A stretch of 64,000 bases of DNA from Acidobacteriota bacterium (lineage in GTDB: Bacteria; Acidobacteriota; Terriglobia; Bryobacterales; Bryobacteraceae), in NCBI GenBank assembly GCA_029776225.1, contig JAKOTR010000053.1, forward strand, positions 434,001 to 498,000, given 5' to 3'. Below the pieces are notes generated by a model. That model was given only the letters and a program-made list of their open reading frames with translations. It did no database searches and was not told the DNA's origin. Position numbers and translations under genes: made by a program. Below are positions 1 through 64,000 of the stretch, one piece after another; within the stretch, counting starts at the first letter, position 1, and the number at the start of each line of letters is the position of its first letter.

Positions 1-1
1 C

Positions 2-1705
2 CCGCTGTATCCGTTCACCCGGCAGTGGTACATCGCGCCGTATATTCAGGACGACTGGAAGGTGACCCGCAGGCTGACCCTGAACCTGGGCTTGCGCTGG
101 GATTACAACGGTCCTCCGGACGAGAAGTGGAACCGCATAAACCGCGGCTTCGACCGGAACGCGCCCAACCCGGTGGCCAGCCAGATTCCCGCTGAGATGC
201 TGGACCAGTATCCGCAACTGAGGGACCTGAAAGGGGGGCTAAGATTCGCCGGCGTGGACGGCCTGCCCAGGATCGTCGGCGACCGCGACTTGAATAACTT
301 CCAGCCTCGTATCGGCGCCGCCTACCAGCTCACCTCGAAACTGGTCTTGCGCGGCGGCTACGGCCTTTACTACCTGAACCCGAATAACGACTATTTGAAG
401 TTCGTCGGTTTCAGCACGAGCACGCCGTCGGTTTACAGCATTGACGGCAACCGGACTCCGATCGTCAATCTCGGAAACCCCTTCCCGGACGGCATCAACG
501 TGCCGCCGGGCGCTTCCCGCGGTCTCCTGACCTACGTGGGGCAAAACACGAGCTGGTTTAACCCCAGCTTCGTCACTCCGAAGCTCCACTCCTTCTCTGT
601 GGGGTGGCAGTATCAGCTCACCCAGGCGGCTACCGTGGAAGCGAGTTACGTGGGCACCCGGACCGTCGACGCCAACAACGAAAAGGCGTTCAACATTCCT
701 TCGGCGGAATTCCGCAAGAGCTGCAACTTGTTGGAAGGCGGCGATCCGGTTTACTGCAACCAGGCGCTGCCTAACCCGTTCCGGAACGTCCCAGCGTTCC
801 AGGGCACCAGCTTCTATACCGCCGCGACTCTGTCGCGATATCAGCTTGCCCGTCCGTTCCCGCAGTTCAGCGGGGATATGACCGAGCAGGGCCGCAACGG
901 CAGCCGGTTCTGGTATAACTCGCTCCAGATCAACTACAACCACCGGTTCGGCCGCGGCCTCACCTTCCTTGCCAATTACTCGCTGAGCAAGACGGTCGAG
1001 AGCTGGGGCTACAACGATCCGTTCAACAATGTCGAGCAGCGGGGTCTGTACTTCAACGACCGCCCGCACTGGTTCAAAGCAACGGCGGTCTACGACCTGC
1101 CGTTCGGCCGCAACCAGCGTTTCGGCGCCGGAACGACGGGCGTCGTCTCGAAGCTGATCAGCGGCTGGGAGATCACGGGCTTCTTCAACTGGGCTTCCGG
1201 TGAACCGAACAATTTGCCGGGCAACGTGATCCAGTTGAAAGACCCGCGAACGATCGGCGGCCGCTGGACAGGCAAGGTGGACTGGAAGGCCCACCAGGTG
1301 GTCGGCTGGAACAACTGCGTACTGCGGCAGTTCAACGACGGCCGCATCGAGCCGATGGCCTACAGCCTGGCATCCGGCTGCGGGGAAGACTTCTCCAATT
1401 ACGCGTGGCTCATGACGGCCGACTACGCCCCCCGCATGACGCCGTACCGCAGCGGGCAGATCCGCAAGCAGCCGATGCTCACGTTCGACGCATCGCTGAA
1501 CAAGACCACAACCATCACCGAGCGTTTCCGGCTGCAACTGGGCCTGGAGGCGTTCAACGTGCTCAACCACTACTATTACGGGCGCGATAACCACTTCAAC
1601 ACCACACCGACCGACTCGAACTTCGGGACGCAGTTTCCGAGCCAGGCCTGGATCGGCAACGGCTATCCCCGGCAGGTGCAGGTGCGCATGAAGCTGATTT
1701 GGTAG
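2..1705 (+). CDS. TonB-dependent receptor, Oar-like, C-terminal part (5' truncated by window edge)
   Basis: This is the outer-membrane beta-barrel part of a TonB-dependent transporter; the signal peptide, carboxypeptidase-like domain and plug lie upstream of the window. The frame is open from base 2 and already reads YIAPYIQDDWKVTRRLTLNL, a strand typical of Oar-type receptors, so the GTG at 62 is internal. About 567 residues are visible. The chain has alternating aromatic beta-strands (GLRWDYN, GGYGLYYL, ANYSLSKT) and ends in an aromatic residue (MKLIW), as outer-membrane barrels do. It is related in style to the full-length receptor at 53342-56710. The substrate cannot be read from sequence; large peptides or oligosaccharides are the usual guesses. 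The family call is firm. Confidence 0.9.
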   Translation, partial: PLYPFTRQWYIAPYIQDDWKVTRRLTLNLGLRWDYNGPPDEKWNRINRGFDRNAPNPVASQIPAEMLDQYPQLRDLKGGLRFAGVDGLPRIVGDRDLNNFQPRIGAAYQLTSKLVLRGGYGLYYLNPNNDYLKFVGFSTSTPSVYSIDGNRTPIVNLGNPFPDGINVPPGASRGLLTYVGQNTSWFNPSFVTPKLHSFSVGWQYQLTQAATVEASYVGTRTVDANNEKAFNIPSAEFRKSCNLLEGGDPVYCNQALPNPFRNVPAFQGTSFYTAATLSRYQLARPFPQFSGDMTEQGRNGSRFWYNSLQINYNHRFGRGLTFLANYSLSKTVESWGYNDPFNNVEQRGLYFNDRPHWFKATAVYDLPFGRNQRFGAGTTGVVSKLISGWEITGFFNWASGEPNNLPGNVIQLKDPRTIGGRWTGKVDWKAHQVVGWNNCVLRQFNDGRIEPMAYSLASGCGEDFSNYAWLMTADYAPRMTPYRSGQIRKQPMLTFDASLNKTTTITERFRLQLGLEAFNVLNHYYYGRDNHFNTTPTDSNFGTQFPSQAWIGNGYPRQVQVRMKLIW

Positions 1706-1954
1706 CTCAGCGGCAGTGACCTGACCACGCGCGAAGTCCGGCCGCTCGATGGGTTTCAAGTGCAGAGGCCCGTCGGGCGGCCGGCGCGCATTCCCCCTCG
1801 CTTCCCCCGGGCCCATCCACTCCGCCGCTTCTGGACCCATCCGCTCCCCTCGCTTTCGGAATCTCCCTGTGATGTAATGGCAAGCGTTGAGCCTCGCGCC
1901 GCTGGAATGCTTTGGTGCACCGCGGCCGCGAGGCCGATCGAACAGGGAGTCACA

Positions 1955-2884
1955 ATGAATCGCGTTCTTCTACTGTTTTCTTATGTTTTTTGCTTCGGCC
2001 TGTTGCAAGCTCAGGAGCTGCCCCCGCTACCCCCGCTGCCGCCGGAGCAGAAACAGTCGATCGATGCCGCGCTTCCCGCCAAAGCGCCCGCCAAACCGAA
2101 ACAGCCCCGGCGCATTCTGGTAATCAACCTTTCCGTGCGGGACGGAAATGTCGTGCGCGGGGGAGCCTGGAACGTGCATCCCGCTTCGAACTATGCCCTT
2201 GAGGCAATGGGGAAACGCACGGGCGCCTTCGAGACCGTCTTCAGCAACGACGTCGAGATGTTCCGGCCGGACAAGATCCGCCAGTTCGACGCTGTCTGCT
2301 TCAACAACACCACCGGCGTGCTGTTCGAGGACCCGGAACTGAGGCGATCGCTGCTCGACTTCGTCGCCGGAGGGAAAGGGCTGATCGGAATCCACGACGC
2401 CATCGCTACGTTCGTCCAATATCCGCGATACGATCAGTGGCCGGAGTTCGGCCAGATGCTCGGCGGCACGGAAAACGGCGGCCATCCCTGGAATAACGAG
2501 CTCATGGTCATGAAGCTTGACGACCCGGACAGCCCGATAAATGCCGCCTTCAAGGGCCGCGGATTCGAAGTCACGGACCAGGCTTTTCAGTTGCAGGAAC
2601 CCTCGTTCCGGGACCGCCTGCACGTGCTGTTCAGCATCGACGTGGAAAAAACGCCGCCCTCCCGGCGGGGACGCTTCCTGCCCGTTCGGCAGCAGGACAA
2701 GGATTTCCCCATGTCCTGGATCAAGCGCCATGGGAAGGGGCGCGTGTTCTATTTCGGGCTGGGGCACAACGCCTCGATCTTCTGGAACGCGCCGCTGCTC
2801 GAGCACCTGCTTGCGGGAATCCAGTATGCGTTAGGAGATCTGGAAGCGGACGACAGGCCCAGTGCGGAACTCAAGAAGCGCTAA
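1955..2884 (+). CDS. Secreted ThuA-like domain protein
   Basis: A ThuA-like (trehalose utilisation, glutamine-amidotransferase-like fold) protein of 309 residues. I place the start at ATG 1955 because a GGGAG lies just upstream and a clean signal peptide follows (MNRVLLLFSYVFCFGLLQA, cleavage before QE); the frame is open further upstream only by chance. A proline-rich segment (PPLPPLPPE) precedes the domain. Landmarks of the family are GLIGIHDAIATF, GGTENGGHPWN and the C-terminal GRVFYFGLGHNASIFWN. The biochemical role of ThuA proteins is not settled; in acidobacteria and planctomycetes they accompany sugar oxidoreductases. It converges with the rhomboid gene, 26 bases away, and has its own 249-base upstream gap, in which I see no confident promoter. 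Confidence 0.85.
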   Translation: MNRVLLLFSYVFCFGLLQAQELPPLPPLPPEQKQSIDAALPAKAPAKPKQPRRILVINLSVRDGNVVRGGAWNVHPASNYALEAMGKRTGAFETVFSNDVEMFRPDKIRQFDAVCFNNTTGVLFEDPELRRSLLDFVAGGKGLIGIHDAIATFVQYPRYDQWPEFGQMLGGTENGGHPWNNELMVMKLDDPDSPINAAFKGRGFEVTDQAFQLQEPSFRDRLHVLFSIDVEKTPPSRRGRFLPVRQQDKDFPMSWIKRHGKGRVFYFGLGHNASIFWNAPLLEHLLAGIQYALGDLEADDRPSAELKKR

Positions 2885-2910
2885 GCTCGACGGCGTACCG
2901 GGCGCACCGG

Positions 2911-3678
2911 TCAATTCACCCAGCGGTCGTCGTCGGAGCGGTGTTTTCGCATGTAAACCTGGAACTTCCTGCGGGCGCGCTGTATTTTCCAGTCCTGGTA
3001 CTGGCGGTGCAATGACGCGAACCAGCCGGCCCGGCGCGGCCGGGAGCTGTATTTCGCTCGCAGCATGCCGGTTTTCAGGTAGATGTAGCCGAACACCAGC
3101 CCGCCCAGATGAGCGATGTCGCTGACCCCCGTGTTCACGCGGAACGAACCCATGAAGGCAATCACCCCGATGATCATGACGAAGTATTTCGCCTTGATCG
3201 GGAACAGGAAGCTCAACAGCACGGTGCGGTCCGGATAGAGAACGCCGAAAGCCAGCAGCAGCCCGAAAATGGCGCCCGAGGAGCCGATGGTGCGCGCCCC
3301 CATCTGGTGAAACAGAATGCCCGAGGCGATCACGCACACACCGGCGGCAATGCCGCAGTAGAAGTAGTATTTCAGGAACTGCCGCGTGCCCCAATCCCGC
3401 TCCAGGTCGGCCCCGAACATCCACAACGCCAGCATGTTGAACAGGATGTGGCCGAAACCGCCGTGCAGGAACATGTAGCTGACCACCTGCCAGAGAAAGC
3501 CGTAACTCAGCACCTGATACGGCACCAGCCCGAACACGCGGAAGGGATCCGTGTTGAAGAGAACGATCGCAAAGTAGTTCACCACGAACGTTGCGATGTT
3601 CACGATCAGCAGCCACTTCACGCCCGGCGGGAAATAGCTTGTGTAGTAGCCAGTGCTTTGGTATCGGTTGTACAGCAT
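2911..3678 (-). CDS. Rhomboid family intramembrane serine protease
   Basis: A polytopic membrane protein of 255 residues with the rhomboid fold. The catalytic serine sits in GSSGAIFG (Ser134) and the catalytic histidine in AHLGGLVFG (His190), with the HGGFGHILFNM segment at residues 72-82 forming the usual oxyanion/His-rich region. Six hydrophobic segments are evident. The C-terminus is a basic cytoplasmic tail (residues 205-255, many Arg and Lys) without a recognised domain. Rhomboids cleave transmembrane segments of other proteins within the bilayer; the substrate is unknown. It lies downstream of, and in the same direction as, the lone receiver gene (77 bases away). No clear Shine-Dalgarno precedes the ATG. 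Confidence 0.92.
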   Translation of the reverse strand: MLYNRYQSTGYYTSYFPPGVKWLLIVNIATFVVNYFAIVLFNTDPFRVFGLVPYQVLSYGFLWQVVSYMFLHGGFGHILFNMLALWMFGADLERDWGTRQFLKYYFYCGIAAGVCVIASGILFHQMGARTIGSSGAIFGLLLAFGVLYPDRTVLLSFLFPIKAKYFVMIIGVIAFMGSFRVNTGVSDIAHLGGLVFGYIYLKTGMLRAKYSSRPRRAGWFASLHRQYQDWKIQRARRKFQVYMRKHRSDDDRWVN

Positions 3679-3744
3679 GGCAGAAGGAGTGGCCCGTCTC
3701 TGTCAGAATATCAGATGGAGCGCGGCCCCCGCTTGCGAGAGCCT

Positions 3745-3762
3745 GTTATCCAAGTTATCCAA
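3745..3762. repeat. Tandem 9-bp direct repeat over the receiver stop codon
   Basis: GTTATCCAA occurs twice head to tail. On the minus strand this reads TTGGATAAC twice, so the last Gly codon and TAA stop of the receiver gene are followed at once by a second copy with a second in-frame TAA. It looks like a simple slippage duplication. Confidence 0.8.
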
Positions 3763-4099
3763 TCAGATCGAGGAGCTGGCGCGAGCTCACCGGCTTGGCG
3801 AGGCAGTGATTCACCAGGGCGCGTTCAGGCAGTCCGGCGAAATCCGAGGCCCATCCGGAGAGCACGATAATATGCGCGGCTTGCGAGCGCTCGCGCAGCC
3901 ACCGGATCAACTCGAGTCCGTCCTCCATCCGGGGCAGCCGCAGATCCATCACCACGACGTCCGGTTCAGACCGGCAGAACGCCTCGTGGGCAGCGGCGGC
4001 GCTCGACGCGGCCTGTACACGATGGCCGGCCGCCTCGAACAGCAGGCTTCTTACCTCCAGTTGGTCGGGATCGTCTTCCACCAGAAGGACCGAGCGCAT
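3755..4099 (-). CDS. Stand-alone response-regulator receiver domain
   Basis: A single CheY-like receiver of 114 residues with no output domain. Asp9/Asp10 form the acidic pocket, Asp52 (VVVMDLRLP) is the phospho-acceptor, Ser81 is the switch Ser/Thr and Lys102 the conserved lysine (LAKP). It is slightly shorter than the usual 120 residues, ending right after the last helix begins. No histidine kinase is adjacent; the rhomboid gene follows on the same strand. It could act by protein contact or be a phosphate sink. A perfect tandem 9-base repeat overlaps its stop codon (see repeat at 3745). Confidence 0.9.
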   Translation of the reverse strand: MRSVLLVEDDPDQLEVRSLLFEAAGHRVQAASSAAAAHEAFCRSEPDVVVMDLRLPRMEDGLELIRWLRERSQAAHIIVLSGWASDFAGLPERALVNHCLAKPVSSRQLLDLIG

Positions 4100-4147
4100 C
4101 CCCCTTAGTGTAGAATGCCCCGCCCAGAGTCATACGATAATGTCCCC

Positions 4148-6337
4148 ATGGAGCGTAGGTCTTTCATATTGTCTTCATTGGCAGTTTTCGGGGCGCTGGC
4201 CCAAGATCAGGGGGGCTGGACGGCACAGCCGGACTGGTTCCCCTTCGAACCCGAGAACGATTTCACCGGACCGAGTGTAATCGGGATGGCGGACTGGTTA
4301 GACCGCCCAGCGGGCAAGCACGGCTTTGTTCAGGTCCGCGGTGACCGGCTTGTGTTTGAGGACGGCACGCCCGTTAAATTCTGGGGCACGAACGTGTGCA
4401 ACGCGCGCGTCGGCATGCCGAAAGAATGGGCCGACCGCTACGCGGACAAACTGGCCAAGTACGGCATCAACATTCTGCGGATGCACAAGTTCACCTGGCC
4501 CGGCGGCCGCGAAGGAATCGGCGATCCGGCGGACTCGCTCAAGTTGATGGAGCCGCTGGCGCGCAACTGGGATTACTTCTGCGCAGGGCTCGCCAAACGC
4601 GGCATTTACACCGCCTGGTCGCACATCTACGGGCACCGGCTCACGCCGGCGGACCGCGACCGGGTCGCCGCCTATGACGAAATCATGAATGCGAACCTGC
4701 CGTGGGCGCACCTGCGGCGCAGCACGATCGGCCTGGTCAACTTCGCCCGCGACCTCCAGGACCTCAGCATCGGCCTGACCGTGAACATGCTGAATCGCGT
4801 AAACACGGTGACGGGCAAGCGCTATGCGGAGGACCCCTCGCTGGCCTACATCGAGCTTCAAAACGAAGACGATATCTTCTGGGGCCACACCCAGGTACAC
4901 CTGGACAGGTGCCCCACCTACAAGCGGATGTTCCACAGCCAGTTCTCCGAGTGGCTGCGGAAGAAGTACGGAACGGAGGCGAAGCTCGTCGCTGCCTGGG
5001 GCGAGGGCGCGCTCGCTCCCGGCGAGTCGCTGGAGAAGGGCAACATCGCGGCGTACGCCAACACCGAGATGTCCGGCCAGGTGCTGGCCGCCGTCCGGCA
5101 GGGTAAGACGCCGCCCCAGCGCGTGCTCGACAACTGCGCGTTCCTGCACGAAAAGCAGAACGAGTTCTATTCGAGGTTCGTGGAAGCCATCCGCGCGACC
5201 GGCTACCGGGGCGCGATTGTCGGCTCGTGCTGGCAGGCCGGTAGTGGCATCAGCCACTACTACAACCTGCTCTCAGATGCCAAAGTGGGCATCGTGGACC
5301 GGCACAACTACTCGGGCGGCATGCGGGCGATGGTGAGCGCGCCGGGCTCGGGCATCTTCGGCGCCGGCATGCAGCAGGTGGCCAATCGTCCGTTCGGCAT
5401 TTCGGAATGGAAGAGCACGCTGGGCAATCCCTGGCAGGCCGAGGCGCCGGCCATTATCGCCGCCTACGGAATGGGTCTGCAGGGTTGGGACCTCTCCTGC
5501 GAGTTCGCCAGCGATTTTGACGTCCTGAACGCCGGGCTGCGGGAGTACAACGTGGACGCGCCCGCCGACATTGGTCAGTATCCCGTTCTCTCGCGCATGG
5601 TTCTCCGCGGGGATGTTCGGGAAGGACGAGTCATTTCCACCCGGTCGGTGGCGCTTGCGGACTTGCAGAGCGGCCGCCTGGGATTCCAGGACCAAGTCCG
5701 GCAGCGGGGCGACGTGAAGGAGTTCAGCGGAACGGTGCCCCCCGCGGCGCTCGCCGTTGGCCGGGTGGTGGTGGATTTTGTGGAAAAACCTACCCGCACC
5801 GTGCCTCCCGATCTGAGCCGCTATCTGGACGAGCAACGCAAAGTAGTGCGCTCGGAAACGGGGCAGCTCGTGTGGGATTACAGCGACCGCGGCTTCTTCA
5901 CCATCAACACGGCGGGAACGCAGGGTGTGGTAGGGTTTGCCTCGGGCCGCGAGCACGCGCTTTCCGACGTAACAATCACCGTCGAAACCCCGTTCGCCCT
6001 GGTCTACGTGACGAGCCTGGATAAGACGCAGCCGATCGCCAAGGCCGGTTCGCTGCTGGTGCAGGCGATCGCGCGCACGGCGAACACAGGCATGAAGGTC
6101 ACGGCGGCGGGGAGAGTCGTGGAGCGCGGCAACCCGCCGGTGCTGATCGAGCCCGTGCGGGCCACCATCAAAATCCGGCGCTCCGGGCGCTGCGAGGTCC
6201 ATCCGCTGGATCACGACGGGCGGCGTCGCCCCGGTACGACCCCGCTGGCCGTAAACCCCTCGGCCAGGCTTTCGGAGTTTCAAATCGACACCGGCAGAGA
6301 CCGGGCAATCTACTATCTGGTGGAATTCAAGAGCTGA
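4148..6337 (+). CDS. Secreted clan GH-A glycoside hydrolase-like protein (cellulase/GH5-type barrel)
   Basis: A 729-residue protein. ATG 4148 is chosen because it begins a signal-like N-terminus (MERRSFILSSLAVFGALAQ); an in-frame ATG at 4115 only adds 11 polar residues. The barrel starts near residue 58 with RLVFEDGTPVKFWGTNVC, followed by KYGINILRMHKF, which is typical of GH5-like clan A enzymes. The likely acid/base is Glu240 (ELQNEDD) and the likely nucleophile Glu420 (GISEWKS), at the ends of strands 4 and 7. The C-terminal 250 residues look beta-rich and probably form an accessory sandwich. The substrate is unknown; no carbohydrate-binding module is recognisable. The gene is divergent from the receiver gene. 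Confidence 0.8.
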   Translation: MERRSFILSSLAVFGALAQDQGGWTAQPDWFPFEPENDFTGPSVIGMADWLDRPAGKHGFVQVRGDRLVFEDGTPVKFWGTNVCNARVGMPKEWADRYADKLAKYGINILRMHKFTWPGGREGIGDPADSLKLMEPLARNWDYFCAGLAKRGIYTAWSHIYGHRLTPADRDRVAAYDEIMNANLPWAHLRRSTIGLVNFARDLQDLSIGLTVNMLNRVNTVTGKRYAEDPSLAYIELQNEDDIFWGHTQVHLDRCPTYKRMFHSQFSEWLRKKYGTEAKLVAAWGEGALAPGESLEKGNIAAYANTEMSGQVLAAVRQGKTPPQRVLDNCAFLHEKQNEFYSRFVEAIRATGYRGAIVGSCWQAGSGISHYYNLLSDAKVGIVDRHNYSGGMRAMVSAPGSGIFGAGMQQVANRPFGISEWKSTLGNPWQAEAPAIIAAYGMGLQGWDLSCEFASDFDVLNAGLREYNVDAPADIGQYPVLSRMVLRGDVREGRVISTRSVALADLQSGRLGFQDQVRQRGDVKEFSGTVPPAALAVGRVVVDFVEKPTRTVPPDLSRYLDEQRKVVRSETGQLVWDYSDRGFFTINTAGTQGVVGFASGREHALSDVTITVETPFALVYVTSLDKTQPIAKAGSLLVQAIARTANTGMKVTAAGRVVERGNPPVLIEPVRATIKIRRSGRCEVHPLDHDGRRRPGTTPLAVNPSARLSEFQIDTGRDRAIYYLVEFKS

Positions 6338-6395
6338 CCGGGCTGACACGGTCCGCTGGACATTCCCGGCGCTGCCGGGGTAGTCTGGTGGTGAA

Positions 6396-6803
6396 TTGAG
6401 CGTAGATTTCCGATCTTTTTTGCCGAAATTGGCGGCGGCCGCCATTGCGGCCGCCCTCATCCTGCCGTGCGCTGCGATGCCGGTTTCGCCGGCGCAAGAC
6501 GCCCAACAAGGCGCCGAAGCGGATCAGCCGTCTGAAGAAGAGGCGAGCAGGAAAGACTTGCTGAAGCAGTTGGATGCGCTGGAGGGCAAGCTTCCGCAGG
6601 AACTGGCGCGCAAACTCGTTGTGATCTCCATGAAGATCGCCACCGGGTGGTGCTCGCCGCACCTGGCCCAGGAGTTCGAGGCGGAGGTCGATAAGCTCCC
6701 GGAACGCCAGCGAAGGCGATTCGAGAAGGAGTGGAAGGCCGTCCGCGAACACCCGGCCTGGCCCACCGTCAGCGCCCGCGAACAGACTTCCCAGAAAAAG
6801 TGA
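6396..6803 (+). CDS. Small exported protein of unknown function
   Basis: I do not recognise this 135-residue protein. It starts with TTG at 6396 and has a signal-peptide-like stretch (residues 12-30, KLAAAAIAAALILPCAAMP) followed by a charged helical body rich in Glu, Lys and Arg (EEASRKDLLKQLDALE, FEAEVDKLPERQRRRFEKEW). A Cys-Ala within the hydrophobic stretch (LPCAA) might be a lipobox but lacks a good LxxC context. It lies 58 bases after the GH-A gene and could be cotranscribed. The start is uncertain because several TTG/ATG choices exist in frame; the coding call rests on codon bias and amino-acid composition. Confidence 0.55.
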   Translation: MSVDFRSFLPKLAAAAIAAALILPCAAMPVSPAQDAQQGAEADQPSEEEASRKDLLKQLDALEGKLPQELARKLVVISMKIATGWCSPHLAQEFEAEVDKLPERQRRRFEKEWKAVREHPAWPTVSAREQTSQKK

Positions 6804-6824
6804 GCCGCACGGCGCCGGGGCGAG

Positions 6825-8240
6825 CTATTTCCTGATTCTGCGTCCAGTGTTGGTTTTTGGAGGCGCTTCGTGCTCCAAAAGGAGCCGCAGGGTGGGCTCC
6901 TTCAGCCGGGTTTGCAGCGCCTGGCCGAGCACAGCTTCCACCGCGGGATCGAGCGGCTTTTCCGCTTTGTACCGGACCCGCAAGAGAAGCTCCTCGGCGG
7001 TAAACCCAACTTCAAAGGAAACCATCGGCGCCAGATCGGCCGGCCAGACCTCCTTCAGCGGCTGTTCAACCCGCGCGATCAACTCTGCCCGCATGGAGTT
7101 CAAGTCTCGCGGCTGAGGAGGAGGCGGCGGAGTGCGAACCCGCTCCCGGAGCATGGCCAGTTCCTCCTCGCTGGCCACCTTGCGGACCGCCACTGTGACG
7201 TCCTTCCCCGTACGGCGGAGCAGGAGTTTCTCCGCTTCCCGAATCTTCTCTTCGGGCACGGTGTCGGTCACGATCATGCGCAGGATGACCCGCTCAGGCG
7301 TCACATCGAGCTGCTGGGTGAAGATCATCCCCGGAGATGCCATCAGCCGCACGGCCTCGTTTGCGGCTGTCCGGGCAATCGTCTCTTCTCTCAACTGAAA
7401 CAGAGACTGCCGCAGGGGAATGAACAACGCGACAAGAACGGCAACCAGCATCAGCACGCGCCAGTGCAGCTTGCCGATGTCACCGAACGCGCGAGCAAGG
7501 CGGGTCTTCGTCAGCAGGCGGTAAAGCCTGTCCGAGGAAGCGTGCTCCAGAATCGAATAATCGATTCTCATGCGCAGTTCAGGCGCATCCATTCGGACGG
7601 CGTAGAACACAACAAAAGCGCTCGCCATGATCGCGGCCAGGTTGGTCAGGAACAGCAACCCGGCGCCGCGGATAATGGGCCAGTCGAAGCCGCTGCCAAC
7701 CCCAAACCCAACCGTGCACAGAGGAGGCATAAGGGCTACCGCGATCGCCACGCCGGGCAGCGCTGTGACACCGCCGCCATGGCCGCCGCGGCACACCACA
7801 ATGGAACCGGCAAGCCCGGAAAAAAGCGCGATGCCGAGATCAAGCAAATTCGGCTGCGTGCGGGCGAGAATTTCATGCGTGGGTGACTGGAAGGGAAGCA
7901 GCCATACCAGCGTGGCCGCGAACAGGATAGCGGACACCGAGCTCAAGACAATGCTGAGCAAAGATTTGATCCCCAGGTAGAGGTCCGCCGCCGCAAGCGC
8001 CAACCCGCCGGCAAGAATAGGGCCCATCAGCGGAGAAATCAGCATCGCGCCGATCACGACCGCTGGGCTGTCCAACACCAGGCCGAACGTGGCGATTCCG
8101 GCTGACAAGAGCAGTTCCAAAGCGTAGTTGAAACTGAGGACTTCGGCGGAATCAAAGACTTGAAGATATACTTTGGGCTTCGCGTCCCGGTCGATCGCCA
8201 GCAGATGCTCGATTCGGGTGCGCAGTGCGGTTCGTTCCAT
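6825..8240 (-). CDS. DUF389 integral membrane protein
   Basis: A 471-residue protein of the DUF389 family (TIGR00341-like). The conserved core is residues 35-225: FNYALELLLSAGIATFGL, then AVVIGAMLISPLMGPILAG and VALMPPLCTVGFGVG. I count about seven membrane segments, followed by a soluble C-terminal half (residues 280-471) with a proline run (PPPPPQP). The function of DUF389 is not established; many members occur near stress or transport genes. It is last in a minus-strand run after the Thi4 and C_GCAxxG genes, 57 bases downstream of the latter, so it may be cotranscribed. Confidence 0.88.
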   Translation of the reverse strand: MERTALRTRIEHLLAIDRDAKPKVYLQVFDSAEVLSFNYALELLLSAGIATFGLVLDSPAVVIGAMLISPLMGPILAGGLALAAADLYLGIKSLLSIVLSSVSAILFAATLVWLLPFQSPTHEILARTQPNLLDLGIALFSGLAGSIVVCRGGHGGGVTALPGVAIAVALMPPLCTVGFGVGSGFDWPIIRGAGLLFLTNLAAIMASAFVVFYAVRMDAPELRMRIDYSILEHASSDRLYRLLTKTRLARAFGDIGKLHWRVLMLVAVLVALFIPLRQSLFQLREETIARTAANEAVRLMASPGMIFTQQLDVTPERVILRMIVTDTVPEEKIREAEKLLLRRTGKDVTVAVRKVASEEELAMLRERVRTPPPPPQPRDLNSMRAELIARVEQPLKEVWPADLAPMVSFEVGFTAEELLLRVRYKAEKPLDPAVEAVLGQALQTRLKEPTLRLLLEHEAPPKTNTGRRIRK

Positions 8241-8297
8241 CGCTTTCTGATTGTAGATCCTGTGCTTGAGTACGTTCCGGCGGCGCTTGCAAAACCC

Positions 8298-8774
8298 TCA
8301 GGCCCCGGAGACCGCCGGAGGCGATAGCGTGCCGGCGGCGGTCATCTCCTGAACGATCTCCACGGCGTCCCGCACGAACTTGGGGCATCGCGTACCGAAA
8401 AGCTTCTCCTGCCTGGCCTGCGCGATGCCTTCGGGTGTGCTGATGTTACAGCCCAGCAGTTCAGAGCAGAGCAAGGAGCCGTTCCGCTCTTTAAACGCGC
8501 GCATGAATTGCCGGGCCGCTTCGTAAGTTTTTTCCTTTTCGGTACGATTCTCCGCCGGGCTGATGCTGCGCTGGGCGAGGCCGATCGCCATGAGGGCTCC
8601 GGTCACGCAGCCGCACGTCCCGGCGGAGCGCGCCATCCCGCCGCCGAAGGCCGCCGCGACTTTCAGCGCCACGGCGGCATCGATGCCCCACGGCCCGGCC
8701 AAAGCCGAAAACACGGATTGGGAGCACGAGTACCCTTCCTGAAAACGGGCTTCCGCAACTTCCGCAAGGCTCAT
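8298..8774 (-). CDS. C_GCAxxG_C_C family (putative redox) protein
   Basis: A 158-residue member of the C_GCAxxG_C_C family, small proteins with conserved cysteines thought to be redox active or metal binding. Cysteines lie at 17 (GYSCSQSV), 54 and 56 (GTCGCVTGALM), 103 and 109 (LLCSELLGC) and 130 (TRCPKF), matching the family pattern; the glycine-rich FGGGMAR segment precedes the central pair. It follows the Thi4-like gene by 19 bases on the same strand, so the two are almost certainly cotranscribed. A link to sulfur or electron delivery for thiazole synthesis is only inference. Confidence 0.85.
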   Translation of the reverse strand: MSLAEVAEARFQEGYSCSQSVFSALAGPWGIDAAVALKVAAAFGGGMARSAGTCGCVTGALMAIGLAQRSISPAENRTEKEKTYEAARQFMRAFKERNGSLLCSELLGCNISTPEGIAQARQEKLFGTRCPKFVRDAVEIVQEMTAAGTLSPPAVSGA

Positions 8775-8793
8775 TCTTATCCTCGATTCGCGC

Positions 8794-9558
8794 TCACCTC
8801 GCCAGGATCATTTCGGCAACGCGCTTGCCGGATAGCAGCATACCGCCGAAGATCGGCCCCATGCGCGGCCCTCCAAACGTGGTGCACACGCTCATTCCGG
8901 TAACCCACAACCCGGGATAGACCTCAGCCACCCGCTCGACAACAAACGACTCTCCCGCGGCTGCGTACATCGGTCCCTCTCCTGGCGCAAGCGCCGCATC
9001 CAGAAGCCCCCGCTTGCGAAGGTGTTGGACCGCGGCCGCATCGTGCCCGGTCGCATCGATCACCGCGCCGGCGGATAGCACGAGCGGATCCACCGGCAGG
9101 GCGCCAGCGATTGTCGTGCGGTTGGCCACGATTCCCGTCACCCTGTTGTCGCGCACGCAGAGGTCCTCCAACGTCACCAGATTCAGCAGGACCGCCCCCG
9201 CGCGGAGCGCCTGGATGCAAAGGCCGCAGGCCAGTTCCGCCGCATCCGCGACGTACAACCCGTCTTGAGGAACAAACCGGATGCATGCAGCTTCGAGAAT
9301 CGGAAGCGCCTCCTTCTGCACGACGACCTGGTTCATTCCCATCGCGCCGCCCCAGATGCCGCCGCCGGGGCTCAGCCTCTTTTCGATGATCGTGACCCGC
9401 TTGCCCGCGCCTGCAAGACAAGAGGCGGCAACGAGGCCGGAAGGCCCGGCGCCTGCGATAATCACATCACTCTCGATCCGGTCCGCCAGCTTGCGATAGT
9501 AACTCTCAACGATTGCTTTCGAAATGGCGGTTTCCGTAATTGCGTTTTCAAGCGGCAT
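8794..9558 (-). CDS. thi4: Thi4-type thiazole synthase (ADP-thiazole), non-Cys variant
   Basis: A 254-residue FAD/NAD-fold protein of the Thi4 family, which makes the thiazole half of thiamine from NAD and glycine plus sulfur. The start at 9558 is preceded by a strong GAAGGAGAA; a longer open frame to 9669 lacks a ribosome site. Dinucleotide fold: IIAGAGPSGLVAA (residues 33-45), then IIEKRLSPGGGIWGGAM, DATGHDAA (168-175) and the C-terminal RMGPIFGGMLLSG. At the position of the sulfur-donating cysteine of yeast Thi4 (CMDP) or the histidine of archaeal sulfide-dependent enzymes (HVDP), this protein has Pro155 (LPVDP). It should therefore need free sulfide or another sulfur source, if active. 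I see no TPP riboswitch upstream. Confidence 0.85.
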   Translation of the reverse strand: MPLENAITETAISKAIVESYYRKLADRIESDVIIAGAGPSGLVAASCLAGAGKRVTIIEKRLSPGGGIWGGAMGMNQVVVQKEALPILEAACIRFVPQDGLYVADAAELACGLCIQALRAGAVLLNLVTLEDLCVRDNRVTGIVANRTTIAGALPVDPLVLSAGAVIDATGHDAAAVQHLRKRGLLDAALAPGEGPMYAAAGESFVVERVAEVYPGLWVTGMSVCTTFGGPRMGPIFGGMLLSGKRVAEMILAR

Positions 9559-9797
9559 TTTGTACTGTTCTCCTTCAATATGGCGGGAGATAAGCCTGCA
9601 CACTCCCCGATTCCTCTGCCAGATCGCCTGCTGAGGATTGGGCGCACGCAGGGACATGCCGCCCGCCACGGCATGAGACTCGTGCCGGTTCGTGATCCCG
9701 GCAGCGCCCGCCAGAGGATTCGCAAGGGAACGAGCGGCTGGCCGTCCGGCAGCGAAGTTCTATTTTCGCATGCCAAACTGCTGAAAGAGAACGCCGG

Positions 9798-9803
9798 TAT
9801 AAT
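9798..9803 (+). promoter_or_regulatory. Candidate -10 box of the DinB gene
   Basis: A perfect TATAAT hexamer lies 29 bases before the TTG start of the DinB gene, with an AGGAG ribosome site in between. No good -35 hexamer is seen at 16-18 bases (AAACTG at 17). Weak evidence. Confidence 0.35.
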
Positions 9804-9832
9804 CGTGGCGGGAGCGGGAAAGGAGCAGCGCC

Positions 9833-10357
9833 TTGACCTGGACTCAACTGTTGAAGGATGAAGTCGAAACCACTTATTCGGCGACGTTGAAGCTTCTGGA
9901 CAAAGTAGACCCGAACAGTCTGGAATGGAAGCCGCAAAGCGGCAGCAATTGGATGACTACCGGCCAGCTCCTCATGCACCTCACCAATGCCTGCGGCGCC
10001 GCGTTCAAGAGCTTCGTCACCGGCGATTGGGGATTGCCGCCGGGCGTGAAGTTCGAAGATCTGCCTCCGGAGCAACAGCTGCCGCCCGCGGAAAAGATGC
10101 CGACGATCGGCAGCGTCGAGGAAGCCAGGAAGCTGCTGTTGGAGGACAAGGCGCTCGCGCTCCAGATGATCGATAAAGCGGGCGAACACGATCTGGCCAA
10201 CAAGCAGGTAGCGGCTCCCTGGGCGCCGGACGAAGAATACGCACTGGGCCGGCACCTGCTTCAGATGATCCAGCATCTCGCAATGCACAAAAGTCAACTG
10301 TTTTACTACCTGAAACTTCAAGGCAAGCCGGTTAACACAGTGGACCTCTGGGGCTGA
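9833..10357 (+). CDS. DinB/YfiT-like putative metal-dependent protein
   Basis: A 174-residue four-helix-bundle protein of the DinB superfamily. The start is TTG 9833, set by AAAGGAGCAGCG just upstream. The three histidines expected for the metal site are His49 (LLMHLTNAC), His148 and His152 (IQHLAMH). DinB-like proteins include bacillithiol/mycothiol-dependent thiol transferases and maleylpyruvate isomerases, but most are of unknown role, as here. It is divergent from the Thi4 gene. Confidence 0.85.
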   Translation: MTWTQLLKDEVETTYSATLKLLDKVDPNSLEWKPQSGSNWMTTGQLLMHLTNACGAAFKSFVTGDWGLPPGVKFEDLPPEQQLPPAEKMPTIGSVEEARKLLLEDKALALQMIDKAGEHDLANKQVAAPWAPDEEYALGRHLLQMIQHLAMHKSQLFYYLKLQGKPVNTVDLWG

Positions 10358-10499
10358 TCGGAGCTCGATCGCCGCTCCGAATTCGGCGTGCTGCGCGGGC
10401 TGGAGGGACCGCGCACGTGAGCGGCTCCGCCGGGCGCGCAATTCAGACAGTTCAAGGACCCATATTGATTCCACCAGGCTGCTGCTCTATTTCTGGGGT

Positions 10500-11672
10500 A
10501 TGGGGGAGCCCGCCTGGAGCGTGGTTTTCAGCGATGGAACCGAACAGAGGTACGGGGAGGGGGTTCCGCTCTTCACGTTTTGCGTTACGGACCGGAACCA
10601 GCTGGAATGGCTGCTGGCGAGCGATGCTTATTCGGCGGGGATCGCGTTCACCCAAGGCAGGTTCGACGTTAAGGGCGATCTCAAAGCCGCAATCCAGTAC
10701 AAAGGGTGGCAGCCCCGCAGCGGCTTGCGAAGAAGGCTGAGCTGGGCAGTCGCGCGCTGCGCAGCGGCGATTGAAACCGCCATTCAGAGCAAGGCCCGCA
10801 CCGCAGAAAACATCCGCTTTCACTACGACCGCTCGAACGAGTTCTACCAACTGTTCCTCGACCCGCGCATGGTGTATTCGTGCGCTTACTTCCGGTCGGA
10901 GGACGCTACGCTGGAGGAAGCCCAGCTTGCCAAGCTGGACCATATCTGCCGGAAACTCGATCTGCAGCCGGGCGAACGCTTTCTGGACGTGGGATGCGGA
11001 TGGGGCGCGCTGATCGGGCATGCGGCGGCCGAGTACGGCGCGGTGGCCACGGGCTGCACGCTGAGCGGCGCGCAGTACGCCTATGCCAGAGCGAGGCTGG
11101 AAGGGCGAGCGCAAGTGCTCGACTGCGATTACCGGAACCTCACGGGCGAGTACGACAAAATCGCCTCGGTCGGGATGTTCGAGCACGTAGGGCCGCGCCG
11201 CGCCCGGGAGTACTTTGGCAAGATTCGGGACCTGCTGGCTCCGGCGGGACTGTTTCTGAACCACGCTATCGCGCGGGCTGAAGGCGTGCGCGACGACGGA
11301 GCGAGCCTGTTCGTGCGCCGTCACGTCTTTCCCGGCGGGCAACTCATGCATCTGCACGAAATGATCCGGGCGGCCGAGGAAAGCGGCTTCGAGGTGCTCG
11401 ACGTGGAGAACCTGCGCCCGCATTACGCGCTTACGTGCCGGCTCTGGGAGGAACGGCTGGAGGCGAACCGGGAAGCGGCGCTGAAACTGGTGGACGAGCA
11501 GGCGTTTCGCGTTTGGCGGATATGGCTGGCGGGTTCGGCGCTGAGCTTCGAAGAAGGAACCATCGGAGTTTATCAGGTGCTCATGAGCAAGCGCGGCGCG
11601 CCACGGCGGCGGTGGACGCGTGAATACGTGTATTCCGTTGACGCCGGCACACGGGTGCCTCGGACCGCGTGA
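10500..11672 (+). CDS. cfa: Cyclopropane-fatty-acyl-phospholipid synthase family methyltransferase
   Basis: A SAM-dependent enzyme that methylenates or methylates unsaturated phospholipid acyl chains at the membrane; 390 residues from ATG 10500. SAM motif I is LDVGCGWGALIGH. The residues that bind the active-site bicarbonate in the E. coli enzyme are all recognisable: Cys in YSCAYF, Glu in MFEHVG, His in RRHVFPGG and Tyr in PHYALTC. The HYDRSNEFYQLFLD segment is diagnostic. The frame runs open upstream and the protein reads sensibly back to an ATT at 10464 that has AAGGA six bases before it, so translation may begin there (403 codons with stop). Function is confident, start is not. Confidence 0.88.
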   Translation: MGEPAWSVVFSDGTEQRYGEGVPLFTFCVTDRNQLEWLLASDAYSAGIAFTQGRFDVKGDLKAAIQYKGWQPRSGLRRRLSWAVARCAAAIETAIQSKARTAENIRFHYDRSNEFYQLFLDPRMVYSCAYFRSEDATLEEAQLAKLDHICRKLDLQPGERFLDVGCGWGALIGHAAAEYGAVATGCTLSGAQYAYARARLEGRAQVLDCDYRNLTGEYDKIASVGMFEHVGPRRAREYFGKIRDLLAPAGLFLNHAIARAEGVRDDGASLFVRRHVFPGGQLMHLHEMIRAAEESGFEVLDVENLRPHYALTCRLWEERLEANREAALKLVDEQAFRVWRIWLAGSALSFEEGTIGVYQVLMSKRGAPRRRWTREYVYSVDAGTRVPRTA

Positions 11673-11696
11673 TCTGGTAGGCTAGTCACTTTCGCG

Positions 11697-12356
11697 GTGG
11701 CTATGAGAACGATGGGCGGGCGCCGCGCTAGCGTGAACAGCGTCCCGCTGGGAAAGTCGCGCACCCAGTCGCTGAGCGATGGCGTTTTTGCCGTCGCGAT
11801 GGGGCTACTTGCCATTCAGATCCAGATCCCCCAACTGCCCGCCGGCGCGGAATCCGGAAGGCTGCTGGAGGCGATCGGCGCGATGGCGCCCTCCATAGTG
11901 GTCTTCGGGGGCACGTTTCTGCTGGCGGGCGTGTTCTGGTATCTGCAACATCTGACCTTTCACTTCATCCGGCACACCGACCACGTTCTCATCTGGATCA
12001 ATATCGTTTTCCTGATGTTCGTGGCGGGGCTTCCCTTCTCCGCGGGGATGCTGGGCCGCTTTCCCGATCAGCCGCTTGTGTATCCGTGCTACTTCGGGAA
12101 TGTGCTGGCGCTCGGCATCATGGCGAACTGGCACTGGCATTACGCCAGGCGGAAGTACATGGTGGATCCCGAGGCGGATTTGGATCTGCTGGCGAAGATC
12201 ACTTCGCGGTTGCGCATAATTCCAGCGGCGGCGGCGCTGGCGCTGGCGCTGGGAACGCTTCACCCGAAACTGGGCGCGGCCGGATTCGTCTGGGTGCTGC
12301 TGCTACAGCCGTTTTTCGAGAGATGGCGCCTGGCGCGCAGCCGGGCTAGGGGTTGA
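11697..12356 (+). CDS. TMEM175/DUF1211 family potassium-channel-like membrane protein
   Basis: A 219-residue polytopic protein. The family signature is the first helix, here RTQSLSDGVFAVAMGLL (residues 22-38), equivalent to the R-x3-FSDG motif of TMEM175-type potassium channels. Six hydrophobic segments are visible, the last ending in a basic tail (ERWRLARSRARG). Bacterial members conduct potassium in vitro, with little selectivity compared with the eukaryotic forms. The start is GTG 11697 or ATG 11703. Its last 11 bases overlap the 3' end of the convergent protein-kinase gene. Confidence 0.82.
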   Translation: MAMRTMGGRRASVNSVPLGKSRTQSLSDGVFAVAMGLLAIQIQIPQLPAGAESGRLLEAIGAMAPSIVVFGGTFLLAGVFWYLQHLTFHFIRHTDHVLIWINIVFLMFVAGLPFSAGMLGRFPDQPLVYPCYFGNVLALGIMANWHWHYARRKYMVDPEADLDLLAKITSRLRIIPAAAALALALGTLHPKLGAAGFVWVLLLQPFFERWRLARSRARG

Positions 12357-14091
12357 GCTGAAGCGAGAAGTTGAGCAGCGAGCCGTCCTTCACGTGGATT
12401 TCCTGATCGGCGCGGCGGCCATCCTTGACGACACTAACGATGTATCTGCCCGCAGGAAGCGATAATTTTGCCGGGGTCCTTTCCGGGATGAGCTTTCCAT
12501 CGATCAGGATCTGCGCGCCGGGAATGTCGGTAGAGATCATCACCACGCCCATCGCGCGGATGAGGTTCACGAACAGTTCCTGAGGGCGCTGGCCGACCTC
12601 GGCGATGCGCAGCTCGCGGCGGTAGCCGTCCATGGTGATGACGAGCGTGTGGCGGCCGGGGACCACGTCGAAGGAACAGGGCGTCTTGCAGGTTTTCGAG
12701 GGGTCGTCGTCGAGAATCACATCGGCGCCCGGCGGACTGGTGACGATCTGAAGCGGCTGGTGCTCCACCGGGGACTCGGCCGCGGGCCTGGACTGTGTTA
12801 CGGCCGGCGCGGGCTTGGACTGCGTTACGGGCGGAGCGGCGGCAGGTTTCCGCTCTTCCACCACCGGTGTTCCGCTAGCGGCGGCAGGTTTGGGCTCTTC
12901 CGCCACCGGTGTTTCGGCAGCCGCGGGCGGTTCTGCGGGCGCCACGCTGTCGAGAGAGGGAGCGGGGGCCGGCGCGGGAGGCATCGGCGGGGGCTTCGAT
13001 TCCGTCCGGGGCATGGCGACCTCGGGCGGGAGCGGGCTCGCTGCCTCCTGCTCGAGGTAGTCTTGCGAAAACCAGCGGTTGGCCCCGACGAAGATCACAC
13101 CAACCACCACGAGCGCCGCAACAGCGGCGCCAAGTATCTGCCAGACAAGTTTCCTGCGCGGCGCCTCCACCGTATCGGCGCGCTGCGTGGCAGCGAGGCC
13201 GATGGGAGCGCTGACAACTTGGGTGGGCAGATTCTGGCTCGCCCCGCGCGGAATGGGCTTCCACCCTTTCTTGGTATTCAGGGCGGCTTCGAGAGCGTTG
13301 ATGAACTCGGTGCAGGTTGGGTAGCGCTTGGCGGGGTCCTTCGACATCGCGCGGCCCAGCACCATGGCGACAGCCCAGCCCAGCGAAGGATTGAGGTGTT
13401 GCGGGGGAATCGGCTCCTCGGAAACGATTTTGTAGAGCACCGTGGTGAGCTGCTCGGCGGCAAACGGTTTTTCGCCGGTGAGCATCTCGTAAGCGGCAAC
13501 GGCTAGGGAAAACTGGTCCGCTCGCCCGTCTACCGGCTTGCCCTGCACCTGCTCTGGGGACATGTAATTCGGGGTGCCGAGCACCGTCCCGGTCTGGGTC
13601 ATCTGCTGGGACTCGGTGATCTTGGCGACGCCGAAGTCAGTGATCTTGGCCACGCCCTCCTCGTCGAGCATGATGTTGGCGGGCTTGATATCGCGGTGGA
13701 CGATGCCCTTTTTGTGGGCAAAATCCAGCGCGGCGGCGGTCTGCTGGAGGATGCTGATCACCTTTTGCGGCTCGAGCGGCTCCGGATTCAGCAGCACCTT
13801 CTCGAGGCTGGGGCCATTGACGAACTCCATCGCGATGTACGTGACATCGCCCTGCTCGCCGACATCGTAGACGGTAACGATATTCGGGTGAGACAGGATG
13901 CCGGCGGATTGTGCCTCGCGGAAGAGGCGGTCGCGAAGGCGCTCGCGTTCGGCTTCATCCGTGAACTCGGCAAGCTTGATCGTCTTGATCGCAACCGGGC
14001 GGTTGATGGCCGGGTCAAGTGCGCGGTAGACGATGCCCATGGCACCGCGTCCCAGCTCGCCGAGGATCTGGTATCGGCCAATGGTCTCCAT
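12346..14091 (-). CDS. Membrane Ser/Thr protein kinase with C-terminal PEGA domains
   Basis: A PknB-type eukaryotic-like kinase of 581 residues. Kinase domain residues 7-270: glycine loop GELGRGAMG, ATP lysine Lys36 (VAIK), HRD Asp134 (VHRDIKPAN), DFG Asp152, and SPEQVQG in the activation segment. A single membrane helix follows at about 316-337 (LVWQILGAAVAALVVVGVIF), then a Pro/Ala/Glu-rich linker containing near-repeats (PVAEEPKPAAA, PVVEERKPAAA), and two PEGA repeats outside the membrane (SPPGADVILDD and DIPGAQILIDGK). PEGA domains are thought to bind surface layers or envelope ligands. Catalytic residues are intact. The MBL gene lies 77 bases upstream on the same strand. Confidence 0.95.
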   Translation of the reverse strand: METIGRYQILGELGRGAMGIVYRALDPAINRPVAIKTIKLAEFTDEAERERLRDRLFREAQSAGILSHPNIVTVYDVGEQGDVTYIAMEFVNGPSLEKVLLNPEPLEPQKVISILQQTAAALDFAHKKGIVHRDIKPANIMLDEEGVAKITDFGVAKITESQQMTQTGTVLGTPNYMSPEQVQGKPVDGRADQFSLAVAAYEMLTGEKPFAAEQLTTVLYKIVSEEPIPPQHLNPSLGWAVAMVLGRAMSKDPAKRYPTCTEFINALEAALNTKKGWKPIPRGASQNLPTQVVSAPIGLAATQRADTVEAPRRKLVWQILGAAVAALVVVGVIFVGANRWFSQDYLEQEAASPLPPEVAMPRTESKPPPMPPAPAPAPSLDSVAPAEPPAAAETPVAEEPKPAAASGTPVVEERKPAAAPPVTQSKPAPAVTQSRPAAESPVEHQPLQIVTSPPGADVILDDDPSKTCKTPCSFDVVPGRHTLVITMDGYRRELRIAEVGQRPQELFVNLIRAMGVVMISTDIPGAQILIDGKLIPERTPAKLSLPAGRYIVSVVKDGRRADQEIHVKDGSLLNFSLQLNP

Positions 14092-14168
14092 GCAGATGCG
14101 TTGTCAATTGTAACGCACCAGCGTAACTGGCGGCCCAAAGGCCGCCTCCGGACGAAGGGTATGCGCCG

Positions 14169-16115
14169 TTAACCCGCTAGTTCGACAATGGCTTCGGTGA
14201 TCTGCCCGAGGTAGCGGCCGTCGCTCACGACGTCGGCGGCGATGGCGAAGCGGGGTCCGGGCGCCTCCCAGTTTCGCGGGACGGAGAGAGTCAGCGTGCG
14301 CGCGGCCTTTCCTCCCGCGGGCGCTTCGAAGCGCAGCACGTCCGGCACGATTTTCCATTCCGCGGGCGCGACCAGCGCGATCTCGAGTTTCATCGGCGCC
14401 GCGCGGTAGTTTTGAACGCGCACTTCGATCCGCCGCGATTCTCCGGCGCGGAGCACGATCTGGTACGGATAGATGCTCACCCAACTCGGATCGAGACCGA
14501 AATTCGTTTCGCCTTCGGGGAGCAGGTCGAAGAAGAACTGCTGCTGGCGGGTGAGCTTCTTTTCGGTAGCGAGCAGCGTGGCGCGGTCCACGGCGTAGGG
14601 TCTGCCATGGCCGGGGCAGATGATTTCTGGTTCGTGTTCGATGAGGTTGCGGATGGACTTCAAATGGCTGTCGTTCTCGACGTGGTTGCGGAAGATGAGG
14701 TTGTGGCGGAGCGTGCCGTCGCGGCGCGGATTCTCAAAGAAGGCGTCTCCGGTGAAGGCGACGCGCTTGCCGTCGATGGTGACGTACATGGCCATCTGGT
14801 ACTCGGTGTGGCCCGGCGAATGCGTGATCTCGAACTCGAACTCCTCCCAGCGGAATCTCTCGCCGTGGCGGAAGGTGCGCGAAATCTTGATGGGCTCGCC
14901 GAGGATGCAGCCGAGGTTGTATCCGCGCGGGTTCTGAAAAACGTCAACCATGTTTTCGTAGCACCAGATCTGCGTGCCGTAGTTCCGCATGAGGTGCGGA
15001 AAGCCGTTGATGTGATCGTCATGCATGTGGCTGGGGATGGCCACGTCGATCGATTTCAGCCCGTAAGTGCGCTTGAGTTCCTCGATGTTGTGCTCGACGA
15101 AGCGGATGCGGTCCGTGGCGGCGGTGGCCCGCTCAAAGGTGGAGAAGTGCATGTTCGAGGCTGAGCCGTAGTCGACGAACATGGCTTTCCCGCTCGAGCT
15201 GATGATGGCGTAGAACGAAGCGTTGGTGAGATGGTGGGCGATGAGGTGCCGGCTCACAGGGAAGGGGCGGAAGGTCTCGCTGGGTTCGCCTACTTGGAAG
15301 CGGTAATACGCCGAAAGCCTGCGGATCGTTTCCGAGATGGCGGGCTCGGGGTCGCGCATAGGCTCGCCATGGGAAGGGCATAGAAGGCTGGGCTTGCGCT
15401 CGCGCAGGCGCGCCAACGAATAGATGCCGTGATCGACTCCTTCCGCGCCGCCGTAGTTGATCTGCGTATCGTACAGGTTCAGGATCTTGCCGGGCGCGTA
15501 GATGAGGTCGCCCGTGAACGCGGCGAGGCTGCCGTCGATTGTGGCCAGCAGCGCGATGGAGCCGAGGGTGTGCCCCGGCGCGGGCAGGATGAAGAATTCG
15601 GTCCGGTTCCAGCGGAACGTCGTGTAATCTTCGAGCTTGCGCGCAACGGGAATGTTTTCGGTGATCGTGTTGAAATCGTTGCGCACGTAATAGAGGTGGA
15701 AGACACGGCGGTTGCGCCAGAAATTTTCGGCGTCGGCAAACAAATGCGCCTCGTGCGCGGGGACGGCGATGGGGATGCGGCGCTCGACCGCCTTCCAGTC
15801 TCCCTGGCACTGGTCGCGGTGATGGTGCGTGTGAAGGATCCAGTTGACTTTCGAAATGCCGAGGCCGGGCAAATGGTCGAGGATTTTACCGGAACCGAAG
15901 TCGATCAACACGGCCGAGGAGCCGTCGCGGATCACGTAGACGTTGCAGGTGTCTTCGAAAAGCCAGAGGTTCTCGCTGAGTCTCCGGGGCGCTCCGGTGG
16001 GAGCGAAAGTGGTCCGGGTATAGCGGCGTTGGGCTTGCGGGGCGGACGAGGCAGCCGGCGCGGCAGCCGCCGCTCCCGCGGAGGTCAAGAACCGTCTGCG
16101 GGTCGTTCGGGCCAT
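14169..16115 (-). CDS. Secreted protein with two metallo-beta-lactamase-fold domains in tandem
   Basis: A 648-residue protein with a Tat-type signal (RTTRRRFLTSAGAAAAAP). Two MBL domains follow. Domain 1 (about 45-255) has His97-x-His99-x-Asp101-Gln102, then His182, Asp203 and His249; the final His of the HxHxDH motif is Gln. Domain 2 (about 300-510) has the full set His363, His365, Asp367, His368, His435, Asp457 and His503. Residues 540-648 look like a beta-sandwich. MBL-fold enzymes hydrolyse esters, lactams, phosphodiesters or thioesters; the substrate here is unknown. Two domains in one chain with one altered metal site suggests division of labour or a decayed half. Confidence 0.88.
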   Translation of the reverse strand: MARTTRRRFLTSAGAAAAAPAASSAPQAQRRYTRTTFAPTGAPRRLSENLWLFEDTCNVYVIRDGSSAVLIDFGSGKILDHLPGLGISKVNWILHTHHHRDQCQGDWKAVERRIPIAVPAHEAHLFADAENFWRNRRVFHLYYVRNDFNTITENIPVARKLEDYTTFRWNRTEFFILPAPGHTLGSIALLATIDGSLAAFTGDLIYAPGKILNLYDTQINYGGAEGVDHGIYSLARLRERKPSLLCPSHGEPMRDPEPAISETIRRLSAYYRFQVGEPSETFRPFPVSRHLIAHHLTNASFYAIISSSGKAMFVDYGSASNMHFSTFERATAATDRIRFVEHNIEELKRTYGLKSIDVAIPSHMHDDHINGFPHLMRNYGTQIWCYENMVDVFQNPRGYNLGCILGEPIKISRTFRHGERFRWEEFEFEITHSPGHTEYQMAMYVTIDGKRVAFTGDAFFENPRRDGTLRHNLIFRNHVENDSHLKSIRNLIEHEPEIICPGHGRPYAVDRATLLATEKKLTRQQQFFFDLLPEGETNFGLDPSWVSIYPYQIVLRAGESRRIEVRVQNYRAAPMKLEIALVAPAEWKIVPDVLRFEAPAGGKAARTLTLSVPRNWEAPGPRFAIAADVVSDGRYLGQITEAIVELAG

Positions 16116-16212
16116 GTGGGAAAAGTATCACACCGGGCGACTCGGCGGCCCCCGAGTTCCGGCGCGAAAAAGCTGCCCGCCCACGGACCGGGCACATGCC
16201 GCTTCCTGTTGG

Positions 16213-16923
16213 CTACGCGAGTTCGCGAATGGCGCCGGCCATTCTCTTGCTGGCAATGACTTCCATGCCGTTGGAAAGCCTGATCAGCCAGCGCTTGCTG
16301 GTAAGCGGCGCAATCGTGCGGATGTGATCCATGTTGACGATCACCTGCCGGCGGACGCGGCGGAAGACCGGAGGCAGCAGTCCGGCTTCCAGGCGGCGGA
16401 GCGAGTGGGTGGCCAGAAACCTCCCCGTGGTCGTAACGACGTAGACGAGCTCGCCTTCAGCGACGAAGGCGATCACCTCGGCGGGATCGAACACGTGCAG
16501 CTCCGCTCCGGCGCGGCCAATGATCTTGCGGAGCGCGGGACGCGCGCCGGGCGCGGCGGGCGGCGGTTGCAGCCTGGCGCGCGCCCTTTCCAAAGCCTCT
16601 TTGAGGCGTTCGGCGCGCACCGGCTTCAGAAGGTAATCGACTGCGCCGACGTTGAAGGCGTCCAGCGCGTGCTGTTCATAAGCCGTCACGAAAATGATGA
16701 GCGGCATGCGCGCGCCAGGCAGCGAGCGGACCGCGGAAAGGCCGTCCAGTTCCGGCATGCGGAGGTCGAGAAGAGCCACGTCCGGCTCGAATTCCAGAAT
16801 GCGTTCGACGGCCTCGGCTCCAGTGGCGGCTTCGGCGACAACGTCAACCCAGGGGAACTCCGCAAGGTGCTCGCGCAGGATGCGCCGGGCCAGCGGCTCG
16901 TCGTCCGCAATCAGCACTCTCAT
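16213..16923 (-). CDS. LytTR-family response regulator
   Basis: A 236-residue response regulator: receiver (residues 1-120; Asp7/Asp8, phospho-acceptor Asp53, Thr80, Lys100) and a LytTR DNA-binding domain (about 137-236; FRRVRRQVIVNMDHI is the typical core). ATG 16923 overlaps the kinase stop by the ATGA tetranucleotide, which fixes the start and implies translational coupling; the open frame further upstream is the kinase gene in another frame. Target promoters are not identifiable in this window. Confidence 0.94.
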   Translation of the reverse strand: MRVLIADDEPLARRILREHLAEFPWVDVVAEAATGAEAVERILEFEPDVALLDLRMPELDGLSAVRSLPGARMPLIIFVTAYEQHALDAFNVGAVDYLLKPVRAERLKEALERARARLQPPPAAPGARPALRKIIGRAGAELHVFDPAEVIAFVAEGELVYVVTTTGRFLATHSLRRLEAGLLPPVFRRVRRQVIVNMDHIRTIAPLTSKRWLIRLSNGMEVIASKRMAGAIRELA

Positions 16924-18710
16924 CGCGCGGCCTCCGCCGGCTGTGCCACCGGAATCGTAAAACTCACTTCCGTGGCGCCGGGAACGCTCTCGATACGCAG
17001 GCCCGCGTCCGGGCCGTAGGCGAGCTTGAGCCGGCGCTCGACGTTTTCCAGACCAACGCCCATGCCGTTGCTGAGCGCCTGTCCGGCGGCGCGAAAACCA
17101 GCGCCGGTATCGCGGACCGTGACGGTGAGATTGCCGCCGCTGAGGCGGGCTTCCAAACACACCGATCCTCCGGCAGCATGCGGAGCAATGCCGTGCTTCA
17201 CGGCGTTCTCAACCAGCGGCTGGATGGACAGGATCGGAATCGGAACCCGAAGCGCGGCGGGGTCGGCGTGTATTTCCGTGCGCAGGCGGCCGCCAAGGCG
17301 CAGCGTCTCGATTTGCAGGTAGGCGTCCACGATGCGCAGCTCCTCCTCAAGCGGGATGGTCGTGTTCTCGTTCTTGAGGAAGTAGCGGAAGATATCGGCG
17401 AGGTTGAGGACGGTCCGGCGCGCGTCGGCAGCCTGTCCGGGGATCAATCCGTAGAGCGTGTTCAGCGCGTTGAAGAGGAAGTGAGGGTTGATCTGGGCCT
17501 GCAACGCGCGGAGTTCGGCATTGGCGGCGAGGCGGCGCAGCTCGGCTTCGCGTATCGCCTGGGCGCGTTCCGCGACGATGGAGGCGAACTCGCGGAGAAG
17601 CTGGAGGTCCTCGCTCATGTAGGGCTGTCCGCCGCGGCGGCGGCCGAGGCGAAGGGCCTCGCGCGGATCGGCCACGTCGGCGGAGAGCGCGGGAGCGGCG
17701 TCACCGGCCGGAATTCTTTCCGCGTGCATGAAAGCGGCGATGCGGCCGGTAGCCCAGTCGAGATAGGCGGCTTCATCCTTGAAGCCGGAAGCGGAGCGGA
17801 GCTCGGCGGCAAGCGCGGCGGAGTCGCCGCGGCGGAAGACGATCCGCGTCATCCACCCCTGGAGGCGGCTGCGCGCGAGCACAAACAGCAGAAAAAGAAG
17901 GCAGACGGCAAGAACGAAACCGCCTTCCCCGGCAACGGAATTCGCAAGGAACTCCGCGCGTATAAGCCGCAGGCAGAGGAAGGCGAAAAGGGCGGCCAGC
18001 ACGAAATTCGCGCAGAAACGGACAAGGGCGTCGAGTAAGACGAAGCGGTGGTTGTGAAGAATGATGAACAGGGCGAGAGGAATACTGGCGTGGTGGAGGA
18101 CGAGTTCATGGGACCAGGTGTGCGCGCCCTGCTCGAGGGCGATGTGAACGTAGGTCCCCACGAAAACGAACAGCACGCCGGCGCCGAGCAGGCGGCGAAC
18201 AACTCCTTCCCGTTCCCCGCCCGGCAAACGGGCAAGGTGGACGGCGGAAGCTAAAGTGACTCCCCCGAGCCCGACGGACATAAGCCCGAGCGCGTACACA
18301 TGAAGCTCCGACCGGGCGAAAACGATTTCAGCGAGATGTAGAAGGGCGGCGACGGCGCCGGTTGCGTACCCGGCGATGGCGAGGCGGCAGCGGTGACCGA
18401 GTGAAAGATGCAGCAGTACCGGCGCCAGCAGGCTGAGGCTGCTGAAAGCAATCGTTCCTACAACGTCGCTCAGGAGTGGATGGCCGGGCGGCATGGCGAT
18501 GAGCGCCAGCGCGCCGAGGTTCCAGGCGAACGCCAGGGCGGCGGCGGCCATAGCGAGGAGGTTGCCGCTGGGGCGGGCCCCGGTGCGGTCGCGGGCAAGC
18601 AGGAAAAGAAAAATGGCGAAGATGATCGCGCCGGCGCCGTGCCCGGCCATGTTCAGCAGCGACGCGCCGTGGCCGAGCGCAGCGTGGCCCGCTGTGTAAG
18701 GTGACGCCAT
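16920..18710 (-). CDS. LytS/YesM-type membrane sensor histidine kinase
   Basis: A 596-residue histidine kinase. I start it at 18710 (MASPYTAGHAALG) because a GAGG lies nine bases upstream; an ATG at 18767 adds 19 residues without such a site. About eight hydrophobic segments fill residues 20-290, then a GAF-like linker, and the His_kinase domain with phospho-acceptor His410 in the motif QINPHFLFNALNTL. The N-box is LVENAVKHGIA and the G-box DTGAGF. The stimulus is unknown. It forms a two-gene operon with the LytTR regulator. Confidence 0.93.
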   Translation of the reverse strand: MASPYTAGHAALGHGASLLNMAGHGAGAIIFAIFLFLLARDRTGARPSGNLLAMAAAALAFAWNLGALALIAMPPGHPLLSDVVGTIAFSSLSLLAPVLLHLSLGHRCRLAIAGYATGAVAALLHLAEIVFARSELHVYALGLMSVGLGGVTLASAVHLARLPGGEREGVVRRLLGAGVLFVFVGTYVHIALEQGAHTWSHELVLHHASIPLALFIILHNHRFVLLDALVRFCANFVLAALFAFLCLRLIRAEFLANSVAGEGGFVLAVCLLFLLFVLARSRLQGWMTRIVFRRGDSAALAAELRSASGFKDEAAYLDWATGRIAAFMHAERIPAGDAAPALSADVADPREALRLGRRRGGQPYMSEDLQLLREFASIVAERAQAIREAELRRLAANAELRALQAQINPHFLFNALNTLYGLIPGQAADARRTVLNLADIFRYFLKNENTTIPLEEELRIVDAYLQIETLRLGGRLRTEIHADPAALRVPIPILSIQPLVENAVKHGIAPHAAGGSVCLEARLSGGNLTVTVRDTGAGFRAAGQALSNGMGVGLENVERRLKLAYGPDAGLRIESVPGATEVSFTIPVAQPAEAAR

Positions 18711-18787
18711 TCCTGCCAGCCTCGATGTGTGAACGACACCATTGTAACGGGGCCACCGGCGCGCCACGAGCAGGCGCTTACCTCAGC

Positions 18788-19393
18788 CTATTCCTGCGCT
18801 AGCGGATAGGCAACGATGGTTAACCCGCTCACGCCGTCCGCTTCGAGTGCGGCCAGCAGACCGGCTTCGAGGCCTTCCGGATCGATGTCCACGGCGCACT
18901 GAGCCATCTGTTCGTCCGTCGCCCCGTGGTAGCAGAGCTCGCAGGCCGCGAACACTTCGTCGGCCGCCCGTGTCACCGGTCCGAAGGCGCGGCAGGTGAT
19001 GGGACGGGCTTCGTAGAGATCGCAAAGCCCGGTCTCCGGGTCGAGCGCTGGGCAGGGGACGTCATCCATCGAAGGCGGGAGGCTGTCTTCGTCATACAGC
19101 TCGCCCGTGGCAGGATTGCCCGGATATTGCGGGGCTATTTCGGCGACATAGGCTTTCGCGCGGGCGCGCACGCGCGCGGCGCGTTCCGGATCGGCGGCCT
19201 CTAAAGCGAGCAGCCCCTTGCGCAGCCGCAGGGCGTCGAGTTGAGTGATGCCGAACGGGCCGATGCAGCACTGCGTACAGCCCGGCCGGCAAGCGAGCCA
19301 CTCTCCGCTGCGGCGCGCCGCTTCGGCCATCGCCGCGGAGACGGCGTCCAGCAGGCGCCGGTCGCCGGATTCGATCTGAACTAGCGTTACCAC
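18788..19393 (-). CDS. YkgJ-family zinc/iron-chelating cysteine-cluster protein
   Basis: A 201-residue protein with the CxxCxxCC-type cysteine cluster: ACRPGCTQCCIGPFG near residues 34-48, then VPCPALD, GLCDLYEARPITCRAFGP and CELC further on. This matches the YkgJ/UPF0153 domain, which is predicted to bind Zn or an Fe-S cluster; the catalytic role is not known. It lies 77 bases upstream of the histidine-kinase start on the same strand and may be in the same transcription unit. Confidence 0.85.
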   Translation of the reverse strand: MVTLVQIESGDRRLLDAVSAAMAEAARRSGEWLACRPGCTQCCIGPFGITQLDALRLRKGLLALEAADPERAARVRARAKAYVAEIAPQYPGNPATGELYDEDSLPPSMDDVPCPALDPETGLCDLYEARPITCRAFGPVTRAADEVFAACELCYHGATDEQMAQCAVDIDPEGLEAGLLAALEADGVSGLTIVAYPLAQE

Positions 19394-19465
19394 GGGTCTT
19401 TCTAATAGAATCGCGCGTAGGGAACATGGCGTAAACTTCGAAGCTGGGAAGGTGGAAACAACCCG

Positions 19466-22102
19466 ATGACTCTGACTAGAAGGACCCTCATGGAAACTCC
19501 TGTGCTCGCGCTCGCAGCGGCGGCGCCATCCGCGCCGGGAGCGCCATTCGAAGCGCCAGGCAAATTCAGCCCGCTGGATCTCGGGTCCGTTTTCAACGCT
19601 TCGGCGCAGGATTTCGGGGCGAATGACCGGTGGCGCCGGCTTGCCGGTTCGCAGCGCGACGGCCTGGTGCGCACGCCTTCGGGCCGCCAGAATTTTCAGG
19701 GCATTCCCTTCCTGCTGGGCGGCGAGGGCGTGACGACGAAGAACCTGGTCCTTCTGGGCGCGCGCGGCAGCCGTGCCGTGGAGGTGCCCGCGGGCGGAGC
19801 GAAGGCGGGTTTCCTCTGCCTGGCGGCGTTTTGCAACTGGGACGAAAACGAAACACCGCCGCTCGACACGGACGTCGCGGAGAAGGTCGGGCAGTTGCTG
19901 GCCCGCGTGGTGTTCGTATACGAGAACGGCGCCAGCAACCCACTGCCGATCCGCCGCCGCTTCGAAGTGAACTCGCCGTCAATCTCCTGGGGGCGCCTCA
20001 GCTTCACCGCGCTGACACACGTAAAGCACGAACCGGTGAAGCTCACCGACTCGCTATTCAACGCGATGGCGTTATGGGGCGAGTTGCAAACCACGGTCTG
20101 GGACAACTGCTATCCGATGGGCAACCCCGCGATCATCTGGATCAGCGCGCTGGAGAATCCCGAGCCCGAGCGGGCGATCCGCGCCATACGGTTTGAATCC
20201 GCGGCCGACGATCTGGTGGCCATCTGCGGCGTCACCCTCTACCACGGGCGTGAGCACCCGCTGCGGCGGGAGCGGCTGAAGCTCTACCGGGTGACGCTGC
20301 CCGAGGCGGTCAATCCTTCGCAATGGAAGGCGGAGGTGGATCTCGGCGTGGTTGCGCGCACGTACGCGCTGCCGGAGTTCCGTCCCGACGAGTGGCTGAA
20401 ATCCGCCACGCCGGGCCGCGGCGAGCGGCAGCGCCGCGTGACATCCGCGAGGGAACTCTACCTGGAAATCACGGCAAGCCCGGAGGCCACCCTGGCGCTG
20501 ACCGATAGCAAGTCGGGACGGCGGTATACGTTCGAGCTCTCGCGCGCCACCGAGAGCGGCATCCCCGCGGAGCAGGCGCGAGGCGCCCGCATCGAGTTTC
20601 TCGAGCAGCGCAAAACCTGGCTGCACGGGCAGGTCGTGGACGCCGCCACCGGCCGGCCCGTTCCCGTGCGGATCGCCTTCCGCTCGCGCGAGGGCCGCTA
20701 CATTCCGCCGTACGGGCATCGCACCGAAATCAACCGCGGGTGGTTTCAGGACTACGGCGCCGACCTTGCGCTCGGCGGCGATTCCTTCGCCTATATCGAT
20801 GGCACGTTCCAGGTCGAGCTGCCGGTCGGCGAGGTGTATGTGGAGTTAAGCCGCGGCTTCGAGTACGAAGCTGTGCGGCGCCGGATCGATATCCAACCGG
20901 GCCAGCGCGAACTGCGGCTCGAGATCAAGCGCATTGCGGACTGGCGGTCCCGGGGTTGGATTTCGGCCGATAGCCACGTCCATTTCCTTTCGCCGTCCAC
21001 CGCGCTGCTGGAAGCCCACGCCGAGGGTTTGAACGCCATCAACCTGCTGGCGGCGCAGTGGCGCGACCTGTTCACCAACGTCGGAGACCTCTATCACGGC
21101 CACGTGCGCTCGCGCGACGGCGAGGCCATGGTCTGGATGGGCACGGAAAACCGGCAGCACCTGCTCGGGCATCTCGCGCTGCACGGCGCGCAGGTGTTTC
21201 CCATGTCCGCGGCGGGACCCGGCGAAAGCTACCTGGGAGATCCGGTCCACAACTCGCTGGCGGGCTGGGCGGACGAGTCCCGCGAACGCGAGGGCCTCGC
21301 CATCGCGGTCCACTTCCCGTATCCGAATGGGGAACTCGCGGCCGATATCGCGCTGGGCAAGATCGACGCGGTTGAGGTCTACCCCTACGGCGAGCACACC
21401 AATACGGCCCGCTTTCTGGACTGGTATCGCTATCTGAATTGCGGCTACCGGCTGCCGGTGGTCGGCGGGACGGACAAGATGAGCGCCAGCATGCCCGCTG
21501 GCGCGAACCGTACCTACGCGCACATCGGCGGCGACGAGCTTTCCTTTGAGAGCTGGGCGAAAGCCGTCCGCGCCGGCCGCACGTTCATGACCACGGGCCC
21601 GCTGATCGCTTTCGAGGCGGACGGGCGCGTTCCCGGCGACGAGATTCGCATTCCGGCCGGAGGCGGCTCCGTAGAAGTGCGCGCGTCGGTAATCAGCGCG
21701 GTGCCGGTTCACAGGCTGCAAGTGGTGATGAACGGCCGCGTGGTGGCGTCGCGCGAGGAAGCCGCGGGCGCCCGCCAAATGGAGCTGAGAGAAACCATCA
21801 AGGTCACGGGACCGGCATGGATCGCCGCCCGCTGCGCATCAAAGCTGGGCGCGCAAACCGCCTGGCCGTTTGGCATTCAGGCGCATACGTCGCCCATCTA
21901 TCTGACCATGCCCGGGCGCGAATTGTTCTCCCCGGACGCGGCAGCTTACATGCTGACCCTGATTGACGCGTCGGAAGCCTGGCTGCGGACGCTGGCCACG
22001 CGCCCCGACGACCCCGAACAGTTCGCGCGCATCCTCAAAGTTTGCGCGGATGCGCGCGAACGATTGCACCAGCGGCTCCATGCGCATGGAGTGCGGCACT
22101 GA
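19466..22102 (+). CDS. CehA/McbA-family metallohydrolase (PHP-like), secreted
   Basis: An 878-residue protein starting MTLTRRTLMETPVLALAAAAP, a Tat-like leader. The N-terminal half is beta-rich; the catalytic half begins near residue 496 with the PHP-type metal motif ADSHVHF (Asp502, His504, His506), followed by a second metal region DAVEVYPYGEHTN and a late His/Asp region (VVGGTDKMSA). The family is named after carbaryl hydrolases CehA and McbA, but most members act on unknown esters or phosphoesters. It converges with cysK; the 54-base gap contains the palindrome GGCATGCC but no T-tract. Confidence 0.85.
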   Translation: MTLTRRTLMETPVLALAAAAPSAPGAPFEAPGKFSPLDLGSVFNASAQDFGANDRWRRLAGSQRDGLVRTPSGRQNFQGIPFLLGGEGVTTKNLVLLGARGSRAVEVPAGGAKAGFLCLAAFCNWDENETPPLDTDVAEKVGQLLARVVFVYENGASNPLPIRRRFEVNSPSISWGRLSFTALTHVKHEPVKLTDSLFNAMALWGELQTTVWDNCYPMGNPAIIWISALENPEPERAIRAIRFESAADDLVAICGVTLYHGREHPLRRERLKLYRVTLPEAVNPSQWKAEVDLGVVARTYALPEFRPDEWLKSATPGRGERQRRVTSARELYLEITASPEATLALTDSKSGRRYTFELSRATESGIPAEQARGARIEFLEQRKTWLHGQVVDAATGRPVPVRIAFRSREGRYIPPYGHRTEINRGWFQDYGADLALGGDSFAYIDGTFQVELPVGEVYVELSRGFEYEAVRRRIDIQPGQRELRLEIKRIADWRSRGWISADSHVHFLSPSTALLEAHAEGLNAINLLAAQWRDLFTNVGDLYHGHVRSRDGEAMVWMGTENRQHLLGHLALHGAQVFPMSAAGPGESYLGDPVHNSLAGWADESREREGLAIAVHFPYPNGELAADIALGKIDAVEVYPYGEHTNTARFLDWYRYLNCGYRLPVVGGTDKMSASMPAGANRTYAHIGGDELSFESWAKAVRAGRTFMTTGPLIAFEADGRVPGDEIRIPAGGGSVEVRASVISAVPVHRLQVVMNGRVVASREEAAGARQMELRETIKVTGPAWIAARCASKLGAQTAWPFGIQAHTSPIYLTMPGRELFSPDAAAYMLTLIDASEAWLRTLATRPDDPEQFARILKVCADARERLHQRLHAHGVRH

Positions 22103-22156
22103 TGCCGCAACAGCTATCCGCGCGAGTGGCATGCCGCGCGTGCGCGACCGGTATCT

Positions 22157-23107
22157 CTAAACCAATCCTTCAAAAAGGATGCTGCTGAGATAGCGCTCGC
22201 CGGAGTCGGGCAGCACGGCCACAATCGTCTTACCCGCGTATTCCGGCTGAAGCGCGAGCCGGCGCGCCGCCACCACCGCCGCGCCCGAGGAAATGCCGCT
22301 GATGATGCCTTCCTCTCTGGCCAGCCGCCGCGCCATCTCGATGGCTTCTTCGTTGGTGACCTGCTCGACGCGGTCTACCATCGAAAGGTCGAGCGTGTCG
22401 GGAATGAAGCCCGCCCCGATCCCTTGAATCTTGTGCGGCCCCGGCTTAACCGGTTCTCCTTTCAACGTCTGCGTGATTACCGGGCTTGCCGCCGGCTCCA
22501 CCGCCACCGTCTCAATCTTCTTGTTCTTTTCGCACTTGATGTAGCGCGATACCCCGGTGAGAGTGCCGCCCGTCCCTACACCGCTCACCAGCACGTCGAT
22601 CTTGCCTTCGGTGTCTTCCCAGATCTCCGGCCCGGTAGTTCGGAAGTGGATGTCGGGGTTGGCCGGGTTCTTGAATTGCTGAAGGATCAGATAGCGGTTC
22701 GGGTCGCTGGCCTTGATTTCCTCGGCCTTGGCGATCGCGCCCTTCATACCCAGTGCGCCGTCCGTGAGGACCAGCTTGGCGCCGAAGGCTTTGATGAGCT
22801 TGCGCCGCTCCAAAGACATGGTGTCCGGCATGGTGAGAGTCAAGGGATATCCGCGCGCCGCGGCCACAAAGGCCAGCGCGATACCGGTGTTCCCGCTCGT
22901 CGGCTCCACAAGCTCCATGCCGGGTTTCAACACGCCCCGCTTCTCCGCGTCCCAGACCATGGCGGCGCCGATGCGGCATTTTACCGAGTACGCCGGGTTG
23001 CGCCCCTCGATTTTCGCCAGAACCGTTGCCTTTGAGCCGTCCACGGTGCGGTTTAGTTTAACCAACGGGGTACGGCCGATCGAAAGTGAGTTATCCGCAA
23101 AAAACAT
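22157..23107 (-). CDS. cysK: Cysteine synthase A (O-acetylserine sulfhydrylase)
   Basis: A PLP enzyme that makes cysteine from O-acetylserine and sulfide; 316 residues. The start at 23107 is set by CAGGAGGAGAGACGA directly upstream. The PLP lysine is in [11 protein letters not shown] (usually NPxxSVKDR, with Cys replacing Asp here), the substrate loop is [12 protein letters not shown], the phosphate loop [10 protein letters not shown] and the C-terminal motif [11 protein letters not shown]. Length and motifs are normal for CysK. Its promoter region is AT-rich and full of palindromes (23143-23196), suggesting specific regulation. Confidence 0.95.
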
Positions 23108-23142
23108 TCGTCTCTCCTCCTGAGTCTCAAAAAGTCCCAAAA

Positions 23143-23196
23143 CTCTATAGAGCTTCGTCGAATCTCTATATCTCTATAGAGTATAGGACATTGTCC
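23143..23196 (-). promoter_or_regulatory. cysK promoter/operator region with repeated palindromes
   Basis: Within 54 bases lie two perfect CTCTATAGAG palindromes (23143-23152 and 23172-23181), a third CTCTATA half-site at 23164, and an 11-base inverted repeat GGACATTGTCC (23186-23196). The region is far more AT-rich than its surroundings. On the minus strand TATACT (in CCTATACTC) is a likely -10 box, so the palindromes would sit over the start of transcription. The binding protein is unknown; an Rrf2/CymR-like or other sulfur-status repressor would fit. Confidence 0.6.
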
Positions 23197-23391
23197 CCTC
23201 GAGCAAACTGCCCCCCTCCGCTGGACACCAAACGGCAGTACTGGGCGCCCATGTCATAGCGGGCCGAGGGAGAGCGCACCGGCGACAGGTCATACTCCTA
23301 CTGGAGCATATTTTTCAACGCCAGGATGCAGCTTTTGTGTACAGGGAGCGGGTACTCCCCCCTGGGGTGCGATGGAAAACCGCCGCGGAAT

Positions 23392-24540
23392 TTACGCCAG
23401 CAGTTCCTGGGCGCGAATCAACCGGCCCCGCACGTCCACTCCGTTGGGGCATTGGACCGTGCAGGACGCGCAGTCGCGGCAGCGGACCGCACGGGCGTCC
23501 TCCGGCAGCTCCAAAAACCGCTCCCGCGCCAGGGCGAAGTTGCCGTAGCCTTCCGCGTAGGTGAGGATGCGGAGCGTGTCGCTCACCGGAGCGCCCTTCG
23601 CGCACACTCCTCCGCACTCCCCGCACATGCTGCAGTACAAGGGGCGGATGGAGGCGAGCTGCGCGGCTAGCAACTTCTCGTCGGCGGAGGTGTAGGGCTG
23701 CGCAGCGGCGCGCAGGTTCTCCTCGAGCTGATCGAAATCGGTCATGCACACGATGGCGGTGTCGACCGACTGGTTCTTCAGCGCCCACCGGATAGCAGCC
23801 GACATCGCGCCTTCCTGCTTCAGCGTGTTGGTGAGCGCATCGGGATTCACGCCATACAGCCGGTCGCCGCGGCGAATCCGGGCAAAACCGCCGGCCAGCA
23901 CCTTCATGGCCACGATGCCCATGCCCGCCTTGCGCGCCATCTCGATGGCCCGCCCGATTTCGGGCTTCATGGTGAAGTTGTAGGTGGTGAGCACAACGTC
24001 GGTGCGGCCGCGCTTCACGAGGTGCTCGAGCATCTTGTCCATGTTGAAGTGGGTGCTCACTCCGGCCCAGCGGATCTTGCCGGCCTTTTTCGCCTCGTCT
24101 TGCGCTTCGAGCAGCTCGTCCGTGACTTCTTCGGGAGTGTTCTTGTTGTGCAGGTACCAGATGTCGAGGTAGTCGGTCTGCAATTCCTTGAGGCTCGTGT
24201 CCAGGTGGGCGAGCGCTTCCTTTTTCGTCGTCGCGCCGGACTTGCTCGACAAAATGACCTGCTTCCGCTTTCCTTTCAGAGCCGCGCCGACCATGCGCTC
24301 GTTGTTGCCGTTCTGGTAACTGCGCGCGGTGTCGAAATGGTTGATGCCGGCATCGGCGGCGCGCGTGATGACGGCGGGGTCCGAAGTGGTCATGCACCCA
24401 AAGCCGAGCACCGCCACTTTCAGTCCGGTCTTGCCCAGGGTACGCATGGGCATGGTTGGCTGCTGTTGCGCGCCGAATCCGGCGATGGCCGGCGCACCCA
24501 GCCCGGCGAGGAACCGCCTGCGTGAAGATTGGAATTCCAT
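23392..24540 (-). CDS. Aldo/keto reductase with C-terminal 4Fe-4S ferredoxin region, Tat-exported
   Basis: A 382-residue protein with a Tat signal (EFQSSRRRFLAGLGAPAIAG). The AKR barrel carries the tetrad Asp and Tyr in HFDTARSYQNG, Lys in LSSKSG and His in WYLHNKN. The C-terminus adds cysteines CSMCGECGGVC and CRDCASCTVQCPNG, enough for 4Fe-4S binding. Such AKR-ferredoxin fusions are common in bacteria; substrates are unknown and the electron path need not use NADPH. Start 24540 is chosen for the Tat leader; the longer open frame is shadow. A GGGAG/CTCCC stem (23344-23359) follows the stop codon without a T-run. Confidence 0.9.
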   Translation of the reverse strand: MEFQSSRRRFLAGLGAPAIAGFGAQQQPTMPMRTLGKTGLKVAVLGFGCMTTSDPAVITRAADAGINHFDTARSYQNGNNERMVGAALKGKRKQVILSSKSGATTKKEALAHLDTSLKELQTDYLDIWYLHNKNTPEEVTDELLEAQDEAKKAGKIRWAGVSTHFNMDKMLEHLVKRGRTDVVLTTYNFTMKPEIGRAIEMARKAGMGIVAMKVLAGGFARIRRGDRLYGVNPDALTNTLKQEGAMSAAIRWALKNQSVDTAIVCMTDFDQLEENLRAAAQPYTSADEKLLAAQLASIRPLYCSMCGECGGVCAKGAPVSDTLRILTYAEGYGNFALARERFLELPEDARAVRCRDCASCTVQCPNGVDVRGRLIRAQELLA

Positions 24541-24750
24541 GGCCGTTAGCTCCTTGAATTGCAGTCCAACACTCAACAATATTCCGTTGGGAGGAGCAGG
24601 CGCAAGGCACAATCGACCAACGGGCCGTAAACACCGAAAACGCATCGCTTCCTGCCGAACTTGCGAGGAGAACCGGTTCCTTTTCTCGAACCGGCCCGAT
24701 TTCCCCATCCGGCCGGATGCCGCGTTAAGGTGGAGGTAAAGGGGGGCGAG

Positions 24751-25086
24751 ATGGGGGATACAACCGTCAAGAAGATCGACTCGCGCACTTCGCCCGTGGG
24801 TAAGCAGGGGCAGAAGTACCTTGCCGGCGGGAAATCCGTTTCCATGCGGCTGTGGCAGGAGCAGCCCGGAGCCGACAAGCCCGCCACCACGCGCAATTAT
24901 GAGACGGTGGGCTACGTCCTGAGCGGGCGCGCCGAGCTGGAGAGCGAGGGTCAGACCGTCCGGCTGGAGCCGGGAGATTCCTGGATCGTGCCGAAAGGGG
25001 CGACGCACAAGTACCGCATTCTGGAGCCGTTCACCGCCGTGGAAGCCACCGCGCCGCCCGCCGAAGTACACGCGCGCGACGAATGA
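24751..25086 (+). CDS. Small cupin-domain protein
   Basis: A 111-residue single-domain cupin. The start at ATG 24751 follows AAAGGGGGGCGAG; the longer open frame from 24661 reads as unlikely protein. Cupin motif 1 is weak: the glutamate region is TRNYETVGYVLSGRAELE and motif 2 is PGDSWIVPKGATHKYRI. Only one clear metal-type His (ATHKY) is seen, so it may be a binding rather than catalytic cupin. It lies 24 bases before the orphan permease gene and is probably cotranscribed with it. Confidence 0.82.
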   Translation: MGDTTVKKIDSRTSPVGKQGQKYLAGGKSVSMRLWQEQPGADKPATTRNYETVGYVLSGRAELESEGQTVRLEPGDSWIVPKGATHKYRILEPFTAVEATAPPAEVHARDE

Positions 25087-25110
25087 GTCCGGCGTCCTCC
25101 CAGAGGCCGT

Positions 25111-26205
25111 ATGACCCACAAGCTCGTGGCGGAAAATTTGCGCGACCGGCCGCTTCGTACCTTCCTTAGCATTCTGCTGATCGGCGTTCCTGTCACCCTG
25201 ATCCTGTCCCTGGTGGGGCTCAGCCAGGGAATGCTCGATGAATCCGCCAGGCGGGCGCGGGGCATCGGCGCCGATGTGCTGGTGCGGCCTCCGGGCAGTT
25301 CGGCGCTGTCACTCACCGGCGCGCCGCTGCCGGAGGAGCTGGCCGCCCGGCTCGAAGAGGAACCCCACGTAGCGCAGGCGATGGGCGCTTTGAATTTCAG
25401 TATCTCGGGGTTTACTTACATTGCCGGCGTAAATATCCAAGATTTCAATCGCATGAGCGGCGGGTTTATCTTTCTCGAAGGCGGACCATTTCAGAGTCCA
25501 AATGACATCATCATCGACGATTATTACGCCCGCCAGCACCAGCTCCACGCCGGCGGAACCATTTCGCTGCTCAACCGGAACTGGCGGGTGGCCGGGGTGG
25601 TGGAGCCCGGGAAACTTTCGCACCTCATCCTGCTTCTGGACGTCCTTCAGGAGCTGACGGGCAGCCGGGGCCGGGTGACGCAGATCTTCCTCAAGCTGGA
25701 CGACCCGGCGAATGCGCCCCGGGTGATCGCCTCGCTCCGCCGCCTGCTACCCGGCTATCCGATCTACTCGATGGAGGAGTTCACTTCGCTGTTCACGGTA
25801 AGTAATGTGCCCGGGCTCCAAACCTTCATCGATGTGCTCTCGGCCATTGGCGTAGTGATCGGATTTATCGTGATTTGGCTTTCGATGCACATGGCCGTGT
25901 CGCACCGCACAAGAGAAATCGGGATTCTGAAGTCCCTTGGCGCGTCGCAGTGGTACATCGCGGGCGTGGTCGTGGCGGAAGCGCTGGTGCTGGGAGTGGC
26001 GGGCGTGATCGTGGGCATCGCCTTGAGTTTCGGCGCGCGCTGGCTGATTCACATCCTCGTGCCCGCTTCGCTGACGATGGCGATCGCCGTCGAGTGGTGG
26101 CCCATCGTGGCCCTCATCACCCTGGGCGGCGTGCTGCTCGGGGCCCTCTACCCGGGGATCGCCGCCGCACGGCAGGACGCCGTCGCCGCTCTGAGTTATG
26201 AGTAA
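25111..26205 (+). CDS. FtsX/MacB-type ABC transporter permease without adjacent ATPase
   Basis: A 364-residue permease with one N-terminal helix (residues 17-40), a periplasmic domain (about 45-250) and three C-terminal helices, the FtsX topology. GADVLVRPPGSSALSLTGAP, FNRMSGGF and RTREIGILKSLGAS are shared with the permease at 39564-40658, which has exactly the same length and aligns by eye without gaps at roughly half identity. Unlike that one it has no ATPase gene next to it; a cupin gene precedes it. It may share the ATPase encoded at 40651-41328. Such pairs move lipoproteins, lipids or drugs from the inner membrane. Confidence 0.9.
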   Translation: MTHKLVAENLRDRPLRTFLSILLIGVPVTLILSLVGLSQGMLDESARRARGIGADVLVRPPGSSALSLTGAPLPEELAARLEEEPHVAQAMGALNFSISGFTYIAGVNIQDFNRMSGGFIFLEGGPFQSPNDIIIDDYYARQHQLHAGGTISLLNRNWRVAGVVEPGKLSHLILLLDVLQELTGSRGRVTQIFLKLDDPANAPRVIASLRRLLPGYPIYSMEEFTSLFTVSNVPGLQTFIDVLSAIGVVIGFIVIWLSMHMAVSHRTREIGILKSLGASQWYIAGVVVAEALVLGVAGVIVGIALSFGARWLIHILVPASLTMAIAVEWWPIVALITLGGVLLGALYPGIAAARQDAVAALSYE

Positions 26206-26297
26206 GTTGACGGGGAAAAATCAACAGATCGCATTTCGCCTGCCGCAACCCATCAGACGCCGGATTTTTTCACACAACTTTTAATATATTAAGTCAA

Positions 26298-26325
26298 TTA
26301 ACAAAATTTTATCCTGAGTTATACT
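26298..26325 (+). promoter_or_regulatory. Sigma-70-like promoter for the short-gene pair
   Basis: TTAACA (26298-26303), a 16-base spacer and TATACT (26320-26325) lie in an unusually AT-rich 60-base stretch just before a short gene. Predicted start of transcription is about 26332. This is among the best-matching promoters in the window. Confidence 0.6.
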
Positions 26326-26347
26326 TCACTGAAGAGGAGCTGAAGTG

Positions 26348-26530
26348 ATGGCTGGAGCAGCAACCGGACTCAAAGAATACCCAAATCTTGAGCAGGATGC
26401 CGAGGGGATGGTCATCCAGAGGTTCCGCTACCTGCCGCTATCAAGGCTGGAGGCGCACGACCCCAGCCACGATCCTGGTTTGGAAACGCTGATCTACATC
26501 CAAACCCTGATCGAAGAGGATAGCGAGTGA
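26348..26530 (+). CDS. Short acidic protein, unknown
   Basis: A 60-residue acidic protein, preceded by GAGGAG (26334-26339) and, a little further up, by the promoter above; GTG 26345 is an alternative start. The sequence begins MAGAATGLKEYPNLEQDAEG and ends IQTLIEEDSE. I recognise no family, signal peptide or membrane segment. The good ribosome site and promoter support a real gene, but at this length the case is moderate. Confidence 0.5.
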   Translation: MAGAATGLKEYPNLEQDAEGMVIQRFRYLPLSRLEAHDPSHDPGLETLIYIQTLIEEDSE

Positions 26531-26585
26531 GAGAGGCGGCTCCGGTTCAGGTTTCAAAATCACACACCGGGGAAAGGGGGATGGC

Positions 26586-26747
26586 ATGGCAGAGGAGACA
26601 ATCAAGCGCAGCGTGGAGCCGGAAACCGGAGATGAGGATGAGATTCTCCGGCAATATTGCGAACACCGGTTCGACTACCACGCCTATATACAGCGCCGGT
26701 TGAGGGCGGAGTTAGAACCGCGCCGGGCCGTGGCAGGGCAGGCATAG
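26586..26747 (+). CDS. Second short protein of the pair, unknown
   Basis: A 53-residue protein (begins MAEETIKRSVEPETGDEDEI, ends RRAVAGQA) with an acidic N-terminal half and a basic C-terminal half (HAYIQRRLRAELEPRR), likely helical. AAAGGGGG lies about seven bases before an upstream ATG at 26581 and eleven before this one; the 26581 frame does not stay open usefully. It is 55 bases downstream of the other short gene and probably cotranscribed. No family recognised. Confidence 0.4.
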   Translation: MAEETIKRSVEPETGDEDEILRQYCEHRFDYHAYIQRRLRAELEPRRAVAGQA

Positions 26748-26837
26748 GTCCGGCGCACGCGGCCCCGGGACATGCGCGCTCTGCCGGCAGGAAGCTGACG
26801 CGGTGGAGTGCGCACCCCCGGGCCATTTTGCGCGCAC

Positions 26838-27671
26838 ATGAAACCACCGTTCAGTTTGGAAGGCAAAGTTGCGATCGTTACTGGTTCGGGGCGCGGCATT
26901 GGAAGGGCAATCGCGGAGAAGCTGTCGGCAACCGGAGCGTCCGTTCTCGTAAACGACATTGACGAGGATGCGGCGTGCGAAACGGAGTCGCGCATCCGGC
27001 AGGCGGGCGGCACGGCCGAGCACCTGACCGGCGATTTGACCGCTCCGGAGTTCCCCGACAAGCTGGTGAAGACGACGCTGGATCGCTTCGGCGGCCTGGA
27101 TATCGTCGTCAACAACGCAGGCTACAGTTGGGACTCCGTGATCCAGAAGACAACCGACGAGCAGTTCCAGGCGATGCTGGACATCCACCTCGTGGCGCCG
27201 TTCCGCATCCTGCGGGCGGCTTCCGCTTTCCTCCGCGAGGCGGCCAAAAAGGAGATCGCGGAAGGCCGCAGGGTGATGCGCAAGGTAGTCAACATCACTT
27301 CGATAGCGGGCACGGACGGCAATCCAGGCCAGGTGGGATACTCGTCGGGTAAAGCCGGAGTAATCGGATTGACCAAGACGCTGGCCAAGGAGTGGGGGCG
27401 CTATAACATCAACGTGAACTGCGTGGGCTTCGGGCTTATCGAAACCCGCATGGTTCAGCCGTGGACGGAAACGTCGGCGATCGAGATGAAGGGGCGCAAA
27501 ATCCGCATCGGCGTGCAGGAGAAGATGCTGGAAATGATGAAGACGGCTTGCCCCCTCGGCAGGCTCGGAACGCCCGAGGAGGCGGCCGGCGCCGTCCTGT
27601 TCTTCTGTTCCCCGCTTTCCGATTACGTGACCGGTGAGGTACTGATCTGCGGCGGCGGATTCCACTTCTAA
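26838..27671 (+). CDS. SDR-family oxidoreductase, FabG-like
   Basis: A 277-residue classical short-chain dehydrogenase. Cofactor motif VTGSGRGIGRA (TGxxxGxG), NNAG at about residue 86, catalytic Ser in NITSIAG and Tyr/Lys in GYSSGKAG. The C-terminal CGGGFHF is typical of FabG-like 3-oxoacyl reductases. The start at 26838 gives a standard length; an in-frame GTG at 26808 is possible. Substrate unknown. Asp in VNDIDEDA after the second strand suggests NAD(H) preference, which is inference. Confidence 0.9.
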   Translation: MKPPFSLEGKVAIVTGSGRGIGRAIAEKLSATGASVLVNDIDEDAACETESRIRQAGGTAEHLTGDLTAPEFPDKLVKTTLDRFGGLDIVVNNAGYSWDSVIQKTTDEQFQAMLDIHLVAPFRILRAASAFLREAAKKEIAEGRRVMRKVVNITSIAGTDGNPGQVGYSSGKAGVIGLTKTLAKEWGRYNINVNCVGFGLIETRMVQPWTETSAIEMKGRKIRIGVQEKMLEMMKTACPLGRLGTPEEAAGAVLFFCSPLSDYVTGEVLICGGGFHF

Positions 27672-27684
27672 GCCGCCAGCTTGT

Positions 27685-29124
27685 TTAGAGCCCGGCCCTG
27701 TCCCACAGGCTCTTGGCTGCGTAGCCGCGGAGCTCCACCTGCGGGCGGAGCTCGATGTAGCGGTCGAAAATACTCATGTAAAGCTCGCGCTCGCCTGGGG
27801 GAGGGGTTTCATAGAGGGCGCGCTGCAACGCGGGCTCCATCGCGGGCGAAACCAGCAGCACGGGCGCATCCGGTTTCTGCCGCGGCACGCCGGTCCACCA
27901 CTGGATCGAGGTGAACGACCGCAAATACCACGGCAAAGGCCAGAGGTTCTCGCTGCTGAAAACCGCCACCGGCATGGCGCGCCCTTCCGGGTGCGCCGCG
28001 GCAAGCGCTTCCAGGCGGGAGCGGATCTCGTATACGTCCCTGCTGGTCTGCGAGTACACGTAGGGACTGCTTCCAACGGCATACATTTGCAATATGCCGG
28101 CGGCGGCCACCACGGCGAACACAACCTTGCGCCAACGGAAGAGCGCAACCATACCCGCGCCCGCAAGCAGCAGCATTCCGCTCAGCGGGCTGAGAACGCA
28201 CCACGGCGTCTTGTAAGGAATCACCGAGTACAGAACAAGTAAGACCGCCGTATACCAGAGCAGAAACCGCAACAGCCGGGCGTCCCGGCGCTTCAACGCC
28301 ACAGCCGCTCCCACTGCGGCCAGGACTACCACAAGCGCCTCGGAGCGCAGCATCAGCCCGGCGTAGTAGTGCCACGGGTGAACGTGCGGGCCGCGACCGA
28401 ATCCGCGGCCCAGGTAGCCGGCAAAAGACCGGATGTATTCCACGGCGGCGCCGGGCTCCCTGAAAAACGACGTGATCGCCAGGACGAAAACCACCAGGGC
28501 CGCGCCTACACCGAGCGCCAGCACGCGATAGTCGCCGAGCTTGCGGGTCGTAAGCGCCAGCGCGGCGGCCATTGCGAGCACGGCCAGCGCCGCGGTCTCT
28601 TTCGCGGCGAACGCCAGCCCCAGACAACTGCCGGCAAGGATGGCCCAGCGCGCCCGCCCGGTGCGGGCGTACAGATATCCAAACGCGATCACACCCAGGA
28701 GAAAGCAGACCAGCAGCATCTCCGGGATGTAATAGCGGCTATAGTAAACGATCGCCGGCGAGACGGCCGTCAGCCCCGCCGCCGCCAGCGCCTCCGCGCG
28801 CCCCACCCCCCACGCCAGAAGCAGCGGCATCGCCACGAGCAGCAGTCCGAAGAAGACCGGCACGATGCGCAGCGCCTGCTCATCGAGATCCACGTATGTA
28901 CGGATGCCCCGCAGCCAGGAGGGAACCAGCGTCGCGTAAAGCAGAACCGGGCCGTGATAGTCGCGGGGATCGTAGTCGTAAACGCCGGTTTCCAGCAGCG
29001 TGCCGAACTTATCGGCGAGCACCGCTTCGTCGGCGTGCATCGGGCGGTCCGCCAGGTGGGGGAGCCGCAGGGCGGCGGCCACGCTCAGTATCCCGAGAAG
29101 CGCGGCCGCCCATGCGTATTTCAT
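27685..29124 (-). CDS. Agl23/TIGR03663-like GT39-type membrane protein
   Basis: A 479-residue polytopic protein with about ten membrane segments. The first loop carries MHADEAVLADKFG and the stretch YDYDPRDYHGPVLLY, characteristic of the TIGR03663 family (related to GT39/ArnT-type glycosyltransferases and to archaeal Agl23). Such proteins use polyprenyl-linked sugars on the outer face; the role here is unknown. ATG 29124 overlaps the stop of the discoidin-like gene by four bases (ATGA), so the two are coupled. Confidence 0.85.
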   Translation of the reverse strand: MKYAWAAALLGILSVAAALRLPHLADRPMHADEAVLADKFGTLLETGVYDYDPRDYHGPVLLYATLVPSWLRGIRTYVDLDEQALRIVPVFFGLLLVAMPLLLAWGVGRAEALAAAGLTAVSPAIVYYSRYYIPEMLLVCFLLGVIAFGYLYARTGRARWAILAGSCLGLAFAAKETAALAVLAMAAALALTTRKLGDYRVLALGVGAALVVFVLAITSFFREPGAAVEYIRSFAGYLGRGFGRGPHVHPWHYYAGLMLRSEALVVVLAAVGAAVALKRRDARLLRFLLWYTAVLLVLYSVIPYKTPWCVLSPLSGMLLLAGAGMVALFRWRKVVFAVVAAAGILQMYAVGSSPYVYSQTSRDVYEIRSRLEALAAAHPEGRAMPVAVFSSENLWPLPWYLRSFTSIQWWTGVPRQKPDAPVLLVSPAMEPALQRALYETPPPGERELYMSIFDRYIELRPQVELRGYAAKSLWDRAGL

Positions 29125-29801
29125 TGCACCGGCTTGCCGTAGACCTCGACTTCGACGTAGTGATTGAGGGCGTTCACGTTGTTGCCGTTGCTGATCAGCC
29201 GGACGTACCGCGCCTCGACTCCCTTGGCGTCGATCAGCTTGCCCTCGGCTGTTTCAATGTAGTTGAGGTCCTTGCCAATGCCCATTCCGGCGCTGTTGTC
29301 GTGATCGTTGTTGAAGATCGTGCGGACGTTGGTGATGAAATCGGGATCGTCGGCCACCTGAACGATGACGTCGTTGTACACACGCGCCTGCTTGTGGAAG
29401 TGCCAGATCACCACGGCGTAAATCGTGTGTTTGGCTTCGAGATCGATCGTCACCCTCTGAAGGCCGGGGGCGAGTTCGACGTAACTGCCGTCGCCGCCCT
29501 CTTTATCGCCGTCCGTTATCATCTCGAGGTCGCCGACGGTCGGGTCGGGGCCGCTGCACGTTACAGGCTTGTTCAGCGCCACGTTCACCGTGCCGGCCGG
29601 CGCCAGGAACGGAGGCCGCGGTTTGCCCAGCGGCTTTTCCAGATTCGGGACCTTAATGTTCTCCGGTGTGCCCTCGAACATCGGCTTGGGCAGCACCAGC
29701 GGGATGGGTTCCAGGCCGCCGGTCTGCGCCTCAACCGGCGCCGCGGCCAGGCAAAGCGCCAGCGCGGCGGCCGCGAAAATTCCACTGCGGATCAACTGCA
29801 T
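29121..29801 (-). CDS. Secreted discoidin (F5/8-type C)-like protein
   Basis: A 226-residue exported protein with signal peptide MQLIRSGIFAAAALALCLAAA. After a proline-rich segment, residues 75-225 fit a discoidin/galactose-binding-like fold: NVALNKPVTCSGP, ITDGDKEGGDGSYVELAPG, QRVTIDLEAKHTIYAVVIW and ARYVRLISNGNNVN. These domains bind carbohydrate. It sits between the HEAT-repeat gene (85 bases upstream) and the overlapping Agl23-like gene, probably one transcription unit. Confidence 0.82.
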   Translation of the reverse strand: MQLIRSGIFAAAALALCLAAAPVEAQTGGLEPIPLVLPKPMFEGTPENIKVPNLEKPLGKPRPPFLAPAGTVNVALNKPVTCSGPDPTVGDLEMITDGDKEGGDGSYVELAPGLQRVTIDLEAKHTIYAVVIWHFHKQARVYNDVIVQVADDPDFITNVRTIFNNDHDNSAGMGIGKDLNYIETAEGKLIDAKGVEARYVRLISNGNNVNALNHYVEVEVYGKPVQ

Positions 29802-29886
29802 ACCGATTGTGCTCCTCGGGCCGGGCCTTGCCTCCCCCTATGTAAGGGAAGCTGGCAGCGCAGCCCAAATGACTATTATTCCGTTA

Positions 29887-31845
29887 CTAGCGCTGAGCGA
29901 GCGACCGCCGCACCCTGTCGGCGGCCAGCTTGGCTTCGTTCGCCACGGACGCGTCCTTCATCGCCGCCTCGGCGATTTTCAGCGATTCGGGACAAGGGAA
30001 CTTGGGAAGCAGCGCCAGTACAGCCTTCTTCTCGTCCGGCTGTTTCGCCAGCGACATTGCTTCCTCGAGCAGAGCCGCCGTCGCGCTTGCGGAGCGGCCG
30101 GCGGCCGGCAGCCCGACGAGCCGGATGTACCCGCGCAGCGCCAGGATCTGGAATGCCGGGTTGGAATCTCCCTTTGCAATCGCGAGCAGGTCCGGCATCG
30201 GCGCCGGGGTCGGCCACTCGCTCAGGGCCAAGATGCCCGCCCGGCGGATCTCGTCGCTGCTGTCCTTGAGCGCGCTGCGGAGCACCGGGAGCGACTCCTC
30301 CCTGCCCATCTGCGCCATTACCTGAAGCAGTGATGCACGGACGGCAGTGTTTGTTTCACTCTGGTAGGCCGAGATCACCGGGGCCACCGGCGCCGACTCG
30401 GAGCGGGCTAAGACTGCGGAAAGCGCCCGCTCGGCCTCACGGCGGTCCGCACTTTGCGCGGTTCTGAGCACCGCGATGATCGCCTCGGCGTCGGACGGCG
30501 CGGCGGTGTCGCGCAGCGCCCGCAGCGCCTCCCGGCGGACGGTGCGGTCGGGATCCCGGGCGGCCTGAAGGAGCGCCGGAGTCGCGGCCGAAGTCCCACG
30601 CGCCGCCGCCGCCCGCATCAGTTCCACTCTCACCTTGGCGTCGCCTTCCGGAATGCCGGCGACCACGGCTTCATCCACGCCCTCGCCAGTGAGGCGGTTG
30701 AGCGCTTCGCGGGCGGCGTTCTGCTCCGCGGCTTCAGTTGCCGTCGCGGCCGTTTCCGCCAGGATTCTTACAGCCGGCCGGCCGCCGAGCCGCCCCATGC
30801 CCTCGAGCGCGGCCAGACGGACTTCCAGCGTGCTGTCCTTGAGCGCGTTCACGAACACCGGCTGCGCCGCGGCATCGCCGCGGTCCGACAAGGCCGCAAG
30901 AATGCGCACTCTCGCCAGCGCGTCCGCGCTGCTCATGCGCTCGCTGAGCAGTTTCGTCACTTCAGGGCCCTGAATCGTGGCGAGCTGGCGAATCGCCTGC
31001 GCCTGCACTGCGGGCTCGGCCGCCTTCAGCGCTTCGGCCAGCAGCGGCACGGCATCTTTGCCGCCCGACACAGCCAGCCCGCGCAGCGCACCGATGCGAA
31101 TCATCTCCGGCTCTCCGGGCGCGCTCAGTTGCTTGTAGATCGCGAATGCGCCCTTCTTGTCTCCGCGCGCCACCAGGGCGTCCGCCGCGCGCAGGTACGC
31201 GTCATCGGCCTCCGCACGCACGGCGCCCGAGGTCTTCAACCGGACGTCGGCCAGGGCCTTCGCCGCCTGGGGCGTGCCAATATCGCCCAGAGCTGCGGCG
31301 GCAGCCGCGGCAACGGCAGCATCGGAGCCGGTTACCAGCGTTCTCAGAGCCGGAACCGCCAGGTTGTCCTTGCGCTGCCCCAGCGTGTTAATGATCCCGA
31401 CCTGCACCCTGCCTTTGGTTTTCGGCAGCATCGATCTCAGCGCTTTGTCCACAGCCGCGCCGGGAATCCGCTCCAGCGCATACCGCGCCATGTCGGCCGT
31501 CTCTTCCGAGCCCAGCATCTTCGTCAACACCGGGACCGAGGCGGTGGAACCGATGAGCATCAGGTGACGGCAGACCTGGTCTTTGCCCGCCCGCGTGGCG
31601 TTGGATTCCAGGAACTTGATGAAGGCGGTCTCCATCGTCTTTCTCTTTTCAGGAGACGCCGATTCCCTATAGACGATGGCTTGGAGGCTTATCAGAGCGG
31701 CGCGGTCGTGACCCACTTCATAGGTTGCAAGTTTGGCCAGCGCCTCATCGAAACTCATGGACGGCGGGCCGCCCGCTTCCTGCCCGGCGGACGGAACCAC
31801 CAGGGCTGCAGTCAATAACCAAACAATAAATACTGCCGTTCTCAT
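29887..31845 (-). CDS. Secreted HEAT-repeat protein
   Basis: A 652-residue protein with a signal peptide (MRTAVFIVWLLTAALVVPSAGQ) and about a dozen HEAT/PBS-lyase-type helical repeats from residue 100 to the end, e.g. SVPVLTKMLGSEETADMARYAL, VRLAALEGMGRLG and IRRAGILALSEW. HEAT solenoids are protein-binding scaffolds with no catalysis; being exported, this one probably works in the periplasm. It starts 16 bases after the stop of the upstream Gfo/Idh gene. Confidence 0.9.
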   Translation of the reverse strand: MRTAVFIVWLLTAALVVPSAGQEAGGPPSMSFDEALAKLATYEVGHDRAALISLQAIVYRESASPEKRKTMETAFIKFLESNATRAGKDQVCRHLMLIGSTASVPVLTKMLGSEETADMARYALERIPGAAVDKALRSMLPKTKGRVQVGIINTLGQRKDNLAVPALRTLVTGSDAAVAAAAAAALGDIGTPQAAKALADVRLKTSGAVRAEADDAYLRAADALVARGDKKGAFAIYKQLSAPGEPEMIRIGALRGLAVSGGKDAVPLLAEALKAAEPAVQAQAIRQLATIQGPEVTKLLSERMSSADALARVRILAALSDRGDAAAQPVFVNALKDSTLEVRLAALEGMGRLGGRPAVRILAETAATATEAAEQNAAREALNRLTGEGVDEAVVAGIPEGDAKVRVELMRAAAARGTSAATPALLQAARDPDRTVRREALRALRDTAAPSDAEAIIAVLRTAQSADRREAERALSAVLARSESAPVAPVISAYQSETNTAVRASLLQVMAQMGREESLPVLRSALKDSSDEIRRAGILALSEWPTPAPMPDLLAIAKGDSNPAFQILALRGYIRLVGLPAAGRSASATAALLEEAMSLAKQPDEKKAVLALLPKFPCPESLKIAEAAMKDASVANEAKLAADRVRRSLAQR

Positions 31846-31861
31846 GTGACCTTCCTCTGGA

Positions 31862-33142
31862 TCAAATGCGCCACGGGCTGCGCATCGGCCGCGATAGCAT
31901 GCGCTCCGCTTCGGGATCGCCGATGATTTTCTCGTTCACGGGATCCCACCTGATTTTGCGGCCCAGCAGAATGGAGATGAGCCCCAGGTATCCGGGAGTC
32001 GCGGATCTCAGCGCGACATCGGCCGGCGTCAACGTCCGGCGCCTCGTCTTCACGCATTCCAGAAATTGCCGGTGGTGGCCCGGAGACCGTTCCAAATGAA
32101 TCTCGCTGGGACGCAGTTTGGCCGTCAGCAGGCTCTTCGGATGGGCATCGATGCCGGCCCGGTCCACCCAGATCCACCCCTCATCGCCGATCCATTTCGT
32201 TCCGAGCTTGAAATTGAAATCCGGGTAGCCGCCTGAGACTTGCATCGTCACGCCGGAGGGGTATTTCGCAAAAACGCGGAATTTCGCCGGCGCATTCCAC
32301 ACGCTGTTTACCTTTTCGAACTCGCCGGTCCCCTCGACTTCCACCGGTCCGGAATTGTCCAGCCCGAGGCCCCAGTGCGCGATATCGATGTGATGACCGA
32401 TCCAGTCCATCAACAACCCGCCGCCGTAGTCGAGGTTCCAGCGCCAGGTCTTGTGCACTCGCGCCGGACAATAGGGCGCCCACGGGGCAGGACCGAGCCA
32501 ACGGTCCCAATCGAGTTCCGGCGGAGGCGGAGACGGCTTGTCCAGGTGCGCCGTCTTGTCCCAATCCAGCAAGCCGCCGGGAAGCGCTACTTCCACCTTG
32601 CTCACCTTGCCGATGCGCCCGTTCAGCACCAGTTCGCAGGCGAACCGGAACTGGCTCACCGACCGCTGCCAGCTCCCCGTCTGCCAGACGCGCCCGTAGC
32701 GCGCCACGGCATCGCGAATCGCCACGCCCTCGGCGAAGTTGTGCGCCAGCGGCTTTTCTCCGTAGATGTCCTTACCCGCCCGCGCGGCGGCCACCGAAAG
32801 GATGCCGTGCCAGTGGTCCGGCACGGAGAGCACCACCGCGTCGATGTCCTTGCGCTCGAGCACTTCCTCGTAATTGCGGTAAGCGACGCAGTCCTTGTTG
32901 CCGTATTTGGCGTTCACCGTTTCGAGCGCCTGTTTCAGATGATTGGCGTCGATGTCGCAAACGGCCACGAGTTGCGCGCCCGGCTCCTCGAGAATGCTGT
33001 TGACGTTGTTGCCGCCCTGCCATCCCGTGCCGATGCAGGCGGTGACAACGCGTTCACTCGGCGCTACGGCGCCGTTCTTGCCGAGGGCCGTGGCCGGGAT
33101 CAACGCCGGAAACGCCAAAAACTCCCTTCGGCTGATTTTCAT
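31862..33142 (-). CDS. Gfo/Idh/MocA family oxidoreductase, Tat-exported (copy B)
   Basis: A 426-residue NAD(P)-dependent sugar-oxidoreductase-like protein with a Tat leader (KISRREFLAFPALIPATALG), which sets the start at 33142. The Rossmann domain has ACIGTGWQGGNN and VCDIDAN; the signature lysine is in YGEKPLAHN; the substrate half includes DWIGHHIDIAHWGLG. Exported members bind a tightly held cofactor or act on surface sugars. It follows copy A by 59 bases; the two end in near-identical tails (MRSPWRI, MRSPWRL), pointing to an old duplication. Confidence 0.9.
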   Translation of the reverse strand: MKISRREFLAFPALIPATALGKNGAVAPSERVVTACIGTGWQGGNNVNSILEEPGAQLVAVCDIDANHLKQALETVNAKYGNKDCVAYRNYEEVLERKDIDAVVLSVPDHWHGILSVAAARAGKDIYGEKPLAHNFAEGVAIRDAVARYGRVWQTGSWQRSVSQFRFACELVLNGRIGKVSKVEVALPGGLLDWDKTAHLDKPSPPPPELDWDRWLGPAPWAPYCPARVHKTWRWNLDYGGGLLMDWIGHHIDIAHWGLGLDNSGPVEVEGTGEFEKVNSVWNAPAKFRVFAKYPSGVTMQVSGGYPDFNFKLGTKWIGDEGWIWVDRAGIDAHPKSLLTAKLRPSEIHLERSPGHHRQFLECVKTRRRTLTPADVALRSATPGYLGLISILLGRKIRWDPVNEKIIGDPEAERMLSRPMRSPWRI

Positions 33143-33201
33143 GGCACACTCCCTCCCTTCATGCCCCTGTGATGCTCGCTCCGGTGACGGGCCGCACGTT
33201 C

Positions 33202-34500
33202 TCACAACCGCCACGGACTCCGCATCGAGCGCGCCAGCATACGGTTCGCCTCGGGGTCATCGACAAATTCTTCCTTCACCGGATCCCACCGCAGCTTGCG
33301 CCCGAGCCTCATGGCGATATCGGCCTGCTGGCACACCATTTCCCCATGCGCCGCGGCATCGATGTTCGAGATCGGCTGCTGCCGCGTGCGGATGGCGTCA
33401 AGGAAATTCCTGCGGTGGTTGTCGCTCTTGATGACTTTCTTCTCGTGGGGCTTGATGATCTCGTGCATCAGCCGCTCGGGGTGCGTGCGCATGCCCTGGC
33501 GGCTGACATAGATCCAGCCCTCCGTGCCGAACATCACGCTGGCCATCCCGCCGAAATGGAACTGCTGGGCTCTCTTCTTCGCCGTCTCCAGGTCCATGTG
33601 AATCACCCGGACGCCGTTGGCGTACCTGTGCTCGGCCGTCCAGGAATACGCGACGTCGCGGATATCGTCATAGAAAAGCCCCGTGGCTTCCGTTTCGATA
33701 GGCGTTGTATCGTCGCATCCGGCGACCCACTGGGCGATATCGACGTCGTGAATCCCCCAGGCGCCGCTCAGGCACCCGAGACCGTAGTCGTGGATCATCA
33801 TCCAGGTGCGCGACACGCGCTCGGGAGTGTAATCCACCCATGGCGCCGGGCCGAGCCACATGTCGTAGTCGAAGCCCTCCGGCGGTTTTTGTGCCGGCTC
33901 CTCGGGAATCCTGGGGCCCCGGTTCCCTCCCGCCGAACCAATCATGACGGTCTTCAGCTCGCCGATTCGCCCGTTCAGGATCAGCTCACACGTATGCCGG
34001 TAGGCCCTGTCCGAGCGCTGCTGGGTGCCCAACTGGAACACCACTCCGTAGCGCTTCACCGCCTCGCGTATGGCCTTGGCTTCGGCCACGCTCACGCCGA
34101 TCGGCTTCTCGTAGTACATGTGCTTGCCGCGGCGCGCGGCCTCGATGCCGATCAGCGCGTGCCAGTGCTCCGGCGTTGCGATCATCACCGCGTCGATGTC
34201 GGTGCGCGCCAGCAGCTCGCGGAAGTCGTTGTACGTCGCGCAGCCCTTGTCGCCGTAGCGGGCATCCACCATGTCCCGGGCCTTGTCTCGCGCCTCCTTC
34301 CGCACATCGCAAATTGCCACCACGCGAACATCCGGCTGCTGGAGAAATCCGCGAACGTGGCCTGAGCCCATGCCGCCCACGCCGATCATACCCATCACAA
34401 TCTTGTCGCTGGGCGCGACCGCGCCCGCCCGCCCGAGAGCGCGCGCGGGAACGATCATCGGGAAGCCGAGCACGGCCCCCAGGAACTGCCGCCTCTGCAT
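33202..34500 (-). CDS. Gfo/Idh/MocA family oxidoreductase, Tat-exported (copy A)
   Basis: A 432-residue oxidoreductase, first gene of the five-gene minus-strand cluster. Start 34500 has AGCAGGAGGCGCC before it and begins MQRRQFLGAVLGF, a Tat-like leader. Rossmann motif MIGVGGMGSGHV and AICDVRKEA; EKP motif YYEKPIGVS; substrate-domain WGIHDVDIAQW. Divergent from the IclR regulator, which may control it. Confidence 0.9.
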   Translation of the reverse strand: MQRRQFLGAVLGFPMIVPARALGRAGAVAPSDKIVMGMIGVGGMGSGHVRGFLQQPDVRVVAICDVRKEARDKARDMVDARYGDKGCATYNDFRELLARTDIDAVMIATPEHWHALIGIEAARRGKHMYYEKPIGVSVAEAKAIREAVKRYGVVFQLGTQQRSDRAYRHTCELILNGRIGELKTVMIGSAGGNRGPRIPEEPAQKPPEGFDYDMWLGPAPWVDYTPERVSRTWMMIHDYGLGCLSGAWGIHDVDIAQWVAGCDDTTPIETEATGLFYDDIRDVAYSWTAEHRYANGVRVIHMDLETAKKRAQQFHFGGMASVMFGTEGWIYVSRQGMRTHPERLMHEIIKPHEKKVIKSDNHRRNFLDAIRTRQQPISNIDAAAHGEMVCQQADIAMRLGRKLRWDPVKEEFVDDPEANRMLARSMRSPWRL

Positions 34501-34724
34501 GGCGCCTCCTGCTCCAAAACCTCTAACTTGAATGGTATCCAACTACGCCAGGAAAACGAGATATGGCCAGGCGAACGGCCTGCCGCCCATCTCATTCCCT
34601 CGAGGTGTCCTTTTTCCGGTTAGATACGCTTTTGTCCCGTCCGGGGACACACACTTCGCGCATTCGCATCATACGGTAGGCGGGAGCCAGGTTCAATCCG
34701 GAAAAGGGAGTTTCGAGCCGAGGC

Positions 34725-34738
34725 TCCAATAGGTTGGA
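34725..34738. promoter_or_regulatory. Inverted repeat TCCAA-N4-TTGGA before the IclR gene
   Basis: Perfect 5+4+5 inverted repeat 21 bases before the IclR-family start, overlapping the probable promoter (TAAAAT at 34748-34753). Two further TCCAA half-sites lie at 34513 and 34538 near the divergent oxidoreductase gene. A regulator-binding site for autoregulation and for the divergent operon is plausible. Confidence 0.4.
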
Positions 34739-34758
34739 TTTATTGTGTAAAATGAGCC

Positions 34759-35580
34759 TTGGCCTTGAAGAACCTCAAGACGCCTTCCTTGCCGGCCGTC
34801 CAGCGGGCCATGGCCGTGCTGGAAGAGATCGCCCAGTCGCGAAGCGGCCTCAGCCTCACCGAGCTTACCCAAAAGCTCAAGCTGCCCCGCAGCTCGATGC
34901 ACTGCCTGCTCGTCACGCTCGAGCGCTGCGGTTATATCCAGCGCGGAACCGCCCGGGGCCGGTATCATTTCGGGGCCAAGGTCTTCTCCCTCATGAACCT
35001 GGCGCTGGGAGGCGTCGGATTGCGGGAGGTGGCCAAACCCTACCTACGCAATCTGGTGAGGCGCACCGGGCTCACGGCGCACATGGCCATCCTCGCGCAC
35101 GACCAGGCGGTGCTCATCGAGCAGATGGTTCCCACCGGAGTCTTCCGGGTATCCACCTGGCTAGGCAAGAGCCTGGAAGTGAACTGCTCCGCGCTGGGAA
35201 AAGCCCTCATCGCCTGGCTGCCCGAGGAAGACCTGAACCGCATCGTTCGCGATCACGCCTTCCCGAGGTTGAACGAGAACACCATCGTCTCCCCCCGCAA
35301 GCTGTTCGAGGAGCTCGCCCGCACCCGCAAGAACGGCTACTCGATCGACGACGAGGAAGCCGATATCGGCAGCCGCTGCCTGGGCGCTCCGGTGCTCAAC
35401 TCCGAAGGCAGGGTCGTAGCCGCCATCAGCGTGATGGGCACGACGAGCCAGGTCACGCCGGAAAACATCCCCGCGCTCGCCGCGGAATTGAAGCGAACGG
35501 CCGCCGCCATTTCGGAGAGCCTCGGCTACGGCTGCGAATCCGACCCGGCCGTGGAACCCCCAGCCGCAACCGGGCTCTGA
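34759..35580 (+). CDS. IclR-family transcriptional regulator
   Basis: A 273-residue IclR-type regulator: winged helix at residues 12-65 (LSLTELTQKLKLPRSSMHCLL is the helix-turn-helix) and an effector domain at 80-260 (GLTAHMAILAHDQAVLIEQM, VNCSALGKALIAWL, GAPVLNSEGRVVAAISVMG). Start TTG 34759 gives MALKNLKTP; a TAAAAT lies so close (five bases) that the transcript could be nearly leaderless. It is divergent from the Gfo/Idh cluster and convergent with the CoA transferase. Effector unknown. Confidence 0.92.
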   Translation: MALKNLKTPSLPAVQRAMAVLEEIAQSRSGLSLTELTQKLKLPRSSMHCLLVTLERCGYIQRGTARGRYHFGAKVFSLMNLALGGVGLREVAKPYLRNLVRRTGLTAHMAILAHDQAVLIEQMVPTGVFRVSTWLGKSLEVNCSALGKALIAWLPEEDLNRIVRDHAFPRLNENTIVSPRKLFEELARTRKNGYSIDDEEADIGSRCLGAPVLNSEGRVVAAISVMGTTSQVTPENIPALAAELKRTAAAISESLGYGCESDPAVEPPAATGL

Positions 35581-35596
35581 ACCGAGCTGCGTCCTC

Positions 35597-37072
35597 TCAT
35601 TTCTGGACCGCAGCCCGCCCCAGCCGCATATCTCCGGTACGAATGTAGCGCTGGTGGAAACTGAACGCCTCATCCAGCGTGTGAGGTGTGTGCCCGTCCG
35701 CGGCAAATCGCAGGTAGGCGCGCAGCGCATCCCGGTAGTCGGGGTGCGCGCAGTTTTCGATGATGAGCGAGGCTCGTTTTCGCGGCGGCTGCCCGCGCAG
35801 GTCTGCCACGCCCCACTCCGTTGCGATCACCTGCACCGAGTGCTCGCTGTGGTCCGTGTGGGTCGTCATCGGGACTATGCAACTGATCCGGCCCCCTTTC
35901 GCCGTCGACGGGCAGGTGAAGATCGAAAGGTAGGCATTTCGCGTGAAATCGCCTGAGCCACCGATGCCGTTCATCATGTGGCTGCCCAAGACGTGCGTGC
36001 TGTTCACGTTGCCGAAGATATCCACTTCGAGCGCCGTGTTCAGGGAAATGATGCCGAGCCGCCGCACGACCTCCGGGTGATTGGTGATCTCCTGCGGCCG
36101 CAACACCATCCTGGAACGGAACCAGTCCAGGTTGCCGTACACCTCCCGCCGCATCTCGCTGCTGACGGTCAGCGAGCAGCAGCTTGCAAACCGGACGCGC
36201 CCGGCCATCATCAGGCGGACGACAGCGTCCTGGACCACCTCCGTGTACATCTCAAAGGCCGGGATCTCGGGATGATCGCCGATCGCTTCGAGCACGCTGT
36301 TCGCCACGTCGCCGACCCCCGACTGCACCGGCAGGAACCCGGGGGGAATGCGCCCGGCGCGGAGTTCACGCGCCAGAAATTCGGCCACGTTCCAGCCGAT
36401 GCGCCGGGTGATGTCCGAGGGCGGATCGAACACCACGCCATCGTCCTCCCGTTCGGACTCCACGACTCCGGCGATCTTCGCCGGATCGACCCGAAGCAGG
36501 GTTTCGCCGATCCGGTCCGATGGCCGGTAAATCGGGATTTCGCGCCGGTGCGGGGGATCCGCCGGTGAGTAAATGTCATGCATGCCGTGCAGCGCGGCCG
36601 GCTGGCAGCGGTTCAATTCGATCAGAATGCGCTCCGCAACCGCGCAAAAGGTGGGCGCCGCCCCCACGCCCGAAGTCAAGACGATGCCGCCATCGGGCGT
36701 GATATCAGCCGCCTCGACAATCGCCCAGTGCATCGGCCCCAGAAAGCCGTAGCGCAGCGCCTGGGTGAGGTGGGAAAGGTGAACATCCAGGAATTCCACT
36801 TCGCCCGAATTGATCAGCGCCCGCGTCCGCGCATTCGCCTGGTAGGGGCACCGGAAACTCAACACTCCGGCCAGCGCGGTTTCCACGGTGGGGCCGCTGG
36901 TCACGCAGAAGCCCCGGATCCGGAAATCGCTTTGCGCCGCGCGCTCCCCCAGCGCCACCGAGATTGCTTTTGGAAAACCCGACACGGTGAAGCCGCCGAA
37001 GCCCACCGTCTGCCCGGGAGTGATCATCGCCGCCGCTTCTTCAGCAGTCAATACCGGATAAGGACACGGCAT
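35597..37072 (-). CDS. Acetyl-CoA hydrolase/transferase family CoA transferase (succinyl-CoA:acetate type)
   Basis: A class I CoA transferase of 491 residues. The catalytic glutamate that forms the glutamyl-CoA thioester is Glu278 in EMYTEVVQD, matching the succinyl-CoA:acetate CoA-transferases (AarC-like). VGFGGFTVSG at the N-terminus and GIGGSGDFTRNAY near residue 390 are conserved CoA-binding loops. The gene could run acetate activation or short-chain acyl exchange. It is followed by nothing on its strand and converges with IclR, 16 bases away; the desaturase-like gene lies 33 bases upstream. Confidence 0.9.
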   Translation of the reverse strand: MPCPYPVLTAEEAAAMITPGQTVGFGGFTVSGFPKAISVALGERAAQSDFRIRGFCVTSGPTVETALAGVLSFRCPYQANARTRALINSGEVEFLDVHLSHLTQALRYGFLGPMHWAIVEAADITPDGGIVLTSGVGAAPTFCAVAERILIELNRCQPAALHGMHDIYSPADPPHRREIPIYRPSDRIGETLLRVDPAKIAGVVESEREDDGVVFDPPSDITRRIGWNVAEFLARELRAGRIPPGFLPVQSGVGDVANSVLEAIGDHPEIPAFEMYTEVVQDAVVRLMMAGRVRFASCCSLTVSSEMRREVYGNLDWFRSRMVLRPQEITNHPEVVRRLGIISLNTALEVDIFGNVNSTHVLGSHMMNGIGGSGDFTRNAYLSIFTCPSTAKGGRISCIVPMTTHTDHSEHSVQVIATEWGVADLRGQPPRKRASLIIENCAHPDYRDALRAYLRFAADGHTPHTLDEAFSFHQRYIRTGDMRLGRAAVQK

Positions 37073-37105
37073 ACGCCTTCAGATCATAGCGTGAACGCCG
37101 TCACG

Positions 37106-38518
37106 TCAGATGGCCGCCAGGACTCTGCGCGCTGCGAAGTATCCGCACATGCCGTGCACGCCCACGCCGGGCGGCGTCGATGCGGAGCACAGGTACAGGC
37201 CCTTCACCGGCGTTGAGTACAGCATTCGGGTAGGGCGCAGGAAAAACTGCCGCACGGTTGCCGCACCGCCGGCGATGTCGCCGCCGGCGAAATTTGCGTT
37301 GCGCCGCTCGATTTCCGCCGGAGTCATGACGCTTCGGGCCAGAACGCGGCGGCGAAACCCCGGGGCAAACCGCTCGATCTGGTTTTCGATTCGTTCCAGC
37401 ATGTCCGCGCGGGAGCCGTTCGGCACGTGGCAGTAGGCCCAGGCGGTCTGCGCCCCGCCGGGAGCGCGCGTGGAGTCGAACAGGCTTTGCTGAGCAAGCA
37501 GCACGAATGGCCGTTTGGGAGGGCTCCCCGCCCACACCTCGCGCTCGGAGAGGGCGATCTCCTCCAGCGTGCCGCCGAGATGCACCGTGGCGGCGCGCAG
37601 GCACTCTTCGGCCCGCCACGGGATCGGGCCGTCCAGCGCCCAGTCCACTTTGTACCCCCCCGGACCGTAACGGTAGCAAAGCAGCTTTTTTCGATACCAC
37701 GCCGGGAATCTATGGCCTGCGATGCGCAGCAACGGGCGCGGCGAGAGATCGCACAGGATCGCGCGCGCCGGCGGCAACTCGTCGATCGAGCGCACCTGAG
37801 TTCCGGTCACGATCTCGCCTCCCAGCGAACGAAGATGCGCGGCCAGCGCATCCGCGATTTTCTGGGATCCGCCGCGCGCCAGGGGCCAGCCCACCACGTG
37901 CGCGAGAAGGCCGAGTCCCAGTCCGAATCCCGCCGTGAGCGGCTTTGCGAGCGGCAGCATGCTGTGCGCCGCCAGGCCGGCCAGCAGCGCCCGGGCCCGC
38001 TCTCTGCGGAAGAGGCCGGCGGCCAGCCCGGAAGCCGAACGAAGCGCTTGCAACCCGAAGCGCGCCAGGGCCAGCGGGCGCCGGGGGAGTCGAAGCGATC
38101 CGAGAACCGAGGCTTGCAGTCTCTCCCAGTCCTCCACCAGCGGCCGCATAAGAGTGATGTAGGACTCTCCGTCCTCACCCAGCTTTTCGGCAGTGCGTTC
38201 CAGCGAGCGCTCGAGGACTGCGGCCGTTCCGTCATCGAACGGATGGGCTAGGGCGGCGGGGGATTCGATCCACTCCAGTCCGTAACGCTCCAGCGGCAGC
38301 GTGCGGAAAAACGGCGACGCGGCTGCCAGCGGATGGATGGCGGAGCAGACGTCGTGGACGAAGCCGGGCAGCGTGAGGGCAGCCGAGCGCGTCCCGCCGC
38401 CGATAGACTCCTCGCCCTCGAACACCACCACGGACAGCCCCGCCTGCGCGAGCACGATGGCCGCCGCAAGCCCGTTCGGCCCCGACCCGACTACGATCGC
38501 ATCCCATTTGCCCGGCAC
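37106..38518 (-). CDS. Phytoene-desaturase-like FAD-dependent oxidoreductase
   Basis: A 470-residue flavoprotein of the Crt/amine-oxidase superfamily. FAD-binding VVGSGPNGLAAAIVLAQAG and VVFEGEESIGGGTRS at the N-terminus; C-terminal PPGVGVHGMCGYFAARRVL closes the FAD site. It is closest in style to the broad carotenoid-desaturase/isomerase-like group whose substrates are mostly unassigned; no carotenoid genes are nearby. It precedes the CoA-transferase gene by 33 bases and is likely cotranscribed. Confidence 0.85.
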   Translation of the reverse strand: MPGKWDAIVVGSGPNGLAAAIVLAQAGLSVVVFEGEESIGGGTRSAALTLPGFVHDVCSAIHPLAAASPFFRTLPLERYGLEWIESPAALAHPFDDGTAAVLERSLERTAEKLGEDGESYITLMRPLVEDWERLQASVLGSLRLPRRPLALARFGLQALRSASGLAAGLFRRERARALLAGLAAHSMLPLAKPLTAGFGLGLGLLAHVVGWPLARGGSQKIADALAAHLRSLGGEIVTGTQVRSIDELPPARAILCDLSPRPLLRIAGHRFPAWYRKKLLCYRYGPGGYKVDWALDGPIPWRAEECLRAATVHLGGTLEEIALSEREVWAGSPPKRPFVLLAQQSLFDSTRAPGGAQTAWAYCHVPNGSRADMLERIENQIERFAPGFRRRVLARSVMTPAEIERRNANFAGGDIAGGAATVRQFFLRPTRMLYSTPVKGLYLCSASTPPGVGVHGMCGYFAARRVLAAI

Positions 38519-38576
38519 CGGCCCCCCGACTCCCAGTATGCGCTGGGGAAGCCTGCCCCAACCCCGCGCTATGCGG

Positions 38577-39464
38577 TCATCGCTCTACCCACCGGTACGC
38601 CGCTTTTGAGTTCGCGAAGAAGTATTTCTCGGAGGCTTCCCTGCCCTTCCCGGCGAAATACTCGCGGACCACGTTGAGCACCGCCTCATAGGGGGCCACC
38701 AGGTCACTGACGGGCCAGTTGCTGCCGTAGATCACGCGATCCTGGCCAAAGGCGTCCCAGACGTCATCGAGCGCCGCGCGGTAGAAACCGGCGCTGGTGG
38801 GGGCCTTGCGGCGGAGTACGTTGGAAACCTTGGCGTACACTTGCGGGCGCTTCCCAAGCTCCCGCAGAGCGGCGCGGGCGGCATCGCGCGCGGCCGGATC
38901 GGCGGGCCAGTCGAACGGCAAATGATCGATGACTATGCGCAGGCCGGGGAGGCGGTCCGCCAGCCGTACGACATCGGCGAGCATCGCGGGGCCGCCGACC
39001 ACGTCCAGTTCGAGGTTTGCCCCCGCGAGGCGCTCGATATCCGAAAACACCGCCGGCTCCGCCAGGCCGCGGGCAACCGCCTGCGCGTTCAGCCGTATAC
39101 CCAGGAACAGCCGCCTTTTTCTGAGCCGCTCGAAGTGTTCCCGGAATTCGGCCCTGCCGGCCGGCAGGTTGCCGACCAGGCCCACGATGATGGGGTTCTC
39201 CTCCGCCAGATCGAGAATCCAGTAGTTGTCCTCGACCCAGGCGCTGGCCTCGACCACCACCGTGCCCACGATGCCGAGCGGAGCGGCCATGGCCACATAC
39301 CGCGGGGGCAGAGTGGTTCTGTACAGCACCGCGTCGTCTTTCGGCGGCCACGGAACTCCTTGCGGGCGAGCCGGATCGTAGAAGTGCGTGTGGGTGTCGA
39401 TAATCTTTTCCGGAGGTTGCGCGAGAAGAGCGGCCGCGCCGCCCAGAAATGTCCTTCGCCTCAT
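38577..39464 (-). CDS. Amidohydrolase-2 family TIM-barrel protein, exported
   Basis: A 295-residue metal-dependent hydrolase (L-fuconolactonase/2-pyrone-dicarboxylate lactonase-like). The start at 39464 gives a short signal-like leader (RRRTFLGGAAALLAQ). Metal motif IIDTHTHFYDPARPQG, histidine in VIDHLPFDW, and the C-terminal aspartate region RVIYGSNWPVSD. Lactonase activity on a sugar acid is the likeliest role. It is upstream of the desaturase-like gene on the same strand. Confidence 0.88.
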   Translation of the reverse strand: MRRRTFLGGAAALLAQPPEKIIDTHTHFYDPARPQGVPWPPKDDAVLYRTTLPPRYVAMAAPLGIVGTVVVEASAWVEDNYWILDLAEENPIIVGLVGNLPAGRAEFREHFERLRKRRLFLGIRLNAQAVARGLAEPAVFSDIERLAGANLELDVVGGPAMLADVVRLADRLPGLRIVIDHLPFDWPADPAARDAARAALRELGKRPQVYAKVSNVLRRKAPTSAGFYRAALDDVWDAFGQDRVIYGSNWPVSDLVAPYEAVLNVVREYFAGKGREASEKYFFANSKAAYRWVER

Positions 39465-39563
39465 GCGAGCATGGTACGCCCCCAAAACGGCCAAGAAAAG
39501 GCCACCCCGGCCGGTGTTTTCGCCCCGCCACATAGGGCAGCTACATTCGAATAAGATAGGGAA

Positions 39564-40658
39564 TTGGTCAACAAACTCGTCATTGAAAACCTGAAATTCC
39601 GGCCGGTGCGGACGGCGCTCAGTATTCTGGCGGTGGGCATCGAGGTCACGCTGATGCTCACCATCGTCGGGCTGAGCTATGGCATGCTGGCCGACTCGCA
39701 GCAGCGCGCCAAGGGGGTGGGCGCGGACATTATAATCCGGCCGCCGGGCAGCTCGGTGCTCAGCCTGACTTCGGCGCCGCTGTCGGAAAAGTACGTTGCC
39801 TGGGTGCAGCGCCAGCCCCACGTGAAGATGGCCGTCGGATCGATGAACCACCCGGTGAGCGGCCTGACAACGATCACCGGCATCGACCTGGATGGGTTCA
39901 ACCGCATGAGCGGCGGTTTCCGCTACATCGAAGGGCGGCCTCCCATGGAACCCGACGAGATCCTCGTGGACCGCTATTACGCCCGGCAGAATAACCTGCG
40001 GCCCAACTCGAAAGTGAACCTGCTGAACAGGGAATGGCGCATTTCAGGCATCATAGAGGAAGGACGGCTTGCGCGGCTGGTCGTTCCCTTGAAGGTTCTT
40101 CAGCAAGCCACGAGCAATACGGACCGCATCAGCCAGATTTACGTGACAGTGGACGACCCCGCGAACACGGATGCCGTGATCAAGGACCTCAAGTCCAAGC
40201 TCGAAGGCTTTCAGATCTACTCGATGCCGGAATTGCTCTCGTTGCTCTCGGTGGATAACGTTCCCGGGTTAAGGGCTTTCATCTATGTAATTATCGGGCT
40301 CTCCGTCGTGGTCGGTTTTCTCGTGGTGTTCCTTTCGATGTACACCTCGGTGCTGGAACGCACGCGCGAGATCGGCGTTTTGAAAGCCTTGGGGGCCACA
40401 CCCGGGTTCGTGCTGAGTATTCTGTTCCGCGAAACCGTTTTACTGGCCATACTGGGATCCCTGCTGGGGATCGTGTTTTCCTACGGGACGCGGTGGCTGG
40501 TGATGACGTTCGTGCCGGCCTCGCTCTCGCAGCTCATCGTGCCGGGCTGGTGGCCCATTGCAACGGCTATCGCGCTCGCCGGCGCGTTGCTGGGAACGGC
40601 ATACCCGGGATGGCGGGCGGCGCGGCAGGACGCCATCGAGGCGCTCGCCTATGAGTAA
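39564..40658 (+). CDS. FtsX/MacB-type ABC transporter permease
   Basis: A 364-residue permease with TTG start 39564 (GATAGGGAA before it). Topology: N-terminal helix (about 18-40), periplasmic domain, and helices near 255-285, 300-330 and 335-355. Conserved ERTREIGVLKALGATPGF is the coupling helix. Paralogue of the orphan permease at 25111. Its last eight bases overlap the ATPase start (ATGAGTAA), so the two are translationally coupled. Substrate unknown; the LolCDE/MacB group moves lipoproteins, lipids or drugs. Confidence 0.92.
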   Translation: MVNKLVIENLKFRPVRTALSILAVGIEVTLMLTIVGLSYGMLADSQQRAKGVGADIIIRPPGSSVLSLTSAPLSEKYVAWVQRQPHVKMAVGSMNHPVSGLTTITGIDLDGFNRMSGGFRYIEGRPPMEPDEILVDRYYARQNNLRPNSKVNLLNREWRISGIIEEGRLARLVVPLKVLQQATSNTDRISQIYVTVDDPANTDAVIKDLKSKLEGFQIYSMPELLSLLSVDNVPGLRAFIYVIIGLSVVVGFLVVFLSMYTSVLERTREIGVLKALGATPGFVLSILFRETVLLAILGSLLGIVFSYGTRWLVMTFVPASLSQLIVPGWWPIATAIALAGALLGTAYPGWRAARQDAIEALAYE

Positions 40659-41328
40659 GCCCATCGTCGAAGTCCGCAATCTGCGGAAGGTCTACCGTGC
40701 CGGCGACGTGGATGTAGAGGCGCTGCGAGGGGTGAACCTTACGGTCCAGCGCGGCGAATTCGTGTGCGTGGTGGGGCCTTCGGGATCGGGAAAATCCACG
40801 CTGTTTCATATTTTGGGCGGGCTGACGCCGCCGACCGCGGGAGAAGTGCTGATCGACGGCCAGGACCTTTCGCGCATGAGCGACGCCGAGCGCACCGCGC
40901 TGCGGCGGCGCATGGTCGGCTTCGTCTTCCAGAAATACAACCTGCTGCCGACCCTGAGCGCGGCCGACAATATCGCGATCGCAAGACACATCGCGGGCAA
41001 AGACATGGCGCACGACGAGAAGTTCCGCGAAGTGCTGGAGCTGCTCGGAATCAGCCACCGGTTGCATCACAAGCCGCGGGCGCTCTCGGGCGGCGAACAG
41101 CAGCGGGTGGCGATCGCCCGCGCCATCGTGAACCATCCCGCGCTGCTGCTGGCCGACGAGCCGACCGGGAACCTGGATTCGAAGAATTCGGCGGCGGTGC
41201 TCAGTGTGCTCCGCGACTTGAACGAGCGGATGAACCAGACTGTGCTGATGATTACGCACGATCCGAACGTGGCCGCCTACGGGCACCGCATCGTTCACAT
41301 GTTCGACGGGCGGATCGTGGACTCCTGA
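40651..41328 (+). CDS. LolD/MacB-type ABC transporter ATPase
   Basis: A 225-residue ATPase. Walker [11 protein letters not shown]-loop [14 protein letters not shown], signature [15 protein letters not shown], Walker [14 protein letters not shown] and switch histidine MITHDP are all intact. The length is normal for the stand-alone LolD type. Paired with the permease at 39564; may also serve the orphan permease at 25111. Start ATG 40651 sits in the permease stop overlap. Confidence 0.95.
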
Positions 41329-41434
41329 GTCCCGCCCACGGCCGTTCACACATGTGATACGCTCGTAGTTCAAGCACTATTAGGGCCGTAGGTCCTCTTC
41401 CGACGCTTTATTTTTCACCAAGGAGAAATACGCA

Positions 41435-42457
41435 ATGCCGCTAGTCCCCATGCGACAGGTCCTCGACGAGGCAGCCAAGGGCGGGTATGGCGTTGGCGCG
41501 TTCAACGTCAACAACCTGGAGCAGATCCAGGCCATTATGGAAGCAGCCCGGGAAACCAAGTCGCCGGTCATTATTCAAGCCAGCCGTGGCGCGCGCAAGT
41601 ACGCGCACGACAGGTTCCTGTATCACCTGATGATCGCCGCCACCGAAATCTATCCGGAGATCCCGGTCGTTCTGCACCTGGATCACGGCAACAGCGTCGA
41701 GACCTGCAAGTCCGCCATCGAGATGGGCTTTACCAGCGTCATGATGGACGGCTCGCTCATGCCCGACGGCAAGACGCCGTCGACCTTTGAGTACAACGTG
41801 AAAGTCACGCGGGAAGTTGTTGAGATGGCGCACGCCAAGGGCGTCACCGTGGAAGGCGAGATCGGCTGTCTCGGTGGCATCGAGGACGGTCACGGCGCTG
41901 GCCTCGACGGGCTATCGCACCTCACCGATCCGGACCAGGCCGAGGAGTTTGTGAAGCTGACGGGCGTCGATGCGCTCGCCGTCGCCATCGGCACCAGCCA
42001 CGGCGCTTACAAGTTCACCAAGAAGCCGACCGGCGAAACTCTCCGGATGGACCGCCTGATCGAGATCCACAAGCGGATCCCGAACACCCACCTGGTGATG
42101 CACGGCTCCTCGAGCGTCCCGAAGGAACTCCAGGACATCGTCAACCAGTACGGCGGAAAACTGAAGCCGACCTGGGGCGTGCCGATCGAGGAAATCCAGC
42201 TCGGCATCCGCAACGGCGTCCGCAAGATCAACGTGGATACCGACAACCGCCTGGCCATCACCGGCGCCATCCGCAAGGTGTTCATGGAACATCCCGAAGA
42301 GTTCGATCCGCGCGCCTACCTGAAGCCCGCCCGCGAGGCGATGAAGAAGGTCGTGATGGAGCGCATGATCGCCTTCGGACAGGCCGGCCACGCCGGCGAT
42401 TACGAGCCGATTCCGCTTTCCGTTATGGCCGAGCGGTACGCAGCTGCGGCCGTCTAG
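41435..42457 (+). CDS. fba: Class II fructose-bisphosphate aldolase
   Basis: A zinc aldolase of 340 residues that splits fructose 1,6-bisphosphate. ATG 41435 follows CAAGGAGAAATACGCA. Metal ligands and loop: [37 protein letters not shown] and the C-terminal KINVDTDNR. It is followed, after a strong hairpin, by a class I-type aldolase. A role in glycolysis/gluconeogenesis is expected. Confidence 0.96.
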
Positions 42458-42471
42458 TTAGTTCTTTCCAA

Positions 42472-42502
42472 GCGATGGGTGGCGTGGTTCGTCACCCATC
42501 GC
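42472..42502 (+). terminator. Perfect 10-bp inverted repeat between the two aldolase genes
   Basis: GCGATGGGTG (42472-42481), 11-base loop, CACCCATCGC (42493-42502): a stable stem-loop 15 bases after the fba stop. There is no T-run after it, so rather than a classical terminator it could be a processing or stability element separating fba from the downstream gene. Confidence 0.6.
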
Positions 42503-42551
42503 CTCTCCGCCGCAGGCCTCGATGATACAATCGCGATCAAGGGGGGCTCAC

Positions 42552-43568
42552 GTGTCACTTTCCCAAGGCAAATTGACCAAAATGAAGGCCCTGGCGAACG
42601 ACGCCGGGATCATCGCCGCGGCTGCAATGGACCAGCGCGGCAGTCTTCAGAAGGGACTCGCACAGGCCAAGGGGGTGGAGAAGAAGGCGATCACCGCCCA
42701 GATGATGGCCGAGTTCAAGAAGGCCGTCACTAAGATCCTTACGCCGCACGCCAGCGCCATCCTGCTCGATCCCGAATTCGGACTCGAAGCCGCCAAGGCA
42801 CGCAGCAAAAACGCCGGACTGCTGCTCGCCTATGAGAAAAGCGGCTACGACAACACGCAGCCGGGACGCCTGCCCGACCTGCTCGATCACGTCTCCGTGA
42901 AACGCATCGTGGACTGGGGCGCCGATGCGGTGAAAGTGCTCATCTACTACACGCCGTTCGAGGATCCGCGCATCAACGACGTGAAGCATGCATTCGTCGA
43001 ACGGATCGGCGCCGAGTGCGAAGCTTACGACATCCCCTTTTTCCTCGAGTTTGTCGGATACGATCACAAGGGCGGCGACGAAAAGGGGCTGGAGTACGCG
43101 AAGCTGAAACCCGAAATCGTGACCCGCAGCATGCAGGAGTTCACCAAGCCGCAATACAAGGTGGACGTGCTCAAGGTCGAGGTGCCGATCAACGCCCAGT
43201 ACACCGAGGGCAGCGTGGTGTTCAAAGGACAGGCGGCATACTCGCGCAAGGAGGCGCTGGAGCACTTCCGGCGCGCGGCGGCTGCGGCCACCAAGCCGTT
43301 CATCTACCTGAGCGCCGGAGTAGACAACGAACAGTTCGTGGAGTCGCTCAAGATGGCTGTCGAGGCCGGTTCGGATTTCTCCGGCGTGCTTTGCGGCCGC
43401 GCCACGTGGAAGGATGGCATCCCGGTCTATGCCAAGGGCGGCGTTGCGGCGCTCGAGGAGTGGTTGAAAACCGAAGGCGTGCGGAACATCAACGCGGTGA
43501 ACGAGGCCATCAAGCACGCCAAGCCCTGGTACGCGAAGCTCGGGATCGCCAAACCGGCCGGAGCCTGA
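42552..43568 (+). CDS. LacD-family class I aldolase (tagatose-1,6-bisphosphate-type)
   Basis: A 338-residue Schiff-base aldolase. GTG 42552 is chosen for the AAGGGGGG eight bases upstream. The likely catalytic lysine is in VDVLKVEVPIN; AAAMDQRGSL and FFLEFVGYDHKGG are family landmarks. The tagatose pathway is not otherwise present here, so sulfofructose, fructose or another sugar bisphosphate are possible substrates. It comes after the unrelated class II aldolase, in the same direction. Confidence 0.88.
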   Translation: MSLSQGKLTKMKALANDAGIIAAAAMDQRGSLQKGLAQAKGVEKKAITAQMMAEFKKAVTKILTPHASAILLDPEFGLEAAKARSKNAGLLLAYEKSGYDNTQPGRLPDLLDHVSVKRIVDWGADAVKVLIYYTPFEDPRINDVKHAFVERIGAECEAYDIPFFLEFVGYDHKGGDEKGLEYAKLKPEIVTRSMQEFTKPQYKVDVLKVEVPINAQYTEGSVVFKGQAAYSRKEALEHFRRAAAAATKPFIYLSAGVDNEQFVESLKMAVEAGSDFSGVLCGRATWKDGIPVYAKGGVAALEEWLKTEGVRNINAVNEAIKHAKPWYAKLGIAKPAGA

Positions 43569-43573
43569 AGGCG

Positions 43574-44800
43574 CTATTCCGTAACGGCCGCGGTTTCGTC
43601 TGCGACTCCGTCGAAGCTGTGGCCTTCCCACTTGCCCACCACCGCGGTGGCCAGGCAGTTGCCCAACACGTTCACCGAAGTGCGCGCCATGTCCATGACG
43701 GCGTCTATGCCCAGCAGAACCGCTGCCCCTTCCAGCGGCAAATGGAACGTAGCGAGCGTGCCGGCCAAAATCACCAGCGACGCCCGGGGCACCCCGGCCA
43801 CTCCCTTGCTGGTGAGCATCAGCGTCAGCATCATCAGCAATTGCTGGCTTAAGGAAAGCTCTACGCCCGCGGCTTGCGCCACGAACACCGCGGCAAGCGA
43901 AAGATACAACGTGCTGCCGTCTAGATTGAAGCTGTAGCCGGTCGGGATAACAAAGGCCACAATGTGCTTGGGGACGCCGAACCGCTCCATGTTCTCGAGC
44001 GCGCGCGGCAGGGCGGCTTCGCTCGAAGCGGTGGAGAAGGCGATCAGGAACGGTTCGCGGGCCGCGCGAACGAACCGGCGCACCGGAATGCGCAGGATCA
44101 TCATCACCGGCCCGAGCACGCCCACCACGAAGATAATCTGGGCGGCGTACATCGTCAGGACCAGTTTTCCCAGCCCCACCAGCACCGAAAAGCCCTTGCC
44201 GCCCACCGTCACCGCCATCGCCGCGCCTACGCCGAACGGCGCCAGGTACATCACGTAGCGGGTGTACTGAAACATGACTTCCGAGAGCGAGCCGCAGAAG
44301 TCCACCACTCTCTGAGCCTTGCTGCCCACGGCGGCGCACGCCGCTCCGAACAGAAGTGCGAACACGACGATTTGCAGCACCTCGCCTCGGGCCATGGCCT
44401 CGATGATGCTGGCCGGAAAAACATGCTCCAGCATCGCGGCAAGCGATTGTTGGGCCTCCGGCAGAGCCAGTTCCGAGGCCGTCCGCTCCAGTTTCATGCC
44501 TTCGCCCGGCCGGACCAGGTTCACGGCGGCGAGGCCGAGAAACAGCGCGATCGTCGTGACGATCTCGAAATAGACGATCGCTTTCAGGCCGATGCGTCCC
44601 ATCGCTCTCAGATTGCCCGCGCCCGCAATGCCGTACACCAGCGTCCCGAAGATCAACGGAGCGATGATCGATTTGATCAGGCGAAGAAAGATGTTGCTGA
44701 GTGGAGACAGCTTAACGGCCAGCGAGGGCGCCGCGGCCCCCAGCGCAATGCCCGCCGCCATCCCGATGAAGATCCAGGCGGTGAGCGAGAGCCGCTTCAT
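43574..44800 (-). CDS. Dicarboxylate/amino acid:cation symporter (DAACS)
   Basis: A 408-residue secondary transporter of the GltP/DctA family with eight membrane helices and two re-entrant loops. Signatures: LIKSIIAPLIFGTLVYG, serine-rich SSEAALPRALEN (hairpin 1), GYSFNLDGSTLY and TSKGVAGVPRAS (hairpin 2). ATG 44800 overlaps the NAD kinase stop (ATGA). Uses Na+ or H+ to import C4-dicarboxylates or acidic amino acids; which cannot be told. Confidence 0.93.
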   Translation of the reverse strand: MKRLSLTAWIFIGMAAGIALGAAAPSLAVKLSPLSNIFLRLIKSIIAPLIFGTLVYGIAGAGNLRAMGRIGLKAIVYFEIVTTIALFLGLAAVNLVRPGEGMKLERTASELALPEAQQSLAAMLEHVFPASIIEAMARGEVLQIVVFALLFGAACAAVGSKAQRVVDFCGSLSEVMFQYTRYVMYLAPFGVGAAMAVTVGGKGFSVLVGLGKLVLTMYAAQIIFVVGVLGPVMMILRIPVRRFVRAAREPFLIAFSTASSEAALPRALENMERFGVPKHIVAFVIPTGYSFNLDGSTLYLSLAAVFVAQAAGVELSLSQQLLMMLTLMLTSKGVAGVPRASLVILAGTLATFHLPLEGAAVLLGIDAVMDMARTSVNVLGNCLATAVVGKWEGHSFDGVADETAAVTE

Positions 44801-45660
44801 CGCTCTCCCCACTTCAGCTTTTCGCGGAGCACGTCGAAGAAATGCGCCCTCGGCGGCCGGATGAGCTGAAGAATATGGGGAGAGCGGCTGGCTACGATGC
44901 GGTCGCCGGATTTGAGCTGTTCGCCGACCTGCCCGTCGACAGTCAGGTGAGCGGTATCGTCCTCAGCGCGGTTCTCAAGCGTGATCACGCTTGTATCGGG
45001 CACGATGACCGGCCGGTTGGTCAGCATGTGCGGCGATATAGGCGTGATGCAAAGCGCGGCGACCTGCGGAAACATGATCGGCCCGCCGGCCGAGAGGGAA
45101 TAGGCGGTCGAACCGGTGGGCGTGCAGACGATCAGGCCGTCGGCTTTGTAGGCGCACATGAAATGCCCGTCCACATGAGCGTCGAGATCGATGATGCGGG
45201 CGAAAGAGCCCTTGGCCACCACCACGTCGTTCAGCGCCTCGTACTCGGAAACACACCGCCCGGCGCGGATGAGCTGCCCGCGCAGCATGCGGCGGCGGCC
45301 GATGCGAAGCTCGCCGCGGAAGACACGCTCCAGTTCCGGGTAGATCTCTCCGGGAGAGATGGCGGTGAGGAAGCCGAGCCCGCCCAAGTTCACCGGGAAC
45401 ACGGGGATCTGGCGCCCGGCGAGCGCGCGCGCCGCGGACAGCAGCGTGCCGTCGCCCCCGAGCACGATCATGAGGTCGCAGCCCTCGGGCACCTCGTGGC
45501 GGGGCAGGCCCTTGCGACCGTCCGCGTAGCCCGCCGACACCTCGTCCAACCGCACCGCGAACCCGCGCACGCGGAGCCACTCCAGCAGATCCGGAACGAT
45601 CTCCGCCGCCCTGGGGGCGTTCGGTTTGGAAATTATGCCGATGGTCCTGATCCCGGCCAT
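44797..45660 (-). CDS. nadK: NAD kinase
   Basis: A 287-residue NAD kinase that makes NADP. GGDGT motif at residues 68-72; NDVVVAKG and the glycine-rich PTGSTAYSLSAGGPI are the other signatures. Length is standard. Upstream of, and overlapping, the DAACS symporter, an unusual but compact pairing. 86 bases separate it from the Flp pilin gene on the same strand, so a promoter could lie there, but none is clear. Confidence 0.95.
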   Translation of the reverse strand: MAGIRTIGIISKPNAPRAAEIVPDLLEWLRVRGFAVRLDEVSAGYADGRKGLPRHEVPEGCDLMIVLGGDGTLLSAARALAGRQIPVFPVNLGGLGFLTAISPGEIYPELERVFRGELRIGRRRMLRGQLIRAGRCVSEYEALNDVVVAKGSFARIIDLDAHVDGHFMCAYKADGLIVCTPTGSTAYSLSAGGPIMFPQVAALCITPISPHMLTNRPVIVPDTSVITLENRAEDDTAHLTVDGQVGEQLKSGDRIVASRSPHILQLIRPPRAHFFDVLREKLKWGER

Positions 45661-45746
45661 ACAGCGGTCGTTGAATCAGCCATGGTAACGCAAGAGATCC
45701 GGCTAAATCCAACCGCGCCGGAAGCAAAGCGGGCGGGAAGGGAGGG

Positions 45747-45929
45747 CTACTGAATCACCGACTGGGCAGCGGACAGGTTGTTGTTCGTCGTCACCCAGAT
45801 GGCGTTGATGGCTTCCTGGTTTGTGAGCAGGAGGGCAGCACTTGTTATGACAACAAATGCGAGCAGCAACGTGTATTCCACGACATCCTGCCCGTCATCC
45901 TCGCGCCACAAATTCCTTAGAGCGCTCAT
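45747..45929 (-). CDS. Flp-type IVb pilin, solitary
   Basis: A 60-residue Flp/Fap prepilin: short leader (WREDDG), processing site G/QDVVEYTLLL with the conserved Glu five residues after cleavage, then the hydrophobic helix LLLAFVVITSAALLLTN. No Tad-system genes (tadV, cpaB, tadA) are nearby, so it must use a distant machinery or be an orphan. A good promoter lies at 45954-45981. Confidence 0.88.
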   Translation of the reverse strand: MSALRNLWREDDGQDVVEYTLLLAFVVITSAALLLTNQEAINAIWVTTNNNLSAAQSVIQ

Positions 45930-45953
45930 GCAGCTTTACGGTCCTGTGACTCA

Positions 45954-45981
45954 ATCATACAGCTTGCGCCGGAGATTGCAA
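45954..45981 (-). promoter_or_regulatory. Promoter of the Flp pilin gene
   Basis: On the minus strand TTGCAA, a 16-base spacer, then TATGAT, 24 bases before the pilin ATG. The rest of the 302-base gap 45930-46231 holds no gene I can support; GAGGGGATT at its end is the ribosome site of the lipoprotein. Confidence 0.6.
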
Positions 45982-46231
45982 AAGCATTTACACAGCGCAA
46001 AGCCCCTCGTACCGATTTGTTTTCACGCGGTCACGTTACTTACAGTACTCAATTTGATCCGCCTCTCGGCGGTCGGTATCATGCAGATGGAGGCGAAATC
46101 TAAGTTGCGGGTAGTTCTGGATCACCACGCATGGGGGTATGCTTACAAACGGAAGCGGGGATTCGGTCCGGAGCAGGCGTCCGCAACCTCAATAGAAGGC
46201 TCCGCAGCTTAGACCCGCTCAGAGGGGATTT

Positions 46232-46930
46232 ATGCAGTACATGCCCGGCGCGGCCGGCATCGCTCTTGTGCTGGCTCTGATAGGCGCCGGATGCGCCTCA
46301 AAAACCCGGTTACTACCCGCCCCCACAGCACGAACTCTCGCGGACAAGAAGGAAGTGGCTGTGGCGCAAGCAGCCGGCGTCCAAGTGGACGCGGACGGGA
46401 AAGCGTGGTCGGGTGAGCCGGCGAATCTCGATGCCGCAATCGCGCCGATCAAAGTCGAGATCACGAATAACAGCGGACGCCCATTACGGATCCGCTACAA
46501 GGATTTCACCCTGACCAGCGGCCTGCGCTTCACCGCCGCCGCACTGCAGCCAAGGAAGATCAGCGGCAACGTGCCGGGCGAGTCGGTTGCAGTGACTCGT
46601 CCATACTATGGCTGGTACGGCTACGGCCTGACGCCATACTACGGGCCCTGGTATCCCGGCTTCGGTCCCTGGTACGGGCCGTATGCCTGGGATTTTCCGT
46701 ACTACACAACCTACTACACGCAAACTCCCGTGGCGCTGCCCACCGAGGATATGGTGCGCAAGGCAATTCCCGAAGGAGTGCTGAACAGCGGCGGGCGCGT
46801 GGAGGGCTTCCTTTACTTTCCGCAAGTGCCGGAGGGCGCCGGGCAAGCCACTCTCTCGGCCGATCTCGTTGACGCGCGAACGGGGCACCAATTCGGCAGG
46901 ATCGACATTCCGTTTGTAGTGAAACGCTGA
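46232..46930 (+). CDS. Lipoprotein with Tyr/Gly/Pro-rich segment
   Basis: A 232-residue lipoprotein; lipobox LIGAGC places the lipid on Cys21. The middle (about residues 125-170) is extraordinarily rich in Tyr, Gly, Pro and Trp (PYYGWYGYGL, GPWYPGFGPWYGPYAW), bounded by beta-rich segments. Such aromatic tracts suggest contact with polymers or the outer membrane, which is inference. No family recognised. Its end is two bases from the convergent regulator gene. Confidence 0.85.
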   Translation: MQYMPGAAGIALVLALIGAGCASKTRLLPAPTARTLADKKEVAVAQAAGVQVDADGKAWSGEPANLDAAIAPIKVEITNNSGRPLRIRYKDFTLTSGLRFTAAALQPRKISGNVPGESVAVTRPYYGWYGYGLTPYYGPWYPGFGPWYGPYAWDFPYYTTYYTQTPVALPTEDMVRKAIPEGVLNSGGRVEGFLYFPQVPEGAGQATLSADLVDARTGHQFGRIDIPFVVKR

Positions 46931-46932
46931 GC

Positions 46933-48192
46933 TTACCAGAGATGGCTGGCCACGACCTCGGGGCGCCCAGGTGTATGGCCTATGATTCGCACGCGGAGCA
47001 CGATTTCCATATTCTTTCGCGGCCAGGATTCCGGTAAATTCTGCAAGACGCGATTGAGTTCGTCGGGATCGGCGAGCAGGCGGCCGGCGGCTTCCGTACC
47101 GAACTGCTTCAGCCCGGCTGCGATTACGATCATGTTGCCTGACGGCGAACTGGGCAGCCGGCTCAGCAGCACATAATCGGTGCCGTCAGCCGGCGTACCG
47201 CTAAGCGACCAGACCCGCGAGGGCTGCTGAGAGTCGGCAATTGAGGGGCCGCCATCCGGCGTCTGGCCGAAGTGGAACCTGAGTTTCTGCGTGAATTGTA
47301 TCGTCCAGCGGTTCGAATATGCGCCAATGAGGATCGCAGGGGCCTCGCGCAGGTCGGCGAATTCGGTGGAGGTGGCCATGCGCAGGCGGAGCGGCTTGGC
47401 CCGTGACGCAAAGTGTTTCGACAACTCTGCGACCGCTACCATGTCCCCGTAGCCCACGTAGTCGTTGAACACCGGCGTGAAGTCGGAGCCATTCAGCAGG
47501 TGCGGCGGCACTTCTATGGCCCGCTGGAGCACGCTGTCACGGGGGTGCAGTTCCTCGTCCAGGCGCACCGCCCGGAGCGATGGGTGATAGACGATGGGAT
47601 GCGCCACCGCGATCGTGGGAGGCACTCCGGAGCGCAGAAACGGACCCCAGAACGTATTGAAAGCTGCGTGGGCGGGATCCCTGAGAGCAAGCCACAAGCC
47701 CACTGCCCCGGCCAGGAGAACAACCCCGGACACCGCCATCATCCTCAGGTTCGGGCTCCGCCCCGGGCGAGGCAACCCGACGCCGTTCCCTGAGCGGCGC
47801 AGCCGGAACTCGGGAATGTAGGAACCCGGGGGCAGGAGGATCTCGATCTCATCGCCCTCGGCCTCCTCTGAGCTGTAGTACTGCGCCAGCCGCCGCCGCA
47901 CCTCCCGCGCGCCGACTCTGACAATCGAGTCCTCCGAGAGGTCCGACGCCGGATCGCGGCCGAACACCTCCACGGCCAGAGTCCGTTCTTTTATGCGGTC
48001 ACCTTCCCCGGCGAGAACTTTTTCAACGGTGTACTCCAGGAATGATATCCCGCGCTTACTACCACGGAATGCAGAGCTTTGCAGGATGCGGCGAAGTTGC
48101 TCACGCACCGCCTGCTCCTGCGGGCGTGTATGGTTTTCAAATAAGATCCCCTTGCTATCCAGCGAGTCCCTCTCCATTTTCCCGGGTTTCAT
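46933..48192 (-). CDS. Winged-helix DNA-binding protein anchored by one transmembrane helix
   Basis: A 419-residue protein with an N-terminal cytoplasmic winged-helix domain (roughly residues 20-130; AVEVFGRDPASDLSEDSIVRVGAREVRRRLAQYY and IEILLPPGSYIPEF are the typical motif of acidobacterial and CadC-like membrane regulators, shown here in parts), one membrane helix (about 151-170) and an outside domain of about 240 residues with no recognised family. It should sense something outside and act on DNA directly. Start codon uncertain: 48225, 48192 or 48177 are possible. Confidence 0.75.
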   Translation of the reverse strand: MKPGKMERDSLDSKGILFENHTRPQEQAVREQLRRILQSSAFRGSKRGISFLEYTVEKVLAGEGDRIKERTLAVEVFGRDPASDLSEDSIVRVGAREVRRRLAQYYSSEEAEGDEIEILLPPGSYIPEFRLRRSGNGVGLPRPGRSPNLRMMAVSGVVLLAGAVGLWLALRDPAHAAFNTFWGPFLRSGVPPTIAVAHPIVYHPSLRAVRLDEELHPRDSVLQRAIEVPPHLLNGSDFTPVFNDYVGYGDMVAVAELSKHFASRAKPLRLRMATSTEFADLREAPAILIGAYSNRWTIQFTQKLRFHFGQTPDGGPSIADSQQPSRVWSLSGTPADGTDYVLLSRLPSSPSGNMIVIAAGLKQFGTEAAGRLLADPDELNRVLQNLPESWPRKNMEIVLRVRIIGHTPGRPEVVASHLW

Positions 48193-48355
48193 TCTACACC
48201 GTTTTAAACCGTGAGAAACGTGCATTTACCAGCGTGTACGCATCAGCCGGCAAAGCGCACCCCAGAAGACCGGCGGCCACCGGGCCGGCCCATCCAGGCA
48301 TTCTTACTGCGATCATGATCTTATCGCCAGCGACGGGAAACCCTGCGATCTAAAA

Positions 48356-48787
48356 ATGGAAGCAGTAATCTTCACGGGCATTCAGGCCTCAGGCAAGACG
48401 ACGTTCTACCTGGAACGCTTCTTCGAAACCCACGTTCGACTCAGCCTGGACATGCTGCGGACGCGCAATCGCGAGCGCATTCTTCTGGAAGCTTGTTTGG
48501 CGGCGCGGCAACCTTTCGTCATCGATAACACGAACGTGACCGCGGCTGCCCGCGCCGTGTACATAGAGGCCGCGAAACGGGCGGGCTTCCGCGTGGTGGG
48601 ATACTTTTTCCGGACCGAGGCGGGAGCGGCCATCCGGCGTAACAGCGCGCGCCCGAAAAAGCGCGCCGTCCCGGTCGGCGGAATTCTCGCGGCCCTCAAG
48701 CGGCTCCAGCCGCCCGCACCCGAGGAGGGTTTCGACGAACTCTTCACCGTCGAGATCGGGGAAGAGGGCGGCTTCGTCGTTACGTAA
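48356..48787 (+). CDS. P-loop (polynucleotide-kinase-like) ATPase
   Basis: A 143-residue kinase-like protein. Walker A is GIQASGKTT (Lys14); DNTNVTAAAR matches the DNTN motif of polynucleotide-kinase/AAA-33 proteins; RPKKRAVP forms the basic lid. Small stand-alone members are common and their substrates (nucleic acid ends or small molecules) are unknown. Divergent from the membrane regulator, in whose upstream region lies the palindrome GATCATGATC (48311-48320). Confidence 0.85.
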   Translation: MEAVIFTGIQASGKTTFYLERFFETHVRLSLDMLRTRNRERILLEACLAARQPFVIDNTNVTAAARAVYIEAAKRAGFRVVGYFFRTEAGAAIRRNSARPKKRAVPVGGILAALKRLQPPAPEEGFDELFTVEIGEEGGFVVT

Positions 48788-48808
48788 CTCGAGGCCGCCC
48801 TCCATTCC

Positions 48809-50629
48809 CTACTCGATGAAGCCTTGATCCGGCAGATGCTCGCCGGACTTGCCCGGGCGCGGTATCACGATCAGAGTGATCGAGTTCGCGGGAAAGTCCA
48901 CCGTGACCGTGTGCTGCGGCATCCCCGGCTGATTGGCGACCTTTCGCACGGGAACATCCGGCTGCCGGACGATCGCATTCACGTCTTCGGCGCTGTAACG
49001 GTACACCTGGGCAACCTCTCCCGCCGGCAGGAAATTCTTTATGTAAATGGTGCTGGTTATGTCGTAAGGGTTGAGCGTAGTAGCGGTCTTGTTGATCACC
49101 ATAATGGTGAGAGCGGAATCCGAACCGCGTTCCGCGGCGTAGATGGAGAGCAGATCCTGATCGCTGCTCGTGGCTTCAACCGAGGTGTCTCCAAAGCGGC
49201 TGCCGTTGCCGTCGTAGTTCAGGTACATTCTGAAGGCAAACGCGGCCGGCCTGTTCGCCCTTGGAGGCCCCCACAGCGTGGCCAGATCCAGCCCCTCGCG
49301 GCCGAAGATTCCGAGCACATCCGCCTGGGCAAGCGCTCCGTTGATGCCGCCCACGCCGGAGCCAAAACCGCCCCAGTTGTATTCGACGATGGCCGTCTTG
49401 GTGCCGGGGTAATATTCGTTTACCCAGGCCTTCATCTTGCGGATCAACATCGCAGTGCCGAACGTATCCGGGAACCAGACGCCCTGCCAGTTCTCCTGCT
49501 TGTAAGTGGGGTCCCAAAGCGCGCGGGTCGAGCGAAGACGCGCGGCCGCGGTCACTGCGTTGGGAGTGGCGTTTGAAAGAGCGATTTCCTGCACGCCAGG
49601 AGCGTGTTCGCTATCCACCGACGGGTAGAAGGTGAAGGCCAGGTAGTCGAGCAGCCGGTAGCCGTTCTCCTCTTCAAACTGCTTCATTCTGCTGAGGTAA
49701 TACTGGCCCCAGGGCATGTCGCCGTGGCTCAGCTTGTCGTCGCCGGGCTTGCCCATCTGTTCGTTCCCGACCGGAGTTCCGGGGGGTCCAATGGTGCCGT
49801 ACATGCCCCAACTGCAGCAGTTGCCCGGCCCAAGAATCTTCGCTCCGCGATCAACACCCTTGATGGCCGCGCCATAGGCGAATGTCGCGTTCACTACCTC
49901 GTCGAAACCCGGGTTTTCCGGATGAACGTCGCGGTGGACGATCGGCCAGCCCTCCGGTTCGTTGTCCATCTGGAAAATCAACCCTGCCTTTTCGAAGTCG
50001 CCGAATCTTGCCTTCAAGTGCTGCATCCAGGCGGCTATCCACTCGGGAGTGATCGCCAGGTGGTTCCGGGGTACGTCCTCCGGATCCTGGTTGATTCTCC
50101 TGCCCTGCCATCTTCCGTTGCCGCACCGGGAGTTCAACTGGAAGTCGATCAGCCAGTCCGCAAAGGCATCCTGATTCGGGTAAAGACTTTCCGGGTAGGA
50201 GCAGGTGATTTGGCTGTAGCGGTTGACCCAGCCGGTGAGCGGCACAGTGATGATGCTTTTGGCGCCTTTACTGATATCGAACTCCACCATCTTGTCGATC
50301 GTCTCACCGGGAACAACCTGGTCCGGGCTCTTGCCGCTGCCGCCTTTGAAGTAATTGTCTGCGCCGTCGTTGCCGGAATCCACCAGCCAGTTGTAAAGAC
50401 TGGTGTGATTCCCACCGTAGCGTTGCGGAGTAATACCGCCTATATCGAACAGATTCAGGTCTACCGAATAGTTGTTTACTCCATAAATATCGGGGCTGAT
50501 GGGATGACGCCCGGCAGCCACGTCAACACTCAGGTTCACATCGGCCCCCACCGCTGGACTCATGAAAGCGAGACCCAGCAGTGCGAGCGAGGCAAAGCCG
50601 AAACGCAGAGTACACCTCACTTTGCTCAT
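48809..50629 (-). CDS. Glycoside hydrolase family 44 (endoglucanase/xyloglucanase-like), secreted
   Basis: A 606-residue secreted enzyme, with signal peptide SKVRCTLRFGFASLALLGLAF and mature start near VGAD. GH44 landmarks: PISPDIYGVNNY, RYGGNHTSLYNW, acid/base Glu224 (MDNEPEGW) and nucleophile Glu416 (IVEYNWGGF). GH44 enzymes cut beta-1,4-glucans and xyloglucan. Start: ATG 50629 abuts AGGAG directly, whereas GTG 50620 lies nine bases after it, so translation may really begin at 50620. The C-terminal beta-sandwich (residues 500-600) is typical. It follows the isomerase-like gene by 249 bases, a gap with A-rich tracts but no clear terminator. Confidence 0.92.
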   Translation of the reverse strand: MSKVRCTLRFGFASLALLGLAFMSPAVGADVNLSVDVAAGRHPISPDIYGVNNYSVDLNLFDIGGITPQRYGGNHTSLYNWLVDSGNDGADNYFKGGSGKSPDQVVPGETIDKMVEFDISKGAKSIITVPLTGWVNRYSQITCSYPESLYPNQDAFADWLIDFQLNSRCGNGRWQGRRINQDPEDVPRNHLAITPEWIAAWMQHLKARFGDFEKAGLIFQMDNEPEGWPIVHRDVHPENPGFDEVVNATFAYGAAIKGVDRGAKILGPGNCCSWGMYGTIGPPGTPVGNEQMGKPGDDKLSHGDMPWGQYYLSRMKQFEEENGYRLLDYLAFTFYPSVDSEHAPGVQEIALSNATPNAVTAAARLRSTRALWDPTYKQENWQGVWFPDTFGTAMLIRKMKAWVNEYYPGTKTAIVEYNWGGFGSGVGGINGALAQADVLGIFGREGLDLATLWGPPRANRPAAFAFRMYLNYDGNGSRFGDTSVEATSSDQDLLSIYAAERGSDSALTIMVINKTATTLNPYDITSTIYIKNFLPAGEVAQVYRYSAEDVNAIVRQPDVPVRKVANQPGMPQHTVTVDFPANSITLIVIPRPGKSGEHLPDQGFIE

Positions 50630-50878
50630 CTCCTGTTCGGTTGTCAGGGAATGTGCTCCGCATCGGGGACACGGGCGAAAGCGCGCCACGGCAGGCGCGC
50701 CCTCCCGGCTTAAAAGAACAATGAAGAGCCCAGAATTAAGGCGACGAACAGATAATATCGGAATCACTGAAATGCGTCAACAACAAAAAAGCGAACCAAA
50801 AAGCCGGTAAAGCGCCGCAAAAAAAGGGAGAATTCTTTTTAAATCGAGGGGGAAACGGGCGGCTTCCTCGTTACGCAG

Positions 50879-51886
50879 CTAGACGAGCTTCAATTCAGTG
50901 CGTGCGTAGGCCAGGCTCTGCTCGACGTTGTAAGTTTCCAGTTTCAGGCGGGCGGCCTGATCGAGGCCGTCCAGAATCGGAAATGGTTTGGCCGGTTTGT
51001 TCTTCCGCACCATCGACAGCGCGCGCGCCAGGAAAAGGCCGTTGCGCTCCGGGAATGTCGCCCAGTACTTGTCCGTCAGGCACGGAATTTTGAGCGGGTT
51101 TCGCGTGAACACATCGAGAGTAAATTTGATGTTGGGCCGGGCTTTCTGCAGCACGCCGACGGTGCGCTTCAGATTCAGGATTCCCTGCCCCAGCGGAACC
51201 TCGGCCAGCAGAAAGCCTTCTTCGTACTCCTCAACGCCCATATCTTTGATGTGAGCATTGATGGCGAAGGGCCCCAGGCGGTCGACGAGCTCGTCGGCGT
51301 CGTCGAGCAGCGATATGTTGTTGCCGAAGTCGAGGCACACGCCCAGGTACTCGCTGCCGATTTCCTTCAGCATCGGCTCCATCTCGTCGATGGTCCAGTC
51401 CTTATGATTCTCGACGGCGATGGGGAAGCGGTGCTTCTCGGCGACGCGGGCGGCTCGCTCGAGCCTCGCGCGGAAGTCCGCGGCGAAACTTTTCCACTGA
51501 TCGAGAGTTTCGAAAGTCTCGTAGCGGCGGCCTATCAGGCAGGCGGTCCGGATGCAGTCGGCGCCGGCTTCCCGGGCCGCCCGCACTGTGGCCTCAAAGC
51601 GCGGCAAGTCCTCCTCTTTCGGAGGATCCGCCAGCACGACCAGGTACATGCCCAGCTCCTCGAGGCGCCGGCGCACCTGTCTCACGTAGGCGGGATCGAG
51701 CGAGGCCAGCTCCGCCTGCACGCCGCCGCCCCCCACGGCATACGCGTGGTCGAGGAATTCGATCGCGGTTCTGGGAGGGCGGCTGACGGCAAAAGCGTCG
51801 GGCGCGAAGCCCATCTTGCACCGCACTGCGGCCGGCGCGGCCAGTGGCGCGGCGGCCGAGGCGGCAATGAACTCCCTGCGTGTCAC
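50879..51886 (-). CDS. Sugar-phosphate isomerase/epimerase-like TIM-barrel protein, exported
   Basis: A 335-residue protein of the xylose-isomerase/AP-endonuclease 2 barrel family. GTG 51886 overlaps the upstream oxidoreductase stop (GTGA), giving a Tat-type leader (TRREFIAASAAAPLAAPA). Metal-site regions: IAVENHKDWT, GVCLDFGNN and INAHIKDMG. Likely epimerises or isomerises a sugar in the periplasm, alongside the coupled Gfo/Idh enzyme. Confidence 0.88.
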   Translation of the reverse strand: MTRREFIAASAAAPLAAPAAVRCKMGFAPDAFAVSRPPRTAIEFLDHAYAVGGGGVQAELASLDPAYVRQVRRRLEELGMYLVVLADPPKEEDLPRFEATVRAAREAGADCIRTACLIGRRYETFETLDQWKSFAADFRARLERAARVAEKHRFPIAVENHKDWTIDEMEPMLKEIGSEYLGVCLDFGNNISLLDDADELVDRLGPFAINAHIKDMGVEEYEEGFLLAEVPLGQGILNLKRTVGVLQKARPNIKFTLDVFTRNPLKIPCLTDKYWATFPERNGLFLARALSMVRKNKPAKPFPILDGLDQAARLKLETYNVEQSLAYARTELKLV

Positions 51887-53241
51887 AATTTGAAGCTCCG
51901 CAGGACCTCGTCCCAAGGCTTGCTGTAGGGCCGGACAAGGTGGGTGGAAGCTTCGCGGTCGCCGATAATTTCTTCCTTCTCTACGTCCCAGCGCAGCTTG
52001 CGGCCGAGGCGCATGGACAGATTCGCCAGGTGGCAGGCAACCGAAACGCGGTGCCCTTCCTCGACATCCGCTATGGGCAGCGCACGGGACTTGATGCAAT
52101 CCAGGAAGTTGCGCTTATGCCTTCCCATCGGCTCGGAAGTCTCGCCGCGCCCTTTTCTTGCCTCGGTCCAGGGCCCGCTTTGGAAATTGGCCGGCGGCTG
52201 CGGGTGTGCCGGCGGAGTCGACCATGCGGGAATCTGGCGTTCCGCCGGAATTCTATTGTCGGGGAAAACCTCGTAGCCGCCGCGGCTGATGGTCATGCTT
52301 CCCTTGGTACCGAACAGTTCGCAGCCGCTGCCGTGGCGCCGGCCGGCACTGGCCTCGCGGATCGAAACGACGATATTGAAATCGGGATATTCGAGGATGG
52401 CGTCCTGGCAGTCGGGCGTTTCGCCGTTATCCTCCAGGGCATACCGCCCGCCGCTGCACGTCACAGCCTTCGGACCCTTCACGCCGAGCACGAAGTGCAC
52501 CAGGTCGATGTCGTGCGCGCCGAGATTGGTCATCTGGCCGCCCGAGTAGTCCCAGAACCAGCGGAAATTGTACAGCGCGCGGTTGGGATTGTACGGCCGC
52601 CTGGGCGCGGGGCCGAGCCACATTTCGTAATCAAGCTCAGGAGGCGGGGTGCCGTCTTTCGGCGAACCGAAACCTGGCATGACGTTGCGGAACGACCCGA
52701 TTCGCACGCTGTGGATCTTGCCGATGTAATTCGATTTGATCAGTTCGTGAACCTCGGCATAGTGTGATCCGCTGCGTCCCTGCGTGCCCACCTGCACAAC
52801 GCGCTTCCACCGCCGCGCGGCAGTAACCATCCAGCGGCCCTCGCGGATGAACAGCGTCATCGGCTTCTCGACATAGACGTCTTTGCCCGCGGCGCAAGCC
52901 ATGATGGTCTGAAGGGCGTGCCAGTGGTCCGGAGTGGCGACCACCACGGCATCGATGCTCTTGTCGTCGAGCATCTTGCGGAAATCCTTGTAGCCCTGCG
53001 GATTGTTGCCGCACTTCTGCTGGGCGTAACTGATTCGCGGCTCGTAAACATCGCAGACCGCGGCCAGCTCAGCGTCGCTGAAGGCCTTGAAATCCTCGAT
53101 GTGCCGCAGACCGATGAGACCACATCCGATGATTCCTATCCGCACGCGTTCGTTGGCGCCGAGCACGCGCCCGTAAGAGGCCGCCGTTAACGCCGCGCCC
53201 AGGAATGCGCGGCGCGATGAGGACATTTTTTCGTTATACAT
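51883..53241 (-). CDS. Gfo/Idh/MocA family oxidoreductase, Tat-exported (copy C)
   Basis: A 452-residue oxidoreductase. Start 53241 lies eight bases after AGGAG; the leader SSSRRAFLGAALTAASYG is Tat-like. Rossmann motif IGIIGCGLIGLRH and AVCDVYEP, EKP motif YVEKPMTLF, substrate-domain NLGAHDIDLVHFVLG. The stop overlaps the isomerase-like gene, so both act together, probably on a polysaccharide-derived sugar. A strong hairpin lies between it and the TonB receptor upstream. Confidence 0.92.
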   Translation of the reverse strand: MYNEKMSSSRRAFLGAALTAASYGRVLGANERVRIGIIGCGLIGLRHIEDFKAFSDAELAAVCDVYEPRISYAQQKCGNNPQGYKDFRKMLDDKSIDAVVVATPDHWHALQTIMACAAGKDVYVEKPMTLFIREGRWMVTAARRWKRVVQVGTQGRSGSHYAEVHELIKSNYIGKIHSVRIGSFRNVMPGFGSPKDGTPPPELDYEMWLGPAPRRPYNPNRALYNFRWFWDYSGGQMTNLGAHDIDLVHFVLGVKGPKAVTCSGGRYALEDNGETPDCQDAILEYPDFNIVVSIREASAGRRHGSGCELFGTKGSMTISRGGYEVFPDNRIPAERQIPAWSTPPAHPQPPANFQSGPWTEARKGRGETSEPMGRHKRNFLDCIKSRALPIADVEEGHRVSVACHLANLSMRLGRKLRWDVEKEEIIGDREASTHLVRPYSKPWDEVLRSFKL

Positions 53242-53274
53242 TCATCTCGCTCCTAAGGAAATTCAGTCCGCCCT

Positions 53275-53315
53275 GGCAGCGGCTCGGAGCAATTATATCC
53301 GAGCCGCCCGCTGCC
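53275..53315 (-). terminator. Long hairpin after the TonB receptor gene
   Basis: CGGCTCGG (53280-53287) and CCGAGCCG (53299-53306) pair perfectly around an 11-base loop, and GGCAG (53275) with CTGCC (53311) extend the stem past a 4-base bulge. It sits 26 bases after the receptor stop. No T-run follows, so it may slow rather than end transcription, or stabilise the mRNA. Confidence 0.55.
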
Positions 53316-53341
53316 GGGTGAAGTCAAAATCAGTTACGCGA

Positions 53342-56300
53342 TCAAAAGATGTACTTCAGAGCGAACTGCAACTGGCGCATGGTGCCGGTACTGCGGATCT
53401 TGCCGAAGTTCGGTCCCGGTGTCGGGTTGCGGCTGCCCCAGACAAGATTGGGACTCCCCAAGTTAGGGTGATTCGGGAAATTGAACGCCTCGAAGCGGAA
53501 CTGAAGGTCATGGCCTTCGAGAATCGGAAAGTTCTTCAGAGTCGAGAAATCCCAATTGAAGCTGGAGGGACCGATCAGGCGGTTGCGGGAAATGTCGCCA
53601 AAACCGCCAGGCTCGGGCAGTCTGAAAGCGGCCGGGTTGAACCACTGCTCGGACGTCCGTTTGGCGGCGTAAGGATTCTCACCGGTGGCGCTCAGGCGCA
53701 CCTCGCCGTAGTTGTAGGTGCCGGAAATATCGAAACCGGCCTGCATGTTTAGCGGGCGGCCGGATTGCACGGTGACGATGGAGCCGATCTGCCATCCTCC
53801 GATGATCTGATTGAGGACACCGCCGACGTCGCCAAAAGCTCTTCCTCGCCCGAACGGCAATTCGTACAGGATGGAGGTCACCATGCGGTGCGGCGTGTTG
53901 AACGCGGAGTACCCCCACTCGCAGGAAAGGCAGTAGCTGTCCTGCGGGAAGATGTCCACGTTCGTGCCCCGAATGGCGCTGGCGTCATCCAGAGCTTTCG
54001 ACCAGGTATAACTGACCAGGTACGTCAGGCCCGAGCTCATGCGGCGGGTCAGCTTGACTCCCAGCCCGTTGTAGCTGGCCCTGCCCTCGGAATGCACTGT
54101 CTGAATCACGCCGAACTCCGGGAAGGGCCGCCGCGAGGTCTGCGAGCCGGTGGTGCCGGGGATCGGGGCGTTGGTGTCATGAAGGCCCTGCACCCGGCGG
54201 CTCACCGAGCCGTTGTAGCCGATTTCCAGCAGCGTGGACCCGCTCAGCTCCCTCTGAATGTTGAACATGTACATCATCGAGTAAGTATCCCGGACGTTAT
54301 ACTTCACGCTCCACAGAAACGGAGAAGGAGGCAGCGCCCAGGGGAATGTCGCCTCGGTGAGGAAGTTGTGAAACCCGATGTCGGGGATATTCGGGTCCGC
54401 ATCCCTTGCCACGCGGCCGGCCAATCCGCGGTTGAGATCGAACCGCGAGTTGCCGGACTCCACGGAGTAGAAGACACCGAAACCGGTGCGGAACGTCCAT
54501 TTCGACGTCGGGCTGTAGGCGATGCCAAGCCGCGGCGCAAAGTTGTTGTAGTCGGTCTGGATCAGCCGGTCGCCCAGCCTGCCGTCGCGAGCAACGGGAA
54601 CGCCCGGGTAGATGAAGCCCTTGCCCTCGTAGAAATCGCCCTTGCCGGTGCGCACCAGCACCGGATGCAGGCTCATGTCCTGCACGTTGGCGGCCCGGAT
54701 AATGTGCGGGACATGCACGCTGACCATGTTCTGCGAGCGGTCGTACCAGGGCGGCGTGAGCTCATAGCGCAGGCCCATGTTGACGGTCAGCTTCGGAGTA
54801 ACCCGGAAGGTATCGTCGAAGTACAAGTATGCGCTCGTGGCGCGGAACTGCGCGAAGGCGAGCCACAGCGCCGCTTCCGCCCTGTTCATGTAGCCCATCA
54901 GCAGGTCGGCCGTTGAGTTGCCCCCGGAACCCGTGAAGGGGTTCTTTGTGTACTGCCCGTTGAATTCAAACGATCCGCGGGCGAACTCGTTTCCCTTCTG
55001 GTTGTAGCGGTCGCGCCGGATTTCGCCGCCGAAACGGAACGAGTGGCGCCCCTTCATCCAGGAGAAGTTGTCGGTCACCTGAAAGATCGCGTCGTTGATC
55101 GCAAACGGGCCGCTGGAGTCGTTGCCGAATCCGCTCACGCCGACCAGGTTGGTGATGCGGGGAATGCCCCAGGTGATGGGGTCTGGCGTGCTCAACCCGG
55201 GGATACCCAGTTCAGCCACTACGTCCCGCTTGCCGCTCAACTCGAGGCCGACCAGGTTGTCGAAGTCGTTCACACCGAAGCGGAATTCGTTTACTTTGGT
55301 GGGCGAGATCACCCGGGTGTTGGAGATCATGTACTGCCGCGCCACGGTGTAAAGCGTCGTGCCGTTCAGCTTCAGGCCCGAATTCCAGGTGGTTTCGTCC
55401 GTCCAGCTATACCGGCCGAACCACTGGGAGTTGGGGCTTTCATAAAAATCCGGGCGGATGGTGAACTGGTCCTTGTCGGTGGTCGCCGGCTGGGCCTGCT
55501 GATAATTGTTGCTCAAGGTGGTCGTCGGAATGTTCGGTTCCGGCCAGAATTCCAGCAGCTTCACCGAGACCGGGTCGAAACGGGTCTTAGGGATCTGGTT
55601 ATTGGGAAACGGGGATGCGGTCCAGGAGGTCTGGCCGGTGTCCGGGTCCGTTACTCGAACCTTGGTTGCGGGATCGAACAACTGATTGCCGGGCAGCGCG
55701 TAGGAGAAATCCCCGTTTCGCATGGCGACGGTAGGAGTGGTATACAGAGCCTGCGATTTCTGCCGCTGCCTGAATCCCTCGTAGTTGGCCATGAAGAACA
55801 GCTTGTTCCTGCCGTCGTAAACCTTGGGAATCCAGACCGGTCCGCCCAGCGTAAATCCGTACTGGTTGTACTTGAAAGGCGTCTTTGCGGGCGCGGTCCC
55901 GACAAAGTCGTATTGCCGGGCATCCAGTTTGTTGTTGCGCATGAACTCAAACAGCGAGCCATGGAATTCGTTGCCGCCCGGCTTCGTGGACACGTTAATC
56001 TGGCTGGCGGCGCGCCCGAACTCGGCCGGGTAGATACCGCTCTGTACTTTGAATTCCTGCAAGGCGTCGATGGACGGGAGCAACACGTATAAGTTGAAGT
56101 TGACGTCTGTGTTCTCTACCCCATCCAGCGTGTAGCGGTTCCAGGTCCCGCGCATCCCCATGAGGGAGATATTCTGATTGGCTCGCGAACCGCCCTGGCG
56201 GGCGGACGCCTGGCCCGGTGTGGCGAAGCCGTAAGTTACGTTCGGCGAGAGAGACACGAGCTGAAGGAAGTTGCGGCCGTTCAACGGCAGTTCGACAATC

Positions 56301-56710
56301 CGGCGGTTCTCGATCACCGTGCCGACGGTGGCGTTTTCCGTAGCCATCATCTGCGCGCTGCCGGCTACTTCGATCGTTTCGGTGACCTGGCCGACCTCCA
56401 TCGTGAAATCCAGCCGGGCGGTCTGCTGGACCTGGAGCTCGATATCGCCGCGGTTGATGGTTTTGAATCCGGAGGCCTCTACCCTCAGCCTGTAGGGACC
56501 GGGAACAAGAGCGGGGAAAGCGTATAGTCCGGCTTCGTTGGTGACGACCGAACGCGAGGTGTTTGTCGCTGTGTTTGTAACTGTGACGTTTGCGCCCGGA
56601 ATAACCGCTCCGGACGCGTCTTTAACTTCTCCTACGATTTCGCCAAGCGTCTGACCCCAGACGGGCGCCCCAATCAGCAACGCAAGAGTGAGTACACACA
56701 GAACCCGCAT
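53342..56710 (-). CDS. TonB-dependent receptor, Oar-like, full length
   Basis: A complete 1122-residue outer-membrane transporter. Signal peptide MRVLCVLTLALLIGAPVWG, then a carboxypeptidase-regulatory-like domain (residues 22-100; VVTNEAGLYAFPALVPGPY), a plug (about 115-230; IENRRIVELPLNGRNFLQL) and a barrel ending in an aromatic residue (YIF). It is the probable uptake channel for the GH44 products, although large oligopeptides are also typical Oar cargo. Promoter and a leader stem lie upstream (56744-56833). Confidence 0.95.
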   Translation of the reverse strand: MRVLCVLTLALLIGAPVWGQTLGEIVGEVKDASGAVIPGANVTVTNTATNTSRSVVTNEAGLYAFPALVPGPYRLRVEASGFKTINRGDIELQVQQTARLDFTMEVGQVTETIEVAGSAQMMATENATVGTVIENRRIVELPLNGRNFLQLVSLSPNVTYGFATPGQASARQGGSRANQNISLMGMRGTWNRYTLDGVENTDVNFNLYVLLPSIDALQEFKVQSGIYPAEFGRAASQINVSTKPGGNEFHGSLFEFMRNNKLDARQYDFVGTAPAKTPFKYNQYGFTLGGPVWIPKVYDGRNKLFFMANYEGFRQRQKSQALYTTPTVAMRNGDFSYALPGNQLFDPATKVRVTDPDTGQTSWTASPFPNNQIPKTRFDPVSVKLLEFWPEPNIPTTTLSNNYQQAQPATTDKDQFTIRPDFYESPNSQWFGRYSWTDETTWNSGLKLNGTTLYTVARQYMISNTRVISPTKVNEFRFGVNDFDNLVGLELSGKRDVVAELGIPGLSTPDPITWGIPRITNLVGVSGFGNDSSGPFAINDAIFQVTDNFSWMKGRHSFRFGGEIRRDRYNQKGNEFARGSFEFNGQYTKNPFTGSGGNSTADLLMGYMNRAEAALWLAFAQFRATSAYLYFDDTFRVTPKLTVNMGLRYELTPPWYDRSQNMVSVHVPHIIRAANVQDMSLHPVLVRTGKGDFYEGKGFIYPGVPVARDGRLGDRLIQTDYNNFAPRLGIAYSPTSKWTFRTGFGVFYSVESGNSRFDLNRGLAGRVARDADPNIPDIGFHNFLTEATFPWALPPSPFLWSVKYNVRDTYSMMYMFNIQRELSGSTLLEIGYNGSVSRRVQGLHDTNAPIPGTTGSQTSRRPFPEFGVIQTVHSEGRASYNGLGVKLTRRMSSGLTYLVSYTWSKALDDASAIRGTNVDIFPQDSYCLSCEWGYSAFNTPHRMVTSILYELPFGRGRAFGDVGGVLNQIIGGWQIGSIVTVQSGRPLNMQAGFDISGTYNYGEVRLSATGENPYAAKRTSEQWFNPAAFRLPEPGGFGDISRNRLIGPSSFNWDFSTLKNFPILEGHDLQFRFEAFNFPNHPNLGSPNLVWGSRNPTPGPNFGKIRSTGTMRQLQFALKYIF

Positions 56711-56743
56711 CGACGGTCTCCCTTACGGATAACTGCCGCCCCT

Positions 56744-56780
56744 CAAGTAATCCCACTGCCCTCTAAGAATCCCTTACTTG
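56744..56780 (-). promoter_or_regulatory. Stem-loop in the TonB receptor leader
   Basis: CAAGTAA (56744-56750) and TTACTTG (56774-56780) are exact inverted repeats around a 23-base loop, within the roughly 90-base leader between promoter and start codon. Function unknown. Confidence 0.4.
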
Positions 56781-56804
56781 CGTTGCAGGACTGCGCCGCG
56801 AATC

Positions 56805-56833
56805 AGTATATGCCGAATCGGCGCCCTGATCAA
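56805..56833 (-). promoter_or_regulatory. Sigma-70-like promoter of the TonB receptor gene
   Basis: On the minus strand TTGATC, a 17-base spacer and TATACT; start of transcription about 56797. The remainder of the gap to the E1 gene (56834-56986) shows nothing else I can name. Confidence 0.6.
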
Positions 56834-56986
56834 TGGGAATGGTCTTTACAAGCCACTCTGAAACTCCAAAATTTACCAAGGCAAACACAGGCCGCACGGG
56901 CAGGGCACACGCGGAGCTTCCGGGAATTGCGTTTCCGTCTTTGCGCGGCGGTTCGGAGTTCAGGCTCTGTTCGCGGAACCCGGCGC

Positions 56987-59446
56987 TCAGATGCCGAGGC
57001 GCGCGCGGCGCGCGAGTTCGCCCAAGGTCTGCTTCGTAACGGGTTGATGCCCCTTTAGCGGCAGAATCTTTTCGTGGATCGCGTCCAGGAACCACTCGGT
57101 CTGCGGGAAGAACAGCCCCTCGAGCTCAGCCGCCGGAGTGATCCAGTTGCGCGAGCCGAGAACGACCGGGGGCGCGTCGAGGTAATCGAAACAAAGCTGC
57201 GTAAGCTCGGACGCGACCGTCTGCATCACCGAGCCGCGCTCGACGGCGTCGCAGGCCAGCAGCACCTTGCCGGTCTTGCGCACGGACTCCACCAGCGGCT
57301 CGTAGTTGATCGGGTTCGCGGCGCGGAGATCAATCAGCTCGGTCGACAGACCATAGCGCGATTGCAGGACATCGGCCACCTCGACCGCCTTGTACAGCGT
57401 CGGGCCGAAGGTCACGATCGTCAAATCCTTACCCGTGCGCTTCACCGACGGCTCGCCGATCGGGATTTCGTAGTAGCCCTCCGGCACGCCGCCCTCCACG
57501 AACATTTCGCCCACGTCGTAGATCTTCTGGCTCTCGAAGAACACTACCGGGTCGGTGCCCGCGAGCGCGGCGTTCATCATGCCCTTGGCGTCGTAAGGCG
57601 TGACGGGATAGGCCACCTTCAGACCTGGAATGTGCTGAACGAGCGCGCTCCAGTCCTGGGAGTGCTGCGCGCCGTATTTCGCGCCCACCGAAATGCGCAG
57701 CACCACCGGCATGTAGAGCTGGCCAGCCGACATGGCCTGCCATTTTGAAAGCTGATTGAAGATTTCATCGCCGGCGCGCCCCATGAAGTCCGCATACATC
57801 AGTTCGGCCACTACCCGGCCGCCCTCCAGCGCGTAGCCCACCGCCGCGCCCACGATCGCGGCTTCCGATATCGGCGCATTGAACAGGCGGTGGTAGGGCA
57901 GGGCCTCCGTGAGTCCGCGGTAGACGGCGAATGCGCCGCCCCAATCCCGGTTCTCCTCGCCAAAGGCGATCATGGTCGGATCGACCGAGAACCGGTGCAG
58001 CAGGGCTTCAAAAATGCCGTCCCGGATGTTGAAAACCTTCATCTTCGGCACGGGCTTGCCGTTCTCCATGCCCTTGCGGATCTTGCCGCGGATCTGCTGC
58101 ACGCGCGGGTTGGTCGCCAGATCGCCCAGGAACTCAGGCTGCCGGTCGTCCATCTTCTCCACCCGCTTGTTGGAGAACATCACCTCACCGATGAGTTCCG
58201 AGTCCATGCTGATGCGCGGCGAGGCTTCCAGATCCACGGCCAGCTTGAACATCTCGAACACGGCGGATTCGGCGCGGCACCTCGCTTCAGCGAGTTCGCC
58301 TTCGGAGAGAATGCCGGCGCCGGCCAGCTTGTCGTGGAACGCGGCGATGGAATCCGCTTTGAGCCACGCTTCGATCTCTTCCTTCGTGCGGTAGCTGGAA
58401 GCGTCGGACGGGGAGTGGCCGCTGATGCGGTAGGTCACCGTGTCGAGCAGCACCGGCCCCCTGCCTTGCGCGAGGATTTCCATCTTGCGCCGGAAAGCGT
58501 CGATCACCGGCAGCGGATCGTATCCGTTGACCCGTTCGGCGTGCATCTGCTCGGGGTTGACCCCCGCGCCGATCCGCGCGATGAACTGGCATCCCATGGT
58601 CTCGCCCGCCGGCTGGCCGCCCATGCCGTAGTGGTTGTTCATGCAATTGAAAATGATCGGCAGGCCGCCGCCGAGATCCGGATCCCACAGCGTCCGGTAC
58701 TGGTCCATGGCGGCGAAGGTGATGCCCTCCCAAACAGGACCGCAGGCGAAGGCGGCGTCGCCGATGTTGCACACTACGATTCCAGGTTTCCGGTTGACGC
58801 GCTTGAACAGCGCCGCTCCGGGCGCGATCGACCCCGAGCCGCCCACGATGGCGTTGTTCGGGTAGATGCCGAAGGGCGTGAAGAAGGCGTGCATCGAGCC
58901 GCCGAGACCGCGGTTCAGCCCGGTCTCGCGCGCGAACATCTCGCTGTAGGCTCCGTACACGAGGAACTTGAATGCCAGCTCACGGACGCTGCCCTGGTGG
59001 TGCTTTTCCACGGGCGAGAGCACGGCGCCGTCGCGGTAGGAGGTCATAATCTCCATCAGCCGCTCTTCGCTCATCTTGCGGATAGCGGAAAAGCCTTTTG
59101 CGAGAATTTCACCGTGGCTCCGGTGCGACCCGTAGATGTGGTCGTCCGGCCCGAGCAGGAATGCCATCCCTACAGCGGCTGCCTCCTGGCCGATCGACAG
59201 GTGCGCCGGGCCGAGATGGTTGTACGCGATGCCCTTATAGCTCCCCTTGGTCTTGATCTCGTTGAGAATCGTCTCGAACTCCCGGATCGCGCACATGTCG
59301 GTCCAGATGTGCAGGAAGTCCTCCCGGGAGTAGACGGCCGCCTCCTCCTGGATGGTCCGCTGGTAGGCGTTGATCTCAATGTCCTTGAATTGGATCCTGC
59401 CGGGGGCGAAAACCTTTTCGGGGGTGATGGGAATGGACTTCGGCAT
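56987..59446 (-). CDS. 2-oxoacid dehydrogenase E1, alpha and beta subunits fused
   Basis: An 819-residue thiamine-diphosphate enzyme. Residues 40-410 match the E1 alpha subunit ([17 protein letters not shown], then the TPP-binding motif with GDAAFACG and MNNHYGM); residues 460-800 match the beta subunit ([41 protein letters not shown]). In most bacteria these are two genes; here they are one open frame with no stop or frameshift. Substrate (pyruvate, branched-chain oxoacid or acetoin) is not decided by sequence alone. It is last in an operon: E2 (60791-62128), E3 (59450-60790), this gene; spacing is three bases. Confidence 0.93.
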
Positions 59447-59449
59447 TTC

Positions 59450-60790
59450 TCAAGACTCCTGCTGCGCCAGTTCATCGAGCGCCTGTTTCAGCGCTTCGGA
59501 AACAGTGGGGTGCGGAAAGACGATCCCGGCGGCGTCGGAGGCGCGCATCTCCAGTTCAATCAGGGCGGCGGCGGCGACGATGAACTCGCTCGAAAAATCT
59601 CCGAGCGCGTGAACGCCCAGGATTTCGCCATACTGCGCTCCGGCCAGAACCTTCAGCAGGCCCGAGCCGCCTTCGTTCTCCACCAGGAACCGCCCGGACA
59701 CTCCCATGGGCACGGTTGCCTTGCGGTACTCGATGCCCCGCTGCTTCAGCTCGTCCTCGGTCGCGCCGACGGAGGCCGCCTCGGGGTGCGTGTAGATCAC
59801 CGATGGGATGGAATCGTAGCGCAGCCGGTCCGGCTTGCCGAACATGTTGTTCACGGCCACGATGCCTTCCCTGGTCGCGGCATGGGCGAGCAGGCGGCGT
59901 CCGGTCACATCGCCGCAGGCCCAGATGCCGGGAACGTTGGTCGCGCCGCGGTCAGACGCCTTGATCCCTTTCCGGTCGAAATCGACGCCAACGGCTTCGA
60001 GCCCGAGGTCCTCCACAACCGGCGCGCGTCCGGTGGCGTTCAGAATGTAATCCGCGCACACGCTGCCGCCCTCGTAGTGCACCGTGTTGCCATCGATGGA
60101 TTGCACCGCGCAGCCGGTCTTGATCTCCACCCCGCTTTTCTTCAGCGCCTGGGCGAGACGGTTGGCGATATCCGAATCCATGCCGGCGGCGACGCGCGGC
60201 AGCATTTCAATTACCGTGACTTCGGTCCCCAGCGCAGCAAAAAACCCGGCGAACTCCAGGCCAATGTAGCCTCCGCCGATGATGGCGAGCTTGCGCGGGA
60301 CCTCCGCGAGATCAAGCACCGAGGTGGAATCGAGCACCGCGGGAGAATCGATACCGGGAATGGGCGGGACGGCGGGCCGCGAACCGGTCGCGATCAAAAT
60401 GTTCCGCCCGGCGTAGGTTTCCGAGCCCACCTGAACGGCGCCGCGCCCGGCCAGTTTCGCGCAGCCGCGGATCACCTCCACGCCGCTGCGCTTGAGCATT
60501 CCCTCCACGCCGCGCGTGAGCGTCCCCACGATCCGGTTCTTCCGCTCGATCACCGCGGGCATGCGGATCTGCGGCGGGGAAACGTCCACGCCGTAGGCCG
60601 CGGCGTTCTTGCACTCGGAGAACACCTGCGCAGACTTCAAAAAAGCCTTCGTGGGAATGCAGCCCACATTCAGGCACGTGCCGCCGATCCACTGCTTCTC
60701 GATCAGGGCGACTTTCTTGCCCATCCTGCCGGCGTATCCGGCCGCTTCATAGCCGCCGGGGCCGGCTCCGATCACGATCAGGTCGTACAT
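59450..60790 (-). CDS. lpdA: Dihydrolipoyl dehydrogenase (E3)
   Basis: A 446-residue flavoprotein that reoxidises the lipoyl groups of E2. FAD motif IVIGAGPGGYEAA; redox disulfide Cys39/Cys44 in GGTCLNVGCIPTK; NAD motif IIGGGYIGLEFAGF; C-terminal HPTVSEA with the active-site His/Glu. Start is adjacent to the E2 stop (no gap), end is three bases before the E1 start. Confidence 0.95.
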   Translation of the reverse strand: MYDLIVIGAGPGGYEAAGYAGRMGKKVALIEKQWIGGTCLNVGCIPTKAFLKSAQVFSECKNAAAYGVDVSPPQIRMPAVIERKNRIVGTLTRGVEGMLKRSGVEVIRGCAKLAGRGAVQVGSETYAGRNILIATGSRPAVPPIPGIDSPAVLDSTSVLDLAEVPRKLAIIGGGYIGLEFAGFFAALGTEVTVIEMLPRVAAGMDSDIANRLAQALKKSGVEIKTGCAVQSIDGNTVHYEGGSVCADYILNATGRAPVVEDLGLEAVGVDFDRKGIKASDRGATNVPGIWACGDVTGRRLLAHAATREGIVAVNNMFGKPDRLRYDSIPSVIYTHPEAASVGATEDELKQRGIEYRKATVPMGVSGRFLVENEGGSGLLKVLAGAQYGEILGVHALGDFSSEFIVAAAALIELEMRASDAAGIVFPHPTVSEALKQALDELAQQES

Positions 60791-62128
60791 TTATAACTCC
60801 AGATCCGCTGCCGACTCGATATTCTCGATCACTCCGGCGAGCACGCGAAGGAAGCGCGCGCCAGGCGCCCCGTCGATCAACTGATGGTCTAAAGTGAGCG
60901 AGAAGCCGATGTAATCCACGTATCTGACCCGCGCGCCCCGCCGCACCGGCTTAAGCTGGATGGCATTCACGCCCAGCACCGCCACCTGCGGGGGATTCAG
61001 AATCGGCGTGAACGATTCGATGCCGAGGCCGCCCAGGTTGCTCACCGTGAAGGTGGCGCCGGAGAGATCATCGGGCGAGATCGTGCCTTCGATTGCCTGT
61101 TGCGCCAGCAGCTTGATTTTCTCCGCGAGGGCCGGCAGCGTCAAATCCTGGCAATCGCGGACGACCGGCACCAGCAGGCCCCTCGGCGTGTCACAGGCGA
61201 AGCCGATGTGCACGCGCGAGTGCTGGTAAATCTTGCCATCGATCAGTTCCGCGTTGAGCTGCGGCATTTCCCGGAGCGCCTTCACGCAGGCAAACACCAC
61301 GAGCTCGTTGATGTTGATGTCGGGAAGCCTGCCCGCCTGGTGCGCAGCCTTGATTTTCTTTCGCAGGGCCAGCAGGCCGGTCGCGTCGGCCGAACTGGTC
61401 AGCGTGTACTGCGCGGTGGAGGCCAGCGATTCCCGCATCCGCCGGGCGATCTTCTCGCGAATGCCGGACATGCGCACGCCGGGCTCGGAGAGGTCGCGCG
61501 AAAGCACGGCCGCATTCGGGCCGGAACCTTCGCCGCGAAGCTCGCGCCCGCTCTCCATCTGCGCCCGGGCCAGCGGCGAGATGCGAGGCGACGCGAAGAA
61601 AAGCGCTTTGACGTCCTGTTCGAGGACTCTGCCTCCAGGACCCGAACCGGCGGCGAGCCGGGGATCGATTCCCCGCTCGGCGGCGAACCTTCGCGCCCGC
61701 GGGCTCACGCGGACCTCGCCGTCGCGCGGCGCGGCGAAGGTTGGCGCCTCCGCCCGGGCCTGCGGCTGAACGGCTGCCGCCTCCGCCCTCGCCGCCTGCG
61801 GTTGGACAAGCGCCGTCTTCACTTCCTGCTGCTCAACCGGGGCGGCGGCCGCTGCGTCTTTGCGCGGCCGGAACTCTTCAGTGCTCTCTCCCGGCTTGCC
61901 GATTACACAAACATTCGTGTAGACCGGGACGAGGTCGCCTTCATTGAAAAAAACCTCCAGAACCGTCCCGCCCACCGGCGCCACAAGTTCAAAGGTTGCT
62001 TTGTCGGTTTCGATCTCGGCGATCAGTTCGCCGGCCTCTACGGTATCGCCGGCCCGCTTCACCCAACGTCCAAGCAGGCATTGCTCGACCGTGTTGCCGA
62101 GCTTCGGCATTTCAACTGGTGTAGCCAT
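60791..62128 (-). CDS. 2-oxoacid dehydrogenase E2 (dihydrolipoamide acyltransferase)
   Basis: A 445-residue E2. One lipoyl domain (residues 1-80; Lys43 in IETDKATFEL), Ala/Gln-rich linker, subunit-binding domain (about 145-180, SPRARRFAAERG), and the catalytic domain (210-445) with DHQLIDGAPGARF carrying the catalytic His and Asp. First gene of the E2-E3-E1 operon. A separate transaldolase gene lies 99 bases upstream on the same strand, so the operon may start further up. Confidence 0.94.
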   Translation of the reverse strand: MATPVEMPKLGNTVEQCLLGRWVKRAGDTVEAGELIAEIETDKATFELVAPVGGTVLEVFFNEGDLVPVYTNVCVIGKPGESTEEFRPRKDAAAAAPVEQQEVKTALVQPQAARAEAAAVQPQARAEAPTFAAPRDGEVRVSPRARRFAAERGIDPRLAAGSGPGGRVLEQDVKALFFASPRISPLARAQMESGRELRGEGSGPNAAVLSRDLSEPGVRMSGIREKIARRMRESLASTAQYTLTSSADATGLLALRKKIKAAHQAGRLPDININELVVFACVKALREMPQLNAELIDGKIYQHSRVHIGFACDTPRGLLVPVVRDCQDLTLPALAEKIKLLAQQAIEGTISPDDLSGATFTVSNLGGLGIESFTPILNPPQVAVLGVNAIQLKPVRRGARVRYVDYIGFSLTLDHQLIDGAPGARFLRVLAGVIENIESAADLEL

Positions 62129-62227
62129 CTCGCTCCGTTGAAGACACGTCCGGTTTTCGGGAACAGCGCGTTGCCCTGCTCTTGTAGCCGGCCTCGAAGA
62201 TTTGCGCAGTCCGGCCGGCCATCCCCC

Positions 62228-63259
62228 TTACATGCTCTCCAGCTGTTTCCAGCCGACCTCGCAGAATTGAGAAAGCGTCCGCTGGGTGGCTCCGTAGCTA
62301 ATGAACTCCTCGGGTTTCATTCCGTCAGGCTCGTAGGCGCGCACGAACTCGCGCATGCGGCTCAGCTTCTGGATAACCTCGGCTGGCACCTCGCGGTCGA
62401 TCCTCTCCTCGCGCGGGAGGTCCCGGGAGACGAATGGTCCCTGCATCGTGGGGTGGATCGACATGACCAGGTCCGCGCCCGCGAGCTCAGTAAGGTGATA
62501 CTCACCCCGAAGCGCTGCGATCAACAGAACGGCCTCGTACCCGCGCTCCTGATAGATCTTGTAAGCGCGCTTGGTGACCGCCAGACCGGCTTGACGGATG
62601 TCCGACTCCTCGATGCCCGGGTAGCTATCGCGCGCCACCTCCCGCAGATAGTCGTCCAGGCGCCCGATCATGATCACCGCGAAGCACTTGCCCGGCTCGA
62701 TGCCTTTCTCCTTCGCCCGGGCGATCCCTTTGCGATGGCGCTCGGCGACCGCCACGACTTGCGGCACCGTGAAACTCACCGTGGCGGTGGTGGTGATGCC
62801 CTCGGCGACGCAGTCCTCCAGCACGTCAAGACCGGCGGCGGTGACCGGAAGCTTCACCGCAATGTTCGGCGCCCAGGAGTGGAACCGCCTCGCCATCGGC
62901 AGCATGCAGTCCCGCTCTCCAGCGCGTGCCGGGTTCACCTGCGCGCAGACGTACCCCATCTTGCCGCCGCTCCGCTCATACTCGGGAAGCAGCTTTTTCG
63001 CCGCGGCGGTCACGACTCCGCGCATCAGCGCTTCTGCCTTCTGCTCCGGCGGGAGCTTCTGCCCGAGCACTTCCGCGATATGATCGCCCCACGCGGCTTT
63101 GTTCTTTGCCAGAGTCGTATTCGTCAGAAATGGATTGGTGGTTACTCCGACCGCGCCGCGCTCGAGCCCAAGGTCGAGTTCAGCCGGGTCCGCCGAGTCG
63201 TGCCACCATTTCGTCTTGGTGTTGGTGATCACCCAGTTGAGATAAGTGCCGTTCTGCAT
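62228..63259 (-). CDS. tal: Transaldolase
   Basis: A 343-residue transaldolase-family enzyme of the pentose phosphate pathway. GAVGVTTNPFL is the N-terminal signature and NIAVKLPVTAAGLDVLE carries the Schiff-base lysine; GITTTATVSFT follows. GGAAGGAGAGTC lies before the ATG. Its leader contains the two competing stem-loops at 63327-63353. Confidence 0.9.
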   Translation of the reverse strand: MQNGTYLNWVITNTKTKWWHDSADPAELDLGLERGAVGVTTNPFLTNTTLAKNKAAWGDHIAEVLGQKLPPEQKAEALMRGVVTAAAKKLLPEYERSGGKMGYVCAQVNPARAGERDCMLPMARRFHSWAPNIAVKLPVTAAGLDVLEDCVAEGITTTATVSFTVPQVVAVAERHRKGIARAKEKGIEPGKCFAVIMIGRLDDYLREVARDSYPGIEESDIRQAGLAVTKRAYKIYQERGYEAVLLIAALRGEYHLTELAGADLVMSIHPTMQGPFVSRDLPREERIDREVPAEVIQKLSRMREFVRAYEPDGMKPEEFISYGATQRTLSQFCEVGWKQLESM

Positions 63260-63326
63260 GACTCTCCTTCCGGTCTGGCCAAGACTATATAGTACTGCAT
63301 GCTAGTCTGTTCACGCCGCGTTTCGT

Positions 63327-63353
63327 ACGGGTTGTCCCGTATTCTGGACAACC
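63327..63353 (-). promoter_or_regulatory. Two mutually exclusive stem-loops before the transaldolase gene
   Basis: GGTTGTCC (63330-63337) pairs exactly with GGACAACC (63346-63353) around eight bases; the same left arm also forms a second hairpin, TACGGG/CCCGTA (63326-63331 with 63336-63341, TTGT loop). They cannot form together. The site could be an operator or an attenuator, or a terminator of the upstream symporter gene. Confidence 0.45.
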
Positions 63354-63399
63354 GTTGCCCCTTGCGGCGGGTTTTCGCCTGTATCCCATGTAATTTTCA

Positions 63400-64000
63400 T
63401 CACCACAGCCCGATCACCTTCCACCAGAGGAAACCAACGGAGCTCCAAATCGCCAGGTTCAACACCGAGACGGCGGCGCCCACTTTCCACCAGCGGCCGA
63501 GCGTGACGTACTCCTGAGCGAAGAACATTGGCGCGGGCGTGGTGCCGTAGTTTGTCAGCCCCGCAGCAAGATTGGCGAAGCAGGCGAACGCGAACACCAC
63601 CAGCCCCACCGGCGCGCCCATGGCAATCAGCACTCCCACAAACGGCGTGAACATCGAGAGTACGTGCGCCGTAATACTTGCGAAGCCGTAGTGCGCATAG
63701 AAATAGACGAGCAGCGCGATCGCCAGTAGCAAAGGCCAGCCTAGATGGCCGAACTGCGCCGCCACCGCTCCGGCGAACTCCCGGGTGATGCCGGCGTCGT
63801 TCAGCGCCTTGCCGAGCATCAGCAGGCCGCCGTACCAGACGAACACATCCCAGGCGTTCCTCTCGTTCTTGACGTCTTCCCAGGTCAGCACGGAGGAAAC
63901 GAGCAGCGCCGCCGCGCCGAGCAACGCCGTGATCGTGATGTCGATCCCGTGCAGCGGAGTCGTCGCCCAACCGGCGCAGACCGAGAAAAACACCGCAAGC
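63400..64000 (-). CDS. DASS/SLC13-type anion symporter, C-terminal part (truncated by window edge)
   Basis: The open frame runs off the window at 64000; about 200 residues remain. Hydrophobic helices (TITALLGAAALLVSSVLTW, GWPLLLAIALLVYFYAHYG) and the pore motif NYGTTPAPMFF near the C-terminus match the divalent-anion:Na+ symporter (CitT/DASS) family. The serine of the SNT-type motif seen in many members is replaced by the NYGTT variant. It would import dicarboxylates or tricarboxylates, complementing the DAACS symporter at 43574. Confidence 0.8.
   Translation of the reverse strand, partial: LAVFFSVCAGWATTPLHGIDITITALLGAAALLVSSVLTWEDVKNERNAWDVFVWYGGLLMLGKALNDAGITREFAGAVAAQFGHLGWPLLLAIALLVYFYAHYGFASITAHVLSMFTPFVGVLIAMGAPVGLVVFAFACFANLAAGLTNYGTTPAPMFFAQEYVTLGRWWKVGAAVSVLNLAIWSSVGFLWWKVIGLW

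Follow-up and report, generated by a model that had tools for sequence, protein, structure and literature searches.

A probable non-Cys Thi4 thiazole synthase with proline at the sulfur-relay position, and the gene neighbourhood of its clade

The locus

The window, by which we mean the whole stretch of 64,000 nucleotides analysed here, comes from an Acidobacteriota bacterium of the family Bryobacteraceae. It carries a gene for a Thi4 protein and, just downstream on the same strand, a gene of the C_GCAxxG_C_C family. The features to which the following text refers are these.

8794..9558, minus strand: Thi4 gene, 254 amino acids, start ATG at 9556-9558 (open reading frame, profiles, alignment and model)
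9094..9096, minus strand: codon of Pro155 (alignment to solved Thi4s)
9088..9090, minus strand: codon of Asp157, putative metal ligand (alignment to TaTHI4 Asp160)
9043..9045, minus strand: codon of His172, putative metal ligand (alignment to TaTHI4 His175)
8884..8886, minus strand: codon of Cys225 (clade alignment; common in the clade, but replaced by Ser or Ala in 13 of the 52 Pro rows)
8298..8774, minus strand: C_GCAxxG_C_C family protein, putatively redox-active, 19 bases downstream of Thi4

About 11 bases 5′ of the Thi4 start codon, a ribosome-binding-like stretch, GAAGGAGA, was recognized by eye, and judging from the spacing, the Thi4 gene and the C_GCAxxG_C_C gene probably share an operon. 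The Thi4 product scores 206.2 bits against the Pfam Thi4 profile (cut-off 26.2) and 248.9 bits against TIGR00292, the model of sulfide-dependent ADP-thiazole synthase (cut-off 148.3; in a control, 5 of 14 named genomes matched it). Since Cys-type sequences match TIGR00292 too, such a match alone is no proof of sulfide use. In suicide THI4 enzymes, the sacrificial Cys stands two residues ahead of the DP motif, and in the window protein this place is occupied by Pro155. Another open reading frame of the window, at 37106-38518 on the minus strand, matches Thi4 weakly (4.8e-6) over about 40 residues of the profile, and it probably encodes a different FAD-type enzyme and not a second Thi4.

Residue 155 and the active site

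The best solved relatives found by HMMER are Thi4 structures, headed by the Thermovibrio THI4, 7RK0. Pro155 is aligned with Met158 of 7RK0, with a His of 4y4m, 4y4n and 6hk1, and with a Cys of the plant enzyme 1rp0, and the segment from Pro155 to His172 runs against residues 158-175 of 7RK0 without a gap. An AlphaFold2 model built from 52 sequences has a mean pLDDT of 93.4 and superposes on 7RK0 with a Z of 37.5 (1.5 A over 249 residues); when it was used for a fold search, the top eight rows were all Thi4 entries with Z of 31.4-37.5, and the ninth row had a Z of 20.0. Because the superposition output gives ranges only, it is the gap-free sequence alignment from which the equivalence of Pro155 and Met158 is taken. 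The metal ligands of 7RK0, Asp160 and His175, correspond by alignment to Asp157 and His172, both invariant in a 52-row alignment. Likewise, Glu59 and Arg61 match its substrate contacts Glu56 and Arg58, which touch ribose, and the C-terminal Arg232 matches the contact Arg239. Ser178 of 7RK0, which contacts adenine, is replaced by Ala175. Thus, two claims of the first-pass annotation, which had read the sequence by eye, hold in the alignment: a Pro does occupy the sulfur-relay position, and a search for loss of other active-site residues found the known catalytic ones kept.

How does the protein compare with characterized Thi4s? With Thermovibrio ammonificans THI4 (TaTHI4, 7RK0), a non-Cys and aerotolerant enzyme, it has in common the fold, the Asp and His ligands of the metal, the Glu, Arg and Arg substrate contacts and the lack of an active-site Cys, but it differs in Pro155 (Met158), Ala175 (Ser178), Met75, Arg147 and a deletion of one residue ahead of the site. 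The archaeal His-type enzymes of M. jannaschii (4Y4M) and M. igneus (4Y4N) are alike in family, in fold (Z about 36) and in the DP and GHD motifs; they have His, not Pro, at the site, and sulfide use is biochemical for them whereas it is predicted for the window protein. The suicide THI4s of yeast (3FPZ, Z 31.4) and plants (1RP0, Z 34.1) share the fold, but the window protein is without their sacrificial Cys. Finally, it can be likened, by residue description only, to published Pro-type entries with Pro at the position of the sacrificial Cys (Hwang 2014, archaeal; Joshi 2021).

The first-pass annotation had called a Pro at this site a combination that it did not recognize. However, it was already in print: Pro in some archaeal Thi4s is mentioned in one paper (Hwang 2014, PMC4215014), and Pro is among the 28 non-His sequences of a later survey (Joshi 2021, PMC8454699). 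The same survey reports that TaTHI4 with Met158 changed to His, Lys or Cys complements similarly to the unmutated enzyme, and its authors conclude that Met158 has no catalytic role (PMC8454699). Deletion of thiG in E. coli was complemented by 16 of 23 non-Cys enzymes, for which His, Met, Leu, Tyr and Ser, without Pro, are the residues named (PMC8454699). Activity of a Pro enzyme is thus a prediction, since Pro is not named in Joshi's complementation set, and a search of open-licence papers found no assay of a Pro-type Thi4. Methanogen Thi4s are cited as biochemically shown users of sulfide (Joshi 2021, PMC8454699), and non-suicide Thi4s are wanted for crops, according to the same paper. Pro155 itself is confirmed at the level of sequence; it is real, already known and probably neutral. 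The residue at the site is neither novel nor, on present evidence, a required sulfur relay, and a Pro there, taken alone, is ordinary.

Distribution of Pro and His in the clade

A genome search found Thi4 in 35 of 396 genomes of the phylum, and six of these 35, including that of the window, have the Pro type. Within the family of the window, Thi4 is present in 6 of 237 genomes, five with Pro and one with His; most of the few Thi4s of Bryobacteraceae thus share the residue, which the first-pass annotation had named as a finding that would support it. In two other members of the genus, 88% and 77% complete, Thi4 was not found. It is to be noted that one contig of a genome of this family (G400, also G586 in coordinates) is titled Arcobacter sp. 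(L066, L141 and L146), and this title looks wrong.

A survey of homologues was built on the best 80 of 481 relatives from a contig scan, a sample biased towards the window protein. After removal of identical copies, the alignment of 110 rows, largely fetched by similarity, has 53 with Pro, 47 with His, 7 of Cys-type, and one each with Ala, Asp and Leu at the site. Glu, Gln or Asn, which seemed to stand at the site in seven rows, was rejected as such; these rows are really Cys-type (ITCVDP), displaced by an insertion. As 53 of 110 rows share it, Pro155 is no lone sequence error. A quick tree was made from 108 of the 110 rows, with the fragments L130 and L046 excluded and the column of the site itself kept, and 45 of its 105 inner branches are weakly supported. 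One clade of 65 rows (SH-aLRT 98) contains 51 Pro, 13 His and 1 Ala; by record titles, it spans Planctomycetota, Acidobacteriota, Omnitrophota, Sumerlaeota, Hydrogenedentota, Lentisphaerae and others, and most of its rows are marked by Met75 and Arg147 and by the one-residue deletion ahead of the site. One Pro row, L133, falls outside the clade. Seven changes of the Pro/His label are needed on the tree; for Pro, the well supported branches alone require four. A His row, L101, and a Pro row, L102, are sisters (SH-aLRT 99), and each bears the title Bryobacteraceae. Since Pro and His flip across the clade, a lineage-defining catalytic role for the site is unlikely.

Nine of 56 genomes that carry a Thi4 of the clade have two Thi4 genes. 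The second copy is of Cys-type in eight of the nine and has Leu at the site in the ninth (L159); in L153 it is broken, and its Cys-type call comes from the C-terminal motif. One in-frame stop each, which may reflect a sequence error, decay or recoding, occurs in L120:6001-6756 (TGA), L085:79-822 (TAG) and L153 (TAG). L085 and L120 stand outside the 110-row alignment, and their genomes are within the 56.

Thiamin genes around the clade

Six of the 56 genomes came from the phylum search, and the others represent 50 of 62 listed loci. ThiC was found in 52 of the 56 and ThiG in 24. Among the 41 with a Pro-type Thi4, 20 have ThiC without detected ThiG, 18 have both and 3 are without ThiC, the genomes of the relatives being mostly MAGs in which absence of ThiG may mean incompleteness. 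By hand count, 17 of the 20 ThiC-only genomes have a single Thi4; G398, G411 and G419 have a second copy, which in two of them is of Cys-type and in the third is broken, though similar to the Cys-type. ThiG is present in 20 of the 41 (18 with ThiC too), that of the window included, and Thi4 is thus not needed for thiazole in these 20. Among genomes with other Thi4 types, ThiG was found in 1 of 12 (12 of 29 from the phylum search). The simplest reading of these gene contents is that the clade would be a working thiazole synthase.

The genome of the window has ThiG (1.2e-110), ThiC (3.1e-196), TMP-TENI (3.7e-56) and ThiS (8.0e-23), and because ThiG, ThiS, ThiC and a ThiE-like gene are present, Thi4 would be an accessory second route there. 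Control of the gene by a riboswitch was considered and dropped: no Rfam match at gathering score lies in the window, and no TPP riboswitch was found in its genome, with 150 of 247 first-look candidates scored. The immediate neighbours that were tested, the C_GCAxxG gene and a DinB-like gene, are not thiamin genes.

A metal-sulfur neighbourhood at relatives

In 69 loci of the clade, the neighbours of Thi4 include metallo-beta-lactamase (17 loci), radical SAM (16), MinD-like Fer4 ATPase (15), ARMT1-like (15), NUDIX (14), Nitro_FeMo-Co (13), Mrp (11), sigma-54 activator (11), DUF134 (8), PNPOx-like (6), TrmO (6) and C_GCAxxG (3) genes. In the ORP operon of Desulfovibrio, reportedly described by Fievet in 2011, a Nitro_FeMo-Co protein, MinD-type Fer4 ATPases, Mrp and a sigma-54 regulator are found together, and this composition is partly seen at relatives such as L048, L061 and L071. 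Against the MrpORP model, one of the Mrp proteins reaches 374.5 bits, below the cut-off of 450, and covers model positions 1-257 of 365. Two papers describe MrpORP as a carrier of Fe-S and assign the orp genes specifically to anaerobes (PMC6345978, PMC3897727).

Seven core families (Mrp, NifX-like, CbiA-Fer4, MBL, ARMT1, DUF134 and C_GCAxxG) were picked because they recur in loci of the clade, and the query proteins were drawn from the same loci. Among loci of at least 6 kb, at least one of the seven occurs in 34 of 60 in the clade (none in the other 26) and in 0 of 22 outside it, the clade loci being mutually related and some of the control loci having short, one-sided flanks. As the families accompany 28 of 48 Pro-row loci and also 4 of 9 His-row loci, the link is with the clade and not with Pro. 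In the titles and abstract openings of the open-licence literature, no Thi4 neighbourhood with orange-protein, NUDIX or DUF134/C_GCAxxG genes was reported. This anaerobe-type metal-sulfur neighbourhood of the clade is, we think, a more interesting lead than Pro155.

Does the window share it? When twelve neighbour families were sought in the window, C_GCAxxG alone was found, so the composition of an ORP operon is not seen there, and Nitro_FeMo-Co has no match in its genome. Beyond the C_GCAxxG gene, neither the neighbourhood of the clade nor the NUDIX association described below is a feature of the window. The C_GCAxxG_C_C gene, which is near Thi4 in the window, in L102 and in L101 (3 kb off and on the opposite strand), was rejected as a conserved partner, being present in just the 3 of 69 loci.

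What does the window protein do?

From the computed family, fold, kept ligands, Pro/His interchange and genome context, we infer activity, sulfide use and metal: the window protein is likely a non-Cys, sulfide-dependent Thi4 thiazole synthase that turns over many times. By analogy with TaTHI4, NAD and glycine would give a glycine-imine adduct, bound to a metal that has Asp157 and His172 as its ligands; the source of sulfur would be free sulfide or else a sulfide metabolite, and ADP-thiazole (ADT) would be released as the product. Pro155 would stand in for a residue that is important in suicide enzymes only. In the cell, the protein would supplement ThiG/ThiS as an accessory route, perhaps where oxygen is low and sulfide is present. 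It is a member of a known non-Cys Thi4 kind, and the novelty that the first-pass annotation had drawn from Pro155 was wrong. That annotation had also suggested that sulfur is handled by another route or that the protein has been repurposed; the neutral Met158 mutants of TaTHI4, the interchange of Pro and His in one clade, and 17 of 41 Pro-type genomes with ThiC, no detected ThiG and a single Thi4 all speak against this.

Some observations fit a sulfide-dependent synthase less well. The clade deviates from other non-Cys Thi4s at positions 75 and 147 and by its one-residue deletion, and Ser178 has become Ala175; moreover, ThiG occurs in 20 of the 41 Pro-type genomes, the search of the window's genome gave no TPP riboswitch, and the tested neighbours are not thiamin genes. 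Has the clade then left thiamin synthesis, making an ADT-like or other NAD-derived product for the orange-protein/Fe-S neighbourhood? The core families, seen beside Thi4 at 34 of 60 loci in the clade and at 0 of 22 outside it, and the coexistence of ThiG in 20 of 41 Pro-type genomes against 1 of 12 with other Thi4 types, would favour this; we hold it to be unlikely, as the known catalytic residues are kept and as ThiC occurs without detected ThiG in 20 of 41 Pro-type genomes, of which 17 have just one Thi4. That the gene is an acquired one, decaying or non-functional in this organism, we regard as quite unlikely: in the window, the reading frame is open, a ribosome-binding-like stretch precedes it and the catalytic residues are intact, which must be set against the scarcity of Thi4 in the family (6 of 237) and its lack in the two other genus members (88% and 77% complete), the organism's own ThiG, ThiS, ThiC and ThiE-like genes, and an in-frame stop in a related copy outside the window, L120. 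Very unlikely indeed is an alternative relay in which Cys225, replacing the Asn of most other His-type Thi4s, donates or carries the sulfur. All of the first six Pro-type rows have Cys225, as do 39 of the clade's 52 Pro rows, but 10 of the 52 have Ser and 3 have Ala. With 7 of the clade's 12 His rows having it too, Cys225 does not track Pro, and it was dropped as a substitute donor.

A NUDIX gene upstream of Thi4

Among the relatives of the window protein, all of the 14 clade loci that bear a NUDIX gene (of 69) have it 5′ of Thi4 and on the same strand, for example L069:5455-5949. In 12 of the 14, nothing that was tested lies between the two genes; a PNPOx-like gene separates them in L084 and L110. 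No NCBIfam model matches the NUDIX protein of L069 at E 1e-10, and the solved chain nearest to it, 3smd, bears only the title MutT/NUDIX family protein. Papers of 2014 (PMC4215014) and 2017 (on cassava, PMC5853225) take the ADT hydrolase to be a NUDIX enzyme, unidentified or uncharacterised, and the gene upstream of the clade Thi4 is a candidate for it. It is possible, although we propose it tentatively, that the Pro/His clade is a sulfide-dependent Thi4 wired to a MrpORP/orange-protein set supplying metal or sulfide, with the upstream NUDIX protein hydrolysing ADT to thiazole phosphate. If so, a NUDIX gene in line with Thi4 would be a concrete candidate for that step, and the Fe-S/metal-sulfide gene company would hint at how non-suicide Thi4s may obtain their sulfur and metal in cells with little oxygen. 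NUDIX matches also lie by 3 of 44 other Thi4s (L028, L031 and L032), two of them from one genus, but these are weaker (35-37 bits).
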